From Diacronema lutheri (Eukaryota; Haptophyta; Pavlovophyceae; Pavlovales; Pavlovaceae): a stretch of 64,000 nt of DNA. The stretch's first letter is position 1. Every line of letters begins with the position of its first letter. A program made the position numbers and the translations under genes. The notes under the pieces are model-generated. The model ran no database searches. It was given only the letters and a program-made list of their open reading frames with translations, and was not told where the DNA came from. Of the stretch, positions 1 to 64,000 are shown piece after piece. Location: positions 62,001 through 126,000 of the forward strand of contig JAGTXO010000050.1 of the NCBI GenBank assembly GCA_019448385.1. The letters are read 5' to 3'.

Positions 1-693
1 AACTGCGTACGATACTGGCGCGAGCGCAGCGTGTACATGAGCTCGTACACGTTGTTCTCGTGCCGGTACCGCGCCAGGTCCTCAATGCGCGCGAGCACCT
101 TCGCGCGTGTGAAGTAGGGCGAGCGCGGGTCGCGCTTCCACGCGAGCACGGACGGCGACGACGAATCGATGGCAAGCGCAGCGCGCTCCCACTCGGCGTA
201 GCTCGTCGCGGCGTCGAGCGCGTTCCAATCGCGGTCGGATCCCAGCCGGAAGCGGCTGAACCGGATCGACTTGCGCAGCCAGCGCCGCACCGAGAGGAAA
301 AGATGCAGCACGACCGCGAGCGCAAACTGGCGGAGGAAGACCTGCGTGCGCGCGGCGCGCGCGGCGCGAGGCTCGAGCGTGCGCGAGGGCGCGCGCCGCG
401 CGCGCCGGGCACTCCGCTTCGCACACCGCGCGCGGCTCGCCGGCGCGCGCGCCCCGTACGTCGGGCGCAAACACAGTGCGAAAAAGGCGGGCGGCGACGA
501 GGAGCGCGCTCGCGACGCCATCGGGCGGCTGGAAGAGCGTTGCGATGAGCGCGAGCAGCCGCCGCCGGCTCCGCGCGTCGACACCGAGCGCGACGAGCAG
601 CGGGGAGACGACCGCTGCCGCGCCGCCGTTTTGACGCTCCATGCCACGCGAGGGTTTGCCGCCAAGCGAAAGGTTTTGAGAAGCTTGTTCCAT
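1..693 (-). CDS. SDP1: SDP1-like patatin-family triacylglycerol lipase, N-terminal part (cut by left edge)
   Basis: The family hydrolyses triacylglycerol at lipid droplets. Exon 1 is 693..460 and exon 2 runs from 341 off the window edge; the intron (459..342) has a GTACGG donor and CAG acceptor and joins in phase 0. Exon 1 encodes a start followed by hydrophobic stretches. Exon 2 reads FLRQFALAVVLHLF, a membrane-anchoring segment, then a DUF3336-type block: TSYAEWERAALAID, WKRDPRSPYF and YELMYTLRSRQY. This matches the block that precedes the patatin domain in plant SDP1 and yeast Tgl lipases (e.g. SYEEW, AALLLD, YD, LM..LR). The catalytic GxSxG and DG motifs lie outside the window, so activity cannot be checked. 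It is tandem with, and 125 bp downstream of, a wax ester/TAG synthase gene. The family call is good; the exact subfamily is inferred. Confidence 0.78.
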
Positions 694-818
694 GGCGGTG
701 CCCCCTTGCCGATGTCGACCGCGGGCGTTGCGGGGCTCTTCAGAGTTCTGCCCGGCCGGCCGCCTCCCTCGCGGTCTCGCTGTCCTGTCCTGCGAAGCGC
801 TGACTTGGGTACCTCGCG

Positions 819-2450
819 CTACACGTAGGTCACGGGCGGCAGGCCGTGTGCCGCGCGCAGCGCGTCCACCGCGGGCGCAAACCGGTCGGCGATCGCCTGC
901 GGCTGCCGCTCGACGCCCTCGTCCGTGAGCACAAACGCGCCAAGGCGGCCGCGGTAGGTGAACGACGAGACGCTCATCCCAACGGCGGAGCGCACAGGCG
1001 CCCAGTACGCCACCGAGTGCACGCGCTTCTCGCCGCCGGGCGCCCCCCAGACGATGGGCGCGTCCGGGCCGGGCAGCGTCGAGAAGAGGAGCGTCGCCTT
1101 GTCGGAGACCAGCGCGAGGAGCGGCACGCTCGCGCATTCGGGGAGGAGCGCGTGCGTCAGGCGCAGAACGAGCACCATCGCGTGCGCGACGACGCCCGCC
1201 TTGAGCTCGGCGACGCGCTCGGCCGCGCGCGCGAGCGCCGCGCGCGGCTCGGCGCCAAGGCCGACCGGGAGGGGGACGAAGACGATGGCGAACTCGTTCT
1301 CCATGCGGATGCGCCCGCCGCGGGGCCGCGTGACCACAGGCGCGACGGCGTGCACGTCGCGCGGCACGGCGGCGCCGCGCTCGAGAAGCCGCTCGCGCAG
1401 CGCGAGCGCAATGGCGGCGAGGAGGACAGCGTTCACAGACGTGCCGGCTGCTGCCGCGAGCTCACGCACAGCGGCGAGCGGCACGGAGCGCGAGCGACCC
1501 ATCCGCTTCTTTGTCGTGATCCGCCCGCGAAACGCGTTACGGTCCGCCGGTGCGACAAGGCGGCCGAGTGAGAGCAATGGCAGCTCGATCGCTGCGCGCA
1601 GCGCGACGCGTAACGACAGTCCGCCCACGCCCAGCCTGCCGTGTGGCCCAACGCTCGCGCGCGCGCGCGCGCCGGCGGCAAACTTGGGCTCGGCGCCCGC
1701 CGGGCTGAACGCGCGCACGAGCAGTTCGACGAGCGCGGCGCCGTCTGCCATCGCGTGGTGCGTCTGCAACAGGACGACCGACCGCGCCGCGCTCGCACTA
1801 CTTGCAGGCGGCGTGGTGCCGCCGCACGCCGTGCGCGTCGCCGCGCCCGCGCGTGCCGTCGCGCCTGCGCGCGCGGCCGCAGGCTGGTCAAGAGGCGGAA
1901 GCAGCGGGTCGAGCGGCGCGCCCACCGGCTCCTCGACGAGCTCAAAGCGCCAGAGCGGAGAGTCGAAGGCGGTGCCGACGCCCGCCGTCCCATCGGCGAG
2001 CGCCTCCATGCGCGCCACCAGCCCCTCCGTCGTGCGCGCGTCGGCCGGCGCGGCGACAACGTGCTGCTGCACGTCAAGCGCGCACACGTCCTCCCAAAAC
2101 CACGCGCCCAAGGGGCCGCGACGGACGGCGCGCTGCGAGAAGCGCGGGTAGGCGAGCTCGCCTGTAGGGCCACGCCGCTCGACAAGCGCGATGCGCACGA
2201 GATCGCGCAACTCGGCGAGCGTGCACCGGTCGATCTCGAGGCATGCGACGATGAGCGTCTTCACGCCACGATGCGCGTCGGGCTTGGGCTGCCAGACCGA
2301 GTCTTTCGGGTCGATTGGCTCCGAGCCGGGCGCGCCGTACAGCAGCGCGACGAGTGCGTCGTGCGCGACGCGAAGCGCGAGCAGCACGAGCGTGGGCGGC
2401 AGCAAGAGAACGCCGAGCGCGAGCGACACGAGCGATGACGCCGGGCCCAT
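819..2450 (-). CDS. Wax ester synthase / diacylglycerol acyltransferase (WS/DGAT family)
   Basis: Single exon, 543 aa. It should esterify fatty alcohols or diacylglycerol with acyl-CoA. The diagnostic acyltransferase motif HHxxxDG is present as HHAMADG in the middle of the protein, preceded by strands typical of the condensation/CoA-acyltransferase fold (WRFELVEE). The C-terminal WS/DGAT half contains an NxxS-type segment (MENEFAIVFVPLPVG) and ends in the expected region around VGMSVSSFTYRG. The N-terminus holds a long hydrophobic stretch (LALGVLLLPPTLVLLALRV), so the enzyme is probably ER-membrane anchored. The start chosen is MGPASS at 2450; the open frame continues upstream to 2678, but that extension lacks family similarity. 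It precedes the SDP1-like lipase gene on the same strand. Confidence 0.88.
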   Translation of the reverse strand: MGPASSLVSLALGVLLLPPTLVLLALRVAHDALVALLYGAPGSEPIDPKDSVWQPKPDAHRGVKTLIVACLEIDRCTLAELRDLVRIALVERRGPTGELAYPRFSQRAVRRGPLGAWFWEDVCALDVQQHVVAAPADARTTEGLVARMEALADGTAGVGTAFDSPLWRFELVEEPVGAPLDPLLPPLDQPAAARAGATARAGAATRTACGGTTPPASSASAARSVVLLQTHHAMADGAALVELLVRAFSPAGAEPKFAAGARARASVGPHGRLGVGGLSLRVALRAAIELPLLSLGRLVAPADRNAFRGRITTKKRMGRSRSVPLAAVRELAAAAGTSVNAVLLAAIALALRERLLERGAAVPRDVHAVAPVVTRPRGGRIRMENEFAIVFVPLPVGLGAEPRAALARAAERVAELKAGVVAHAMVLVLRLTHALLPECASVPLLALVSDKATLLFSTLPGPDAPIVWGAPGGEKRVHSVAYWAPVRSAVGMSVSSFTYRGRLGAFVLTDEGVERQPQAIADRFAPAVDALRAAHGLPPVTYV

Positions 2451-2611
2451 GCGGCTGCCCTCGGGCGAGGCGGGCCACCTGCGCGTGAGCGACAGACAGG
2501 TGGCTTGGACGCTCACACCGAGAGGCTGGGTTGGGCACTCTCGAGCCAGGACCGCGAATGGATTTTTTTGGAGGGGGGGGAGCAATTCCGGGGATGCAGG
2601 TGACACAGGGC

Positions 2612-2648
2612 CGAGGCGCGACGAACGTAGCGAGCGAGGGAGTGCGCG
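2612..2648 (+). repeat. Dispersed ~35-bp intergenic element, copy A
   Basis: Reads GAGGCGCGACGAACG followed by TAGCGAGCGAGGGAGTGCG. It is nearly identical to copies at 16261..16295 (inverted) and 62778..62812. It sits between the tandem minus-strand WD40 and WS/DGAT genes, 162 bp upstream of the latter's start and antisense to both. Confidence 0.75.
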
Positions 2649-2713
2649 GATCGAGGAGGACAATGTCAAACGCGCCAACCAAGGCGCGGAGCATCTTTGT
2701 CAATGTACACAAT

Positions 2714-4432
2714 TTACACTCGCCGCCGCGGCCGTCCAAACTTCGCGTCGCCAGCCGCGTGCAGCAAGTCAAGCTCGCTCTGCGCCGCGGTTCCGCCGAC
2801 CGGTCCAGCGCCTACCACACCGGTGCCCGCAGCGCGGCCCGCCCGTGAGCCCGAGCGGGCGCAAAAGGCGTCAAGCGCGTCGCCACCCCGTTCACCTGAG
2901 CCCGTTGCCTCGGCGCGCCGCTGCTCGCGGATCAGCGCCGCGCGCTCCATCGCCTGCTTGCGGCTGTCTGCGTACGCGCGAGCGCCTTGCGACGCGGCTG
3001 CTGCCGAGGCGGGCAGCACTGCCGGACATGTCGCGCCGGGTGCGTCCGGACCGAGACGGCGGGGCGCGGCGGTGGCGACGGACGGCTGATGCGCGCGCGC
3101 GGCGCCCGCCTCGCCGCTGGCCGCGCGCGCGCGCACTTCCGCCGGCTCGGCCGCCTCGCCGAACCGAAAGACGAGCGCGCAGCCATCGTCGCCGGCGGCG
3201 ACGAGCGAGTCGTCGGTTGCATGCACGCACCGCACGGCGGCGCGATTGGCGCCGAGGCCCCACATGCACGCGCCGGTGCGTAGATCGTGCGCGAGCAGCA
3301 CCCCGTCACCCGCGCCCGAGAAGGCGAGGTCTGCGCGGCAGTGCAATGAGTAGACGTGCGTGCGGTGCTGTGCGCACGTTGCAACCGCCGCGAGCGATCG
3401 TCGCGGCTCGAGGAGCCGGATGAGCGCGTCGGCGCCCGCACTGACGAGAAGCTGCGCGCCCGAGGGAAGCGTATGCCAGCACAGCGCGTTCACGGCGCCC
3501 GTGTGCACGCCCGTCGCCTCGAGCGCCGGCCGGCCGCCGGCCGCCGCAGCGCCCGCGCCCGCGCCCGCGCTCGCGCGCGCGTCCCACAACCGTACGGCGC
3601 CGTCGTGGCCGCCCGAAACAACCAGCGGCGCACCACCAGCGGGCTCGGCCGCCACGTCAAGCGCCGTCAGGTGCCCGCGATGCGCGCTGATCGGCGCGGA
3701 GAGCGCGCGGCCCGTCGCCACGTCCCACCGCACGAGCTGCCCAGCGCGGTCGCCGCTCGCGAGCGCATCGCCGCGCCACGCGAGCTCGAGCACGGGCGCG
3801 TTGTGGGCGCGAAGGGTTGCGGCGGGCGCACCTGCGCGCGACAGGTGCCACGCGCGCAGCGTCTTGTCGTACGATGCGCTCAGCGCGAGCTCGGCCGATT
3901 CGGAAAGGCGAATGGCCGAGATGGAGCCGCCGTGCCCGACAAGGTCGGCGCAGCGTGCGGACCGCGCGCCAGCGTCCCAGAGGCAGAGCTTGGCGTCGAC
4001 GCCGCCGGAGAGGACGCGGCCGTCGGGCAGCACGCGCACGCACGACACCCACTCGCGGTGCCCGTCCGTCCGCGAGAAGAGCTCGCGCCGCACGCGCGCG
4101 TCGCGCAGTCCTACCTCCTTAAGCCCGTGGTCCGCGCCGCCGATGACGGCGGTGTGGCCGTCGGTGGAGACGTCCATGCAGAGGAGCGGGCGATCGGACA
4201 AGTCAACGAGCGCGCCCGCCGCGTCGAGCGGGCCTGCGAGCCAACGCGCCGCCAGCGCGGCCGTCGGCGCGGACGCGCGCACACCGCGCGGGAGCGCAAA
4301 CGGTGCGCCGTCGGCGGCACCGTCAGCAAGGTTGAGAATGCCGAGTGTCTCGCCCACCTGCGCGAGGTAGGCGTCCGCGAACTCGTGGCCGAACGCCGCG
4401 CCCTTGTCCGGGCCGAGGCCGAGGCGCGGCAT
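2714..4432 (-). CDS. WD40-repeat protein
   Basis: Single exon, 572 aa from the chosen start MPRLGLGPDKG. Successive WD-type units can be read: GHREWVSCVRVLPDGRVLSGG with LCLWD; GHGGSISAIRL with LRAWH; LRAHNAPVLELAW with LVRWD; AHRGHLTALDV with VRLWD; HTGAVNALCW with IRLLE; and further weaker blades, giving about seven to eight repeats and one propeller. The C-terminus is a charged Ala-rich tail of about 100 residues. WD40 propellers are protein-interaction platforms; no specific complex can be named from the sequence. The frame is open to 4543 and an ATG at 4540 would leave 13 bp to the divergent L12 start codon, so the ATG at 4432 is preferred. Confidence 0.75.
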   Translation of the reverse strand: MPRLGLGPDKGAAFGHEFADAYLAQVGETLGILNLADGAADGAPFALPRGVRASAPTAALAARWLAGPLDAAGALVDLSDRPLLCMDVSTDGHTAVIGGADHGLKEVGLRDARVRRELFSRTDGHREWVSCVRVLPDGRVLSGGVDAKLCLWDAGARSARCADLVGHGGSISAIRLSESAELALSASYDKTLRAWHLSRAGAPAATLRAHNAPVLELAWRGDALASGDRAGQLVRWDVATGRALSAPISAHRGHLTALDVAAEPAGGAPLVVSGGHDGAVRLWDARASAGAGAGAAAAGGRPALEATGVHTGAVNALCWHTLPSGAQLLVSAGADALIRLLEPRRSLAAVATCAQHRTHVYSLHCRADLAFSGAGDGVLLAHDLRTGACMWGLGANRAAVRCVHATDDSLVAAGDDGCALVFRFGEAAEPAEVRARAASGEAGAARAHQPSVATAAPRRLGPDAPGATCPAVLPASAAAASQGARAYADSRKQAMERAALIREQRRAEATGSGERGGDALDAFCARSGSRAGRAAGTGVVGAGPVGGTAAQSELDLLHAAGDAKFGRPRRRV

Positions 4433-4553
4433 CCCGCGCCCCGCCCCAAGATGGCCACCGGTATCGTGCGCCGGACCCGCGACACAAGTCCGGACCTTCC
4501 CTCGAGAAGGGTGTTTTTCGAGCGTCCTCGTGGTGGCCATCACTCACACAGCC

Positions 4554-5198
4554 ATGTTCCGCAGCATCGCCCTCCTCGCGCTCGTCGCGGCCCCGGCCTT
4601 CGGTGCGCGCCGCCGCAGGGGTTTGGACCAGCGTCGAGGGGCGTTGCTTGCGTGATCCTCGCGCTTTCGGCCGCGCGCCGGCTCGTCGGCCTACCCAAGG
4701 GCCTCGGCGCGCGCGCTGATTACGCCTTGCCGTTCCGCGCGCACGCCTCGCCGCGCAGCGTTCGTCGCGCCGATCGCGCCCGTCTCGCGCGTCGCGTCAA
4801 GCCGCGTGCGCATGTCCGAGAAGACGGACAAGATCCTCGAGGAGCTTAAGACGCTCACGCTCATGGAGGCGGCGGACTTGGTGAAGGGCATCGAGGAGGC
4901 GTTTGGCGTCGACGCGTCGGCGGGCGGCGGCATGATGATGGCCGCGCCGGTGGCGGCTGCGCCGGCTGCGGTGGTGGAGGAGCAGACGGAGTTTGACGTC
5001 ATCCTCGACTCGTTCCCCGCCGACAAGAAGATCGCGGTGCTCAAGGTTGTGCGCACGCTGACCGGCCTTGGCCTGAAGGAGGCCAAGGACCTCGTCGAGG
5101 CGGCGCCCAAGTCGCTCAAGGCTGGCATCTCCAAGGCGGAGGCGGACGAGATCGTCAAGTCGATCGAGGAGGCGGGCGGCAAGTGCATCGCCAAGTAA
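4554..5198 (+). CDS. RPL12: Plastid 50S ribosomal protein L12 (bL12), nuclear encoded, with bipartite leader
   Basis: 162 aa from two exons: 4554..4602 and 4759..5198 (intron donor GTGCGC, acceptor CAG, phase 1). Exon 1 gives an ER signal peptide ([16 protein letters not shown]). Splicing restores AF-AFVAP at the cleavage region, an ASAF-like motif with Phe, typical of proteins imported into complex red plastids. After an Arg/Ser-rich transit peptide, the bacterial-type L12 starts near residue 35 ([13 protein letters not shown]), with an N-terminal dimerisation helix, an Ala/Val/Met hinge, and a C-terminal domain (residues ~97-162) with [19 protein letters not shown] and the KSIEEAGGK end. 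The L12 stalk recruits translation factors on the plastid ribosome. It shares a short divergent promoter with the WD40 gene. Confidence 0.95.
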
Positions 5199-5553
5199 GC
5201 GCGCCTTCGCTCGATGGGCCTCGGCGTGCTCGTGCGCCGGCGTTGTCGTGGCTGCGCGCGCGCGGCCGCGGCTTGCGGCTTGCAAGCGCCGGCGCGCGCC
5301 GCAGAGGCCCGCACCCGTCGCGGCGCGCCGAAGCGAGCGGAAGGGAGTCGACGCGAGCACCTCGGACACGCACTCAGAACCTCACGACAACGCACACACT
5401 CTACGTGCACAACTCGTGGCGCACCACACGGCGCGCCTCCTTCATCGCCTCCTCCAACCGGGCGCCGGGCCACTTGAACGAGCCCCGCGCCTCACCCCCT
5501 GGGCGCAGACGCGGACGGCCCGCGTTAGTTACAGAACATTTGAAGAATGTGCG
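5199..5553. other. Convergent intergenic region, no gene seen
   Basis: 355 bp between the 3' ends of the L12 gene and the LRR gene. I see no open frame with family similarity, no RNA gene and no repeat. Confidence 0.6.
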
Positions 5554-8500
5554 TCAAGTCGACGGTAGGACGGGCCGGACCCCCCCACTAAGCTTTGCGC
5601 GCTCGAGCACCTTGGACTGGCCCGCGCTCGACGGTCGGCACGCCGTGCCACCGCGCGACGCGCCAACTCCGCCGATCGCGCCGGCGTGCGCGAGCGGCAC
5701 GCCACCCCCGCACTTTGCCGGCGCACAGCTCGTGAGGCCGCGCGGCGAGTAGAGCGAGGCGCGCGCCGCGCCCGCCGCCGGTTGCGCGGAGAACGCCGCG
5801 CTCTCGCGCAGAGGCAGCCGGAACGACGCATACGCTCCGCTCGCGGCTGGCGCATGGCGTGCAGACCGCGCGCCCGCGAGAAGCAAGGACTCGTGCGCGC
5901 GCGCGGCCTCGGCCACGGCGCGCGCGTCCGCTCCGCTCGCCGAGGCCGCGCGAGCAGCCGCCTCGCCCGCGCCGCCGCCGTCCTCCGCCGCGCCATCCAC
6001 GCCGTCAGTCGCGCTCGCGCTCGACAGCGCCGCCGCGTCGCCTGCGGGCATGAGCGCGAAGCGCGATGGCCGCTCGACGCAGCCCGGCCGTGACTCTTCG
6101 AGGACAAGCACTTGAGCCGCGCGGAGCGGCTCACGCAGCGCGAGCGCGAGGGCAACGCCGCCGTGCAGCTCGGCGGCCGCGGCCGCGGCGGTGCCGGGCC
6201 GGGCCTCAGCGCGCGCATCGTCGAGTGCAGCGCCCGTTACCGTCGCGCCGACGGCCAGTGCGGCGGCGGCGCTCGCTCGCGTCTGCTTGTCACTCGAGCA
6301 GCGCTTGGCGAATATGCGAGCCGCGTCGAGGCGCGCCTTGGCCGCGGGCGCGGGCGGCGCGGCGGGTGCGGGCGCGGGCGCCGCACGCGCGCCCGCCGCG
6401 CCTGCCGCAGTGCTCGCGGCTTGGCGGGTCACGACGGGCGCGGCGGGCGCGGCGGGCTGCTGCGCTGTGCGCTGTGCGCCGGCGACGGCGCGCGCTGGCA
6501 GCCCGCCCGTGGACGGCGGCTGAGGCTGCCCACGGGCAGCCGCGGCGGGCTGCTGCGCTGGCGCTCGCAGCCGTGCAGGCGCGCAGCTGCTCCTGTCGGC
6601 TGGCCTGCCCGCGGCCGACGGGGCCGCGGCCGGCCGGGTGTCGGCGCCGCGAGCGGGCCGGAGCGCGCCTGCGCCGTCCGCCGACGCGGCGAGCGGCGCT
6701 TCGTCGGGCGCACGACCCAACTTGCGCTCAGCCACGCTGCGCGCGCGCTCGGCATTGGCAGCAGGCGCCTGCGCCGTGTCGGCGACGACACAGAGCGAGC
6801 GGGCGTTGGCCGCACTGTCGCGCGCGCCGTCCGCGCGCGCCGCCGCCGCCTTGCTCGCGAGCGGCGGCATGGCCACCCCGTTCACGGCCGCGCCGTGATC
6901 CGCGGCCGGTTGCGCTCTTGGCTGCATGCGCGTCGGCTTTGGTGCGCCGATGCTTGCCTTGGCGTCATCCAGACGCTGCCGAAGTCGCTTGCGCACGTGC
7001 TCGAGCTGAGCGTTGGCCGCCAGAAGGCCAATTTCGTCGGCTGCCGCCGCGCCACCCGCGCCCGCCGCGCCAACGTCGGCCGCTCCGCCGCGGGGCGAAC
7101 CACCGCTGCCATGCGCTGCCGCCTGCACGAGCGAGGCGGCAAGCTGCGCGGCGGTTTTCTCGCCGAGCAGCGCGCGGCTCGATGGCGGACGCACGAGTGG
7201 GATAGCGCCGAGCGCGCCGCCACCGGCGTTCGGCTTCGACGGCCTCGCCAGGACGCACGCACTCGCCGGGCGACCGCCCGTCGGCGTGGACGACGATGCC
7301 GGGCTGGTGCTCGACGCCGCGCACGAAGACGCGTCCACGCCGGGCGTGCGCGGCCGCGCGCCCGGCGCGTCGCCGCGCGCGGCAGCCGTCTCGCCCGAGC
7401 GCTGCGCGTCCACGAGCTCCACGTCGTCGAGCACGCGCAGCCGCTCGCCGAGCGCGGATCCGAGTGACGTGCCGAGCGCCTCGTGTGTGCAGAGCGGGTT
7501 GCCGCTCAGTCGGAGCTCCGCGAGCTCCGGCAGGGCTCGCAGCGCGGCGCAGGCGTCGGCAAGGTCAGCGAGTTGGTTGCGCGACACGTCGAGCACCTCG
7601 AGCGACGGGAAGGCGCACGCGCCGCCGCTGTCTTTCGTCGGCTCCGCCTTGCGAGCGGCGCCGGCGCGCGTTGCCTCGCCGGCGTGCGCCGAAGGGGCGG
7701 GCATTGCGCTGCTCGGTCGCGAGCCCGGACGCACGCCCGGCCGTGGCGCGCGCGGCGCCGGCTGCGCGCCCGAGCCGTCCGTCGGTGCCGGGTCGCGCTC
7801 GGCCGCGCCGGCCACGTCGGCGATTGGAGCGCGCGGCGCGAGTGGTGCAATGCTCTCGAGTTGATTGGCCGAGAGTTGGAGCTCGACGAGCGCAGGCAGC
7901 GGCGGCAGGCGCCTGCAGAGCGGAAGGGTGTGCGTCGGGGGCGAACGTGAGTCGGTCTTCCGTTGTGCGCGCAGGCGCGCGCGCGCGCGTCGGGTGCGCG
8001 CGATCGGCGCGTGGGTCGGCTGCGCGGGTTGAGTAGGCGCCCGGCCGTGCGCGGACGTGATTGAGCGAAGTCCGTTTGAATTCAGGTGGAGCACGGCGAG
8101 TCGGCGCAGCGAGCGGAGCGGGCGCAGGTCGGCGATGCGGTTGCCCGAGAGCTGCAGCTCGACGAGCGCACCCCACGCCGCTGTCGCGCCCTCGAGCGAG
8201 CAGATCGCGTTGCCGTTCGCCTCGAGCGTCTCGAGGCGGCCGCAGCGCGCGAGAGGAGCGAGCGACGTGATGCGCGTCGCGCTGACGCGCAGCGTCGTGA
8301 GCTGCGTGTTGGCGTGGAGCTGCAACGCGATGAGACCCGCGTCCGTCAACGGGTTCCGGTCGAGCGAGAGCGTGTGCAGCGCGCTCAGACGGCCAAGCCC
8401 GTCGTCGCGCGTCGGGTTTGGCCCGAGCGGCCGATCGCCGAGCTGGTTGCCGTGCAGCTGGAGGACCTGCAGGCTGGTGCAGCCGTGCAGCCCGCTGAGG

Positions 8501-8748
8501 CGGCTGAGCTGGTTGCAATAGAGCCGAAGCTCGCGCAGCTCGCCGAGCGCCGCAAGACCGTCAATGTGGCGCAGCTTATTGAACGAGAGGTCGAGCACCT
8601 TGAGCTTGGCGCACGCGGCGAGCGCGGCGCCGACGCGCTCGAGGCCGCGGTTGTGGAGCTTGATCTCGAACACGGTGGCGGGCTCTTCGCCCGCCTCCGC
8701 GTCGAGCTGCTCGCAGATGAGCGCCTCGCTCACCTCCGCCGCCTCCAT
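5554..8748 (-). CDS. Large leucine-rich repeat protein with a low-complexity tail
   Basis: 1016 aa from two exons, 8748..8057 and 7912..5554; the 144-bp intron (donor GTCCGC, acceptor CAG) interrupts one LRR, and splicing restores NGLRSIT-RLPPLPALVEL. The N-terminal ~330 residues carry SDS22-like LRRs: LKVLDLSFNKLRHIDGL, LRELRLYCNQL, LQVLQLHGNQL, LHTLSLDRNPL, LETLEANGNAI, LVELQLSGNRI, LAVLHLNSNGL, LVELQLSANQL, and after a linker LEVLDVSRNQL and LAELRLSGNPL. The rest is Ala/Pro/Arg-rich with no recognisable domain. The start MEAAEVSEAL at 8748 is the first ATG; the frame is open to 8856 without one. A scaffold or ciliary-type role is possible but not shown. Introns in the low-complexity half could be missed. 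Confidence 0.75.
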   Translation of the reverse strand: MEAAEVSEALICEQLDAEAGEEPATVFEIKLHNRGLERVGAALAACAKLKVLDLSFNKLRHIDGLAALGELRELRLYCNQLSRLSGLHGCTSLQVLQLHGNQLGDRPLGPNPTRDDGLGRLSALHTLSLDRNPLTDAGLIALQLHANTQLTTLRVSATRITSLAPLARCGRLETLEANGNAICSLEGATAAWGALVELQLSGNRIADLRPLRSLRRLAVLHLNSNGLRSITSAHGRAPTQPAQPTHAPIARTRRARARLRAQRKTDSRSPPTHTLPLCRRLPPLPALVELQLSANQLESIAPLAPRAPIADVAGAAERDPAPTDGSGAQPAPRAPRPGVRPGSRPSSAMPAPSAHAGEATRAGAARKAEPTKDSGGACAFPSLEVLDVSRNQLADLADACAALRALPELAELRLSGNPLCTHEALGTSLGSALGERLRVLDDVELVDAQRSGETAAARGDAPGARPRTPGVDASSCAASSTSPASSSTPTGGRPASACVLARPSKPNAGGGALGAIPLVRPPSSRALLGEKTAAQLAASLVQAAAHGSGGSPRGGAADVGAAGAGGAAAADEIGLLAANAQLEHVRKRLRQRLDDAKASIGAPKPTRMQPRAQPAADHGAAVNGVAMPPLASKAAAARADGARDSAANARSLCVVADTAQAPAANAERARSVAERKLGRAPDEAPLAASADGAGALRPARGADTRPAAAPSAAGRPADRSSCAPARLRAPAQQPAAAARGQPQPPSTGGLPARAVAGAQRTAQQPAAPAAPVVTRQAASTAAGAAGARAAPAPAPAAPPAPAAKARLDAARIFAKRCSSDKQTRASAAAALAVGATVTGAALDDARAEARPGTAAAAAAELHGGVALALALREPLRAAQVLVLEESRPGCVERPSRFALMPAGDAAALSSASATDGVDGAAEDGGGAGEAAARAASASGADARAVAEAARAHESLLLAGARSARHAPAASGAYASFRLPLRESAAFSAQPAAGAARASLYSPRGLTSCAPAKCGGGVPLAHAGAIGGVGASRGGTACRPSSAGQSKVLERAKLSGGVRPVLPST

Positions 8749-8859
8749 ACCGACCTGCCTGTCCGGCGTGGCGACCGGGCGCACGCCCGCTCGCTGCTCG
8801 CCAGCAGAGGCTGCCGTTGCAAGTATCGGAAATGGCGCAAAAATGTCATGGGCCAATGG

Positions 8860-11528
8860 CTAGCGGGCGCCGCTACTCGCCCGCGCGAGCGGCCGCGCTC
8901 CCTTGGCGCGCGGGCCACAGAGCCCGCTGAGAAAGCCAGCCAGCGTCGCGCGTCGCGCAGAGCCACCGCCGGCGCTCGCGCTGTCAGTCTCGTCGCGGGC
9001 GGGCGCTGCCACTTTCGCGCGCCCGGCGGGCTCGGCCGTGCCGTCGGCCCGCACGCTCGCGCTTCGCTCGCCGCCGCCGCCGCCGCCCCCGCTCGCCGGC
9101 TCGACGCCAAGGTCGACGAGGAGGAGCGTAAGCCGTTCGATCTCACGCTCGAGCGCGAAAGCCGCGGCGCCGTCCTGCGCGCGGAGCCGCGCGGCGCGCG
9201 CGACGGCGCGGCTCGCGGCGAGCCGCTCCTCGCTGCCGTCCGGCAGCACGCCATCCGTCGCCGCGAGGAACGCGGCGCACAGCGCACCGCCCTCGTCCGC
9301 GCCGCCCGGCCGGCCCGAGAGGAACGCGCCGAGCGTGTTCGCCGAGAGGTGCACGTGCGGATGCTCGGCGCCGAGCACCGCACGGCGGCGCGCGAGCGCG
9401 TCGCGCAGCAGCGCCTCTGCGTCCTCCGCGCGCGCGTCGCCCTGCGCGGCGACCGCGCGCGCGAGCATGTGCCGCAGCGTGAGGAGGGAAAGTTCCGGAA
9501 CGGCGAGCTGGCCCGACGCGCGCGTCGCTTCGATCCCGTCGATCATCCGGCGGTACACCGCTTCGGCCTCGCGCAGCGCGCCGCGCGCGCGCAGAAGCGT
9601 CGAGAGGCTGGACGCGACCGCAAGCGTGCCGCCGTCCGCCATCCCGCGGCCGCACGCCTCTCGCTCGGAGAGCGCGCGCGCGAAGAGAGCCTCGGCGGTG
9701 CGCGCGTCGCCGCGCAACTGCGCGCAGCGCGCGGCGCCCTCCGCCGCCATCGTGGCGCGCATGTCGACCGCGCCCGCCGCCGCCGCGGCGGGCTCGGGCG
9801 CGAGGCCGCGCAGCGCGTGCTCGTAGAGCCGCTGCGCCCGCTCGGCGTCGCCGCGCGCCTCCAAGAACCACGCGCGCGCGACGACGCTCTCGAGCGTGTC
9901 GGCGTGGTCCACGCCGAGCGTGCGCTCGCGCCGCTCGACGAGCGTGACGGTGAGCGCCTCCGCCTCCGCCAGCTCGCCCTTGGCTCGGAGCATCTGCGCG
10001 AGCCTGCCGAGGGCGAAAAGCGTGCTGACGTGCGACTCGCCCAGCACGCGCGTGCGGCCGGCGATGGCATCGCGCAGCTGCACGATGGCACCGTCGACGT
10101 CGCCGCGGTCGTACCGGAGCAGCGCGCACTGGCCCATCAGCAGGTAGAGCTCGGCCGACTCGGCGCCGAGCTTGGCACGCGCGCGCTCGAGGCCGCGCGT
10201 GTAGCACTCGTTCGCCTCGTCCAATCTGCCCGTCGACGCGCACAGCCGCCCAACGTTGGAGAGCGCGATGACCGCGTCCTTCTCGTGCTTCGACACGCCA
10301 TCGTCGTCGCCGCCCTCCGCCGCGCCGCACAGCTCGTCGAAGCCCGCGAGCGCGCGCCGGAGCAACGCCTCGGCCTCGGCGAGGCGCGGAGCGCGCGCGT
10401 CCGCCCCGCCCGAGTCGGCCGCGGCGAGGAGGAGCACGGCGAGGTTGAGCGCGGTGCTGAGCGTCTCGGCGTGCGCCGCGCCTTCGTGCGCCTCCTGCGC
10501 GCTGAGCGCGCGCCGGTACATGCCCTCCGCCTCGTCGCGCCTGCCAGCGCCCTCGAGGAGCACCGCAAGGCGCGAACTGAGCATCACATCGGACGCCTCG
10601 CCGCCGCCCGCGGCGAGGGCGCGCAGGCCGGCGTCGAGCAGCCAGGCGCGCACCGCCGCGAGCACTGTCGCGTCGAGCGCGTGCACGCCGACGGTCTGCT
10701 CGACCGCGCCAAAGATTGCCGCGCGATCGGCTGCGGAGAAGGCTTGGGCGCGCGCGAGCGACAGGCGTGAGAGCGAGCGTGCAATCTCGTCGAAACGGAA
10801 GCGGATCGTCGACACGAAGTCCGCCTCCTCGCGCGCGGGCATCGCAACAACGAGCTCGCCCTCGACAGACGCGATGAAGAGCTCATACAGGCACCACGCG
10901 CGCGTGAGGGAGATTGGGTCGGACCATGGCGCAAACACGGCGAGCGTCGTGCCGATGCGCTGGATCGACGTCCGGAACTGCGGGGCGGGGGGTGGGTAGG
11001 GGCGGGGGGGAAGGGTGGGGGTGGGGAGAGGACGGCAAGGACGGGCGTGGAACGCCATCACCGAGTGATGCGCGCGCCGCGCTTGCCCGCCGCGCGCACC
11101 GTCGTCGTCCACCATGTAAAGTCGCGCGCGTCCGTCTGCCACTGCGAGTTTGCGATCACGTCGAGCCACACGGAGCGCGGCTCAGCGAGGGGCGCGCGCT
11201 CGATCGCGTCGACCAGGTCGTCAAACGCATATCGCCAGGCATGCGAGACGAAGACGGTTGCCGGGCTCACCTGCGCGGGCGGCAGCAGCGCGACGAGCGC
11301 GCACTGGGCAGCCGCCGTGCGCGGCCGAACGAGCTCAAAGCAGACGCACTCGGTCGTGAGCGGCTCGCCCGCCGCGCGGCGTGACGGCGGATCTTCCCAC
11401 GCGCGCCACACGCGCGGCGGGCCAGCGGAGGCCTGCAGCGCGCGCGCTTCGTCGCGCAGCTTCGTGATCACATCGAGCGAGACGCCGAGGATCGGCGGGG
11501 CGTCCGCGCCGCCGAGGGCCTGCGACAT
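8860..11528 (-). CDS. TIR-like domain plus kinesin-light-chain-type TPR protein
   Basis: 848 aa from two exons, 11528..11100 and 10977..8860 (donor GTGCGC, acceptor CAG, phase 0). The N-terminal ~220 residues form a TIR-like fold: VFVSHAWRYAFDDLVDAI, WLDVIANSQWQ, then across the junction WWTTT-FRTSIQRIGTTL, LAVFAPWSDPISLTRAWCLYE. This arrangement (SHAW ... FR.SI..IG.T ... TRAWCLWE) is common in unicellular algae. The remaining ~600 residues are a tandem TPR array of the kinesin light chain kind, with A/G/L-patterned 42-residue units such as LGESHVSTLFALGRLAQML and LGAEHPHVHLSANTLGAFL. A Gly-rich tail follows. It is probably a signalling scaffold; ligand and output are unknown. It is divergent from the gene at 11606, with 77 bp between the start codons. 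Confidence 0.8.
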
Positions 11529-11573
11529 CGGAAACGTGGGAACTTTCCGGCCAAAATTAACATGACATTCGCT

Positions 11574-11582
11574 TTTGGCGCC
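11574..11582 (+). promoter_or_regulatory. E2F-like site in a 77-bp bidirectional promoter
   Basis: TTTGGCGCC fits the E2F/DP consensus TTTSGCGCS and is part of the partly palindromic TTTTGGCGCCCAAA. It lies between the divergent start codons at 11528 and 11606. Function is inferred from the motif only. Confidence 0.35.
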
Positions 11583-11605
11583 CAAACCGTCAGGCCCGTC
11601 CTTCC

Positions 11606-12670
11606 ATGTCGCTCTCCGCGCTCCTTGGCGCTCTGCTCGCGGTGGGCGCGCCGACGAAGAACCTCGTCTCGCCCATCGCGGCAATCGGGCTGCCGCGCCT
11701 CAAGATTGCGCGCCCTACGCTTGGCTTCGCGGCCGCACCCTCACACTCCTCGTTCACCGACGACCTCAGCCTCTACCACCGCAATGTGTCGACGGGCGTC
11801 TGCACGCGCCTGCTCCTCACCGAAATGCCCGACTTTTCCGACATCTTTGGAGGCGAGGTCGTTGAGGCGCCTGAGATGCTGACGCAACTCCTTGGCGCGT
11901 TGCCCTTGTCGATCGAGCACACACGCGCGCCCACCGCCACGTGCGCGCGCGGAATGGTATGGCCAGAGGCGCGAGACGACCGCGTGGGCATGGGCGACTT
12001 TGCGCACTCGCTGTGGCTCTCGAAGACGCAGCACGTCCTCGTGTTCAACGGCGGGCAGATGACCGACGGGTGCGCAGGCCCGCGCACGTCCCTCGTGCAG
12101 CTCGTGTTTGACGACGCAACGCCAGCCAAGGAGAGGAACATGACGGGCACAGTGCGCGAGGTGGACGGCAAGGGCTTGGCGCTCACGTGGCTTGCCGCCT
12201 CGTCGCCAGGCTGCACGACCGCCTTCGAGCTGCGCGTCTTCCTCTCCGAGTACGTTGCATCCGATGTGCCGCTCCGCCACCCGGCCGCTACGGTCGGCGA
12301 CGAGGACGCAAGCTCGATGATGGCCGACACGCTCATTGCGATGTGGGAGGCGCAGGATGAAATGGACGACGAGGCGGACGATGCTGACGACGACGAGGAT
12401 GAGGATGAGGACGACCCCTGGCGCGCGCAAGCGCCGTACCTCGCCGTTTCTCCCACCGGCGTCCTGACGATCGTCCACTACCTCGCCGAGCTGCCGGCTG
12501 GTCCCCCACCCTACGCCGTCCTCTCGTTTGCGACCTTCTTGCTCGCCGCGGTCGCGCTCGTCGCGGCGGGCATCGCAACGGCCGCGTCGTGCCGGGCGCA
12601 GCGGGCCTCGCCGCTCAAGCAGATGGCGCCACCACCGGCGCACGCCCTCGGAGAGAAGCTGATGATCTGA
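11606..12670 (+). CDS. Hypothetical secreted/type I membrane protein with acidic stretch
   Basis: Single exon, 354 aa; I do not recognise a family. The N-terminus (MSLSALLGALLAVGAP) can act as a signal peptide. Residues ~50-230 look like a folded luminal region with several Cys and two N-glycosylation sequons (NVS, NMT). An Asp/Glu-rich run (DEADDADDDEDEDEDD) follows around residue 265. One transmembrane helix (FLLAAVALVAAGIATAA) lies near residue 320, and a short basic cytosolic tail ends the protein. The predicted topology is N-terminus outside or luminal. It shares a very short promoter with the TIR-like/TPR gene. Confidence 0.65.
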   Translation: MSLSALLGALLAVGAPTKNLVSPIAAIGLPRLKIARPTLGFAAAPSHSSFTDDLSLYHRNVSTGVCTRLLLTEMPDFSDIFGGEVVEAPEMLTQLLGALPLSIEHTRAPTATCARGMVWPEARDDRVGMGDFAHSLWLSKTQHVLVFNGGQMTDGCAGPRTSLVQLVFDDATPAKERNMTGTVREVDGKGLALTWLAASSPGCTTAFELRVFLSEYVASDVPLRHPAATVGDEDASSMMADTLIAMWEAQDEMDDEADDADDDEDEDEDDPWRAQAPYLAVSPTGVLTIVHYLAELPAGPPPYAVLSFATFLLAAVALVAAGIATAASCRAQRASPLKQMAPPPAHALGEKLMI

Positions 12671-13003
12671 GCAGCGTGCACGCCCTCAGCGCGCCCGGAG
12701 TGCGCCCTGGCCGGCTCCACGCCTCTTTGCGGGTCGCGCGCAGCGCCAAGTGCCATTGCTGGCGCGAAGGCCGGTGCGCACGTCTGGCGGGCCCGTTCGA
12801 GCCTCCGAGACTGCAGAAGGACGCATCTACTCCTGCTTTTCCGACCAGCGCACCTGAAGGGCGGCATTCGTCGCGCGGCAGCGCGTTTCGCGCGGCAGAG
12901 CGTAGTGGCGGGCAGGCGCGGCTTAGAAGGCGAGCGCCGCGAGTGGCGCGCGCCGGTCGCCACGCTGCGTGCGCCGGTCCGCACGCACGGCGAGCCGACG
13001 GTG
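12671..13003. other. Convergent intergenic region, nothing recognised
   Basis: 333 bp between the hypothetical membrane protein gene and the phosphoglycerate mutase gene. No conserved frame, RNA gene or repeat is visible. Confidence 0.6.
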
Positions 13004-14069
13004 TCAGCGCTCCCCGCCAAAGCGCACCTTCGACTGGTTCGCCACGGCCTCCTGCGCCTTCTTCACCTCCTCAGGGTCGGCGAGGAAATAGCCGCGCAGC
13101 GGCGCGCTCGCGCGCGCGTCAAAGATCGGCTGCAGGTTCTTGTCGAGCCGGTAGACGAGCGGGATGCCCGTCGGCACCTCCAGGCCGGCGATGACGTCGT
13201 CCGGAATGTTGTCAAGATATTTGAGCATGCCGCGGATCGAGTTGCCTGCGAGCGCGCGGCGATGTCACGTGCGCACCGCGGCCGGCGCGCGGCAGGAAAA
13301 GTGTCAGGCCACACGTTTTGCTTGCGAGCGTGTGTCCGCGCAGCCAAGCCACGTTTCGCGCCGCACCGTGCGCGGCAATGCAGATCGTCTTGCCGCGCTT
13401 GAGGGCGGGCATGATGTCGGACTGCCAGTAGGGCAGCGTACGGTCGATGGTGTCCTTGAGGCACTCGGACCGCGGGATGTCCTCCATCGGGATGTGCGCG
13501 TACCGGTTGTCGTTGCCCGGCCAGTGCTCGTTGTCCGTGTCGATCGGCGGCGGCGGCGTGGAGAAGGAGCGGCGCCAGAGCTTGACCTGGTCCTCGCCAT
13601 ACTTGGCAACGGTCTGCTTCTTGTCCAGCCCAGTGAGCGCGCCGTACATCCGCTCGTTGAGCCGCCAGCTGTTGTGCGTGATCACATGCTCCTGGCCGGT
13701 GATCGTGAGCACAATGTCGAGCGTCTGCTGCGCGCGCTTGAGGAGCGAAGTGTAGCACACGTCGAAGACGATGCCCTCGCGCCAAATCTGCGTCGCGCCC
13801 GCCGCGGCCTCATTCTTACCAAGCGTCGTGAGCGGAACATCCGCCCAGCCCGTGAAGAGGTTGGCCTCGTTCCACATCGACTGGCCGTGCCGGAGGAACA
13901 CGATCGTCGCGTGCGTGTCGGCCGAGCTGGCGACAATGCGGCTCGGCGGCGCGCGATGCGCAGCCGAGCGCGACAGTGCGAGCCCGCGCGCGCCGCCGCG
14001 TGCTGCGCCGCGCGCTGCGCCGAATGCGTCGGCGCTCGCCGCGAGGCAGAGGAGAGCGAAGCCTCGCAT
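13004..14069 (-). CDS. gpmA: Plastid-targeted 2,3-bisphosphoglycerate-dependent phosphoglycerate mutase
   Basis: 314 aa from two exons, 14069..13367 and 13245..13004 (donor GTGCGG, acceptor CAG; joining restores AHGNSIRG). It interconverts 3- and 2-phosphoglycerate. The phosphohistidine motif [11 protein letters not shown] is near residue 60, followed by [40 protein letters not shown] and the second catalytic His in IAAHGNS, then [11 protein letters not shown]; this is the full-length bacterial dPGM type. The leader [17 protein letters not shown] is a signal peptide with an ADAF-G ASAF-like cleavage motif and a following Arg/Ala-rich transit region, so plastid import is predicted. It is divergent from the methyltransferase gene, with 68 bp between start codons. 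Confidence 0.93.
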
Positions 14070-14137
14070 GTTTGTCCGACGCGCGAAGCGGCTCCGACGA
14101 GCCACGCGGAATTTTTTTGAAACGGACCGCGCGATCA

Positions 14138-14914
14138 ATGGAGGAAGGTGACAGCACGAGGGCGAGCGAGCTGGTCGTGAGCGTACTCGGGCGCACCATC
14201 AGAGTGCGGGAGCAACAGCACGAGGGCGAGTTTGCGCCCATCTTTAGCGACGCGTGGACAGGCAGCCGCGTCTGGGCCGCCGCGCACATGCTCGTCGCCC
14301 ACCTCGCCGAACGCGCGCACGCAGGGCTCGTCGCGGGCGCGCGGTGCCTCGAGCTTGGAGCAGGGCCCGGGCTGTGCGGGCTCGCGGCCGCGGCGCTCGG
14401 CGCCGAGTCAGTCGTGCTCACCGACCAGCGCGAGATGCTCGATCTGCTCCGCGCCAACATCGCCCTCAACCCGCAGCTTCCGCGCGTGAGCGCCGCGGAG
14501 CTCAACTGGGCGTGCGGCGCGCCGGCGGAGATGCGCGAGCGCTTCGACCTCGTGCTCGTTTCGGATTGCATCAACGAGATCTACGGCGAAGAGTCGTTCG
14601 GCCAGCTCGCGGCCACCATCCGCGCCGTCTGTGCGCCCGGCGGCACGTGCGTTCTCACGCACGAGGAACGGTCGGCGGACGGCGTGGCCGCGACCGCGTT
14701 CCGCCGGTTCGAGGTATTGTGCGCCGAGCTCGGCCTCGCCGTCTGCAGGTTGGATTCGCCGGCCCGGCCGAGCGCGGCGCAGCGCGTTGCAAAGTCGCCT
14801 AGCGGTGGACCCGAGCGCCGGCCCGCGGCCGAGGGAGAGGACGAGGGCGGGCCCGACGGCGACATCCGGCTGTTTGAGCTCCGGCCGGGTGTAGCGCCGG
14901 TTGACCGTGGGTGA
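14138..14914 (+). CDS. METTL21-type (family 16) protein methyltransferase
   Basis: Single exon, 258 aa. Seven-beta-strand SAM-dependent methyltransferase with the family's N-terminal signature (DAWTGSRVWAAAHML), motif I LELGAGPGLCGL, an acidic SAM-binding strand (SVVLTDQREML), and post-motif II LVLVSDCINE, where METTL21/METTL18-like lysine methyltransferases have a conserved D/E/Y-containing loop. A CAPGGTCVLTHEER strand follows. Substrates of this family are chaperones and elongation factors; the exact substrate cannot be assigned. The start MEEGDS is the only ATG near the conserved region. Length and domain completeness are normal for the family. Confidence 0.8.
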   Translation: MEEGDSTRASELVVSVLGRTIRVREQQHEGEFAPIFSDAWTGSRVWAAAHMLVAHLAERAHAGLVAGARCLELGAGPGLCGLAAAALGAESVVLTDQREMLDLLRANIALNPQLPRVSAAELNWACGAPAEMRERFDLVLVSDCINEIYGEESFGQLAATIRAVCAPGGTCVLTHEERSADGVAATAFRRFEVLCAELGLAVCRLDSPARPSAAQRVAKSPSGGPERRPAAEGEDEGGPDGDIRLFELRPGVAPVDRG

Positions 14915-15029
14915 GCGCCACTGAGCGAGCGTGGGGTCATGCCTGTCCGGAGGCATCCTCGAGTGCCTGTTCGCTTTTTGCTCTGGAAAGTGGGGAAAGC
15001 GGCAAGCCAGGGCTTCCGGTGAAGGCGAG

Positions 15030-16164
15030 ATGCGCCTGCTCGGCTCGCTCTGTGCGCTGGTGGCGTTCGCGGTCGTGCCGAGCCTCGGTGGCCCGGCGCT
15101 CAGGCCGCCCAGGCTAGCCCTGCGCGCACCGTACCCGCCGCTCGCCCGAGCGCGTTGCGGCGCGCGCATGGGCGCTGGCGGCACGTCAGGCGCGGAGCGA
15201 AGCGCGCGCAAGGGAGCGCGCGGGGGTGGGGGCGTCACGCCCGCCACGCAGCCAGCGTCATCACAGGCGCCGATGCGCGAGCTGTTCACACCCGGCTTTG
15301 AGGCGCCACTAGGTGGCCAGGTGGACACGCGCACGCTCAACGCCGCGCTCAACTTTGCTGGTCTGGCGGTGGTCGTTCTCGCGGTCGTCGTCAAGCTGCT
15401 CACGGTGGATGCGGAGATCTCGCGCGGGTGGACCTGGTTCGAGATCGTCAGTCGCTTGCCGTCCGACAATTGGTCCGATTACACGAGCTTTCTCACCGCG
15501 TCGCCCGTCCTCACGAAGGCGATCACGAGCGGCACTGTCTACGCGCTCGGCGACATCCTTGCGCAGTCGACCGAGGGCAAGGGCCTCGCTGACCTCGACC
15601 GGGTGCGCACGGTCCGCTCGTCGCTGTGCGGCTTCACGCTCCACGGCCCGCTCAGCCACCTGTGGTACATATTTGCCGAGCGCTTATTCGACCTGCTGCA
15701 CTGGGGCGCTTGGTACTTTGTCCCGCTCAAGATCCTCACCGATCAGGCACGCGCCAGTCGCCTTCCTGGCCCTCGTCCCTCGCCGCGCGCAACCCGCCGG
15801 CCCCGAGAGGCGGAGCTCCTCAAGCCCGGCCCGCGCGCGCGCCTGCTCGCCCCTCTCTCTCTCTCTCGCGCGCGCGCCACAGTTGACGTGGGGCGCGTTG
15901 TGGAACGCCCTCTACATTGCAGCGATCGGCCTAACGTCTGGCCGGGCACTGCCGACGATCCAGGGCGAGATCAAGGAGACGGTCTTCCCGCTGATCCGCG
16001 ACGGGCTCAAGCTGTGGTGCCCCGCACACATGATCACGTACGGCGTCGTGCCGATCGAGAACCGACTTCTCTGGGTCGACCTCGTCGAGATCCTGTGGGT
16101 CGTCATCCTCTCAACCACCGCGTCTGCCTCCAAGCAGGCGCGAGAGTCGAACGGCGTCGCGTAA
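15030..16164 (+). CDS. Mpv17/PMP22-family membrane protein, probably plastid-targeted, with a GC-AG intron
   Basis: 332 aa from exons 15030..15746 and 15883..16164. The donor is CAG|GCACGC, i.e. GC rather than GT, and phase 0 joining gives KILTDQ-LTWGALWNALYIA, exactly where Mpv17 proteins have K.L.DQ.....WN. The family signature continues: LLTASPVLTKAITSGTVYALGD at the start of the domain, GPLSHLWY, and the C-terminal helix with WVVILSTTAS. The expected WPA-type segment appears as LWCPAHMITYGVVPIENRLLWVD. The leader MRLLGSLCALVAFAVVPSLGG is signal-peptide-like and followed by a basic region, suggesting plastid or other endomembrane routing. Mpv17 members form small channels in peroxisomes, mitochondria or plastids; cargo is unknown here. 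Confidence 0.88.
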
Positions 16165-16260
16165 CGCTGCTCACGTTCACAGCTCTGCAGATCTGCCTGT
16201 TTGCACACGACGCACAAACACAAATACACTGCCACATTTCCGCTGCCGGCGTGCACAGGG

Positions 16261-16295
16261 TCACTCTTTCGCTCGCTCCGTTCGTCACGCCTCGG
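16261..16295 (-). repeat. Dispersed ~35-bp intergenic element, copy B
   Basis: The reverse complement reads GAGGCGTGACGAACG then GAGCGAGCGAAAGAGTGA, matching copies A and C. It lies between the tandem plus-strand Mpv17 and ISWI genes, 127 bp before the ISWI start. Confidence 0.75.
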
Positions 16296-16421
16296 CACCG
16301 TGCACGCCCCCTGGGCCCTGGCCCGCCCGTAAGCGTCGTGTCCCCCTGACCCGCCAGTCAGAGACACTACCCCTCTGACCGTGTCTGTGACTGGGCGCGC
16401 GAGGTGGCCGACTCGGGTGCG

Positions 16422-20706
<4,285 letters not shown>

Positions 20707-20765
20707 GCAATGAGCAGTGAGCGACTGGGCGCGTCGTGATTGACGACTCCGAGTATGCACCATGA

Positions 20766-20924
20766 GGCCCGTTCCCTGCAGACAAAAATTTCTGCAGACA
20801 AAAATCGTGACGCTCTTCGGGCCCCTGTTCGATTTTGCGCCGCCATGGATTTTCGGTATCGTCACATATGCCGAAACCCAAAAATTCGTAAACTTGACGC
20901 CAAAAAGTTTACAGGGAACGGGCC
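20766..20924. mobile_element. 159-bp MITE with GGCCCGTTCCCTG inverted repeats (Tourist/PIF-Harbinger-like)
   Basis: Left end 20766..20778 is GGCCCGTTCCCTG and right end 20912..20924 is its exact reverse complement, with weaker pairing beyond. Both ends are flanked by TGA (20763-20765 and 20925-20927), consistent with a 3-bp target duplication. The interior is AT-richer than anything nearby, has no coding capacity, and has a short direct repeat (TGCAGACAAAAAT twice near the left end). GGCC-starting inverted repeats and 3-bp duplications fit PIF/Harbinger MITEs. The element lies between the ISWI and DcpS genes. Confidence 0.75.
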
Positions 20925-20997
20925 TGAGACTCATCACCCCATCACAACATTCTTTTTTGGGGGCTGTTTTAAGTTGATTTATTACTCATACGTGCGC

Positions 20998-21019
20998 CCT
21001 TTCGCTCGCTCGCTGACTG
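20998..21019 (+). repeat. Degenerate copy of the ~35-bp intergenic element core
   Basis: CCCTTTCGCTCGCTCGCTGA shares the TTTCGCTCGCT core with the sense strand of copies A-C and again lies between two tandem genes, just upstream of the DcpS start. Similarity is limited to the core. Confidence 0.4.
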
Positions 21020-21036
21020 CCTGAGCGTGTCGAAGG

Positions 21037-21954
21037 ATGGAGGGCAAGAGGCAGCGCACAGGGCCTATAGAGCAGCAGCTGCCGACGCCGTCCAAGCTCG
21101 TGTTCGAGAGCGTACTCGGCGCGTCGCCGGAAGGGCAGCGCATGTTTTTGCTTTGCTCCGACCCGCTCCGCAGCGGCGAGAAGGCCGTCGTCGTCGCGAC
21201 CAAGCCCGGTTGGACCGAGGACGAGCTGCGCGCGATCGTCGAGGCCGACGGCAACGCGCTCGTGTGCACGCACCGCAACGACAAGTTTTCGAGGCACGAC
21301 GGTCCGGCCACCACTGCCGTCTCTATCCAGCTGATCTCGCCCGCGAACGATGTCGACATCACCAAGTACGCCAAGGAGCGTTCGGTACTCGTGCGCGAGA
21401 CGCCCGAGCTGTACGAAGCCGCCACACGGCCGTGGGCCGAAGCGCTGCCCGTCAAGCAGGTCGGCTGGGTGCTCGCGATCCTTAACCGCCAAGCGGAGAT
21501 GGACCGCCTCATGTATGAGGACGCACACTGCATGCTCGTGCCCGACACCAAATGGGACCGCACGGACGTGTCGTCTCTGTACGCGCTCGCGCTCGCCAAG
21601 GACCGCTCGCTCCGCTCCGTGCGCGACCTGCGCGGCGCGCACGCGCAGGTCCTACGCGAGCTGCGCGATGGGGTCGTCGCGTGTATTTGCGCCAAGTACG
21701 GCGTGCCTGCAAACCAGCTGCGCGCCTACTTGCATTATTTGCCATCGTTTTGGCACCTGCATATCCATTTCAACGTGCTCGGCTGCCCGACCGTCGGCGG
21801 CGGGCTGAACGTGGGCAAGGCGCTGCTGCTCGACGACGTGATCGATCAGCTCGAGAGAGACCCGATGCACTTTGCGCGCGCGGCGATCACCTACGCCATC
21901 GGCTCCAACGACACGCTCTACGCCGCGCTACGTGCGGCCGGCTTGGCCGAGTGA
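21037..21954 (+). CDS. DCPS: Scavenger mRNA-decapping enzyme DcpS (HIT family)
   Basis: Single exon, 305 aa. It hydrolyses the residual m7GpppN cap after 3'-5' mRNA decay. The histidine triad HLHIHF is present within the DcpS context LHYLPSFWHLHIHFNVLG near residue 240, and VSSLYALALAKDRSLRSVRDLR upstream is the conserved DcpS region before the HIT core. The N-terminal swapped domain (residues ~15-150, SVLGASPEGQRMFLL, RETPELYEAAT) is also family-like. A following block (GGGLNVGKALLLDDVIDQLE) corresponds to the conserved segment after the triad. Length is close to human DcpS (337 aa). It is convergent with MSH5, with 29 bp between the stop codons. Confidence 0.93.
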   Translation: MEGKRQRTGPIEQQLPTPSKLVFESVLGASPEGQRMFLLCSDPLRSGEKAVVVATKPGWTEDELRAIVEADGNALVCTHRNDKFSRHDGPATTAVSIQLISPANDVDITKYAKERSVLVRETPELYEAATRPWAEALPVKQVGWVLAILNRQAEMDRLMYEDAHCMLVPDTKWDRTDVSSLYALALAKDRSLRSVRDLRGAHAQVLRELRDGVVACICAKYGVPANQLRAYLHYLPSFWHLHIHFNVLGCPTVGGGLNVGKALLLDDVIDQLERDPMHFARAAITYAIGSNDTLYAALRAAGLAE

Positions 21955-21983
21955 CGTGCCGTGCGCTCGGCGTTCGCCGGCGC

Positions 21984-24886
21984 TCACGCCGACGCGATGC
22001 TTGCAATGAACGCGGCGACCGCCTCTTTCGAGTCCACGTCCACCGCACGGAGGCGCGCAATGACGCGCGCCGTGCGCGTCGCCACGTCCTCGCCGTGCGC
22101 GCTGCGCGCCGTGACGGGCTTGCGCGCCTTGACGAGCGCCTGCACCTCCTCGGCGCGTGCGAGGATGCTCTCCGGCACGCCCACCGCGCGGCCGACCGAG
22201 ATGGCGAAGCTATGGCTCGAGCGGCCGTCGACCACCGTGTATAGCAGCAGTACGCCCTCGCTCGCGCCGCGTTCGTCCCCACCGACGCCGACCACGCGCG
22301 GCTCGACGATCGCCTGCATCGTCTTGTGCTGCACGTTGGCGGCCGCAACCTCGGGCAGGTCAAGGAGCTCGTTGAAATGCGTTGCGAGCAGCAGGCGCGG
22401 GCAGGCCTCGCCGCGTCCGGCGAGCTCGAGCACGAAGGACGCGAGCAACGAGAGCCCGTCGCGGAAATGCGTGCCCTTGCCGAACTCGTCGAGCACGAGC
22501 AGCGACCGCTCGGTCGATGCGGCGAGCATGAGCGCAACCTGGTGCAGGTCGTACATGAAGGTCGACTTCGCAATCGCCGCGGTCTCTGCAGCGCGTGCGG
22601 GTGCATGCCGCGCCTCAGCCGAGCGCGCGCGGCCACCCGCACGGCGCGTGGCGAGAGGCGCGCCGCGCAATGGCGCGCGCGCGCGCACCTCGCGAGAAAA
22701 TGCGCGTCTGGATGCGGTCGGTCAGGCCGATCCGGGCCAATTTCGCCGGCACGAACGACCCGACGTGCGCCAGGAAGACGGTGAGGGCGACTTGCTTCAG
22801 GTACACGCTCTTGCCGCTGCCGTTGGGGCCGGTGAGCACCATCATGGACGCCCGCCGCTCGCCGCCGGAGGTCGTGGCCGTTGGGCCGAGCGCCGTGTCG
22901 TTCGGGATGAACTCGTGGCCCTCGGCCATGCGCGCGCGCGCGATCGGGTGCCACGCGCCCTCGAGCTCGACGACGCGGTCGTCCGTCAGCTCCGGACGGC
23001 ACAGGCGCAACTCGTGCGCAGCGTGCGCGAGCGAGCAGAGCGCGTCGAGCGTGGCGAGCATCTCTTGCGAGGCGAGGAGCTTGTCCGCCTTGTGCAGCAG
23101 CCGCGCCTCGAGTTGGTGCACGATCGCGAGGTCTCGGTCGGCGATCTGCGAGACGACGTCGCCGACCGACGTATCGAGGTGCTCGGCGGTCGCGCTCTTG
23201 CAGTAGGTGCTGTCGTCGGACGCAAAGCCCTCATGCCCGACGAACATGCGCGGGCGGAGGTCCTCGCGAAGCTGGGCCTCGTAGACGTGCAGCAGCTCGG
23301 GTGGCGAGCTCAAGAAGAAGCCGAGCTGCGGCACGTATAGCACCTGCAGCCGCTCGACGAGCTCCTCGAGCTGCCTGTGCGCCGGCGCGGCCGCGTTCGC
23401 GTCGGCCGGGAGCAGCCCGCCGGCGACGAGCGCGCCGAACGCCGCCTCGCGCTCGAGCGCCGACGCCTCGTTGAGCGCGTCCGGAAGGCTGTCGAGCACA
23501 GCCACCAGGCGGTCGCGCTCGGCGTCGACGCCGTCGTTGATCACGACGCGGGTGGCCTCGGCGGCGCTCGCCGGGAAGTTGACGAGCGCGCTGATGAGCT
23601 GCGCAACGTTGCTGAGCGAAGCCGCGAGCCCGCCCTCGTCGACGAAGCGGCGGAGCAGCGCGGGAAGCGTGAAGCCACGCTCCTCGGCGGCGGCCGCCTG
23701 CGCCGCGAGCAGCTCGTGCGCGCGGCGGTGCGCGTAGCAGTGGTCGCGCAGCTCCTTGAGGTCGGCGAGCCTGCAGCCCGTGCGCACGTGCCGGACGCAG
23801 CGCGCCACGTCCTTGGCGCCCGCCAGTGCTTCGCGCACGTGCGCGAGCAGGTCGCCCGCCGAGGCGGCCCCGACGAAGAAGCTCACTGCGTCGAGCCGCG
23901 CGTCGAGCACGGCGCGGTCGTAGGTCGGCGAGTTGAACCACTCGCGCAGCTGCCGCTCGCCTACCTTGCAGCGCGCGCGGTTGAGCAGCGCAAACAGCGA
24001 GAGGCCCTCCTTGGCGCGCCCACCGTACGCGCTCGGGTGCAGATGCTGCTGAAAGATGGAAAGCGAATGCAGCGCGCACGAGTCGAGCACGAGGTTGCGC
24101 CCGACCGCGTGCAGCACGATGCGCAGCACGCTCCCGCTGCCACCGGCGCGCGTGCACGCGGCGAGGAGCACGCCGACTGCACGAAGCATCTCGCCGTCCT
24201 CGGGCAGCTTTGTGTAGTGAAAGCTCGCCACGTGCTCGCTCGGCAGGTCGGGCGGCACCTCCGCCGTGCGCAGGAAACCGAGCGCGCGGCGCGCGGCCTC
24301 GACGGTGCAGTCGGCGGGCTTGAACAGCTGCACCATGAAGTGGCCCTCGGCGCCGCTCACCGGATCGAGTGAGAGCTGCTCGAGGAGCTGGACGTCGGAC
24401 GAAGAAGGCGCGATAAGCACGGACGGGTCAACCAGCAGCTTGAGCCGCTTGAGCTGCTCAAAGTGCGGCGGCTGATCCTCGAGCTCGGCGCAGTGGATCT
24501 CGTCATCGACGAGCCTGGCGCCGGCACGCGCACGCGCGCGCGCGCGAATTACGGCCACGGTTGTCGAGCAGCGGGCGGGCAGGTATTACAGGGGACATGG
24601 GAGTGGGGGGAAGCATGCGATGCATGCGCCCGACGCGCCGCCCGCGCCGCAACTCTGCCGGCGGTCCAGCACGGGCGGCGCGCGCGCGTGCGCGCGCAGC
24701 GTGCACGTACCACGCCGCGCCAAGCCGCGCTGAGTGCGCGCGGCGCTGCCAGACAACGCTCAGCATCACGTCGGACCGCACCTCATCCTCCTCCTCGCCT
24801 GCGTCGGCTTCCGGCACCTCGGCCGCTGGGGTTGCGGCCTGCGCCATCTCCGCGTCTTCCGCCCCGTCGGCTGCGTCGGGGTGCAT
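21984..24886 (-). CDS. MSH5: MSH5, meiotic MutS homolog
   Basis: 867 aa from exons 24886..24711, 24514..22689 and 22585..21984 (donors GTACGT and GTGCGC; all phases agree). MSH5 pairs with MSH4 to stabilise crossover intermediates in meiosis. The protein has a short acidic N-terminus, the MutS core/lever region with GRAKEGLSLFALLNRARCKVGERQLREWF, and the ATPase: Walker A TGPNGSGKSVYLKQV (~residue 620), then SFVPA, TRIFSRE, STFMYDLHQVA, Walker B LLVLDEFGKGT and the ATHFNEL motif. MSH5-specific spacing (FLAHVGSFVPA, DEFGKGT) separates it from MSH2/MSH6. No mismatch-recognition domain I is evident, as expected. The start codon lies in one copy of a 45-bp direct repeat. Confidence 0.95.
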
Positions 24887-25010
24887 GCTGTGCAGCAAGG
24901 CAAAAAGGCAAATTGGAAAGGCTGTTCGTGCTGCGGGCAAGCATGGATTTGCTGATCCAGATCTGCCGCCCCGTCGGCTGCGTCGGGGTGCATGCTGTGC
25001 AGCAAGGCAA
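24859..25010. repeat. 45-bp direct repeat at the MSH5 start
   Basis: An identical 45-bp segment lies at 24859..24903 and 24966..25010. Copy 1 contains the MSH5 ATG and first codons (MHPDAADG); copy 2 reproduces the same ATG and codons upstream, followed by an unrelated frame. Confidence 0.85.
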
Positions 25011-25229
25011 GGCAAGCAAGGCGCATTTGCGAAGCTCGGCCATATCAAGCGTAAGCCAGCGGCGATACGTGCCGCCTCCCCCTCCCCCCCCCACCAACGC
25101 CCCGCCGCGCGTGGCGGAAGGACGGCAGCCTTCGCCCTTCCGCCAAGCGGCGTGACGGGCGCGCGGCGTGGGGCTCCCAAGATGCAGGTGGAGCGCCCGC
25201 GCCGCGCGCGAGCGAGCCGCAGATGCGTC

Positions 25230-25296
25230 CACACGGTCGGGTCAACGAAAGCCACGCCAGGGGTCCTGGTCTGGTGGCCTCGCGTCATGGCGTGCG
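25230..25296 (-). promoter_or_regulatory. Candidate SECIS element in the 3' region of the selenoprotein-like gene
   Basis: About 110 nt after the TAG stop. On the minus strand, ATGAC (from 25288) opens a stem in which GAGGCCACCAG pairs, with small bulges, to CTGGCGTGGCTTTCG. The stem closes with TTGAC (to 25241), giving the AUGA/UGA pair of a SECIS quartet, and the apical loop contains ACC. A lower helix can form between CGCACG and CGTGTG. This is manual folding only; the apical AA is replaced by CC, a variant known from some SECIS elements. Confidence 0.45.
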
Positions 25297-25396
25297 CGCA
25301 ATTCGTAGGCAGGCGGACGGGTGGGGCGTGAGCGGCGGAGGCGGACCGAGGGCGCCGGCCAGACGCGCAAGCGGCACGGGCGTGCGAGCGGTGGGC

Positions 25397-26170
25397 CTAC
25401 AGCTCGTCCTTTGGCTCGTTCGGCGTCGCGAGCTGCTTCAGGACCGCACGCCGGCGCTCGAGCCAGTGGCGATCGTCGAGCAAGTCGGCCAGCGGCACGG
25501 CGTCGAGTGTCGCGAGCTGCTCGGCGGCCTCCTCTGGAGCCTTGGAGCGCCAGCTGGCCGCATACTCGGCCTCCGCGGGCGTGCAGTGCTCGCCCGAGCG
25601 CGCGTTGCAGATCCACGCGCCGCTCATCTCCGAGACGTAGTCAAGCATCGCCTGCGTCTGCCCGAGCTCGTCGCAGATGCGCTGCGCCGTCTTCTGGACG
25701 TACGCTTTGCCGCCGTAGCCCGTCGCGGTGTTGAAAAAGCGGTGGCTGGGCCAGCCGCCAGCTCCGGGCTTGAAATTGATGTCGAATGCCGACGTGACCT
25801 TGTCTGTCGCGAGGTTGATGTCGCCAAACGCCACCATGTCGGTGCGGTTGGCGAACGCCAGCGTGGCTGGGCGGCGCGGGATGGAGGAGCGCGGCGCGAG
25901 AGCGGCGCGGCGGCGTCAAGCGGCGGACGGTTCAATGTCGAGGCCGGGCGGACGGTTGAGTGCCGCACCTGCATTCCACGCTGGCGCCTGCTTGCTTCAT
26001 CACGATCACCCCTCCGACGCGATGATGCGCACGAAGAGCGTGCGCCCGTCAGAGATGGCGCTCTCGATCGTGCTCTCCACGTTGCTCGTCGTAAGCCGAG
26101 TCACGCGGTCCCAGTGACCGTCCAAGTAGGTGACGCCAAGGCCCAGGGCGAGGACGCGGAGGAGCGCCAT
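25397..26170 (-). CDS. Candidate selenoprotein: PDI/thioredoxin-like ER protein with three in-frame TGA codons and C-terminal KDEL
   Basis: 223 codons from exons 26170..25969 and 25866..25397 (donor GTGCGG, acceptor CAG, phase 1). Visible parts: signal peptide MALLRVLALGLG; thioredoxin-type beta strand LTTSNVESTI...GRTLFVRIIASEG; then codons 55-60 TGA TCG TGA TGA AGC AAG, then QAPAWNA, equivalent to the region after CxxC in PDI (CKxxKPAW). Exon 2 continues the fold (MVAFGDINLATDK) with a family-typical PGAGGWPSHRFFN, TGYGGKAY and CDELG, and the protein ends in KDEL for ER retention. If the TGAs are Sec, the active site reads U-S-U-U. Ending exon 1 before the TGAs breaks the phase with exon 2. 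A SECIS-like hairpin follows the stop. The alternative is a pseudogene or an assembly error at this spot. Confidence 0.6.
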
Positions 26171-26317
26171 GGCCCCGACCAGCGCTCTACCGATCAAAAG
26201 GCCCAACCAGGTTCAGAGAAACGGTCTCGGAAGTTTTTGAAAGTTGGGGCCTGATGCCAGCATGTCGCGCTCCGACATGCTGGCGTTTGACGACGCGCGC
26301 GCGCGCCGCCGCCACAC

Positions 26318-27251
26318 TCACGAGCCCTCGCTCGCAACGCTCAGCACCACGCTTGGCGCGGTCCCGCCGTCCCGCTGCGCCTCCGCTCTGGCCGTCACGA
26401 GCGGCTCATGGCTGCCCGCAGCCGCCTCAGCCTGGAGTTGCCGCACGAGCGCCTCGAGCTCAAACAGCTCCGGCTCGGCGCGCTCAGCGCCGAGCTGCGA
26501 ACGGAACGCCTCGCACAGCCGGAACCTGCGCACTCGCAGCCCGTGGTGACGCGGCGGCCGTAACGCACGTGCGGGTTACGCGCGCGCGCGCGCGCGCGCG
26601 CGTACGCGCGCAGGCCAGGGCGCGCGGCACGGCGCGCACAGGTATTCGTCGTTGCGCCCGCTCGGCCCGTGCGCGGCCGCAATGTTCGCGGCGACCATGA
26701 GCAGCGGCCGTTCGCCTGCCCAATTTGCGCCCTTTGGCGTGCCGACGTACTGTGATGCGTTTGGTGTCGCGAACCGTACGCGCCGCGTGCGAGGGCGTCA
26801 GGAGGCGGCGCCGCCTTGCAGCCCGGCAGAGTGCGCGGCGCGCGCGCGCGCGTACGGTGATGCACCGCTCGAGGAGCACGCCACCCTCGGCGTGCACGGG
26901 GAGCTGCAGCCTCGTGTCGTACTGCTTCTCGCGGTAGTCGAGGTCGGCGATGATGCGCGCGAGCTCTAACGCGTCGTCACTATCCGAGAGCCGCGCGGCG
27001 ATGCCCCAAACGCGCGCGCCTGGCGTCTCGTCGGGCACGAGCGTCACAACCGAACCGGGCGCTTCGGGCGTGCCCCTGTGGTCGGTGCTCGCCTGGCACC
27101 ACACGCGCCGATAGCCCTCCACGTACCCGACCAGCCGTGTGTTTTGCTCCGCTCCGGCGGGCGGCTTCCACACGAGCGAGCCGTAGCCAAAGACCCAGAG
27201 GCCCGAGAGCCCCGGCGCCGCGGAGAGCCCGACAGTCGTCGCCCCCCTCAT
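26318..27251 (-). CDS. CHAC: ChaC-like glutathione-specific gamma-glutamylcyclotransferase
   Basis: 237 aa from exons 27251..26856, 26749..26640 and 26525..26318 (donors GTACGC and GTGCGC). It degrades glutathione to 5-oxoproline and Cys-Gly in the cytosol. The glycine-loop motif LWVFGYGSLVWKP is at the N-terminus, followed by GYRRVWCQASTDHRGT, SVVTLVPD, and LDYREKQYD, which carries the catalytic Glu of ChaC enzymes. Splicing gives CIT-YVGTPKGANW and then AAAHGPSGRNDEYL-FRLCEAFRSQL, matching the conserved C-terminal ChaC blocks. The rest is a short acidic tail. It is divergent from the glycerol-3-phosphate dehydrogenase gene, with about 57 bp between the chosen start codons. Confidence 0.92.
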
Positions 27252-27308
27252 TTTGCCACCATGATTACCAACGGCACGGCACTCGAAGAGGTGGATCCGC
27301 CTCCCAGA

Positions 27309-29617
27309 ATGTTTCGGACCGCGCTGTTGCTCAGCGCGCTGTGCTCGCCGCGCGGGGGCGAATCGCTCGCCCGCGGCGTCCGGCCGCCGGGCGCCGCCAT
27401 GCGGCCCGCCCGTGCGCCGTTGGCGCGCGCGCGCGTCGATCTGCTCGCCGCGCGCGACGCCGGCGACGACGGCGAGCTGTGCGCCGCGACGTTGCCGACG
27501 CCGAGCTGGCAGCCGCCAGCGCGCGAGCAAATGCTCGAGCGCCTCGAGCGCGACGAGTTTGACGTGCTCGTCATCGGCGGCGGCGCGACCGGCGCGGGCG
27601 TCGCGATGGACGCGGCCACGCGTGGGCTGCGCGTCGCGCTCATCGAGCGCGGCGACTACTCGTCCGGAACATCGTCGCGCTCGACCAAGCTGATCCACGG
27701 CGGGCTGCGCTACCTGGCGCAGGCGTTCCAGTCGAAGATCCCGCCGCGCTCCATCCTCGACCTCATCATCCACCTGCGCTTCGAGCCCGACTACTTGCGG
27801 ATCGTCGCGGCCGACCTCGCCGAGCGCGCGTGGATGATCCAATCAGCTCCTTTCATGACGCGTGCGCTGCCGATGATGGTTCCGCTCTACCGTTGGTGGG
27901 AGGTGCCGCTCTTTTGGATCGTCGGCACGCTGTACGATCTGATCGCCGGCGCTGGGCGCGGCGTGCCGCCCTCGCGCATCGTGACGGTCGAGGAGGCGCG
28001 CTTCCAGGTGCCATTGCTCCGCCCGGAGGATCCGGACGGCAACCGGCTCGTCGGAGGCCTCGTCATCTACGACGGGCAGCAGAACGACGCGCGGATGGGG
28101 CTGCACATCGTGCTCACCGCCATCCAGGCCGGCGCGAGCTGCGCCAACTACGTCCAGGTCGAGGGCCTGCTCGATGCGTCGGGCGTCCCGTTCGCCGGCG
28201 ACGGGTCAGGCGACGGCGGCGCGATCGGCGGCGCGCGCGTGCGCGACCGCCGGACGGGCAAGACGTTCCACGTGCGCGCCAAGCAGGTGGTGAACGCGTG
28301 CGGCGTGTTCAGCGACGCCGTCCGCCAGATGGCGCAGCCCACCGCCGAGCCGATGATGGTGCCCTCCTACGGCACGCACGTGATTCTGCCCGACTACGCA
28401 ACGTCCGCGCAGATGGGGATGGTGTGGTTCACCAAGGACGGGCGCGTGCTTTACCTGCTGCCGTGGGAGGGCTCGGCGGTGGCGGGGACGACGGATGCGC
28501 CCGGCGAGATCTCCTTCGAGCCGCGCAGCAGCGATGGCGAGGTCGACTTTATCCTTGGCGAGTGCAACCGTGTCGTGCGCGAGCCGCTCCGCCGCGACGC
28601 CGTTCGATCCGCGTGGGCGGGCATCCGACCACTCGTGCGCAAGCCGGGCGCGGCGGCGGGTGACACGAAGGCGCTGTCGCGCGACCACGTCGTCGAGCGC
28701 CTCGGCACCGCACCCGACGCGCTCGTCACGATCGCGGGCGGCAAGTGGACGACCTACCGCAAGATGGCGGAGGACGCCGTCGATGTGTGCGTCGCGCACA
28801 ACCCGGCGCTCTCGCACGCGCGGCCGTGCGGCACGCTCGAGCGCAAGCTGGTCGGCTCGGACGAGACGGGCGAGATCTGCGACGGCTCCTTCGATCGGCT
28901 CATCGTCACGCTGCGAGACGACGTGGGAGTCGAGGCCGACGTCGCGCGCCACCTCAAGTTCAACTACGGCACGCGCGCGCTGCAGCTCGTCGAGATGGCC
29001 CGCGCCGAGCCGCACCGCTTTTGCGCCGACGACCGCTCGGGCGGGCGCGCGCGCCTGCGCCGGCTGCACGCGCAGTTCCCGCACGTCGATGCGGAGGTCG
29101 CCTTCGCCTGCCGGTACATGGCCAAGCGCCGCCGCGCGGCGCGCGCGGTGCGCTGCTCGTTGTGGCGGCGCGTTGCTCGCTGTCAAGCCCCGCGCGGCGG
29201 CGCGCTCATTTTGGCACGCCGACTGCGCGCCGTGCCGCGCTCGTCGCGCGTGCGCGCGCGCGTGCGCGCAGGTTTGAATTCGCGCAGACACCGTCCGACG
29301 TACTCGCCCAGCGCACGCGCCTGTGCTTCCTCGACGCGGACGCCGCGCTGTCCGTCCTGCCGCGAGTTGTCGAGATCATGGCCGAGGAGAAGGGGTGGAC
29401 CGAGGCGCACGCCGCGCAGGAGGCAGAGCAGGTGCGCCGCGCGCCGCGCGTTGAGCGCATCAGCGGCCACCGCCCACCCGATCGCTCACGCCGCCGCTGC
29501 CCTGCCGCACACCGCGTGCAGGCACGCGTCTTCCTCGAAGCAACCATGCGCGCGCCGCGCGACACGATCCCGGCGGCTCCGGCCGGCGTTGCCGTGCCAC
29601 AGGCAGCGGCAGTGTAG
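27309..29617 (+). CDS. GUT2: FAD-dependent glycerol-3-phosphate dehydrogenase, mitochondrial
   Basis: 686 aa from exons 27309..29113, 29272..29431 and 29522..29617 (donors GTACAT and GTGCGC). It oxidises glycerol-3-phosphate to DHAP and passes electrons to quinone at the inner mitochondrial membrane. The FAD-binding motif DVLVIGGGATGAGVAMDAATRG is near residue 83, followed by IERGDYSSGTSSRSTKLIHGGLRYL, SAPFMTRALPMMVPLY, DGQQNDARM, VVNACGVFSD and IAGGKWTTYRKMAEDAVD. Splicing gives ACR-FEFAQTPSDVLAQRTRLCFLD and VVEIMAEE, the C-terminal GlpD cap. There are no EF-hands, so it resembles the plant/yeast type. The N-terminal ~45 residues are basic and Ala-rich, fitting a presequence. An in-frame ATG at 27261 is an alternative start. 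Confidence 0.94.
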
Positions 29618-29626
29618 ATTCCAACC

Positions 29627-30953
29627 CTACAGTGCGCGGTACACGTCACGACCCGTCTCGTAGAGCTGACTGCGCTCGAGCAGCACCTCCACCGCCGTGC
29701 GGAGCGTTGCGTCGGACACGACGAACGCGTGCCGCTCGTGCTGCTGCAGCTCGGCGCGCAGCCGCGCAAGCGTGATATCACCATCGCACCTCCCCGCGGC
29801 GCGCGCCACGTGCCTCAGGATCGCCGGCAGCAGCTGTCGCTCCGCGTCGAAGGGAGCGTACGCGTCGGCGTCGGCGTCGACGAGCTCGAGAACGCCGTCG
29901 GTTTTGAGGCTGTGCACCGCGCGCTGCACGAGCGCCTTGGCGGCGGCGTGGAGCCGGTCGCCGCCGCCGCCATCGCCGCGCCGAGCCGCGCCGTCCGCTG
30001 TCGCGGCCGTCGCGGCCACGGGCGCGGCGGAGCGCAGCGCCTGCAGGAAGACTTCACACCGCTCGTCGAGCAGCGAACTGTATGCGAAGGAGAACGGCGG
30101 GCTGAGCGGGGGCGGCAGGCGCGCCTCGGTGGCGCACGCGACATCATTGCGGCACGACGCGGGCAGCGTCTCGTCGCCGTTCGCCGCCTCACACGCTGCG
30201 GCCGGCCGCTCGGGCGCTCGCCTTATCATCCGCACGATGGCGTCGCGCACCGCGACCAGCTCGGGCGGCGGGGCGACGTCGGCGCCAGTGAGCACGGCTT
30301 GCGCTGCGCGTGTCAATCCACCGTCGCCGCGCGGCCCGCCGCGCTCGCCGCGCTTGCACTTGACGAGCGCGGCGATGGTCGGCCGCGGATCGGCAGAGTA
30401 CACGCCACGCCACAGGCGCTCGAGCTCGAGCCAGCGGAGCGGCTCGGCGAGCGGGTCGCGCTCGGGGAGAATCTCGAATGCGACGAGCTGACGCTGCTCG
30501 CGAAACGTGCTCATCCGTCCCTTGACGCGCAGCAGGCTGCCGAGCGGCAGCTCGCGCTCGCGTCCTGCGGGGGGGTCGTTGCGCCAAGCGAGACAGTTCA
30601 CCACCGCAGAGCCGTCGTCAAGGGCGAAGAGCAGCCGATGGCCGCCTCGAGGGTTGGCCTTGACGTCGAAATCGACGACAACGCCCATCACGTCGAAGCG
30701 ACGCACGACGTGGTGGCCCAGGTGGTAGCACTCTGCGCGTCCGCGCGGGCTGCTGGCGTGAGCAGCGCGCGCGCGCGTGCGCGCACGCGTCGGCGCGGCG
30801 GCCGATGCGCGCGGGCGCGCCGGCGCGCGCGCCTTCCAGGCCTTCCACCTCGCGCAGCGCGAGCAGCTGTGAGATGCCCAGCATCGCGTGCGCTGGCCAG
30901 AGATCCTGCAGCGCGTACTCGTCGCGCGCGAGCGGACGTTCCCGCATTGCCAT
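29627..30953 (-). CDS. STN1: STN1-like OB-fold protein (CST telomere/replication complex)
   Basis: 402 aa from exons 30953..30849 and 30730..29627 (donor GTGGAA, acceptor AG, phase 0). STN1 binds single-stranded DNA with CTC1 and TEN1 and recruits Pol-alpha primase. Exon 1 gives an N-terminal helix (ALQDLWPAHAMLGISQLLALRE). The OB fold then reads FDVMGVVVDFDV, LLFALDDGSAVVNCLAWRND, LGSLLRVKGRMSTFREQRQLVAFEI and ERDPLAEPLRWLELERLW, matching plant and human STN1 order. The C-terminal ~200 residues have winged-helix-like blocks (LHAAAKALVQRAVHSLKTDGVLELV, RTAVEVLLERSQLYETG). The start is not certain: directly before ATG 30953 is TTTTTTTTCTCAG, which looks like a 3' splice site, so a 5'UTR or upstream coding intron is possible. 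Confidence 0.8.
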
Positions 30954-31233
30954 GCTGAGAAAAAAAAGCGCGATGTCGTTCCACGACGGCACGAGACGCT
31001 TGGTACTTCACGCCCATCATGGGGAGCGCGCAATGTGTCTGATGGCCGCGCCGGCAGCAGCCCTGACAACCGGTGGGAACTGCTTGAGTTGACGCCGCCC
31101 GCAACGCATCTCCGACATGCGCGGCTGCGCGCGTAGCGCCGTCCGTGCATGGCAGGGAGGCAAGAGTCAGTAGCGCCAAGTCCGCTCATCGGGTCGCTGC
31201 ACCGCGCAGGGTGCGTCGCCAAAGCAGGAGAGA

Positions 31234-32655
31234 TCATCGCGCGGCCTGCCTGGCCACTCGAGTACCTGCGCTGTCGGCTCGCGCGAGAGTGCGAACCGCG
31301 GCGCCCTCCTCCAGCACGAGCGGCGTGTAGGGCTGCGGCGGCGGCGGCGGCGGCGGCGGCGACACTTGCCGCTGCACGAAAGACGTCGGCAAGTGGCCCC
31401 ACGTGGCAGCCCGGCGCTCGCCTGTTCCCGCTGCCGCCAGAAGCGCTACCGGCATCAGCTTGCGTAGCAGCACGGCGAACAGTGCCTCGTCTTGTGGCTG
31501 TGCATGCGTGGCAGGCGCTGCGCCCTTTGGCGGCGCGGCGCGTGCATCGCCCTGCACGGAGGGCTGCGCACTGGTGTCCGGCATGCTCCGTCCGTGCACG
31601 ACCACGCGCAGAGGCATCGCCTCGATGCGCCGCGCCGCGGCGTCCGCCGGCGGACACTGTGCTGCGCGTGGCCGAGCGCTCTCGTCGAGCGCGTGGACTG
31701 CAGCTGTGGCCCCCGCTGGCGAGCAAGGCGCGCCCGCATGACGGCTGGCGGGCACCTCGTCGTCGCACGACAGGCGCTTGTCGCCGATCTGCACGCCGGG
31801 CTCGCCGGCTGCCTCCGCGTTCCAGCAGCCCGGCGGTTCGCCGGGCTGGCGGCCCGACAGGGACGCGCGCAGCAGGCATGGGAAGATGCAGCAAAACACG
31901 CAGCCCGAAAGCACCGGCACCAGCACGAGCGCGATTGCCTCTGGTGCCGCCGAGCGCGGAGCGGGTGCAGCCGGGTCGTGCTCACCCCCGCCCGATTCGC
32001 CCGGCGCGGCGCTTGCATTGCCAGGACTTGCGGGCGGTGCAGTGCTCTGCCCCTCGCCGCCACCAGCCTCGTCGTCTGAGCTGCGCTCGAGCTGCACGCG
32101 CAGAATGGCGAGCGTGCCTTGCATCTCCAGCCCCGCAACCGCGGCAAGCTCGCTTTGCAGCCCTAACGCCTGATCCAACAGATGCTCGCGCGTGGCGCGC
32201 TCCACCTCCTCCTCGCTGCCGACGATGGGACTGCCAAACACGATGCGAGCGTCGATCTCGAGCGCGACCGAGTGGGAGCTCACGCCGACGATCGTCGCCG
32301 AGCTGAGCGCGAGGACGCGCGCAAACACCTCCTCGACATCCGACCGCAGCGCGCGGCCCGAGTTCGTTTCTGCACTCCACGACGCGACGTCGGATCCGAC
32401 GATGATCCGGAGCAGCGAGCTCGCGCCCGAAAATGGCGATGCAGGTTGGACTGGCGGCGAGCTCGGCGGCGAGCGTCGCGGAGGCGAGGGTGGCATAGGC
32501 GGCGGCGTCGAGGTTGAGAGGGGCGGATTGCTGCGCAGAGGAGGCATCGTTGGCCCGGGCAGAGGCGCCGGCCAGGCTGCGACGAGGAGGCAGGCGATCA
32601 ACATGCCGCTCGGGACGGGCCGATTGTCTCCTCGGTCATGGCGTTTTCCCTCCAT
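31234..32655 (-). CDS. Proline-rich single-pass membrane protein, unknown function
   Basis: 473 aa, single exon; an internal ATG at 32604 would place a signal peptide (MLIACLLVAAWPAP) at the very N-terminus. A Pro/Ser-rich stalk (PPPMPPSPPRRSPPSSPP) resembles algal cell-surface hydroxyproline-rich linkers. Residues ~85-190 form a small folded region (RIIVGSDVASWSAE, IVGVSSHSVALEIDARIVFG) of a type often seen in algal membrane proteins without known function. A transmembrane helix (AIALVLVPVLSGCVFCCIFPCLL) lies near residue 250. A long Ala-rich cytosolic tail with a run of Pro (PPPPPPPP) follows. I recognise no enzyme domain. Introns in the tail are possible. Confidence 0.6.
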   Translation of the reverse strand: MEGKRHDRGDNRPVPSGMLIACLLVAAWPAPLPGPTMPPLRSNPPLSTSTPPPMPPSPPRRSPPSSPPVQPASPFSGASSLLRIIVGSDVASWSAETNSGRALRSDVEEVFARVLALSSATIVGVSSHSVALEIDARIVFGSPIVGSEEEVERATREHLLDQALGLQSELAAVAGLEMQGTLAILRVQLERSSDDEAGGGEGQSTAPPASPGNASAAPGESGGGEHDPAAPAPRSAAPEAIALVLVPVLSGCVFCCIFPCLLRASLSGRQPGEPPGCWNAEAAGEPGVQIGDKRLSCDDEVPASRHAGAPCSPAGATAAVHALDESARPRAAQCPPADAAARRIEAMPLRVVVHGRSMPDTSAQPSVQGDARAAPPKGAAPATHAQPQDEALFAVLLRKLMPVALLAAAGTGERRAATWGHLPTSFVQRQVSPPPPPPPPQPYTPLVLEEGAAVRTLARADSAGTRVARQAAR

Positions 32656-32751
32656 CTCAATTGATTGGCGCCAGAAACTTCCTCGTCACTGTTCCCTGTC
32701 TCGTCTTCTTTTGCCCTCAATGCTCGTCTACTCCCCGGGACCCCGGCTCCC

Positions 32752-34458
32752 CTACTGCACCTCGCGCACCGCGACGAGGAACGCGACGCCCACCAGGTCG
32801 GAAATGGCAAAGCCGCGGAAGAAGGAGTAGGGCAGCACGTAGTAGGCGGCGGCATCTGATGCTCCGCCCGCGCTGCGCACGCGCTCTAGGCACTCGAGCT
32901 CGGGCTCTTCGTCGTACGCGCCGGGCCGCGTGCGTGCACGGGCCACGTCGACGCCTGCAGGCAGCGGCCACCACGGCCAGAAGCCGCGCGCACACGCGCC
33001 GGGCGGCACGCGCAGCCCGCGCGTGCCAACGGCCGGCAGCGGCGCCGCGCGCTCGGCCGCCGTGCGCACGCTCGCCCAGCAGCCGCCGACAGGCGCGCTG
33101 CGCGCCGCCGCCGCGGCCGCCCACTCGGGCCGAGACGGCGCCCGCGCGCACGCGCGTGCGACGCAGCGCGCGTCGTCCAAGTGCGCGGCGAGGAGCTGGC
33201 GCGCGTCGCACGCTCCACTCGCTAACGGCCAACGGGGCGTGTCGCACGCGGGCGCGAGACCGGCCCGGCGAAGTAGCGCGAGCAAGCGTGCGCCCGCGCC
33301 GTATGCTGCGTGCGTGCTCACGGCGCGCGCGCTCGCCAGCCACGGCGCAGACGCGCGCGCGCGCCCGCGCTCGGCGCCGCCCGGCGTCTCCGCAACCTCG
33401 CCGGGCGCGAGCGCGCGCGCGCGGCCCAGGTTGTCGGCATCGACGCACTCGGCGCCCATGAGCGGTGCAAAGGCCGCGCTCGCTGCCTCGGGCGCAGAAT
33501 CGACGCGGGAGATGAGCCACGCGCCGTCGCTCGAGTCGAGGTGGCGCGCGGCCGTGTCGACGGCTCCGTCGGCACATCGTGGCTGCTCGCACGCGTCCGC
33601 GCTTGGCGCATCGGCACGCGCGTGCGTGACGCCGTCTGTTGCCGAGTCCGTTGGCGCCTCGTCGCCCGCCAACGTTTGATTCGTACGCGTGCCTTGGCCG
33701 TCCAACGCCCACGCGGTCGCGAGCATCTCGAGCGCATGGCCGTCGCCGATCCGCCCTGCAGTCGGTTCGTCCGTACGCGCGGGCGCAAGCCTCGCGAGTG
33801 CAGGGCCGAGTTCGCACAGCGCGCAGTTTGCTTCAGCCACGCTCTCGTCGCGAGCCGCGGCGAGCGTGCGCGCCGACTGTGCGCCATGCGCATGCGCGTC
33901 GAGCCACGATGCGAGGAGTTGCGGCGCGAGTGCGAGCGGCAGCACGGTCGAAAGGGCGCGCGCGGGGGTGGGAAGGAGTGCGAGCGGCGACAGGGCGATG
34001 ATTGACGCCACCGTCCGCTCCCATGCGTGCGTGTGTGCGTATCGCCAGAGCATCGCGTCCTCCTGCAAGAGCGCGTACGCGTAGACCATCGGCGTGAGCG
34101 CAAGAAACGGCGCCACGCGCGAGCGCGTGACGGCGACGAGGCTCAGCCCAGTCACGATGCCACCTGTTGCCCCGATAAGCGAATCGACCGGACGGCTGGC
34201 TGCGTGCGTCAGCGCGCGGGTGCGCTCCAGCGCGAGCGGGAATGCGATGGTCACGTACGCGGGCACCGCGAGCGCGCCGCGCGCCGCGCCGAGCGCGAGC
34301 CGGCGCCACGCGCCCGTCATTCCCGGCGCCGCGTCGAACGCGCGCGCGGCGAAAGCGCCGAGGACGGCGCCGCTCGCGGCGCCGGCGCGCAGCTCGCTGG
34401 CGCGTTCTTGGCACAGTCCGCGAAGTCGGCGAATGTGAATCGTCGCGCTCTCCGCCAT
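32752..34458 (-). CDS. Hypothetical multi-spanning membrane protein, weakly Tim17/22-like N-terminus
   Basis: 568 aa, single exon. The N-terminal half has Gly/Ala-rich hydrophobic segments (GAASGAVLGAFAARAF, LGAARGALAVPAYVTIAF, IGATGGIVTGLSLVAVT, VASIIALSPLALLPTP), a pattern reminiscent of Tim17/Tim22/PMP24 channels but without a decisive signature. The middle ~250 residues are Ala/Arg/Asp-rich and poorly conserved-looking. The C-terminus is again membrane-like (YYVLPYSFFRGFAISDLVGVAFLVAV). I cannot assign a function. It is divergent from the small gene at 34576, with 117 bp between starts. Confidence 0.55.
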   Translation of the reverse strand: MAESATIHIRRLRGLCQERASELRAGAASGAVLGAFAARAFDAAPGMTGAWRRLALGAARGALAVPAYVTIAFPLALERTRALTHAASRPVDSLIGATGGIVTGLSLVAVTRSRVAPFLALTPMVYAYALLQEDAMLWRYAHTHAWERTVASIIALSPLALLPTPARALSTVLPLALAPQLLASWLDAHAHGAQSARTLAAARDESVAEANCALCELGPALARLAPARTDEPTAGRIGDGHALEMLATAWALDGQGTRTNQTLAGDEAPTDSATDGVTHARADAPSADACEQPRCADGAVDTAARHLDSSDGAWLISRVDSAPEAASAAFAPLMGAECVDADNLGRARALAPGEVAETPGGAERGRARASAPWLASARAVSTHAAYGAGARLLALLRRAGLAPACDTPRWPLASGACDARQLLAAHLDDARCVARACARAPSRPEWAAAAAARSAPVGGCWASVRTAAERAAPLPAVGTRGLRVPPGACARGFWPWWPLPAGVDVARARTRPGAYDEEPELECLERVRSAGGASDAAAYYVLPYSFFRGFAISDLVGVAFLVAVREVQ

Positions 34459-34575
34459 GCTGTTGGCGGTTTCGGAGAAAGTTGAGCGTCAGCTGGCGCT
34501 CGGGTGGGTTGGGTCGGAGGCGGGCAGAGGGCGCGGACAGCCCCATCGGCGGCCGCTTTTGGGCGAGTACCTCCC

Positions 34576-34998
34576 ATGGGACATGCCGCCTCGCACGATG
34601 CGACGGACGAGCTCGGTGGCGCGCTGCTCGGCGCGCACGGGCCGCCCATCCGTGGCGAGCAGCTGCATCCGGTGCGGCCGCAGCGGCCGCACAGCCTGTG
34701 TACGCAGACGCTCTTCGTTGGCAAGGACGCGAATGGGAACCTGTGCGACCTGCTGAGCGCCAGGTACATCCCGGCATTCATCGTCACGAAGCAGCGTGAC
34801 CAGAGCCAGCAGTGCACGCAGTTCTGCCTGCCGCTCCAAAACTCGCTGCCGCTGAAGACGCTGCTCAAGGCGGACATTGGCTTCTGCTGCATGCAGGGTC
34901 CGGGCTTCAACAACTTCCAGGGGTCGCTCAACGAGAAGGTGCCTGGCTTCGTCGACGTGCGCGCGTGGCAATATACAGAGGGCGAGTCCGACTTCTGA
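34576..34998 (+). CDS. Small Cys-containing hypothetical protein
   Basis: 140 aa, single exon from MGHAASHD. I do not recognise it. The C-terminal 90 residues are unusually un-biased for this genome (CTQTLFVGKDANGNLCDLL, IPAFIVTKQRDQSQQCTQFC, LKADIGFCCMQGPGFNNF), with seven Cys, no signal peptide and no transmembrane helix. This composition supports a real folded protein rather than a chance frame. An extra 5' exon cannot be excluded, because the frame is open upstream to 34504. Confidence 0.55.
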   Translation: MGHAASHDATDELGGALLGAHGPPIRGEQLHPVRPQRPHSLCTQTLFVGKDANGNLCDLLSARYIPAFIVTKQRDQSQQCTQFCLPLQNSLPLKTLLKADIGFCCMQGPGFNNFQGSLNEKVPGFVDVRAWQYTEGESDF

Positions 34999-35210
34999 AA
35001 GGCCAGGCGGGAATCGACGGCACGCAGTGAGTGGCATCCCGCCTTCAACTCCTTGCGTGGCCGCCTCGGTTCTTCGGGCTGCGCCCGTCGGCCGTCGCTC
35101 GCAGACCTCGCCTGACACTCATCTGACAGCCGCCCCGCGTCCTTGGCCTCCGCCCCCGCGCCCCGACACTGAGAGTTTTAAAGCCGAGCGCGCGTTGCCG
35201 CGTGGGAGAC

Positions 35211-37431
35211 ATGGTCACGGTCAGCCTGCTCGACTACGGCGCGGGCAACGTGCGCTCGGTGCGCAATGCGCTGAGCAAGCTGGGGTACAGGGTTGTAGAT
35301 ATTGACAAGCCTGAGCAGCTCCGCTCGGCGCAGGTCGTCGTCTTCCCCGGCGTCGGCAGCTTTGGCGCGGCGATGAGCTTCCTCGAACAGAAGGGCTTCC
35401 TCGAGCCGCTGCGCGAGCACGTGCGCGCGGACAGGCCGTTCGTCGGGATCTGCCTGGGCATGCAGACGCTCTTTGAAGGGTCGGAGGAGTCTCCGGGCGT
35501 GCACGGCCTTGGCGTGCTTCCGGGTGTCGTCCGCCGCTTCCAAATCCCGGACAGCGCGCATCCCCTCGCCGTGCCTCAGATCGGATGGAACGGGTTTGCG
35601 CCCTACAAGCAGTCGCCTGCGCTCGCCGGGCTTGACGAGGACTCGTGCGTCTACTACGTGCACTCGTACTACGTGCCCATGGCCGACGAGCTGCACGATT
35701 GGATCCTGACCACAACCACGTGCGCGCCCGCGCGCCTCGCGCCGCCGCCGCGCCGCTGCCGCCCGCCATTCACGTCCCCCGCGCCGCGTGGCCTGCGCTT
35801 CCCGCCATGCCCGCCATCGGCCCGAGCGCGCACAGGTACGGCGTGGACTACGTCTCCGCCGTGCAGCGCGGCAACGTGCTCGCCACGCAGTTCCACCCGG
35901 AAAAGTCATCCAAGACAGGCCTTGCCATCCTGGACAATCACCTGCGTGCCGTTGCGGCGGGGGCCGCCGTGCCGCGCGCGCCGCCCGCGCTCGAGTCTGT
36001 TCGCGCGAGCGCGCAGACGCGCCCGCGCAAGCGCGTCGTCGCTTGCCTCGACGTGCGGACAAACGACGACGGCGACCTCGTTGTCACCAAGGGCGACTCG
36101 TGCGCGCACGCGCGCGCGACGCGCGCGAGCGCGGGCTCACCACACGCAGCTCCTGCTCGCCGACCAGCGCGCGCGCGCGCGCACGCGGAGTGCAAATCGA
36201 CCGTACGAGCGCACCGTGCTCTCCCACCGCCGCGCGGGGCGCAGGTACAACGTGCGCGAGGTGTCGGCGGCCGCGGCCGCGTCGGCGCCGCCCGGCGGCA
36301 AGGGCGCGGTGCGGAATCTGGGCAAGCCGGTCGCGCTCGCGAGCCGCTACTACGAGGAAGGTGCGGATGAGATCACCTTCCTCAACATCACCGGCTTCCG
36401 CGACTCGCCGCTCGGCGACTTGCCGATGCTTTCGCTGCTCGTCGAGGCCTCGCAGACGCTCTTCGTGCCCCTCGCGGTCGGCGGCGGGATCCGCGACTAC
36501 GTGGATGCGCAGGGCGTCGCGCACTCGGCGCTCGATGTGGCGGCCGCCTACTTCCGTGCGGGCGCGGACAAAGTGTCCATTGGCTCCGAGGTTCGCCGCC
36601 GATGCCGTGCGCGCTGCCGGCCGGCCGGCAGATGTGGCGCAACCTCCCGCCTGACGCGCATACCGCCCAGCCCCGGCCGTGCAACCCCCCCCCCCCCCCC
36701 CCCCCTCTCACGCCGCCGCCACTGCCGCGCCTCACGCGCCGCTCGACGCTGCGCCCGACCGCGTTGGCGAGCACAGGCGGTCGTTGCTGCCAAGGCCTAC
36801 TGGGCGCGCGGCGGTTGTGGCGACGGCTCGAGCTGCATCGAGCAGATCGCGCACGTGTACGGCCGGCAAGCTGTCGTCATCTCGGTCGATCCACGTCGCG
36901 TCTGGGTCGACGCGCCCGCCGCCGCAGGCGCGCACAAAGACGCGTGCGTGGAAAGCCCGCAGGGCGCGCTCGGCCCGGCGGGCGAGCGCTTTTGCTGGTA
37001 CGAATGCACAGTGAAGGGCGGGCGCGAGGGGTCGGATCTGGACGTCGTGCAGCTGGCGCGCGGTTGTGAGGCGCTCGGTGCTGGCGAAATGCTCCTCAAC
37101 TCGATCGACGCCGACGGGCAGAACCGCGGTTTTGACATCGCGCTCGTCTCCCAAGTCAAGCGCGCGGTCACTGTGCCCGTGATCGCATCGTCGGGCGCGG
37201 GCTGCGTCGAGCACTTCTCGAGCGTCTTCGCCGAGACGGACGTGGAGGTGCGCCGCGCCGTGCGCGCGGGCGGTGTCCACCGCACGCTGCAGCCGTTTCT
37301 TACCCTTGGCACGCGCCGTCCCCGTCTTTGGGCAGGCGGCGCTCGCGGCGGGCATTTTCCACCGCAAGGAGGTGAGCGTAGCGGACGTCAAGCTGCACCT
37401 CAAGGCCAAGGGCATCGCCTACCGGCCGTAG
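35211..37431 (+). CDS. HIS7: Imidazole glycerol phosphate synthase, bifunctional amidotransferase/cyclase (HisHF)
   Basis: 561 aa from five exons: 35211..35719, 35836..36099, 36245..36590, 36777..37247, 37336..37431. It converts PRFAR plus glutamine to IGP and AICAR in histidine synthesis. The HisH half begins SLLDYGAGNVRSV, with nucleophile Cys in VGICLGMQTLFEGSEE (~residue 81), VPQIGWNGF, YYVHSYYV, and His/Glu in ATQFHPEKSSKTG. The HisF half starts RVVACLDVR, with VVTKGD-S-YNVRE, GKPVALASRYYEEGADEITFLNITGFR, LAVGGGIRDY, GADKVSIGSE, VVISVDPRRV, LLNSIDADGQNRGFD, VIASSGAG, HFSSVFAE and AALAAGIFHRKE. This is the fused form of fungi and plants. No plastid leader is visible before MVTVSLLDYG. Confidence 0.96.
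36685..36705 (+). repeat. Poly-C tract in HIS7 intron 3
   Basis: 21 consecutive C on the sense strand within intron 36591..36776. Confidence 0.85.
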
Positions 37432-37557
37432 GAAGGTCCCGTAGAGGTTCCGAGTCGGATTCCGTTGAAGGCCCGTTTGAAAAGAGCTTTTTGCTCAGGA
37501 AGTCCGGGCTGCGCCAAAGAGGACAAGGAGGAGGAGAGTGAGCAAGGTCGGCGGAGG

Positions 37558-38802
37558 ATGGCACAGGTGCGCCGGGAGCCTGGTTGGCCGCGGCGGCCGG
37601 CGGCTCTGGGGCGGCATGGCCGCCGGCTGTCGGGCAGGCTGGCCCGGCGTGCTGGTCCCTACGCCGATCCTCGCCGGCGGCTTGCCGCGCTTCGCCGAGC
37701 TGAGCGCGCGCGCGCGCCGTGCGCGGCCCCCGCATTCTGCCCCTTGGCCCTTTCCTTCGCCCCCGCGGTTCGGCCGGACGCTTCGGCCCGGCGCAGGAGT
37801 ACGACTACGTGTTCAAGCTGGTGCTGATCGGCGACAGTGGCGTGGGCAAGTCGTGCCTGCTCCTCCGCTTCGCCGACGACACGTACACGGAGTCTCACAT
37901 CTCGACGATCGGCGTCGACTTCAAAATCCGCACGATCCAGCTCGATGGCAAGACCATCAAGCTGCAGATTTGGGACACGGCTGGGCAGGAGCGCTTCCGC
38001 ACGATCACGAGCAGCTACTACCGCGGCGCTCACGGCATCATCGTCGTCTATGACGTGACTGATTCGGAGACGTTTGAGCACGTGAAGACGTGGCTGCACG
38101 AGATCGACCGGTACGCGTCCGAGAACGTGAACAAGCTGCTCGTCGGCAACAAGTGCGACCTGACGAGCAAGCGCCAGGTGGAGACTGAGACGGCCAACGA
38201 GTTTGCCAACGGGGCGAACATCCCCTTCCTTGAGACGTCGGCCAAGAGCTCGACCAACGTCGAGGATGCCTTCATGAAGGTACGCCGTTGTGCGGCCGGC
38301 GTCGCGCGCCGCGTGAGAATTGGGTAGGGGTTGGCGCGCTCTGCGCCGCGGCACAGGGCAACGCACCGCGCGGGCACTCTGCACGCCGAGCGCACCTCGG
38401 ACGCACTCTTCTGCTCCTCGAGCCGGCGCGTGCGCGGGTGGGCACGCAGACCGCACCGCGTCTCGACACGCGGCGGCTGTGCGCGGCCCCTGGTGGACAC
38501 ATCCAGCGGCGTGCGCGCGCGGCCACGTTTGGCGCGACGGGCGGGGCATGGAGCACGCGCGGCATGGGCGCGACGAGCAGCTGCGCACGAGCGCCGCCAG
38601 CACGCGCGCGCTCGCTGATCGTCCCCGCGCCGTGCCGTCGGACCCCTGCCGTGCGGCCATGCTGCACGTCGCCATCGTCGCGCAGATGGCCGCGCAGATC
38701 AAGACGAGGATGGCGAGCCAGCCGGCGATGAATGACGGCGGCAAGGCCAAGATCACGGTGAGCGGCAAGACGGAGAGCGTCAAGCAGGGCGGCTGCTGCT
38801 AG
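37558..38802 (+). CDS. RAB1: Rab1/Ypt1-type small GTPase
   Basis: 202 aa from exons 37558..37566, 37797..38279 and 38686..38802. The first coding exon is only MAQ (9 nt), joined to [20 protein letters not shown] (donor GTGCGC, acceptor CAG). It should control ER-to-Golgi vesicle traffic. The P-loop GDSGVGKS, switch [12 protein letters not shown]-type region (HISTIGVDF), switch [25 protein letters not shown] and ETSAKSS are intact, the Rab1 pattern. Exon 3 gives the hypervariable tail (MAAQIKTRM...) and the double-geranylgeranylation end GGCC. Length is typical (about 200 aa). It is tandem behind HIS7, 126 bp away. Confidence 0.95.
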
Positions 38803-39300
38803 GCGCGCGCGCCGCCATGGCGCGGCCGCTGCGGCGCTTTCTCTCGCCGTTCCGGGCCATTTAGGCTTTCTCAACTCCCGGCTGCCCGCACAACTTCCGT
38901 CGTCGATTGTACACCGGTGACCGGCCTGCACGCACGCCATCTCACATTTTGGCCCTCGCCGGGCTGCGCGTCGCCCCGCGGCGAAGCTTGCCCGCCACCA
39001 TTCGTTCGGCTTCGCCCTGTGCGCGAGCGCGCGTTCAATGACGGCAAAGGGGCAGAGCAGGCGGCACGCGCCGAGGCGCGCCAGGTGCTGCCATGCCTTG
39101 GCAAGCCACGAGCCCCGGGCTACATGGCAGCGGATTGATTGTCGGTGCGAGATGAAGCCCTGTCGGCGCGGTTGCCTTCTGCAGTTGACGGCTTCTCGCC
39201 CAGCGTGCCGCGCGTCTGAGATGAGTGCACGACGTCAAGTCTCGGAGCAAGCGCGGGAGAGACCGCCCACCCACTCCACCCCACCACCGTGACCATCAGC
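38803..39300. other. Convergent intergenic region, nothing recognised
   Basis: 498 bp between the 3' ends of the Rab gene and the ABC ATPase gene. No family-like frame, RNA gene or repeat can be seen. Confidence 0.55.
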
Positions 39301-40365
39301 TTACTCGTCGCGCTCGAGCCGAGCAAACTCTGCGCGAAGATGCTGCCCGCGCGCCATCGCCTCCTGCCGCAACGACTCATCGACATATTCCTTGAGGTCG
39401 CGCGTCTTCGGGTAGTCGAGCAGGCGCGCCGCGGGCGCCGGGCCCTCCAGGAAGGCGCCCTCTTTCATGAAGGCGAGCTCATCGCCCACAAGCCGGGCGC
39501 TCGCAAAGTCGACGGTCAGGTAGAGCACGGCCGTCCCGTCCTCACGCTGCTGATGCTTGAGCAGGCGGAGCACGCGCGTCTTGCGCTCGAGGTCGAGGCC
39601 GCACAGCAGCTCGTCGCAGACCAGGAGTTGCGGCCGCGCGCTCAGCTCGCGCAGCACGTAGATGAGGTGCTTCTGCCCGCCGCTCAGCTCGCCAATCGTC
39701 AGCTTCCTGCGGAAGTATTCTTCGGGCGAGCCCCACGCCTTGCCGTTCGAGTCGAACATCTGGAAGTGGCCGGCGCGCAGGTAGGCGGCCGCGCGGCCGC
39801 TACGCTCGGCAGACGGCACGGCGTCCGGCATTTTCTCGCAGAGGAGGCGCTCGATCGTCGTGCGCGGCGGGAGTGCGGAGCCTGGCGAGTCTTCCGACGT
39901 GATGAAGCCGACGCGCAGAGTCGGGACCGGCGCGGCGCGCGTCGGCCGCGCGATGAGACGGCCGCCGAGCTCGGCGAGCGCGGAGAGCGCGAGCAGCACG
40001 GCTGCCGCGACGAGCGCGCCGAGAACGGCGGCGGAGGCGGCTGCGCCGCACAGCGCCGTCTGGATCGAGCGCACCCACTGCGTTGCAACACGTGCGCGCG
40101 CGCCCGCGCCCGCCGTCACTGGCGCCGGCGCCGGCGCCCCGCCGCCTGGCGCGCGCAGCTCGATGGCGCCCGACCGCGGCCTGAGTTGGCCGAGCACGAG
40201 CTTCATGAGCGTAGTCTTGCCCGACTCGTTGTAACCAAGGACCGCGAGCGTGCGCCCACGCGCAAGGCTGAACGACACGTCGCGCACCGTCGGGCGCGCA
40301 TCGCGCGGGTAGGCGAACGTGAGCCGCTCGGCCCGCAGCACGTCCGCTTCCGAGGGCGCCGCCAT
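39301..40365 (-). CDS. ABC-type ATPase with a transmembrane insertion inside the nucleotide-binding domain
   Basis: 354 aa, single exon from MAAPSEADV. ABC landmarks: A-loop region LTFAYPRD, Walker A GYNESGKTT, signature LSGGQKH, Walker B LLVCDE and D-loop CGLD. Between Walker A and the Q-loop-like segment VGFITSEDS there is an extra stretch of about 80 residues containing a strongly hydrophobic helix (AAVLGALVAAAVLLALSAL). The H-loop His seems absent (VLYLTVDFA). No other membrane domain is present. It may be a membrane-anchored half protein or a regulator. The insertion is in frame and has no convincing splice sites, so I treat it as coding. It is divergent from the ABCG gene, with 282 bp between starts. 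Confidence 0.7.
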   Translation of the reverse strand: MAAPSEADVLRAERLTFAYPRDARPTVRDVSFSLARGRTLAVLGYNESGKTTLMKLVLGQLRPRSGAIELRAPGGGAPAPAPVTAGAGARARVATQWVRSIQTALCGAAASAAVLGALVAAAVLLALSALAELGGRLIARPTRAAPVPTLRVGFITSEDSPGSALPPRTTIERLLCEKMPDAVPSAERSGRAAAYLRAGHFQMFDSNGKAWGSPEEYFRRKLTIGELSGGQKHLIYVLRELSARPQLLVCDELLCGLDLERKTRVLRLLKHQQREDGTAVLYLTVDFASARLVGDELAFMKEGAFLEGPAPAARLLDYPKTRDLKEYVDESLRQEAMARGQHLRAEFARLERDE

Positions 40366-40647
40366 CGTTTCAGAGGATCCGTTATGATTCTTCGCGCAGA
40401 GCTCTGCGCACGCGGCGCGCGTTCGCCGCGCCGCGGGCCAGTGTGCTGGATCGCCGAGACTCCATGCGCGTGAACACGGGCGGCGGCAGCTCCCGCGGCC
40501 CTGACGGCCGGGATGGAGAAGAGCGAAGAAAGAGGGAGAGGAGGACGCGGCGGGGGGAGAGCCCGGAGAGGGCACCAGATTCCAACCATATCCCCATAAT
40601 CAAAAGTGGACGGCGATCTCTCGAATCGAGCCCGGTCGAGGACAGCG

Positions 40648-42844
40648 ATGTCAAACACCGACGGGATCGCCGTGTCTTGGGCGGATGTGCGCGTGACGAT
40701 CGGAGCAAACGAGGCGCTCAAGGGCGTGAGCGGCACAGCGCAGCCCGGCCGGCTCACGGCGCTCATGGGCCCGTCGGGCAGCGGGAAGACCACGCTGCTC
40801 ACGGCGGTCGCGCACCGCATCGCGATCACGTCGGGCGACGTGCTCTTCGGTGGGCTGCGCTGGTCCAAGGCGCTTCGCCGGCGCGTTGCGTTCGTCGAGC
40901 AGGACGACATTGTCTTTCCTGAGCTCACCGTGCGCGAGTCGCTCAGCTTCTTGGCGCGGCTGCGCCTCGAGGGCGACGAGCGGACGACCGACGAGCGCGT
41001 GAGCGAGACGATCAAGCTTCTGCGCCTCGAGGCGTGCGAGCACACCAAGGTGGGATCGGCGCTCATGCGCGGTGTTTCTGGTGGCGAGCGCAAGCGGCTG
41101 TGCATTGCGCAGGAGCTCCTCGTCGAGCCGGCCGTCATGCTCCTCGACGAGCCGACATCCGGCCTTGATTCCGCGATGGCGATGATAACCGTTGAGGTGC
41201 TCGCAGAGCTCGCGCGCGCGCGGCAGATTTGCGTGATTTGCTCGATCCACCAGCCGTCCTCGCAGGTCTTCCACTCGTTCGACGACCTCATCCTCCTCAA
41301 CAAGGGCAAGGCGGCATACGCCGGCCCCGTGAACGCGGCGCGCGCGCATTTTGCCAACCGGCTTGACCTCGCCTGCCCCGCCGATTGGAACCCAGCGGAT
41401 TTTTTCATGGACTGCTGCGTGGGCGACAAGCTGAGCAGCGAGACGGCGCGCGCGCAGATCGACGCCGACGCCGCCAAGGCGCTCGCCGCCGTCGCGCACG
41501 CCCTCGCCGACGCGGGCGGAGGCGCGCCGAATCGCCTGGTCGAGAGCGTGACCGAACGTTACGCAAAACCGTGGCGCTACCAGCTGCGCGTGCTGCTGCA
41601 GCGCGAGTGGGCGATGCGCAAGGGGGCGCTGTGGGACTGGAACCAGCTCTACCTGCACGCCGGCATCGCCGCGCTCGGCGGTGTCATGTGGTTTGGCACG
41701 GGCTACGCCGAGCGCGACATCTTCCCGCGCTTCACTGCCAGTTTCGCCGTCATCCTGCAGTGGGCACGCGCCAGGCTGCGCCCACGCGATGCGCGGCGCG
41801 CATACGCGTGCTGCTCACTCCCCGCGGCCGCTCGTCGCGCCGGCTCCGCGCCCGTTTCCACTTGCCGCACGTGGCGAAACGTCAGGTCTTCTTCCCTTTC
41901 CTCGACGGGCTCTTCGTCTTCGCCGCCGCGGAGGTGCAGCTGCGCAAGGAGCTGCGCGTTGGCGCGTACCGCCTCTCGTCGTGGTTCGTCGCAAAGACGA
42001 CGGCGGCGCTGCTGCCGTACGCTGTGTGGCCGCTCCTGCACGTCACAATCCTTTATTGGATGGCGGCGGTCAACCCGATGGGCGGCGCGCCGTTCATCGT
42101 CACCCTCGCGCTCGTCTACCTGACCATCGTGCTCTTCCAGTCCTTCTCGCTCGCACTGGGAGCGGCGCTCTCGCCAGGGCGCGTGATGACGGTTGCGCTC
42201 CTGTGCATGACCGCCATGGTGCGGAGCGGTGCATTGCAGCGGGGCGCGGCGCCGCTGCGGGCGCGCCGCGCGCGAGGGTCCGACCGCGCGGCGCGCTGAT
42301 GCCCGCGCGCCCCACCGCCGCTGCCGCCGCCGCGCTGCGTCTTCCTTCGTCGCGCGGCCGCGCGCTCCCTTCCCAGTTTCTCTTCACTGGCGTCTTCATC
42401 CCACTCGAGCAGACGCCCCTGCCATGGATCGGGCTGATCAACCCGCTGCTCTACTGCCTGCAGGCGGTCACGTCCGTCGCGATTGGCTGGGGCGCGCCGT
42501 ACGCATGCAACGATGGCGTGCGCGTGGGCACCGCGTACCCGGACGTGTGTACGGGCAGGCCTGGCGATCAGATCTCGCCCGAGCGAGCGCTGGCCGATTC
42601 GGGCGTCTGGTCCGACCTGCGGCTGTCCGTGGGTGTTATGGCCATTTATGCCCTCGCATTCCGCTTTCTGGCTTTTCGAGCGCTGCGCGCGCGCATGCGC
42701 GAGCAGGGCGCCGCGCAGGGCCACGTGAGTGCGCTGCTCGCGTCGCTGCGCACCACGCTCGCGCGCGCAAGGGCCGTGCACGTCTCCAAGCCGCAGGCCG
42801 CGCAGCCGGCCGCGGTCACCTCGCCGGCCGCGGATCGCGTGTGA
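40648..42844 (+). CDS. ABCG (White)-type half transporter
   Basis: 638 aa from exons 40648..41763, 41886..42218 and 42377..42844. The first donor is TGG|GCACGC (GC-AG). Reverse domain order (ATPase first), as in ABCG: Walker A MGPSGSGKTTLLTAV (~residue 41), Q-loop VEQDDIVFPELTVRESL, signature GVSGGERKRLCIAQELL, Walker B VMLLDEPTSGLDS and SIHQPSSQVFHSFDDLILL. After ADFFMD comes the membrane domain with about six helices: QLYLHAGIAALGGVMW, FFPFLDGLFVFAAAE, TTAALLPYAVWPLLHV, FIVTLALVYLTIVLFQ, FLFTGVFIPL and VGVMAIYALAFRFL. Such half transporters dimerise and export lipids, sterols or metabolites; the substrate is unknown. A short Cys-containing luminal loop precedes the last helix, as in the family. 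Confidence 0.93.
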
Positions 42845-42891
42845 GCCGAATTGCTGGGCTCATAGCTCTGCAGCCGAAAAAATTCGGCTCA
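42840..42891. repeat. 12-bp inverted repeat overlapping the ABCG stop codon
   Basis: GTGAGCCGAATT at 42840..42851 and its exact reverse complement AATTCGGCTCAC at 42880..42891 can form a hairpin with a 28-nt loop. The left arm contains the TGA stop. Confidence 0.75.
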
Positions 42892-42919
42892 CATGTGCCG
42901 GGGATTTTTTTTAATTTTT

Positions 42920-42921
<2 letters not shown>

Positions 42922-42962
<41 letters not shown>

Positions 42963-42992
42963 CGGAAGGGGGGGGGGGGGGGGGGGGGGGGG
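42922..42992 (+). repeat. Poly-G tract (41 G + 25 G) in a convergent intergenic region
   Basis: Two long G runs separated by CGGAA, preceded by T-rich sequence (TTTTTTTTAATTTTTTT). Between the 3' ends of the ABCG and LRR genes. Run length may be inexact in the assembly. Confidence 0.8.
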
Positions 42993-43078
42993 TAAATGTT
43001 TGATTACGAGTGTGCAAGCGCGCGCGGTGCCTTGCGTCCAGTCTCCAGAGTCCAGACGATGCGGCGCGCACCTCGCGC

Positions 43079-44397
43079 TCACGAGATGGCACACGCGCAG
43101 TCTTCGCGCACGCCGTTGTTGGTCCGTTCCGAGAGTGGCACAACGTCGGAAAAGTCCACGTGGCAGCCCACGGGCGCGAGCGCGGCACACAATCGCTGCA
43201 CGTCGGCCTGCGCAAGGCCGTTCCGCCCGACGGCGAGCACGCTGAGCGCGCGGTGGTTTGAAAAGGACGCGATGAGCTGCTGCACGCTGTGCGAGCCGAG
43301 GTTGTTGTGCGCGAGGCTCAGTGTGTGAAGGTGTGCGCAGCTGCCCAAAGTGGGCAGCTCACTCAGCTCATTGGAGGACGCATCGATGGCGCGCAGCTCG
43401 CGCAGGTGCGCGCACTGCGAGATGTCCGTCAGCACGTTCATGCCGAGCCGCAGCTCGATGAGCTGCGCGCACGACGCGACGCCGTCGACGCTCGTCAGCT
43501 CGTTCTTGCTCGCATCAAGCGCGCGCAGGTTTGGCAGTGATCGCAGGCCGAGGAGCGAAGTGAGATCCGAGTTGGCGACGGAAAGCCACGTGAGGTTGGG
43601 CGCAAAGCCGAGCCCATCGAGCGTGCGCAGGTGGTTCGACTCTGCGCACAGCCACTCGAGCGATGCGATCTGATTGGCGCCGGAGAAGCTCGTCAGGTCG
43701 TTCACGGAAATGTCCAGCCATCTCAGGTGCGGGCACGCGTCGAGGCCGACGAGGTTAGTAAGGTGGTTGCCGCGGAGCGTGAGCCGGATCAGGTTTGGGA
43801 ATTGGCCGAGCCCGTCAAGCCGCTCAATGTCGTTCCAGAAGAAGCTGCGAGCTCGAGCGGGGACGCACGCGCAGGGGGCGGGCGCATGCCCCCGCGCGCG
43901 GTGTTGCGCAGGGAGGATGGGTTGAGGGCGAGGACACGCGCGGAGCCGCGCAGAACATCAGCAGCCGCCGCGCCGCGCGGCGCCGCTCACTTTGCATGCG
44001 AGACCGACCACGCGTCGCCCGCGTACCGCACGTCAGTGCTCCGGAGGTCGCCGTTGGTGAAGGACGCAGTCACCTCGTCGCGCGGCTCGCGGGCGGCGGG
44101 CACAGCGTGGCCGATACGGACGCCTTGCGCAATGGGCACGCCCGTCGCGATGGGCACGCCGACGGCGCCCTGCCCGACCGGCGTGGCCGTCGCGACCGCC
44201 TGCGCGAACGGCGACGGCTGGAAACCCTGCGGCTGCGAGTAGTAGAAGGTGGCGCCGCCCGTCGCGGCCGTCCGGCCGAAGAGCACGAGCGGCGGCGCGC
44301 GCTGCTCAGGGTACGCCGGCGCGGCGATCACGGGCGTGCCTACCATGATCTCGCCGCCCGGCTGCTCGAGCGCAACCGCCTGCTGCCGCTGCTGCAT
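43079..44397 (-). CDS. SDS22-like leucine-rich repeat protein with a low-complexity N-terminus
   Basis: 390 aa from exons 44397..43991 and 43844..43079 (donor GTGAGC, acceptor CAG). Splicing joins SVSHAN-FFWNDIERLDGL, making the first LRR. The N-terminal 130 residues are Gln/Ala/Pro/Val-rich with a repeated VPIA-like motif (GVPIATGVPIAQGV). About ten LRRs follow: LIRLTLRGNHL, LRWLDISVNDL, LEWLCAESNHL, LTWLSVANSDL, LRALDASKNEL, LIELRLGMNVL, LRAIDASSNEL, LHTLSLAHNNL, LSVLAVGRNGL. A Cys-containing C-terminus ends at CACAIS. It is a protein-binding scaffold; no specific partner can be named. It is divergent from the cathepsin gene. Confidence 0.78.
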
Positions 44398-44510
44398 GAT
44401 GGCTGCGGCGGGCGGGAGCCCAAACTTGCTCGCGGATTTCCGTTGGGTTTGCCTTCAAACAAAAGCGGTGGCTTCCGGCGCGAGCTCACCTCTTCGGCGC
44501 GCCGCTCGGG

Positions 44511-47301
44511 ATGGCCGCCTCGTTGAGGCCACTGGAATGCGCGCTGCTCGCGGCCGCGCTGCTGGCCTCGCCGCTGTGCGCCACGCGTGTCTCATGGCGC
44601 GAGACGCACCAGGCTGGGCGCCGTGGTGCGGCCGCGTCGCACAGTGCGACGCCAGTGCCGGTGCCGCGCACGCGCACCGAGGTAGGTGTCGAGGTGCAGG
44701 ACCAGGCGCCTGTGCTCTGGTCGCTGATCCCCTCGCCGTACAGCGAGGAGATGCAAAAGCTCGCCTCCAAGGGAGACAGCCACGCCTCGCTCGCGCCCCA
44801 AAAGTACGATGGTTGGCGCGCGTGGAAGGCCAAGTTCCGCCCGAATCGCGCGTACGCGTCCGTCGCCGAGGAGGTGCAGGCGTTCCGCGCGTACATCGAG
44901 AACGACCAGGTGATCCAGACGCACAACGCGGACCACGCCTCCTCCTACTACTCCCTGGGCCACTCCGAGTGGAGCGCACACTCCTTCCACGAGTTTGAGA
45001 ACCTCATCTTCCCCGTCAAGCTCAACGACATTATGCCGCCTGTGCACGCGCCGTCGGGCGAGCATGTCTACCTCGGCCAGGATGGGCGGCCGAAGCCGAT
45101 CCCCGAATCTGTCGACTGGACAAAGGAGGGCGCTGTCTCGCCCGTGAGCAACCAGGGCGAGTGCGGCAGCTGCTGGTGCGCGCGGCGCGCACGCGCGAGT
45201 TGCTGCATGGCCCCCCCCCCCCCCCCCCCCCCCCCCCGCGGCGCGCATTCGCGCATGCGCGAGTTGCGGCGTGCGCGCCGCGCGGTCGCCGCCCGGTTGG
45301 CGCGCGCAGCCGTGCGTCTGCGCGTGCTGCGGCGCATGTGCACCCGCGCCTCGCGCTGCCCGCGCGTGCGTTGCGTTCGGTGCCCCCCCCCCCCCCCCCC
45401 CCCGGCGCGCGCTGGGGGTCGACGCCCTGCCCACCGCGCCCCCGCTCCCGCCGCCCCCGCTTCGGGCAGGGCATTCGCGAGCACGGGCGCGGTCGAGGGA
45501 TTGTGCGCGATCGCAGGCAACACGCCCAACGCCGACGGCCCCGTCGCGCTCTCGCAGCAGGAGCTCGTCTCGTGCGACGTCGGCAGCTTGGCCGCGCCGT
45601 ACGCCGACGATGGGTGCGATGGGGGGCTCCCGCAGAACGCGTTCGGGTACATCTCGTCGACCGGCGGCGTGTGCGCGGAGGCTGAGTACACGTACACGTC
45701 AGGTAACGGCCACTCGTACCCGTGCACCCATTGCTCCAAACGGCTGACCGTTGGCGGTTACAAAACGGTCGAATCAGGCAACGAGGCTGCGCTCATGCAT
45801 GCGGTCGCGCAGCAGCCCGTCGCCGTCGGGATCCAGGCCAACTCGATGCAACTACAGCTTTACCGGTCGGGCGTTTTTGACTCGCCCTCATGCGGCAAGG
45901 AGCCCGACCACGCCGTGCTCATCGTCGGGTACGGCACGACCTCGACGAACGTGCCCTACTGGAAGGTGAGTTGCAATGGCGGGCGGACCTGCGGCGCGGC
46001 TGGCCATCGGCGCGTCCTTCGCTCCGTTCCTCTTGCTGTGCTGCCGCGTCGCGGTGGCGCACGTTGCCGCCATCGCGCCCCCTGCCCGCCGCCATCGCGC
46101 ACCGTGCCCGCCGCTCACGCGCCCCGTGCCCGCCGCTCGTGGCGTGCGCGCGCCCGCCTCGGCGTTCGCGTGCGCGCTCGCAGGTGAAAAACTCTTGGGG
46201 CGCAACGTGGGGCGACGGCGGCTATTTTTACCTAAAACGCGGCGTCAACCAGTGCGGGATTACGACCATGCCCTCGTATCCCGTGGACTGCCAATCAGTG
46301 AACGGGGGCGATCCGCGCGGCAAGGCGGAGGCGCCGCTGCCTTCGCCCGCAAACTGCCCCGCGCCGCGCGATGGCGACATCAAGCTCACCTCGTACCCGG
46401 CGGGCAACCTCCTCCTCCACTTTGAGGGCGCATGGCACCCCCTCTGCTCGCAGCACCTCGCGATTGAGACAGCGGAGCTCATGTGCAAGGCGCTCGGCTA
46501 TACGACTGCATGGAGCTTTTCAGATCGCACAATTCCGACGCAGGACAGTACGCGCACACAGCCCCACACAGCCCCACCAGCCGCAGTTGCGAAAGGGCGG
46601 GCGCAGCGCCGCACAGCTGGGCAGCGGCACGCACCGGTCAAAACGTTGGGCTGGGCGGCCATCAACGCGCGCGCGCTCCGTCCGCTCATCCTCTCGCGCG
46701 CGCTGCCCGCCCCGCCCCGCCTCCCCCGCCTGCGCGCGTGCCACGCGCAGCCGGGCCGATGTTTCCATCGCTGCACTGCAACAAGACGGCGAGCTCGCTC
46801 CCGCCCTCGCAGATCGGCGGATCGAACGTGCTCGACGTGTGCACGTTCAAGGGCGCGCACACCTCGGACTGGTGCGCGCGGCGCGGGCCGCTCCTCGCGT
46901 TGGCTTCGCCGCTCGCGCGCCCGCAGCCAATCGTGCGTCCCTCTGGCTGACACGCACACTTCACACCCCCATCTTCCCTCCCCTCACCCCATGGGGCGAG
47001 CAGGCTTTGCGAGCTCTTCGGCCCATCCATGGCTGCCTACCTCGTCTGCCACGGCACCACGCCGCCGCAGGAGGTGCAGGCCTGCGGCACGGCCGGCTGG
47101 CCCAACCGCCGCCTGGCGCCCGCAACTGACGGCACGGCGGTGGCCGCGCTGCGCGACGCCCTCGCGGCGCGATCGGACCGTGCGTCGTCGCGCCAGCTCG
47201 GCGCAATGGGCGTGGGCGCGGCTGCTTGCGTTGCGCTCCTCGCGGCCGTGGGTGTTGCATACGTGCGCCGGAGGCAGCGGACCGCTGGCCTGCTTGTGTG
47301 A
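44511..47301 (+). CDS. Papain-family (C1A) cysteine protease fused to an SRCR-like domain and a C-terminal membrane helix
   Basis: 647 aa from exons 44511..45175, 45470..45965, 46184..46547, 46751..46871 and 47004..47301. A signal peptide is followed by an I29 inhibitor prodomain (YDGWRAWKAKF, SVAEEVQAFRAYIEND, YYSLGHSEWSAHSFHEFE). The protease has the oxyanion Gln and catalytic Cys in SNQGECGSCWAF (~residue 220), the CDGGLPQNAF block, His in EPDHAVLIVGYG and Asn in VKNSWGATWGDGGYF. Unusually it continues into a Cys-rich region (DIKLTSYPAGNLLLHFEGAW, LCSQHLAIETAELMCKALGY, LHC, LDVCTFKG, AYLVCHG) that follows the SRCR pattern. One transmembrane helix (GVGAAACVALLAAVGVAYV) and a basic tail end it. 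It is likely a membrane-anchored endolysosomal or surface protease. The fusion rests on splice phase. Confidence 0.88.
45209..45403 (+). repeat. Two poly-C tracts in cathepsin intron 1
   Basis: C runs of about 29 (45209..45237) and 21 (45383..45403) on the sense strand of intron 45176..45469. Confidence 0.85.
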
Positions 47302-47338
47302 GCCCTTGCAAGGCATATATAGGGGAGACATACATACA

Positions 47339-49341
47339 TCACTGCCGCACTTGGCGACTGCGCAACCGAGCTCTACGAGCGACCACGTTCGGATGGTCCT
47401 TGAGCGCCACTCGCACACCGTAGTGCTTGAGCCAGACCTCGAGCATGTCCTCGAATGGCGCGAAGATCTCGCGCAGCACCGCGGCGTCGCGCTGCGACTG
47501 CTCGCCAGGCGCGTGGCCGGCCCGGGAAGGAGGGAATGTGCGCATCAGCGAATCGCACGTCGCTAGCGCTGGGCGCAGGGCGCTGGGCGTGCGCACACCA
47601 TTCCCTTGTCAAAGGACTGGTGGTTGGGCCCTCTGCCGTTCTTGCTCGTGCGGCAGCGGCTCATCGTCACGCGGTCGTCAAGCACGGCCGGGTTGAACGT
47701 GAGGCCTGTGAAGTCTGCAAAGGCCTTGAGCAGGTCGGCCGCGGAGACGACTTGCATGTCCTGCGGGCACAGCCGCAACGCGCGCATGTCCAAGCGCAGC
47801 GCGTGCGGCTCAGGCGCGGCGAGGCGGACACGCGCGGCGCTCGCGCGCAGCGCTCGCACCTCCGTCCAGATGACGAGGAACTGGTCCGCGTGGAATAGGC
47901 GCATCATGTTGCGGAAGCCAATAATGTACATCGAGTTTCGTACGTACTCCATTGCTTGGCCGGTGAAGCACTTTGCGTGGTATGCGGAGAAGGCTTTGTG
48001 CGGCAGCGTTAGGATGAGCGACGGGTTGCGGAAGATGGTGCCATTGCACGCGCGCAGCTTGGCCACCTCGAGATCGAGCCTCTGCCCAAAATGCTTCACT
48101 CGCTCCCAATTCCACTTGACAAACATCGACCATTCCGAATAAGCGCGCTTGAGCGGGTTGCGCAGCGTCACGACAAACTTGAGCTCGCGCGGGCGCGGCA
48201 AGTGGTCCCACAGCCGCAGCGGCGTGAGCGGGTCGCTCATGTGGTTGGGCGTGAAGTCCATGTTGACCGCGCCGGGGTAGGCGCGCGGGTTGAGCCACGG
48301 CAACGCGCACTCGACCTCAAGCTGGATGCGCTCAGCGGGAAGGCGGCCGGGCGGGTCGCCGAGCGCGGGCGGGCGGCTCTTGAGCCGCAGCTTCCTGCAC
48401 GCCGGGTGTATCCGCCCGTCCGCCGGCACCATCTCGATTTGGTTGCGCGCCCTGCGAATATTCTCAAACGCGATGTCTGCGGGCAGGTCGTCGTAGCACA
48501 GCCGGTGCACGTCGCTCGGCGCGTGGCAGGCGCGCGCGTTGCGCTGCCAGTAGTAGAGCGGTGTGGGCATGCCGGTGAGCCAGCGCACGCCCCTGTGCCG
48601 GAAGTGCATCCCGTCCTCGCCCTTGCCCCCGCCCCAGAAAAAGAATTCCTTCCGCTCAGCGCGGCAGCCACTCGGCGAAATCCGGTAGCCGGGCAGCACG
48701 TACCGGCGGTCGGCGCAGTGCTGACGGGTCCACTCGGACGCCTTGTTCGAGCCGCACACAAAGTTGGGCCGGAACGCCTGCGACGTGCATCCCCAGAGGA
48801 AAGTTGTGCCCGTCTTGGCACAGCACGGCACGAAGACGGTCGGCAGGACCGGCTGGAGCGATGCGTTCGCAAGCACCTGCGCGGTGGTGGTGGGCGGAGC
48901 GGGCTCGTGCGGCAGGACGCCGCGCGGCAACGGCAGCACCTCGAGCTCCTTCTCCAGCCCCGCGAATCGGTTGCCAGCCGGCGCGCCGCCGTCGTCATCC
49001 ACCCCAGCTCCGCCCGTGCCGCGCGGCGCGGGCGTCGCGCCGGCGGTGACAAACGAGAATTTCGGCTCGATGGGCACGTCGCCGCCGAGCACGCTAGCCG
49101 GCACACGCGCGGCAACGACGGGCCCCGGCGCATCCCGCGCGCCGGCCGCGCCCTGGCCCGCCGCCGCGGGCGGCGCGCTCGGCGCGCGCGGCGTGCCGTC
49201 ATCGACGGCCGCCGTCAGCGCGATCGTCTCGACGGCGCCACCGCGCAGGCGGCCGCCGGCGAAGAGGCCGATGAGGAAGAAGACGATCAGCGTGGCCGTC
49301 GTGCCCGCATCGCACCTGGGCATCCCGCCCGCGCCGCCCAT
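47339..49341 (-). CDS. Golgi-type sulfotransferase (PAPS-dependent)
   Basis: 600 aa from exons 49341..47860, 47760..47599 and 47497..47339 (donors GTGCGA and GTGTGC). Type II topology: a short N-terminus then a signal-anchor helix (TATLIVFFLIGLFAGG) and an Ala/Pro-rich stem. The catalytic domain has the 5'-phosphosulfate loop CCAKTGTTFLWGC and the 3'-phosphate motif FVVTLRNPLKRAYSEWSMF; NMDFTPNHMSDP lies between them. Splicing gives LVIWTE-DMQVV and later FDKGM-SQRDAAVLREIFAPFEDML, the C-terminal block of carbohydrate sulfotransferases. It probably sulfates polysaccharides or glycoproteins in the Golgi; the acceptor is unknown. The last junction is the least certain. It is convergent with the cathepsin gene, 37 bp apart. 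Confidence 0.82.
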
Positions 49342-49442
49342 CGACGCGCGCGCGCGGAGCGCGGGTGCGACTTGCGCCCCTTGTTGCGACCAGCAGGTTG
49401 TCGACGCGGTCTCCGCTCCTCTTCTGTCCCCATATTTTTAGG

Positions 49443-52400
49443 ATGCCGCACGAAGCGATGCCGCACGAGGCGATGGGCGGCGGGAGTTCGCGCGCGCAGG
49501 TGGCGTGGCACGCGGGCGCGGCGCTCGTTGCACTCGCGCTTGAGCTCGCCATCGTTCTCCTCCTCTTCTTCTCGCATGACGGCCGCGCGGCTGCGCCGCG
49601 CATCTTTGCGCTGTTCGGCTCGACGCGCTCGTCGATGGCGGATCTCGTGGTGCTCGACGTGGCCAAGGCGATGCTCGTGCTGCTGGGCGGGCTCGTCGCG
49701 GCTCACCTCGGGCGTATCTCGGCGAGCGACGTTGAGGGCCCCGCCGCCGGCGCCGACGGCGGCGCGTCGGAGCCGCTGCCGAGCGCCGACGACGTGATCG
49801 TGCAGCCTCTACTCCTGCCCGGCGCGGGCGGCCGCGCGCACACGTCGTCGTCGTCCGCGCCGGCGCCAGTGGCGGGCGCGGCGCGCAATGGCACGCCGAG
49901 TGCGGCCGCGCCCGCCGCGTATGGCGTGCTCCCCGGCGGCACGCGCGAGCCGCACGCCGGCCCGTCCGCGCCGCCGCCAGCGCATCCTGCGGCCGCGGCC
50001 GAGCCAGGCCAGGCGCTCTCTTTCGACGCGAAGAACCGCGCAAACGCGCGGCGGCAGGGGATGGTGGGCGCGGTCTTCCTCGTCTCGACGGCCTTCCAGA
50101 TGTTTGTCGGGATCAAGACGATCCAGTTTGACTTTGTCGCCGCGCGCGAGCGCGAGGACGGCGCGCTGCTCGGCATTCTGGTGCTCCTCACGAACGTCTC
50201 GACGTGGTTCGTCGTGCGCGCGGTGCGCGAGGCGACCAAGGAGGACGGTTTTGTCGTGCCGGAGTTCCATCCGCACGCGCTCTACCACCGCACCAACCTC
50301 GCGCTCCACCATTGCGACCTCTGCTCCGAGCGCGGGACGACCTTCTTCAGCTGCCGGCAGTGCGGCTTCGACGTATGCCCCCGCTGCTTTGCGCGCAAGG
50401 ACAAGCGCACATCCGAGGGGCTGCTGCGCAACGACCGTGGCTTCCAGGAGCCCGCCGAGTTCACCACGTGGCAGTACGTGACGCGCACCGCCTCCCTCGT
50501 CCGCGGCCACGTGCCGCTCTTCCTCGTCGCGATCGGCTGTCTAGTGGCTACGACCCTTGCGCAGCTTTTCTTGCCAAACTACCAGGGGGCGATCCTCGAC
50601 GCGATCGTGCAGAGCGACGTGCACGGCTTCAAGGAGGCGATTGTCATCTACCTCGGCATCTCCGTAGCGTCGGGCCTGCTCAACGCCGTCCGGTCGCTCT
50701 GCTTCAACGTGGCGATGCGCCAAATTGGAATGTCCCTCCGAAAGGCCCTCTTCGCGCAGATCATCGCACAGGACATGGCGCGCGCGCTCGCGGCCGCGAG
50801 CGGACGCGCGCGCGGACTCGCGCGCGGCTGTGAGCGGGCGCAGCAGCGGTCGCGCGCGCGGCTGGCCGCTCGCGGCGCGGCGCGCGACGCCGGCGCGCGG
50901 CGCCACGCCTCGTCGGCCTCGGCCCGGCCCACCGGGTCCCCCCTTCCCTCCCTTTCCCCTTCCGTTTCAGGTCTTCTTCGACTCGATGAAGACGGGCGAC
51001 CTGATCTCGCGCCTGTCGGGCAACATTGGTGCAATGCTTTCCCCGCTCCAATCGACGCTGCAGACGCTCCTTTCAAACCTCATCCTCCTCGTCGGCTCGC
51101 TCGTGATGTGTTTCGTCATCTCGTGGCGCCTCTCAATGCTCGCCTTCACCACCCTCGCACCGATCGTCTACATGACGAGCGCGTACGCGCGCTGGTCGCG
51201 CCGGCAGAACTACATGAGTAAGTCGCGGCCGCTTGCTGGGGTGTGGCCCCTCGCTGCTGCCACCTGCTGTGTGTGGCCCCTCGCTGCGGCCACCTGCTGG
51301 GGTGTGGCCCCTCGCTGCTGCCACCTGCTGGGGTGTGGCCCCTCGCTGCGGCCACCTGCTGGGGTGTGGCCCCTCGCTGCGGCCACCTGCTGGGGTGTGG
51401 CCCCTGGTTGCGGCCACCTGCTGGGGTGTGGCCCCTGGCTGTGGCCCCTCGCTGCTGCCACCTGCTGGGGTGTGGCCCCTCGCTGCGGCCACCTGCTGGG
51501 GTGTGGCCCCTCGCTGCGGCCGCCTGCTGGGGTGTGGCCCCTGGTTGCGGCCACCACTTGCTGGGGTGTGGCCCCTCGCTGCGGCCACCTGCTGGGGTGT
51601 GGCCCCTCGCTGCGGCCACCTGCTGGGGTGTGGCCCCTCGCTGCTGCCACCTGCTGGGGTGTGGTCCCTCGCTGCTGCCACCTGCTGGGGTGTGGCCCCT
51701 CGCTGCGGCCACCTGCTGGGGTGTGTGGCCCCTGGTTGCGGCCGCCTGCTGGGGTGTGGCCCCTGGTTGCGGCCACCTGCTGGGGTGTGGCCCCTCGCTG
51801 CTGCCACCTGCTGGGGTGTGGCCCCTCGCTGCGGCCACCTGCTGGGGTGTGGCCCCTCGCTGCTGCCACCTGCTGGGGTGTGGTCCCTCGCTGCTGCCAC
51901 CTGCTGGGGTGTGGCCCCTGGTTGCGGCCACCACCTGCTGTGTGTGGCCCCTCGCTGCTGCCACCTGCTGGGGTGTGGCCCCTCGCTGCTGCCACCTGCT
52001 GGGGTGTGGTCCCTCGCTGCGGCCACCTGCTGGGGTGTGGCCCCTGGTTGCGGCCACCTGCTGTGTGGTGGCCCCTCGCTGCGGCCACCTGCTGGGGTGT
52101 GGCCCCTCGCTGCGGCCACCTGCTGGGGTGTGGCCCCTCGCTGCTGCCACCTGCTGGGGTGTGGCCCCTGGTTGCGGCCGCCTGCTGGGGTGTGGCCCCT
52201 CGCTGCGGCCACCTGCTGTGTGTGGTCCCTCGCTGCGGCCACCTGCTGGGGTGTGGCCCCTGGTTGCGGCCACCTGCTGTGTGGTGGCCCCTCGCTGCGG
52301 CCACCTGCTGGGGTGTGGCCCCTCGCAGCGGCCACCTGCTGGGGTGTGGCCCCTCGCTGCTGCCACCCGCTGTGGGTGGCCCCTGGTTGCGGCCACCTGC

Positions 52401-54795
52401 TGGGGTGTGGCCCCTGGTTGCGGCCGCCTGCTGGGGTGTGGCCCCTCGCTGCGGCCGCCTGCTGGGGTGTGGCCCCTCGCTGCGGCCACCTGCTGGGGTG
52501 TGGCCCCTGGTTGCGGCCGCCTGCTGGGGTGTGGCCCCTCGCTGCGGCCGCCTGCTGGGGTGTGGCCCCTCGCTGCGGCCACCTGCTGGGGTGTGGCCCC
52601 TGGTTGCGGCCGCCTGCTGGGGTGTGGCCCCTGGTTGCGGCCACCTGCTGGGGTGTGGCCCCTGGTTGCGGCCACCTGCTGGGGTTTGGCCCCTGGTTGC
52701 GGCCACCACCTGCTGTGTGTGGCCCCTCGCTGCTGCCACTTGCTGGGGTGTGGCCCCTCGCTGCGGCCACCTGCTGTGTGTGGCCCCTCGCTGCGGCCAC
52801 CTGCTGGGGTGTGGCCCCTGGTTGCGGCCACCACCTGCTGTGTGTGGCCCCTCGCTGCTGCCACCTGCTGGGGTGTGGCCCCTCGCTGCGGCCACCTGCT
52901 GGGGTGTGGCCCCTCGCTGCTGCCACCTGCTGGGGTGTGGCCCCTCGCTGCGGCCACCTGCTGGGGTGTGGTCCCTCGCTGCGGCCACCTGCTGTGTGTG
53001 GCCCCTCGCTGCTGCCACCTGCTGGGGTGTGGCCCCTCGCTGCGGCCACCTGCTGGGGTGTGGTCCCTCGCTGCGGCCACCTGCTGGGGTGTGGCCCCTG
53101 GTTGCGGCCACCTGCTGGGGTGTGGCCCCTCGCTGCTGCCACCTGCTGGGGTGTGGCCCCTCGCTGCGGCCACCTGCTGTGTGTGGCCCCTCGCTGCGGC
53201 CACCTGCTGGGGTGTGGCCCCTGGTTGCGGCCACCACTTGCTGGGGTGTGGCCCCTCGCTGCGGCCACCTGCTGTGTGTGGCCCCTCGCTGCGGCCACCT
53301 GCTGTGTGTGGCCCCTCGCTGCGGCCGCCCACTTTGCGCTGACGCGGGCGTCACTGCGCGCCGTCCTCGTCGCCTCGCCCGCGTGCGCGGCGCGTGGCTG
53401 CGCGCAGTCTGGCAGACGCTCGGCGACGCGAACGCGGACGCGGCGGAGGTGATCACCAACATGCGCCTCGTGCGCGCCTTCTCGACCGAGGCGGCGGAGA
53501 AGGCAAAGTACGCGCACAAGTGCGACATCTCGCTGCAGAAGGGGATGCTCGACGCGCTCTACGGCACGCTCACCGTCACGCTCGGTGACTACCTCGACCA
53601 GGGCGCGTCCGTGATTATCCTGTGGTGCGGAGGCGCAACGGCGATGGTCGCAGGATCGAATCTCTCCGTCGGACGACTTATTACATATTCGCTCTATTAC
53701 AACCGGATCCAGAACTCGTACAACTCGCTCAACGGCGTGCTCAACTCGTTCACGCGCTCCGCCGGCGCGGCGATGCGCGTGCTCTCGCTCTTCGACCTCT
53801 CGCCCGCAATCGGCTCAACAGACGAAACAGGCGTGCCGCTGCCGGGCGGTCCCAGGGACGCAGTTAGCGTGCGCTTTGAGAATGTCGGCTTTTACTACCA
53901 GATGCGGCCTGATCGCAAGGTGCTCGATGCCCTCTCACTCGAGGTGCCCGCGGGCACCGTCACCGCGCTCGTCGGCAAGTCTGGCGCGGGCAAGTCGACC
54001 CTCGCCGGCATCCTGCTCCGCTTCTACGACGTGAAGGACGGGCGCGTCGTGATTAACGGCGTCGACTTGCGCTCGCTGCAGCTCGCCTCCTTCCACGCGG
54101 CGCTTGGCGTTGTCACGCAGGACACGCAGCTCTTCAACACGTCCATCGAGGAGAACATCACCTACGGCCTTGCCGTACGCGCTCCACGCCCCGCGCGCGT
54201 GCGCGCGCGCGGCACCGTCCGGGGCTTCACGCTCCGGGCCCAAGGGCGCGCGCGTTCACGCTCCGGGCCCAAGGGCGCGCGCGCGCGCAGATCGCAGCGC
54301 CGCTGCGGCTCACCGCCACGCGCCCAGCCGCGCGCGGCGCGCTCGCAGTCGTACACGCAAGAGAAGCTCGAGCAGGCAGCGCGCCAGGCGCAGGCGCATG
54401 ATTTCATCATGGCGTTGCCTGATGGCTACCGCACACGCGTCGGCGAGCGCGGCACGCGACTGTCTGGCGGGCAGAAGCAGCGCATCGCGATTTGCCGCGC
54501 GCTGCTCAGATCGCCGCGGCTGCTCGTGCTCGACGAGGCGACGTCGTCGCTCGACGCGACAGCCGAGGCCGAAGTGCAGGCGTCCCTCGACGCGCTCATC
54601 TGGACGGGCGAGCACACGGTCATCCTGATCGCGCACCGCCTTTCAACTGTCGTCAACGCGACGCAGATTGCGCTCCTCGAGGGAGGCGCGGTTGCTGAGC
54701 TGGGCACGCACGCCGAGCTCGTCGCGCGCGGCGAGCGCTACGCCGAGCTCGTCTCCAAGCAGCTGCAGCAGCAGCGCGACCACCTGCCCAAGTGA
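49443..54795 (+). CDS. ABCB-type half transporter with an internal Cys/His zinc-finger-like insertion
   Basis: 931 aa from exons 49443..50777, 50971..51217, 53408..54174 and 54349..54795. The first donor is ATG|GCGCGC (GC-AG), giving IIAQDM-VFFDSMKTGDLISRLS; the second is GTAAGT. An N-terminal membrane region (two to four helices) with a low-complexity loop is followed by HCDLC...FSCRQCGFDVCPRCF, a C1/ZZ-like finger at about residues 295-325. The ABCB membrane core follows (FLVAIGCLVATTLAQLFLPNYQG onward). The ATPase has FYYQMRPDRKVLDALSL, Walker A VGKSGAGKST, VVTQDTQLFNTSIEENI, signature LSGGQKQRIA, Walker B LLVLDEATSSLD and IAHRLST. TAP/ABCB9-like exporters work as dimers in internal membranes; the cargo is unknown. 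Intron 2 (2190 bp) is a minisatellite with no stop in the gene's frame. Confidence 0.9.
51234..53331 (+). repeat. 31-bp minisatellite, ~67 units, filling intron 2 of the ABCB gene
   Basis: Unit: CTGCTGGGGTGTGGCCCCTC followed by GCTGCGGCCAC (31 bp), with a 30-bp variant (CTGTGTGTGG) and point variants (CCTGGTTGCGG, GCTGCTGCCAC, CCGCCTGCTGG). The array starts about 17 bp after the GTAAGT donor. Because the unit lacks stops in most frames, several long spurious open frames arise on both strands. Confidence 0.95.
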
Positions 54796-54877
54796 TGCGC
54801 CCTCGCCAGTTGTCATTTCGGACAAGCAACGAAGGTGTCGCTCTCAACAAGTCAACAGCACCGTGGCCCAATTATCT

Positions 54878-57410
54878 CTAGTCATCGCCAAAGGTGATTT
54901 TGGTCGGCGCCTTGGTCGGCGCTTCCCCCTCCTTGGGTCCAAACGCGCCGTAGAGCTTGTGCTCCTTCTTCTTGACTGTCGAGCCGAATTTGAGCAGCTC
55001 GTCGGGCACGGGCTGAGACGCCTCGCGCAGCACGTTCTGCAGCGCGCCCGCGTTGGACTGCGCGCACAGTGGAGGGGAGGGCACCGCAATGAAGGGGAGG
55101 GCAACAGGGGCGGACGCCCTCAGCTCAGGGCAGGTCCGCAGCTTGCGCTTGCGCTTCCGCGCGCCGCGTTCCGCGCTCGGGTGTTTGATGCGCGCGCCTT
55201 GTCGTGGAGCGTGAAGAAGGTGTGCGAGAGGCCCGACTTGCCCGCGCGGCCTGTCCTGCCAATGCGGTGGATGTAGTCCTCAATCGTGAGCGGGAAAGTG
55301 AAGTTGATCACCGCCTCGACGTCGGGAATGTCGAGCCCGCGCGCAGCCACGTCCGTTGCGATGAGCAAAGGGCATTCGCCGCTTTTAAAACCCGCGAGAG
55401 CCGCCGAGCGCTGCTCCTGCGATTGGTCGCCATGGATCGCTCGGCACCGGTAGCCGGCGCGCTGCAACGCAACCTCGACGCGCGCTGCCTCCTACACGGG
55501 CGCATGCACCGGCCGGGTGGGTGGGTGGGTGGGGGTGGGTGCGGGGTCGTCAAGTCAAAGGGTGGGTGGGTGGGTGGGGGTGGGGGGTCGTCAAGTCAAA
55601 GGGTGGGTGGGTTGGGGTGGGTGGGGGGTCGTCAAGTCAAAGGGTGGGTGGGGTGGGTGGGGGGTCGTCAAGTCAAAGGGTGGGTGGGTGGGTGCGGGGT
55701 CGTCAAGTCAAAGGGTGGGTGGGTGGGTGGGGGTAGGGGGTTGTCAAGTCAAAGGGTGGGTGGGTGGGGCTGGGTGGGGGGTCGTCAAGTCAAAGGGTGG
55801 GTGGGTGGGTTGGGGTGGGTGGGGGGTCGTCAAGTCAAAGGGTGGGTGGGTTGGGGTGGGTGGGGGGTCGTCAAGTCAAAGGGTGGGTGGGGTGGGTGGG
55901 GGGTCGTCAAGTCAAAGGGTGGGTGGGTGGGGGTGGGTGGGGGGTCGTCAAGTCAAAGGGTGGGTGGGTGGGGGGGGGGGGGGGGTCGTCAAGTCAAAGG
56001 GTGGGTGGGTGGGGCTGGGTGGGGGGTCGTCAAGTCAAAGGGTGGGTGGGTGGGTTGGGGTGGGTGGGGGGTCGTCAAGTCAAAGGGTGGGTGGGTGGGG
56101 GTGGGTGGGGGGTCGTCAAGTCAAAGGGTGGGTGGGTTGGGGTGGGGCTGGGGCTGGGTGGGGTGGGGGGGGGGGGGGGGGGGAGGGCGCGGCACCTTCT
56201 TGTACAGCGCGAAGACGAGCACGCGCGCCTTGCGATCAGCGTGGTACTTTGCGAGCAGCTGCAGCAGTCTTGCGTCCTTCCGATCCGGATCGACCACCTC
56301 GACGATCTGGCGCACGCGGTGGTTCGCCGTCAGCTCGCCTGAGCCGACGGTCACGGTGACGGGCGTGGTGAGGAAGTCGGTGGCGAGCGCGCGGACCGAA
56401 TCGGGCCATGTGGCGGTGAACATGGCCGTCTGGCGCGCGGGCGGGCGCGCCGTCGCGGCGACGATCGTGCGCACGTCCTTCTCAAAGCCGAGGTCGAGAA
56501 GCCTGTCAGCCTCGTCCAGGACGACGAAGGACGCGGTCGAAAGATCAGCCGCGTGATCGTTGGCGTGCAAATCGAGGAGGCGACCGGGTGTCGCGACGAC
56601 TACGTCGACGCCCTCGCGCAGCGCGCGGAGCTGCGGCCCCTTGGAGACGCCTCCATAGATGCAGACCGAGGTGATCGCACAATGGCTGCCCGCCGAGCTG
56701 ATCAGAGATTCCGTCTGCATCGCGAGCTCGCGCGTGGGCGAGAGAACGAGCACGCGGATCGGCCGGCGTGCGCCGCTGCCGCCGCCGCCTGCCGACGGCC
56801 GCCGCCGGATGTGCATGAGCGCGGGCAGAAAAAAGCCGAGCGTCTTTCCCGAACCCGTCTCGGCGATGCCGATCACATCCCTGCCCGCGAGAGCAATCGG
56901 CCAGCACGTCGCCTGAATGGGCGTGGGCGTGGCGAACGTGGCGGTCGCGCGCAGCACTGGCGCATCGAAGCCCGCGTCGGCAAATGTGAGGCACGGCCGG
57001 AAGGCCGACGCGCCGTCGCCCGCGAGCGCAATGCGATGTTGGGCCCAGTACGCAGCCGCCGCCTCGGCGGTGCACGCGCCGGCGGTGGCGCGCGGCGGCG
57101 GCGGCGCGGCGGACAGCGCAGCGGGCGTGGACTCATGCTTGGCGCGCTTCGCACCGCCCCTGCCGCCGTCGGCGCACGCCGCCACCGCCTCGCCACCCGC
57201 CGGCTCGCGCGCGGCTGCGCGCACGACCTTGCCGTCCACCTCGAGACCAGCGGCGCGCGCCTTCTTGTCGAGGAGCTCGTCGAAACCGTCGACGGGAAGG
57301 CGCTCGCCGAGCTCGGCCGCCAGTTTTCTCTTGAGCTCCTTCCTCTTCATCGAGCCTCCCCCCTCCTCGACCACCAGCCGGCGGAGCAGCGCCTTCCACT
57401 GCACGCCCAT
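54878..57410 (-). CDS. DBP3: DEAD-box RNA helicase, Dbp3-like
   Basis: 562 aa from exons 57410..56196, 55491..55198 and 55057..54878. The second intron uses AAG|GCGCGC (GC donor); the first ends in TAG. Helicase motifs: TPIQATCWP (Q region), I AETGSGKT, Ia [10 protein letters not shown] (YGGVSKG), Ib [27 protein letters not shown] ([20 protein letters not shown]), [13 protein letters not shown] and [13 protein letters not shown]. The end ([21 protein letters not shown]...KITF) matches yeast Dbp3, a nucleolar helicase for pre-rRNA processing; the N-terminus is basic ([14 protein letters not shown]). Motif III is TAT rather than SAT, a common variant. The start MGVQWKALL is the first ATG. It is divergent from the gene at 57516. 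Confidence 0.92.
55514..56184 (+). repeat. ~40-bp G-rich minisatellite, ~15 units, in Dbp3 intron 1
   Basis: Units combine GGGTGGGTGGGTGGGG-type runs with the invariant GTCGTCAAGTCAAAG, repeated about 15 times with 38-47-bp period. The array fills intron 56195..55492 and ends in a poly-G run near 56166-56183. It is C-rich on the transcript strand. Confidence 0.93.
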
Positions 57411-57433
57411 GGCGGCCACGAGGACTCAAAGAT

Positions 57434-57476
57434 AAAACGGAAAACGGAAATCCAAACCGCGGTTTTCCTCCGTTTT
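57434..57476. promoter_or_regulatory. Nested palindrome in the Dbp3 / 57516 bidirectional promoter
   Basis: A perfect 12-bp palindrome AAACCGCGGTTT (57454..57465) is flanked by AAAACGGA (57434..57441) and TCCGTTTT (57469..57476). It lies between divergent start codons 105 bp apart. A regulatory role is inferred from position only. Confidence 0.4.
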
Positions 57477-57515
57477 GCCTCCGACCACCGCCCACCGTCC
57501 GCGCCCTCCCGGGAA

Positions 57516-58740
57516 ATGACGCGCAAAGTCGCCGTGTCGCGCCTCGCGTCGCGAACCGCGCGTCACGCCTCGGTCGCGCCGCCGGTATCGCGCTTGACGG
57601 GCCCGCCCTCGAACAATAAGGAGCCGGCGCCTGCGCCGCTCTCGATCAAGCTCGCGCTCCGCCGCGCGCCGTTCATCTCATTTGCAAAGACCGTGCCGCA
57701 CGAGCTGCCGTACTATGACCCGGCCAAGGACTTCACGTACAGCTTTGTCAACGACATGTGCGCGCGCTATGCGCGCACGAGTGCGCGAGTGCGTGCGCTT
57801 AAGGGCGCGTTTTCGCGCGCGCGCGCGCGCTCGCGCAGGATGGCGTCGTGGTCGGGAAAGTCGCCCGAGAGGCTCACGAGCGGCGACAACGCCGCCAGCG
57901 CCTTCCCCGACAGCTTCAAGCAGTACTTCGAGGACGACGTGGACGTGTCGCAAAACTTCGCGTTCCCGCTCGTTAAGCAGATCACCGAGGGCTGGCAGCC
58001 TCCGCACATGGAGACGATGGTCAACATGCGCAAGACGCTCGTCCACCACGGCGGCATCAAGTGGGTCCTCGGCTGCGGCGCGCCCTTCGACGAGATCGAG
58101 CTCGGCGTTGCCAGGTTCAAGGCGTCAAAGCTCTCGCCACCGTGCCAACCGCTCGCCGACGTGCCTGACGACTGGTACGACCTCGCGTGGGCGGAGCTGC
58201 CACAGGCCGCCTTCTGGATCAAGAACACGGACGACCCAACGATCGTCGCGCCCAACCACTTTGCGAACGTGCTCCTCTCAGAAAGCGACCTTGAGACCGT
58301 CGCGGTGGGAAGCCGCGCGCGCTGCCTCGCGGCGCGCGGTGACCACAGCGCGCCTGACGCATGCCCCGGGCTCGCCGCTTCCCCCGTGCACCCTCGCAAC
58401 GCAGTGGGCGCGCGACGCCGGCTGCCCGTGGGACGACGACTCGAGCTGCGTCACTGACGCTGGCGACCGGCCGCTCACAAAGATCATCCAGAGCTGCCTC
58501 GAGAAGATCCGCCGCACGCCGCATGCCGAGTGCTGGGAATTTGGCAGCCTGCGCTTTGGCGACCATGCGCATCAGCTGATGCGCGCGTGGGTGTGGAGGC
58601 CGCTCGCGTCCGAGCCGACGCTCGCGTGGTCGATGCGGCCGCATCTCGAGACCGTGCCCAGGGAGGTTCGCGAGAAGCTCATCCTCGGCAGTGATCCCTC
58701 GGCCTTCAAAGGCGTCAAGCCCAACGTGCCAGTGCCGTGA
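57516..58740 (+). CDS. Hypothetical protein, possibly organelle-targeted
   Basis: 347 aa from exons 57516..57757, 57839..58304 and 58405..58740 (donors GTGCGC and GTGGGA; phases agree). I do not recognise the family. The N-terminus (MTRKVAVSRLASRTARHASV) is basic, Ser/Arg/Ala-rich and without acidic residues, consistent with a mitochondrial or plastid presequence. The body has well-conserved-looking blocks: FAKTVPHELPYYDPAKDFTY, FPDSFKQYFEDDVDVSQNF, QPPHMETMVNMRKTLVHHGG, PDDWYDLAWAELPQAAFWI, GCPWDDDSSC and RTPHAECWEFGSLRFGDHAH. It is rich in aromatic residues and His, with no transmembrane helix. A soluble enzyme is plausible but not shown. Confidence 0.7.
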
Positions 58741-58811
58741 GGGGCAGAGGGCGCCCTCCACCAGCAGCCGATGCATACTTTGATGCACCCGAATTGATTT
58801 TGCATGACAAC

Positions 58812-60908
58812 CTAACGCAGGCTGCAATTCGCGCGGCTCATGGCGCTGCGCATCTCGCGCAGCATGGCCTTTGCCTCTTCAACGTCCTGCGCAGCAAGAC
58901 GCGCGCCACGGGCCGCGCCGCCGCGTGAGCGCCGCGCGCGGCGCGTCCTGGTGCGCGCGTGCCTGCTGAGCGCATGTGCGTGTCGCGCCGCGCAGCACGA
59001 CCTGCGGTCCGCCGCAGTCGAGAAGGCGCGCGCAGAAGGGCTGCGCCTTGTCGAGCTCGCCAATGCTCTTGCAGTGCTCGGCGAGGAACTTGAGCGCCTC
59101 GACCGTGTCGGCGCCCTCGAGCTGCTGTGCGTCACGCCGCGCGAGGTTACGCGCGTAACACGCGGCGGCATGCGCGTCATTCCCGGACTCGCGGTGCAGG
59201 CGCGCGAGCTCCTGCAGCGCGATCCCCTCGCGATCGTCGTTTGATTCGGCGCGCTCGTAGCAGCGGATCGCCTACGGAGGGGCACGCGCACAGAAAGAAA
59301 GAAAGAAAGAAAGAAAGAAAGGAGGAAAAAAACGACGCGCGGCAGGCGGCCGGTGTGGGCGACGCAGCGGGTGAGAACGACGCGACGGCTCGGTGCGCGC
59401 TCGACCGCCGCGCGTCGCCCGCCGCGCACGCACCTCCGCCTTGCGGTTGAGGAGGCGGTAGCAGCCGGCGAGCGCGCACCACATGCGTGCATCGTACGGC
59501 CTGAGCGCCGTCGCCTTTCGGTAGTAGAAGAGCGCGTAGAAGGGCATTTGCAGAATCTCGTACGTCTGGCCAAGCGCGTACCATGCTCTGTAGTCGCGCG
59601 GCGAGATCTGCACCGCCTGCCGGTACGCATGGATCGCCGCGCCCGTGTTCTTCAGCTCGACGTACTCGTGGCCCATCAGCGTCCACGCGCTCAGGTAGCT
59701 GCGGTCGAGGCGGAGCGCGCGCTGAAAGTGCACGACGGCCTTCTCATGCTCCGCGCGTAACGAATAGTAATTGCCAATGATGCAACACGTCTCCGGCCGG
59801 TACTTGTCGAGCGAGACGGCGTTGTGCGCGACGCACGAGAGCGCGCGCTTCGACTCCTTCACGTACAGGATGTTTGAGTACGTGTCGATGTTGTCGAGGC
59901 GGTACGGGTCAGCGCGCAGCAGCTCCTCAAAGCGCACCTGCCCGCGCGCGGGGCGCGGGTCGCGCGGCGGGTGCGCCGGTCCGCGCGCCAGGCGCCGCCA
60001 TCATTAGGATACGATTGGCATGCGGCACAGCTCGCGCGCTCGGGCGATGAGCGCGCGCGCGGCCGCTCCGGCAAGCACGAGGGCCACGGCGGCCGCCGAG
60101 CGAGCGCGTCGCGCGTGCCGCGCGTCGTCACCTGCGCTTCGTCAAACTCGCGCAGCTGGTAATGGGCGGTGGCGAGCTGTGCGAGGATATACGTTGATGC
60201 GGGGAACTCAGTGGCAAGGCCCTCGTAGAGCGTAACGGCTTCGCTGTTCTGCTGGAGCTCGAGGCAGACGTGCGCGTAGAAGAAGTGCTTCATCCAGTGC
60301 TCGGGCAGCGCCAGCCGCGCGATCGCGTCGCGGTCGGCGCACGCGGCGGCAAGCTCAAGCCACGCCGCCCACAGCGTCGGCTCCTTGTGCAGCGCGGCGC
60401 ACAGCAGGTCGACGGCGTGCGCGGGGCGCTGCAGCTGCTTGAGCACGATCGCGTACAAGTAGAGCGCGTACCCGTCAAGCGCGTCCCGCTCGTGCAGCCC
60501 GCGCAGCTCGGCGTCGATCGGCTTGAGCTGCTGGTTGGCCACGTGCGCCGGGCACGAGTCGGCGAGCGACGCCGACTCCTCGAGGGTCTGGTCGTCCTTG
60601 CGTCGCTCGCCGGCGAGGTAAAGTGCGTATAGCCGCAGGAACCGTGCCGTGTGCCCAGGCGCCTCCTCCAGCGCGTGCGCCGCGCGCAGGTACTCGCGCA
60701 TCTGAAAGTAGCAGCGCGCGAGCAGCAGCGCGTCCGTCGCCTCGCCGTCGTCGGCGGGCGCAGGCGGCGCGCTTGGGCCCGCCGTGGCCGCGGGGCATCC
60801 AAGGCCGACCAGCTGCTCCGCACACCACTTGCTGCTGCTGTACAGTCCGCGCTCCGAAAGCTCGCGCACGGCTTGACGCAGCTCAGCGCGGACGCGCTCT
60901 ATCTCCAT
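58812..60908 (-). CDS. CDC23: Anaphase-promoting complex subunit 8 (APC8/CDC23), TPR protein
   Basis: 541 aa from exons 60908..60132, 59937..59434, 59271..59002 and 58886..58812 (donors GTGACG, GTGCGT, GTCGTG). A scaffold subunit of the APC/C ubiquitin ligase. The N-terminal CDC23 region ([26 protein letters not shown]) is followed by about nine TPRs, with the hallmark segments [103 protein letters not shown] and [25 protein letters not shown]. These are nearly invariant in eukaryotic APC8. Length is normal. The last two exons encode a weaker TPR and a short tail. Confidence 0.95.
59293..59321 (+). repeat. (GAAA)n microsatellite in APC8 intron 2
   Basis: About seven GAAA units; on the transcript strand a (CTTT)n pyrimidine tract upstream of a TAG acceptor at 59272-59274. 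Confidence 0.85.
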
Positions 60909-60937
60909 CGTGCGGCCTGCCGCGCGCGAAAAACACG

Positions 60938-60977
60938 CTTCAGTGTGAGTCAGAACTCACACTGACTCACACTGAAG
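60938..60977. repeat. 16-bp perfect inverted repeat between APC8 and the phosphatase gene
   Basis: CTTCAGTGTGAGTCAG (60938..60953) and CTGACTCACACTGAAG (60962..60977) are exact reverse complements with an 8-nt spacer. It is 30-70 bp upstream of the APC8 start and 66 bp downstream of the phosphatase stop; both genes are on the minus strand. Confidence 0.9.
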
Positions 60978-61042
60978 TCAGGGTTGCCCCGCCTTCCAGC
61001 CGGCCGGCTGGGCCAGCCGCCGGCCGGCGGCCGGTCATCGGC

Positions 61043-62655
61043 TCATCGCGTGGGCGAGCGCGAGCCGCGCGAGCCGCGCGACTCCCTTCGGCCTATCGAC
61101 ACCGGACTGGCGGATGGCGACCTGCGCGCGGGCGCGCCGGCGCCGGGCAGGCCGCGCAGCAGGCCGCGCATCGAGTCGAGCGCGTCCGAGTCGCGCACGC
61201 CCTCGCCCGCCTCGCGGCCCGTGGGCACGTTGCGCAGCTTCATCGGCTCGGCGACGGTCGGCTCAAGCGCCTCGTCAGCAGCGCCGCCGCCATGCGCATG
61301 CTGACGGCTGCGTGGCGGCGTGGGCGGCCGGTCGCTGTAATTTTGGTGCCACCCATAATGCGTCGCTGCCGACGGCTTCAGCAGCTTGGGGATGACTGTG
61401 AGCGATCGATCGACGAGAAGAATGGCGCCCGCGTTCTCGTACGTGTTGCAGTAGCGCGACGCGGAGAAGACGGTCACGAGCCGGCCGCTCGCGAAGCGCT
61501 CAAAGCCGTCCATCACGCACTCGTGCGCGCGCACGATCAGGTGAATGCCATTGTGCCGGCAAAAGTCGTTGACGCGCGCCGCGTCGAACGTCGTGCACTC
61601 GCCCGGTTGCGGCGGCCGATCGGGTGCGCGCGTGGCGCCGAGCCTCTGCACGTTGAGCGAGATGCCGCGGACCGAGTCATGCGACGCGGGATCGGACCAG
61701 AGCAGGTCCATCATCAACGGTCCCTCGCCCTTTTGGATCGGCCGCTGAATGGCCGCAACCTGCTCGATCGACTCAATTGTCAGCCCGAGCCCGCCATGCA
61801 CCTGCGCCGCGCCGTCGGGCGGCGCGCGCGAGGGCGCGCGCCGCGCGGCGGTCAGCAGCCGCGCGCGCCGCGCGCACGCGCCGCGAGCGGGCCTGCCGCG
61901 CGTACGCAGAAGATCTTGTCGCAGATAGTGGCTGCAATCGGCAGCCAGGCAAAGACGGCGTTGAAGCAGCGCCAGACGGCGTCGCCGGCGGGGCCGAGAC
62001 GATCGAGGCACTCGTCGCGGAAGCCGTACTTCTCGTTTATCTCGGGCGATTCGTGGTTCCCGCGCAGCAAAAAGACGCGGTCGGGGTACTCAACCTTGAG
62101 CGCGAGGACGAGGCAGATCGTCTCGAGCTGGTACGCACCACGATCGACATAATCGCCGAGGAAAAGGTAGTCGACGAGGTCAAGGTCGCCCGTGTGCGCG
62201 GGCGCGCCGAACTCTGCGAAGAGCCGCATCAAGTCGGGGTACTGCCCGTGGATGTCGCCAAAGATCTTAATCGGCGCGCCGAGCTTGAGCAGCGTCGGCT
62301 CGTCGCGCAGCACCGCCTCCGCGTGCTCGCACAGCTCGACGAGCTCGTGGGGCGAGAACTCGAAGGGCTGACCCGGAGGCGAGGGCGTCCATGTGCGCGG
62401 TTTGAGCAGCACCGAGATCACCTGCGCGGCGATCGCCGTGTGCACGCTCGTACTCCGCGAAAAGATGGGGTCGCGCCGCTCGAGCCTGGATTCAGCGTCG
62501 CCGAGCCTGTCGACGCTCACCTGCCGGAGCGGGCCGGACGGTGCTTCAAATAAGTCACCCACGATCGCGCGCCGGGCGAATCCCGCGCGCGGCCCGCGCG
62601 ACTCGTCCTCGCTCCCGCGCGCCGTCACTGCGGATTCGTGCTGCTCGCTTCTCAT
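61043..62655 (-). CDS. PPKL/BSU1-type Ser/Thr phosphatase catalytic protein lacking Kelch repeats
   Basis: 502 aa from exons 62655..61906 and 61801..61043 (donor GTACGC, acceptor CAG, phase 0). PPP-family motifs are complete: IKIFGDIHGQYPDLMRLF, YLFLGDYVDRGAYQLETI, FLLRGNHESPEINEKYGF, FC-VHGGLG, LLWSDPASHDSVRG, LIVRAHECVMDGFERFASG and VFSASRYCNTYENAGAILLV. The preceding VISVLLKPRTW and the SDP..DS and ECVMDGFE wording match plant BSL/alveolate PPKL rather than PP1 or PP2A. Those proteins have an N-terminal Kelch propeller; here only ~110 unstructured residues precede the domain, and the next gene begins too close for missing Kelch exons. A Ser/Arg-rich tail of ~120 residues follows. The role (cell cycle or brassinosteroid-like signalling elsewhere) is not inferable. 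Confidence 0.88.
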
Positions 62656-62684
62656 CCCTCCCTGCCAGCGAGACAAGTATGGTG

Positions 62685-62715
62685 ATCTGAGTACAAATTC
62701 TATCTGAGTACAAAT
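62685..62715. repeat. 14-bp direct repeat in the phosphatase promoter
   Basis: ATCTGAGTACAAAT at 62685..62698 and 62702..62715, 30-60 bp upstream of the phosphatase ATG and AT-richer than its surroundings. Confidence 0.7.
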
Positions 62716-62777
62716 GGGCTCGCGACTCGCACGCCCCAGAGTTTTGGGCGAGGGGCGTCGCACACTGTGGTTTGGTT

Positions 62778-62812
62778 GAGGCGCGACGAGCGCAGCGAGC
62801 GAAAGAGCGCGC
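62778..62812 (+). repeat. Dispersed ~35-bp intergenic element, copy C
   Basis: GAGGCGCGACGAGCGCAGCG followed by AGCGAAAGAGCGCGC, matching copies A and B. It lies between tandem minus-strand genes, 123 bp upstream of the phosphatase start and antisense to it. Confidence 0.75.
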
Positions 62813-62859
62813 ACAGGTCCGAAGTCGACCGACCGTCGGAGGAAGTCCAGGTCAAGCAG

Positions 62860-62862
<3 letters not shown>

Positions 62863-62896
<34 letters not shown>
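62863..62896 (+). repeat. Poly-G tract
   Basis: About 34 consecutive G between the phosphatase and AlgH-like genes; C on the strand of both genes. Confidence 0.85.
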
Positions 62897-62897
<1 letters not shown>

Positions 62898-63047
62898 GGG
62901 GGTGGAATGGGAAGGATGGCGTGCGAGAACGCGCGCGGGTGCTGACCGCGGCAGCACCGGCAGCACGGCGCGACACGAGGGTCGTCAGAGCGCGCCCGGC
63001 GCTCTGAGGCCGTGCACCGCCGCCCGCCGGCCGGCCGGCGCGCCGCG

Positions 63048-64000
63048 TCACTCATCCGTCAGGTCGTCGCGCTTGGTGATCTCCATCCGGCTCAGCTGGG
63101 CGCACTCGCCGCCGGCGAGCTCCATCACCTCATGCCACAGCGGCTTGGGCAGACCAAGGCACTGCTTGAGTGCAATCGGCCGCGCGCACGCGAGCGCGAT
63201 GTACTCGCCCTGCGCCGTCGACAGCGCGCGCGTCCGGCCGACGAAGAAGCGGAAGTCGAGCGGCTTGTACGTGCCGCTGATCACGCCGTCGATCGCCGCG
63301 TCAAGCCCGCCCGTGAAGATGCGCGTGCCCGGACTGACCTCGACGGCGCCGGACAGGCCGTCGATCCCGTGCACGAACAGCGCCGGCTCGCGCTGCGCGT
63401 CGGGCCCACCCACGTACACGCCCGCCTGCGCGCCGAATGCGCCGACGAGGCGGTCGAGCGCGCGCTCGTCTGGCTCGGGTGCGCCCGGCCTCTCCCCACC
63501 AAGGAGCAGCTTGGCAAGCTGCCGGTCGATGGCCTTGGCGAGCGGCCGGTTGATCACCACGCCCTCCGCGCGGTCGGGCGCGCTCGTCGACGTGACGAGG
63601 CAAACCTCTTGCCAGCAGTCCTGCGCTGCGCTGAAAAAGCGGAGCAGCGCAAGCTCGTGCCCCTTCAACCCCGACGAGTCGAGCGGCCCGCGCGTGCGCG
63701 CGCGCTGCTGCATGCCGCGCATCGTCTCGAGCACGGTGCTCTCGACCAACCGGTAGCAGTACGCCGTGTTGGCCAGCCATTCGGCGTACACATTGCGCGC
63801 GCCGCTGCCGCCGCCGCCGTCCGCGGCGGCGTCCGCGCCGTCCGTGGCGGCCGGCGGCTCGGTCGGTAGCTCTGAGCGGAGCCGCTCGCGCATGAGCTCG
63901 CCCCAGCCGGCGCACTCGCCCGTCCGGCGCTCGTCGCGCATGAAGTACATGATCTGCGCCTGCAGCGGCAGGCGGCACATGAGCCCGCCGGGTTCAGGCG
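63048..64000 (-). CDS. UPF0301/AlgH (YqgE-like) family protein, 5' end beyond the window
   Basis: At least 310 aa; the frame is open through the right edge, and the ATG at 63980 may be internal. The AlgH/DUF179 core is in the C-terminal half: GVVINRPLAKAIDRQL, then VYVGGPDAQREPALFVHG, GTRIFTGGLDAAIDGV, and the DFRFFVGRTRALSTAQGEYIALACARP block, which replaces the usual FxGyxgWxxGQL. The N-terminal part (MYFMRDERRTG, YAEWLANTAYCYRLVESTVLETM) is the extension seen in algal and plant members, many of which are plastid proteins. The biochemical function of the family is unknown. Confidence 0.82.
   Translation of the reverse strand, partial: PEPGGLMCRLPLQAQIMYFMRDERRTGECAGWGELMRERLRSELPTEPPAATDGADAAADGGGGSGARNVYAEWLANTAYCYRLVESTVLETMRGMQQRARTRGPLDSSGLKGHELALLRFFSAAQDCWQEVCLVTSTSAPDRAEGVVINRPLAKAIDRQLAKLLLGGERPGAPEPDERALDRLVGAFGAQAGVYVGGPDAQREPALFVHGIDGLSGAVEVSPGTRIFTGGLDAAIDGVISGTYKPLDFRFFVGRTRALSTAQGEYIALACARPIALKQCLGLPKPLWHEVMELAGGECAQLSRMEITKRDDLTDE

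Follow-up and report, generated by a model that had tools for sequence, protein, structure and literature searches.

A putative PDI_e-type gene with three neighbouring selenocysteine codons in the haptophyte Diacronema lutheri

Organization and reading frame of the gene

The window analysed here is a stretch of 64,000 nucleotides from Diacronema lutheri, a pavlovalean haptophyte. Its minus strand carries a small gene in which three TGA codons lie within four consecutive codons. The features of this gene, with positions counted from the first letter of the window, are as follows.

25969..26170, minus strand: exon 1, with an ATG start, a short hydrophobic N-terminus, a thioredoxin-type strand, the codons TGA-TCG-TGA-TGA, and the beginning of the post-active-site helix
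25997..26008, minus strand: the block TGA TCG TGA TGA, taken as U55 S56 U57 U58 from the in-frame reading and the alignment with a paralogue
25867..25968, minus strand: predicted 102-nt GT-AG intron with a fourth in-frame TGA inside it
25397..25866, minus strand: exon 2, with the remainder of the thioredoxin-like domain, GWP at the cis-Pro place, a cysteine-containing tail, KDEL, and a TAG stop codon
25241..25288, minus strand: candidate SECIS core, comprising ATGAC, a stem with one bulge, CAGA, an apical stem-loop, and TGAC, located 108 nt past the stop codon

When the minus strand is translated from 26170 to 25397 with TGA read as selenocysteine (Sec, U), the frame stays open to the terminal KDEL and the TAG stop, and U appears at residues 55, 57, 58, and 85. 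The fourth TGA, which is residue 85 of the unspliced frame, falls within the 102-nt putative intron, and removal of this intron would leave 672 nt in frame and a protein of 223 residues. The Sec block would then sit in the context FVRIIASEG-U-S-U-U-SKQAPAWN, upstream of the KDEL end. A first-pass annotation of this DNA, which gave no strand, had located the gene at the same coordinates with U at codons 55, 57, and 58, and had proposed that exon 1 joins exon 2 in phase when it is read through the TGA codons. Our analysis agrees with it on each of these points.

The GC content of the three codon positions follows a common profile in the part of exon 1 that precedes the TGA codons (0.61/0.48/0.91) and in exon 2 read in phase (0.64/0.48/0.90), and the intron (0.76/0.74/0.79) is unlike both exons. 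The part of exon 1 that follows the TGA codons gives 0.60/0.67/0.67, on 28 nt only, which is too short for judgement. The N-terminus of exon 1 was called a signal peptide by eye only. An AlphaFold model of the unspliced read-through protein, computed with C for U and without an alignment, has a mean pLDDT of 37.8 and was set aside. The DNA pattern TGA-N3-TGA-TGA-N3-AAR-N3-GCN-CC matches once in the 43.5-Mb assembly, at the window gene, and the reversed pattern does not match at all; across this assembly, the DNA pattern therefore reveals no second copy of the gene. The presence of three in-frame TGA codons within an active-site motif is a real observation, beyond chance.

The first-pass annotation had further claimed that splicing before the TGA codons cannot restore the phase, which turned out to be too strong a statement. 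When GT..AG combinations were enumerated by brute force, 13 proved to be in frame and free of stops while bypassing the TGA codons; a splice form of this sort would yield a Sec-free protein. However, every one of the 13 deletes the active site together with at least some of the strand that precedes it, and 12 of them require an intron besides the 102-nt one, which in two cases would be only 41-44 nt long. Furthermore, the residues flanking the block on either side match the thioredoxin pattern. We regard the omission of the TGA block by splicing as extremely improbable and favor the reading in which exon 1 is retained through its TGA codons.

Several other open reading frames lie at or near this gene. 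On the plus strand, a 343-residue ORF (25223-26254) runs across it, matches no Pfam family, and was interpreted as a shadow frame within GC-rich DNA. The Sec gene is preceded on its own strand by an ORF (26487-27842, minus strand) with a ChaC domain (Pfam E value of 1.2e-23); members of the ChaC family participate in glutathione breakdown. An ORF on the plus strand (27078-29660) encodes an FAD-dependent oxidoreductase with the C-terminal domain of alpha-glycerophosphate oxidase (DAO, DAO_C).

A cysteine paralogue and the identity of the protein

The same genome encodes a paralogue (G000:C69:1037405; L060/L065) that carries CGHC, a thioredoxin domain whose match exceeds the Pfam cut-off, and a similar cysteine-containing tail. 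Exon 2 alone finds this paralogue in a genome-wide search with an E value of 0.0038, and the spliced protein of the window gene, in which C was written for each Sec, aligns to it with 38.5 bits (E value of 1e-8 for a single comparison). The alignment covers the active site, the GxP region, and the tail, and it places CGHC on U-S-U-U so that the two Cys residues of the paralogue correspond to U55 and U58. With the Sec residues masked, the score is 34.3 bits, compared with 22.7 bits for the best of 300 shuffles. The masked alignment begins right after the Sec block, at PAW, and its register still puts the paralogue Cys residues on residues 55 and 58, which bears out the earlier proposal that the TGA codons occupy the place of CxxC. 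The N-terminal half alone, again with Sec masked, gives no alignment to the paralogue (E value of 4.7), and thus the tail supplies much of the paralogue score. The two proteins are alike in having a thioredoxin domain and the same tail, aligned across the active site. They are unlike in that the paralogue has CGHC rather than USUU, and its frame ends in QQLAK, without KDEL.

A weak match to the tail (E value of 0.157) also occurs in another gene of this genome (G000:C75:761114; L061), which by eye is of the FKBP type and ends in KQEL. The cysteine-containing tail on the window protein, on the CGHC paralogue, and on this FKBP-type protein may be one that ER folding enzymes have in common, judging from these alignments.

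The window protein matches no Pfam family at E values up to 10, PF00085 included, under HMMER filters that discard most weak matches. Among three matches to PDB sequences, none is significant; the best, a chain of DNAJC10 (ERdj5) in entry 3apq with an E value of 0.37, sets SEG-C-S-C-C (C typed for U) over SPG-C-S-H-C. IMG/VR holds no confirmed relative by protein (two stretches match the pattern, neither of them confirmed) and none by DNA pattern. In prokaryote genomes, all 41 of 41 pattern matches, when translated and judged by eye, are not PDI-like, and they were taken as chance.

The diverged sequence and the lack of a Pfam match might be expected of a decaying gene, in which the active-site codons of a Cys-type PDI-like protein have turned into stops and no read-through occurs. 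We consider such a pseudogene very unlikely. All three TGA codons are inside the active-site motif, no further premature stop is present among the 224 spliced codons, and the codon-position GC of exon 2 and the KDEL signal are both kept. Moreover, a SECIS-like hairpin is present, and a comparable three-Sec arrangement has been published for other haptophytes (PMC7539508). An intact gene whose TGA codons specify Sec is the reading that we carry forward.

A SECIS-like hairpin and the selenoprotein capacity of the genome

Rfam model SECIS_1 has no match at the locus and none across the whole genome, and because it is silent genome-wide, its silence at the locus says little. A stem descriptor (RTGAN, stem, bulge with AA or AGA, stem, NGAN) was used instead of a covariance model, since MAFFT alignments of SECIS elements were too poor. 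The references are hairpins located downstream of TGA-carrying genes of known families in the same genome, and eight of nine such genes have one. The ninth (L053, G000:C76:321292) was left out as a reference, its hairpin being located within the downstream open frame. This gene is SelM/Sep15-like and has one TGA; its open frame continues beyond the domain, and the sole SECIS-like hairpin reported for it is inside that frame.

The stem energy of the window hairpin is -13.7 kcal/mol, and those of the eight references range from -13.5 to -22.9 kcal/mol, which makes the window hairpin the second weakest of the nine. Its bulge carries AGA, a feature shared with one reference, the GPx element of L048, and the remaining seven carry AA. 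The cut-off of -13.5 corresponds to the weakest reference and was fixed with the value of the window hairpin already known; under the stricter cut-offs applied before it (-14 to -20), the hairpin fails. At -13.5, there are two other matches in the window, counting both strands, and two matches in 30 thioredoxin loci (196,656 bases, both strands), which represent a single site counted in both of two overlapping loci. When the 400 nt past the stop codon are shuffled, a match at this cut-off arises in 3 of 5000 cases, and a match with ATGAC in 0 of 5000, as scored with a descriptor slightly unlike that of the energy comparison (one minimum-distance rule was dropped). At a cut-off of -15, the corresponding counts are 4 and 0 of 2000. 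A looser, fold-based scan of the window yields two other hairpins with ATGAC, along with 14 with RTGA that reach -18.9 or lower, and the folding of a longer 3' stretch is no more stable than that of its own shuffles (z of 0.13). The case that the 3'-flank hairpin is a predicted, genome-typical SECIS-like element is good but not overwhelming.

The genome has nine tRNA-Sec genes above the Rfam cut-off, arranged in tandem with a repeat unit of ~184 bases (G000:C19:159090-160638; L002, L009). Seven copies are identical, and two differ from these by a one-base change. Three eukaryotes have been reported to have four tRNA-Sec copies bearing compensating changes, and the diatom Fragilariopsis cylindrus to have eleven non-identical tRNA-Sec predictions (PMC5330540). 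Judging from these published cases, many tRNA-Sec copies are unusual but have precedent. A SepSecS gene is present on contig C48. One in-frame TGA is carried by three of four matches to Rdx (SelW/SelT type), two of five to GPx, and four of five to Sep15/SelM. None of the 64 thioredoxin-family matches carries a stop, which indicates that this genome does not generally read TGA as sense. With tRNA-Sec, SepSecS, and TGA-carrying matches to these families, the signs are good that the genome is able to make selenoproteins, as far as gene content can tell.

Three UGA codons within four codons would nevertheless place a heavy load on Sec decoding. The recoding of UGA to Sec is inefficient, and perhaps most ribosomes terminate at U55, leaving the full-length form as a minor product. 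Against this stand the nine tRNA-Sec genes, as well as the speculation by the authors of PMC7539508 that algae of this kind have enough decoding capacity. Predominant termination at U55 is, in our estimation, improbable to much the same degree as gene decay, and we retain the reading in which all three UGA codons are decoded to give the full-length protein.

Proposed function and comparison with published PDI-like selenoproteins

It is highly probable that the gene belongs to PDI_e and that its product is a small thioredoxin-fold oxidoreductase of the ER, with Sec inserted at UGA codons 55, 57, and 58 and U-S-U-U replacing C-x-x-C. The 3'-flank hairpin would act as a SECIS element and recruit Sec-specific decoding factors, and KDEL would serve as the ER-retention signal. 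Once the protein is there, U55 and U58 would stand in for the CxxC pair and perform thiol/disulfide-type exchange as a selenol/diselenide pair, reacting with substrate disulfides via selenenylsulfide or diselenide states. U57, beside U58, would provide an extra selenol. It is also conceivable, though unlikely, that a vicinal diselenide between U57 and U58 joins with U55 to form a three-selenol redox, metal, or peroxide centre, backed by the amplified tRNA-Sec array. If true, such a centre would offer chemistry that is unavailable to two-Cys PDIs.

Adjacent UGA codons that are both decoded as Sec are unusual. The D. lutheri assembly was polished with long and short reads (PMC8379373). The compact genome, this gene, and the nine tandem tRNA-Sec genes would make a good test place for ribosomal decoding of three UGA codons within four codons, and the same genome is suited to asking what role three selenols might play in one active site.

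Jiang et al. 2020 (PMC7539508) divided algal PDI-like selenoproteins into groups PDI_a to PDI_e. Their PDI_e group has three neighbouring Sec residues in a GUGUU motif and comprises 12 genes in 10 algae, mainly Haptophyceae and SAR, for which they cite EST alignments and predicted SECIS elements. By the authors' own account, no earlier study had found two consecutive Sec residues. Within the literature collection searched, consecutive Sec in algal selenoproteins is mentioned by this paper alone, and PDI_e together with selenoprotein by it and by two others, titled on salmon and sheep. The term UxUU does not occur in the papers among the matches listed (10 of 212). Diacronema lutheri is named by none of the 15 papers listed among 8,196 literature matches, which does not establish absence. 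The main text of PMC7539508 contains neither 'Pavlov' nor 'Diacronema', and the main text of the D. lutheri NIVA-4/92 genome paper (PMC8379373) contains no word beginning with 'selen'. The first-pass annotation had described a multi-Sec, PDI-like ER protein with an undescribed catalytic site. The multi-Sec and PDI-like parts of this description stand, and the protein is probably retained in the ER. The claim that the site is undescribed fails because three-Sec GUGUU proteins were already reported as PDI_e by Jiang et al.

The classical PDI family (PF00085) has CxxC where the window protein has USUU at the aligned place; the latter may work like a PDI without being filed as a classical one. The algal groups PDI_a to PDI_d resemble the window protein in being PDI-like and Sec-bearing, but they have only one Sec as described in PMC7539508. 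PDI_e shares with the window gene three neighbouring Sec residues in a G-U-x-U-U arrangement, a PDI-like domain around them (recognized here via the paralogue), a SECIS element (predicted here), and a haptophyte lineage. It differs in its motif, which is GUGUU in PDI_e and GUSUU here, with Ser in place of Gly between the first two Sec residues. Compared by family description only, the window gene is best read as fitting PDI_e in motif, protein kind, and lineage. If this membership holds, then PDI_e extends to a gene in Pavlovales, an order unnamed in the main text of PMC7539508, and Ser would be tolerated between the first two Sec residues. The three-Sec PDI_e kind of algal protein is known, and the gene described here is best read as another member with one motif change.
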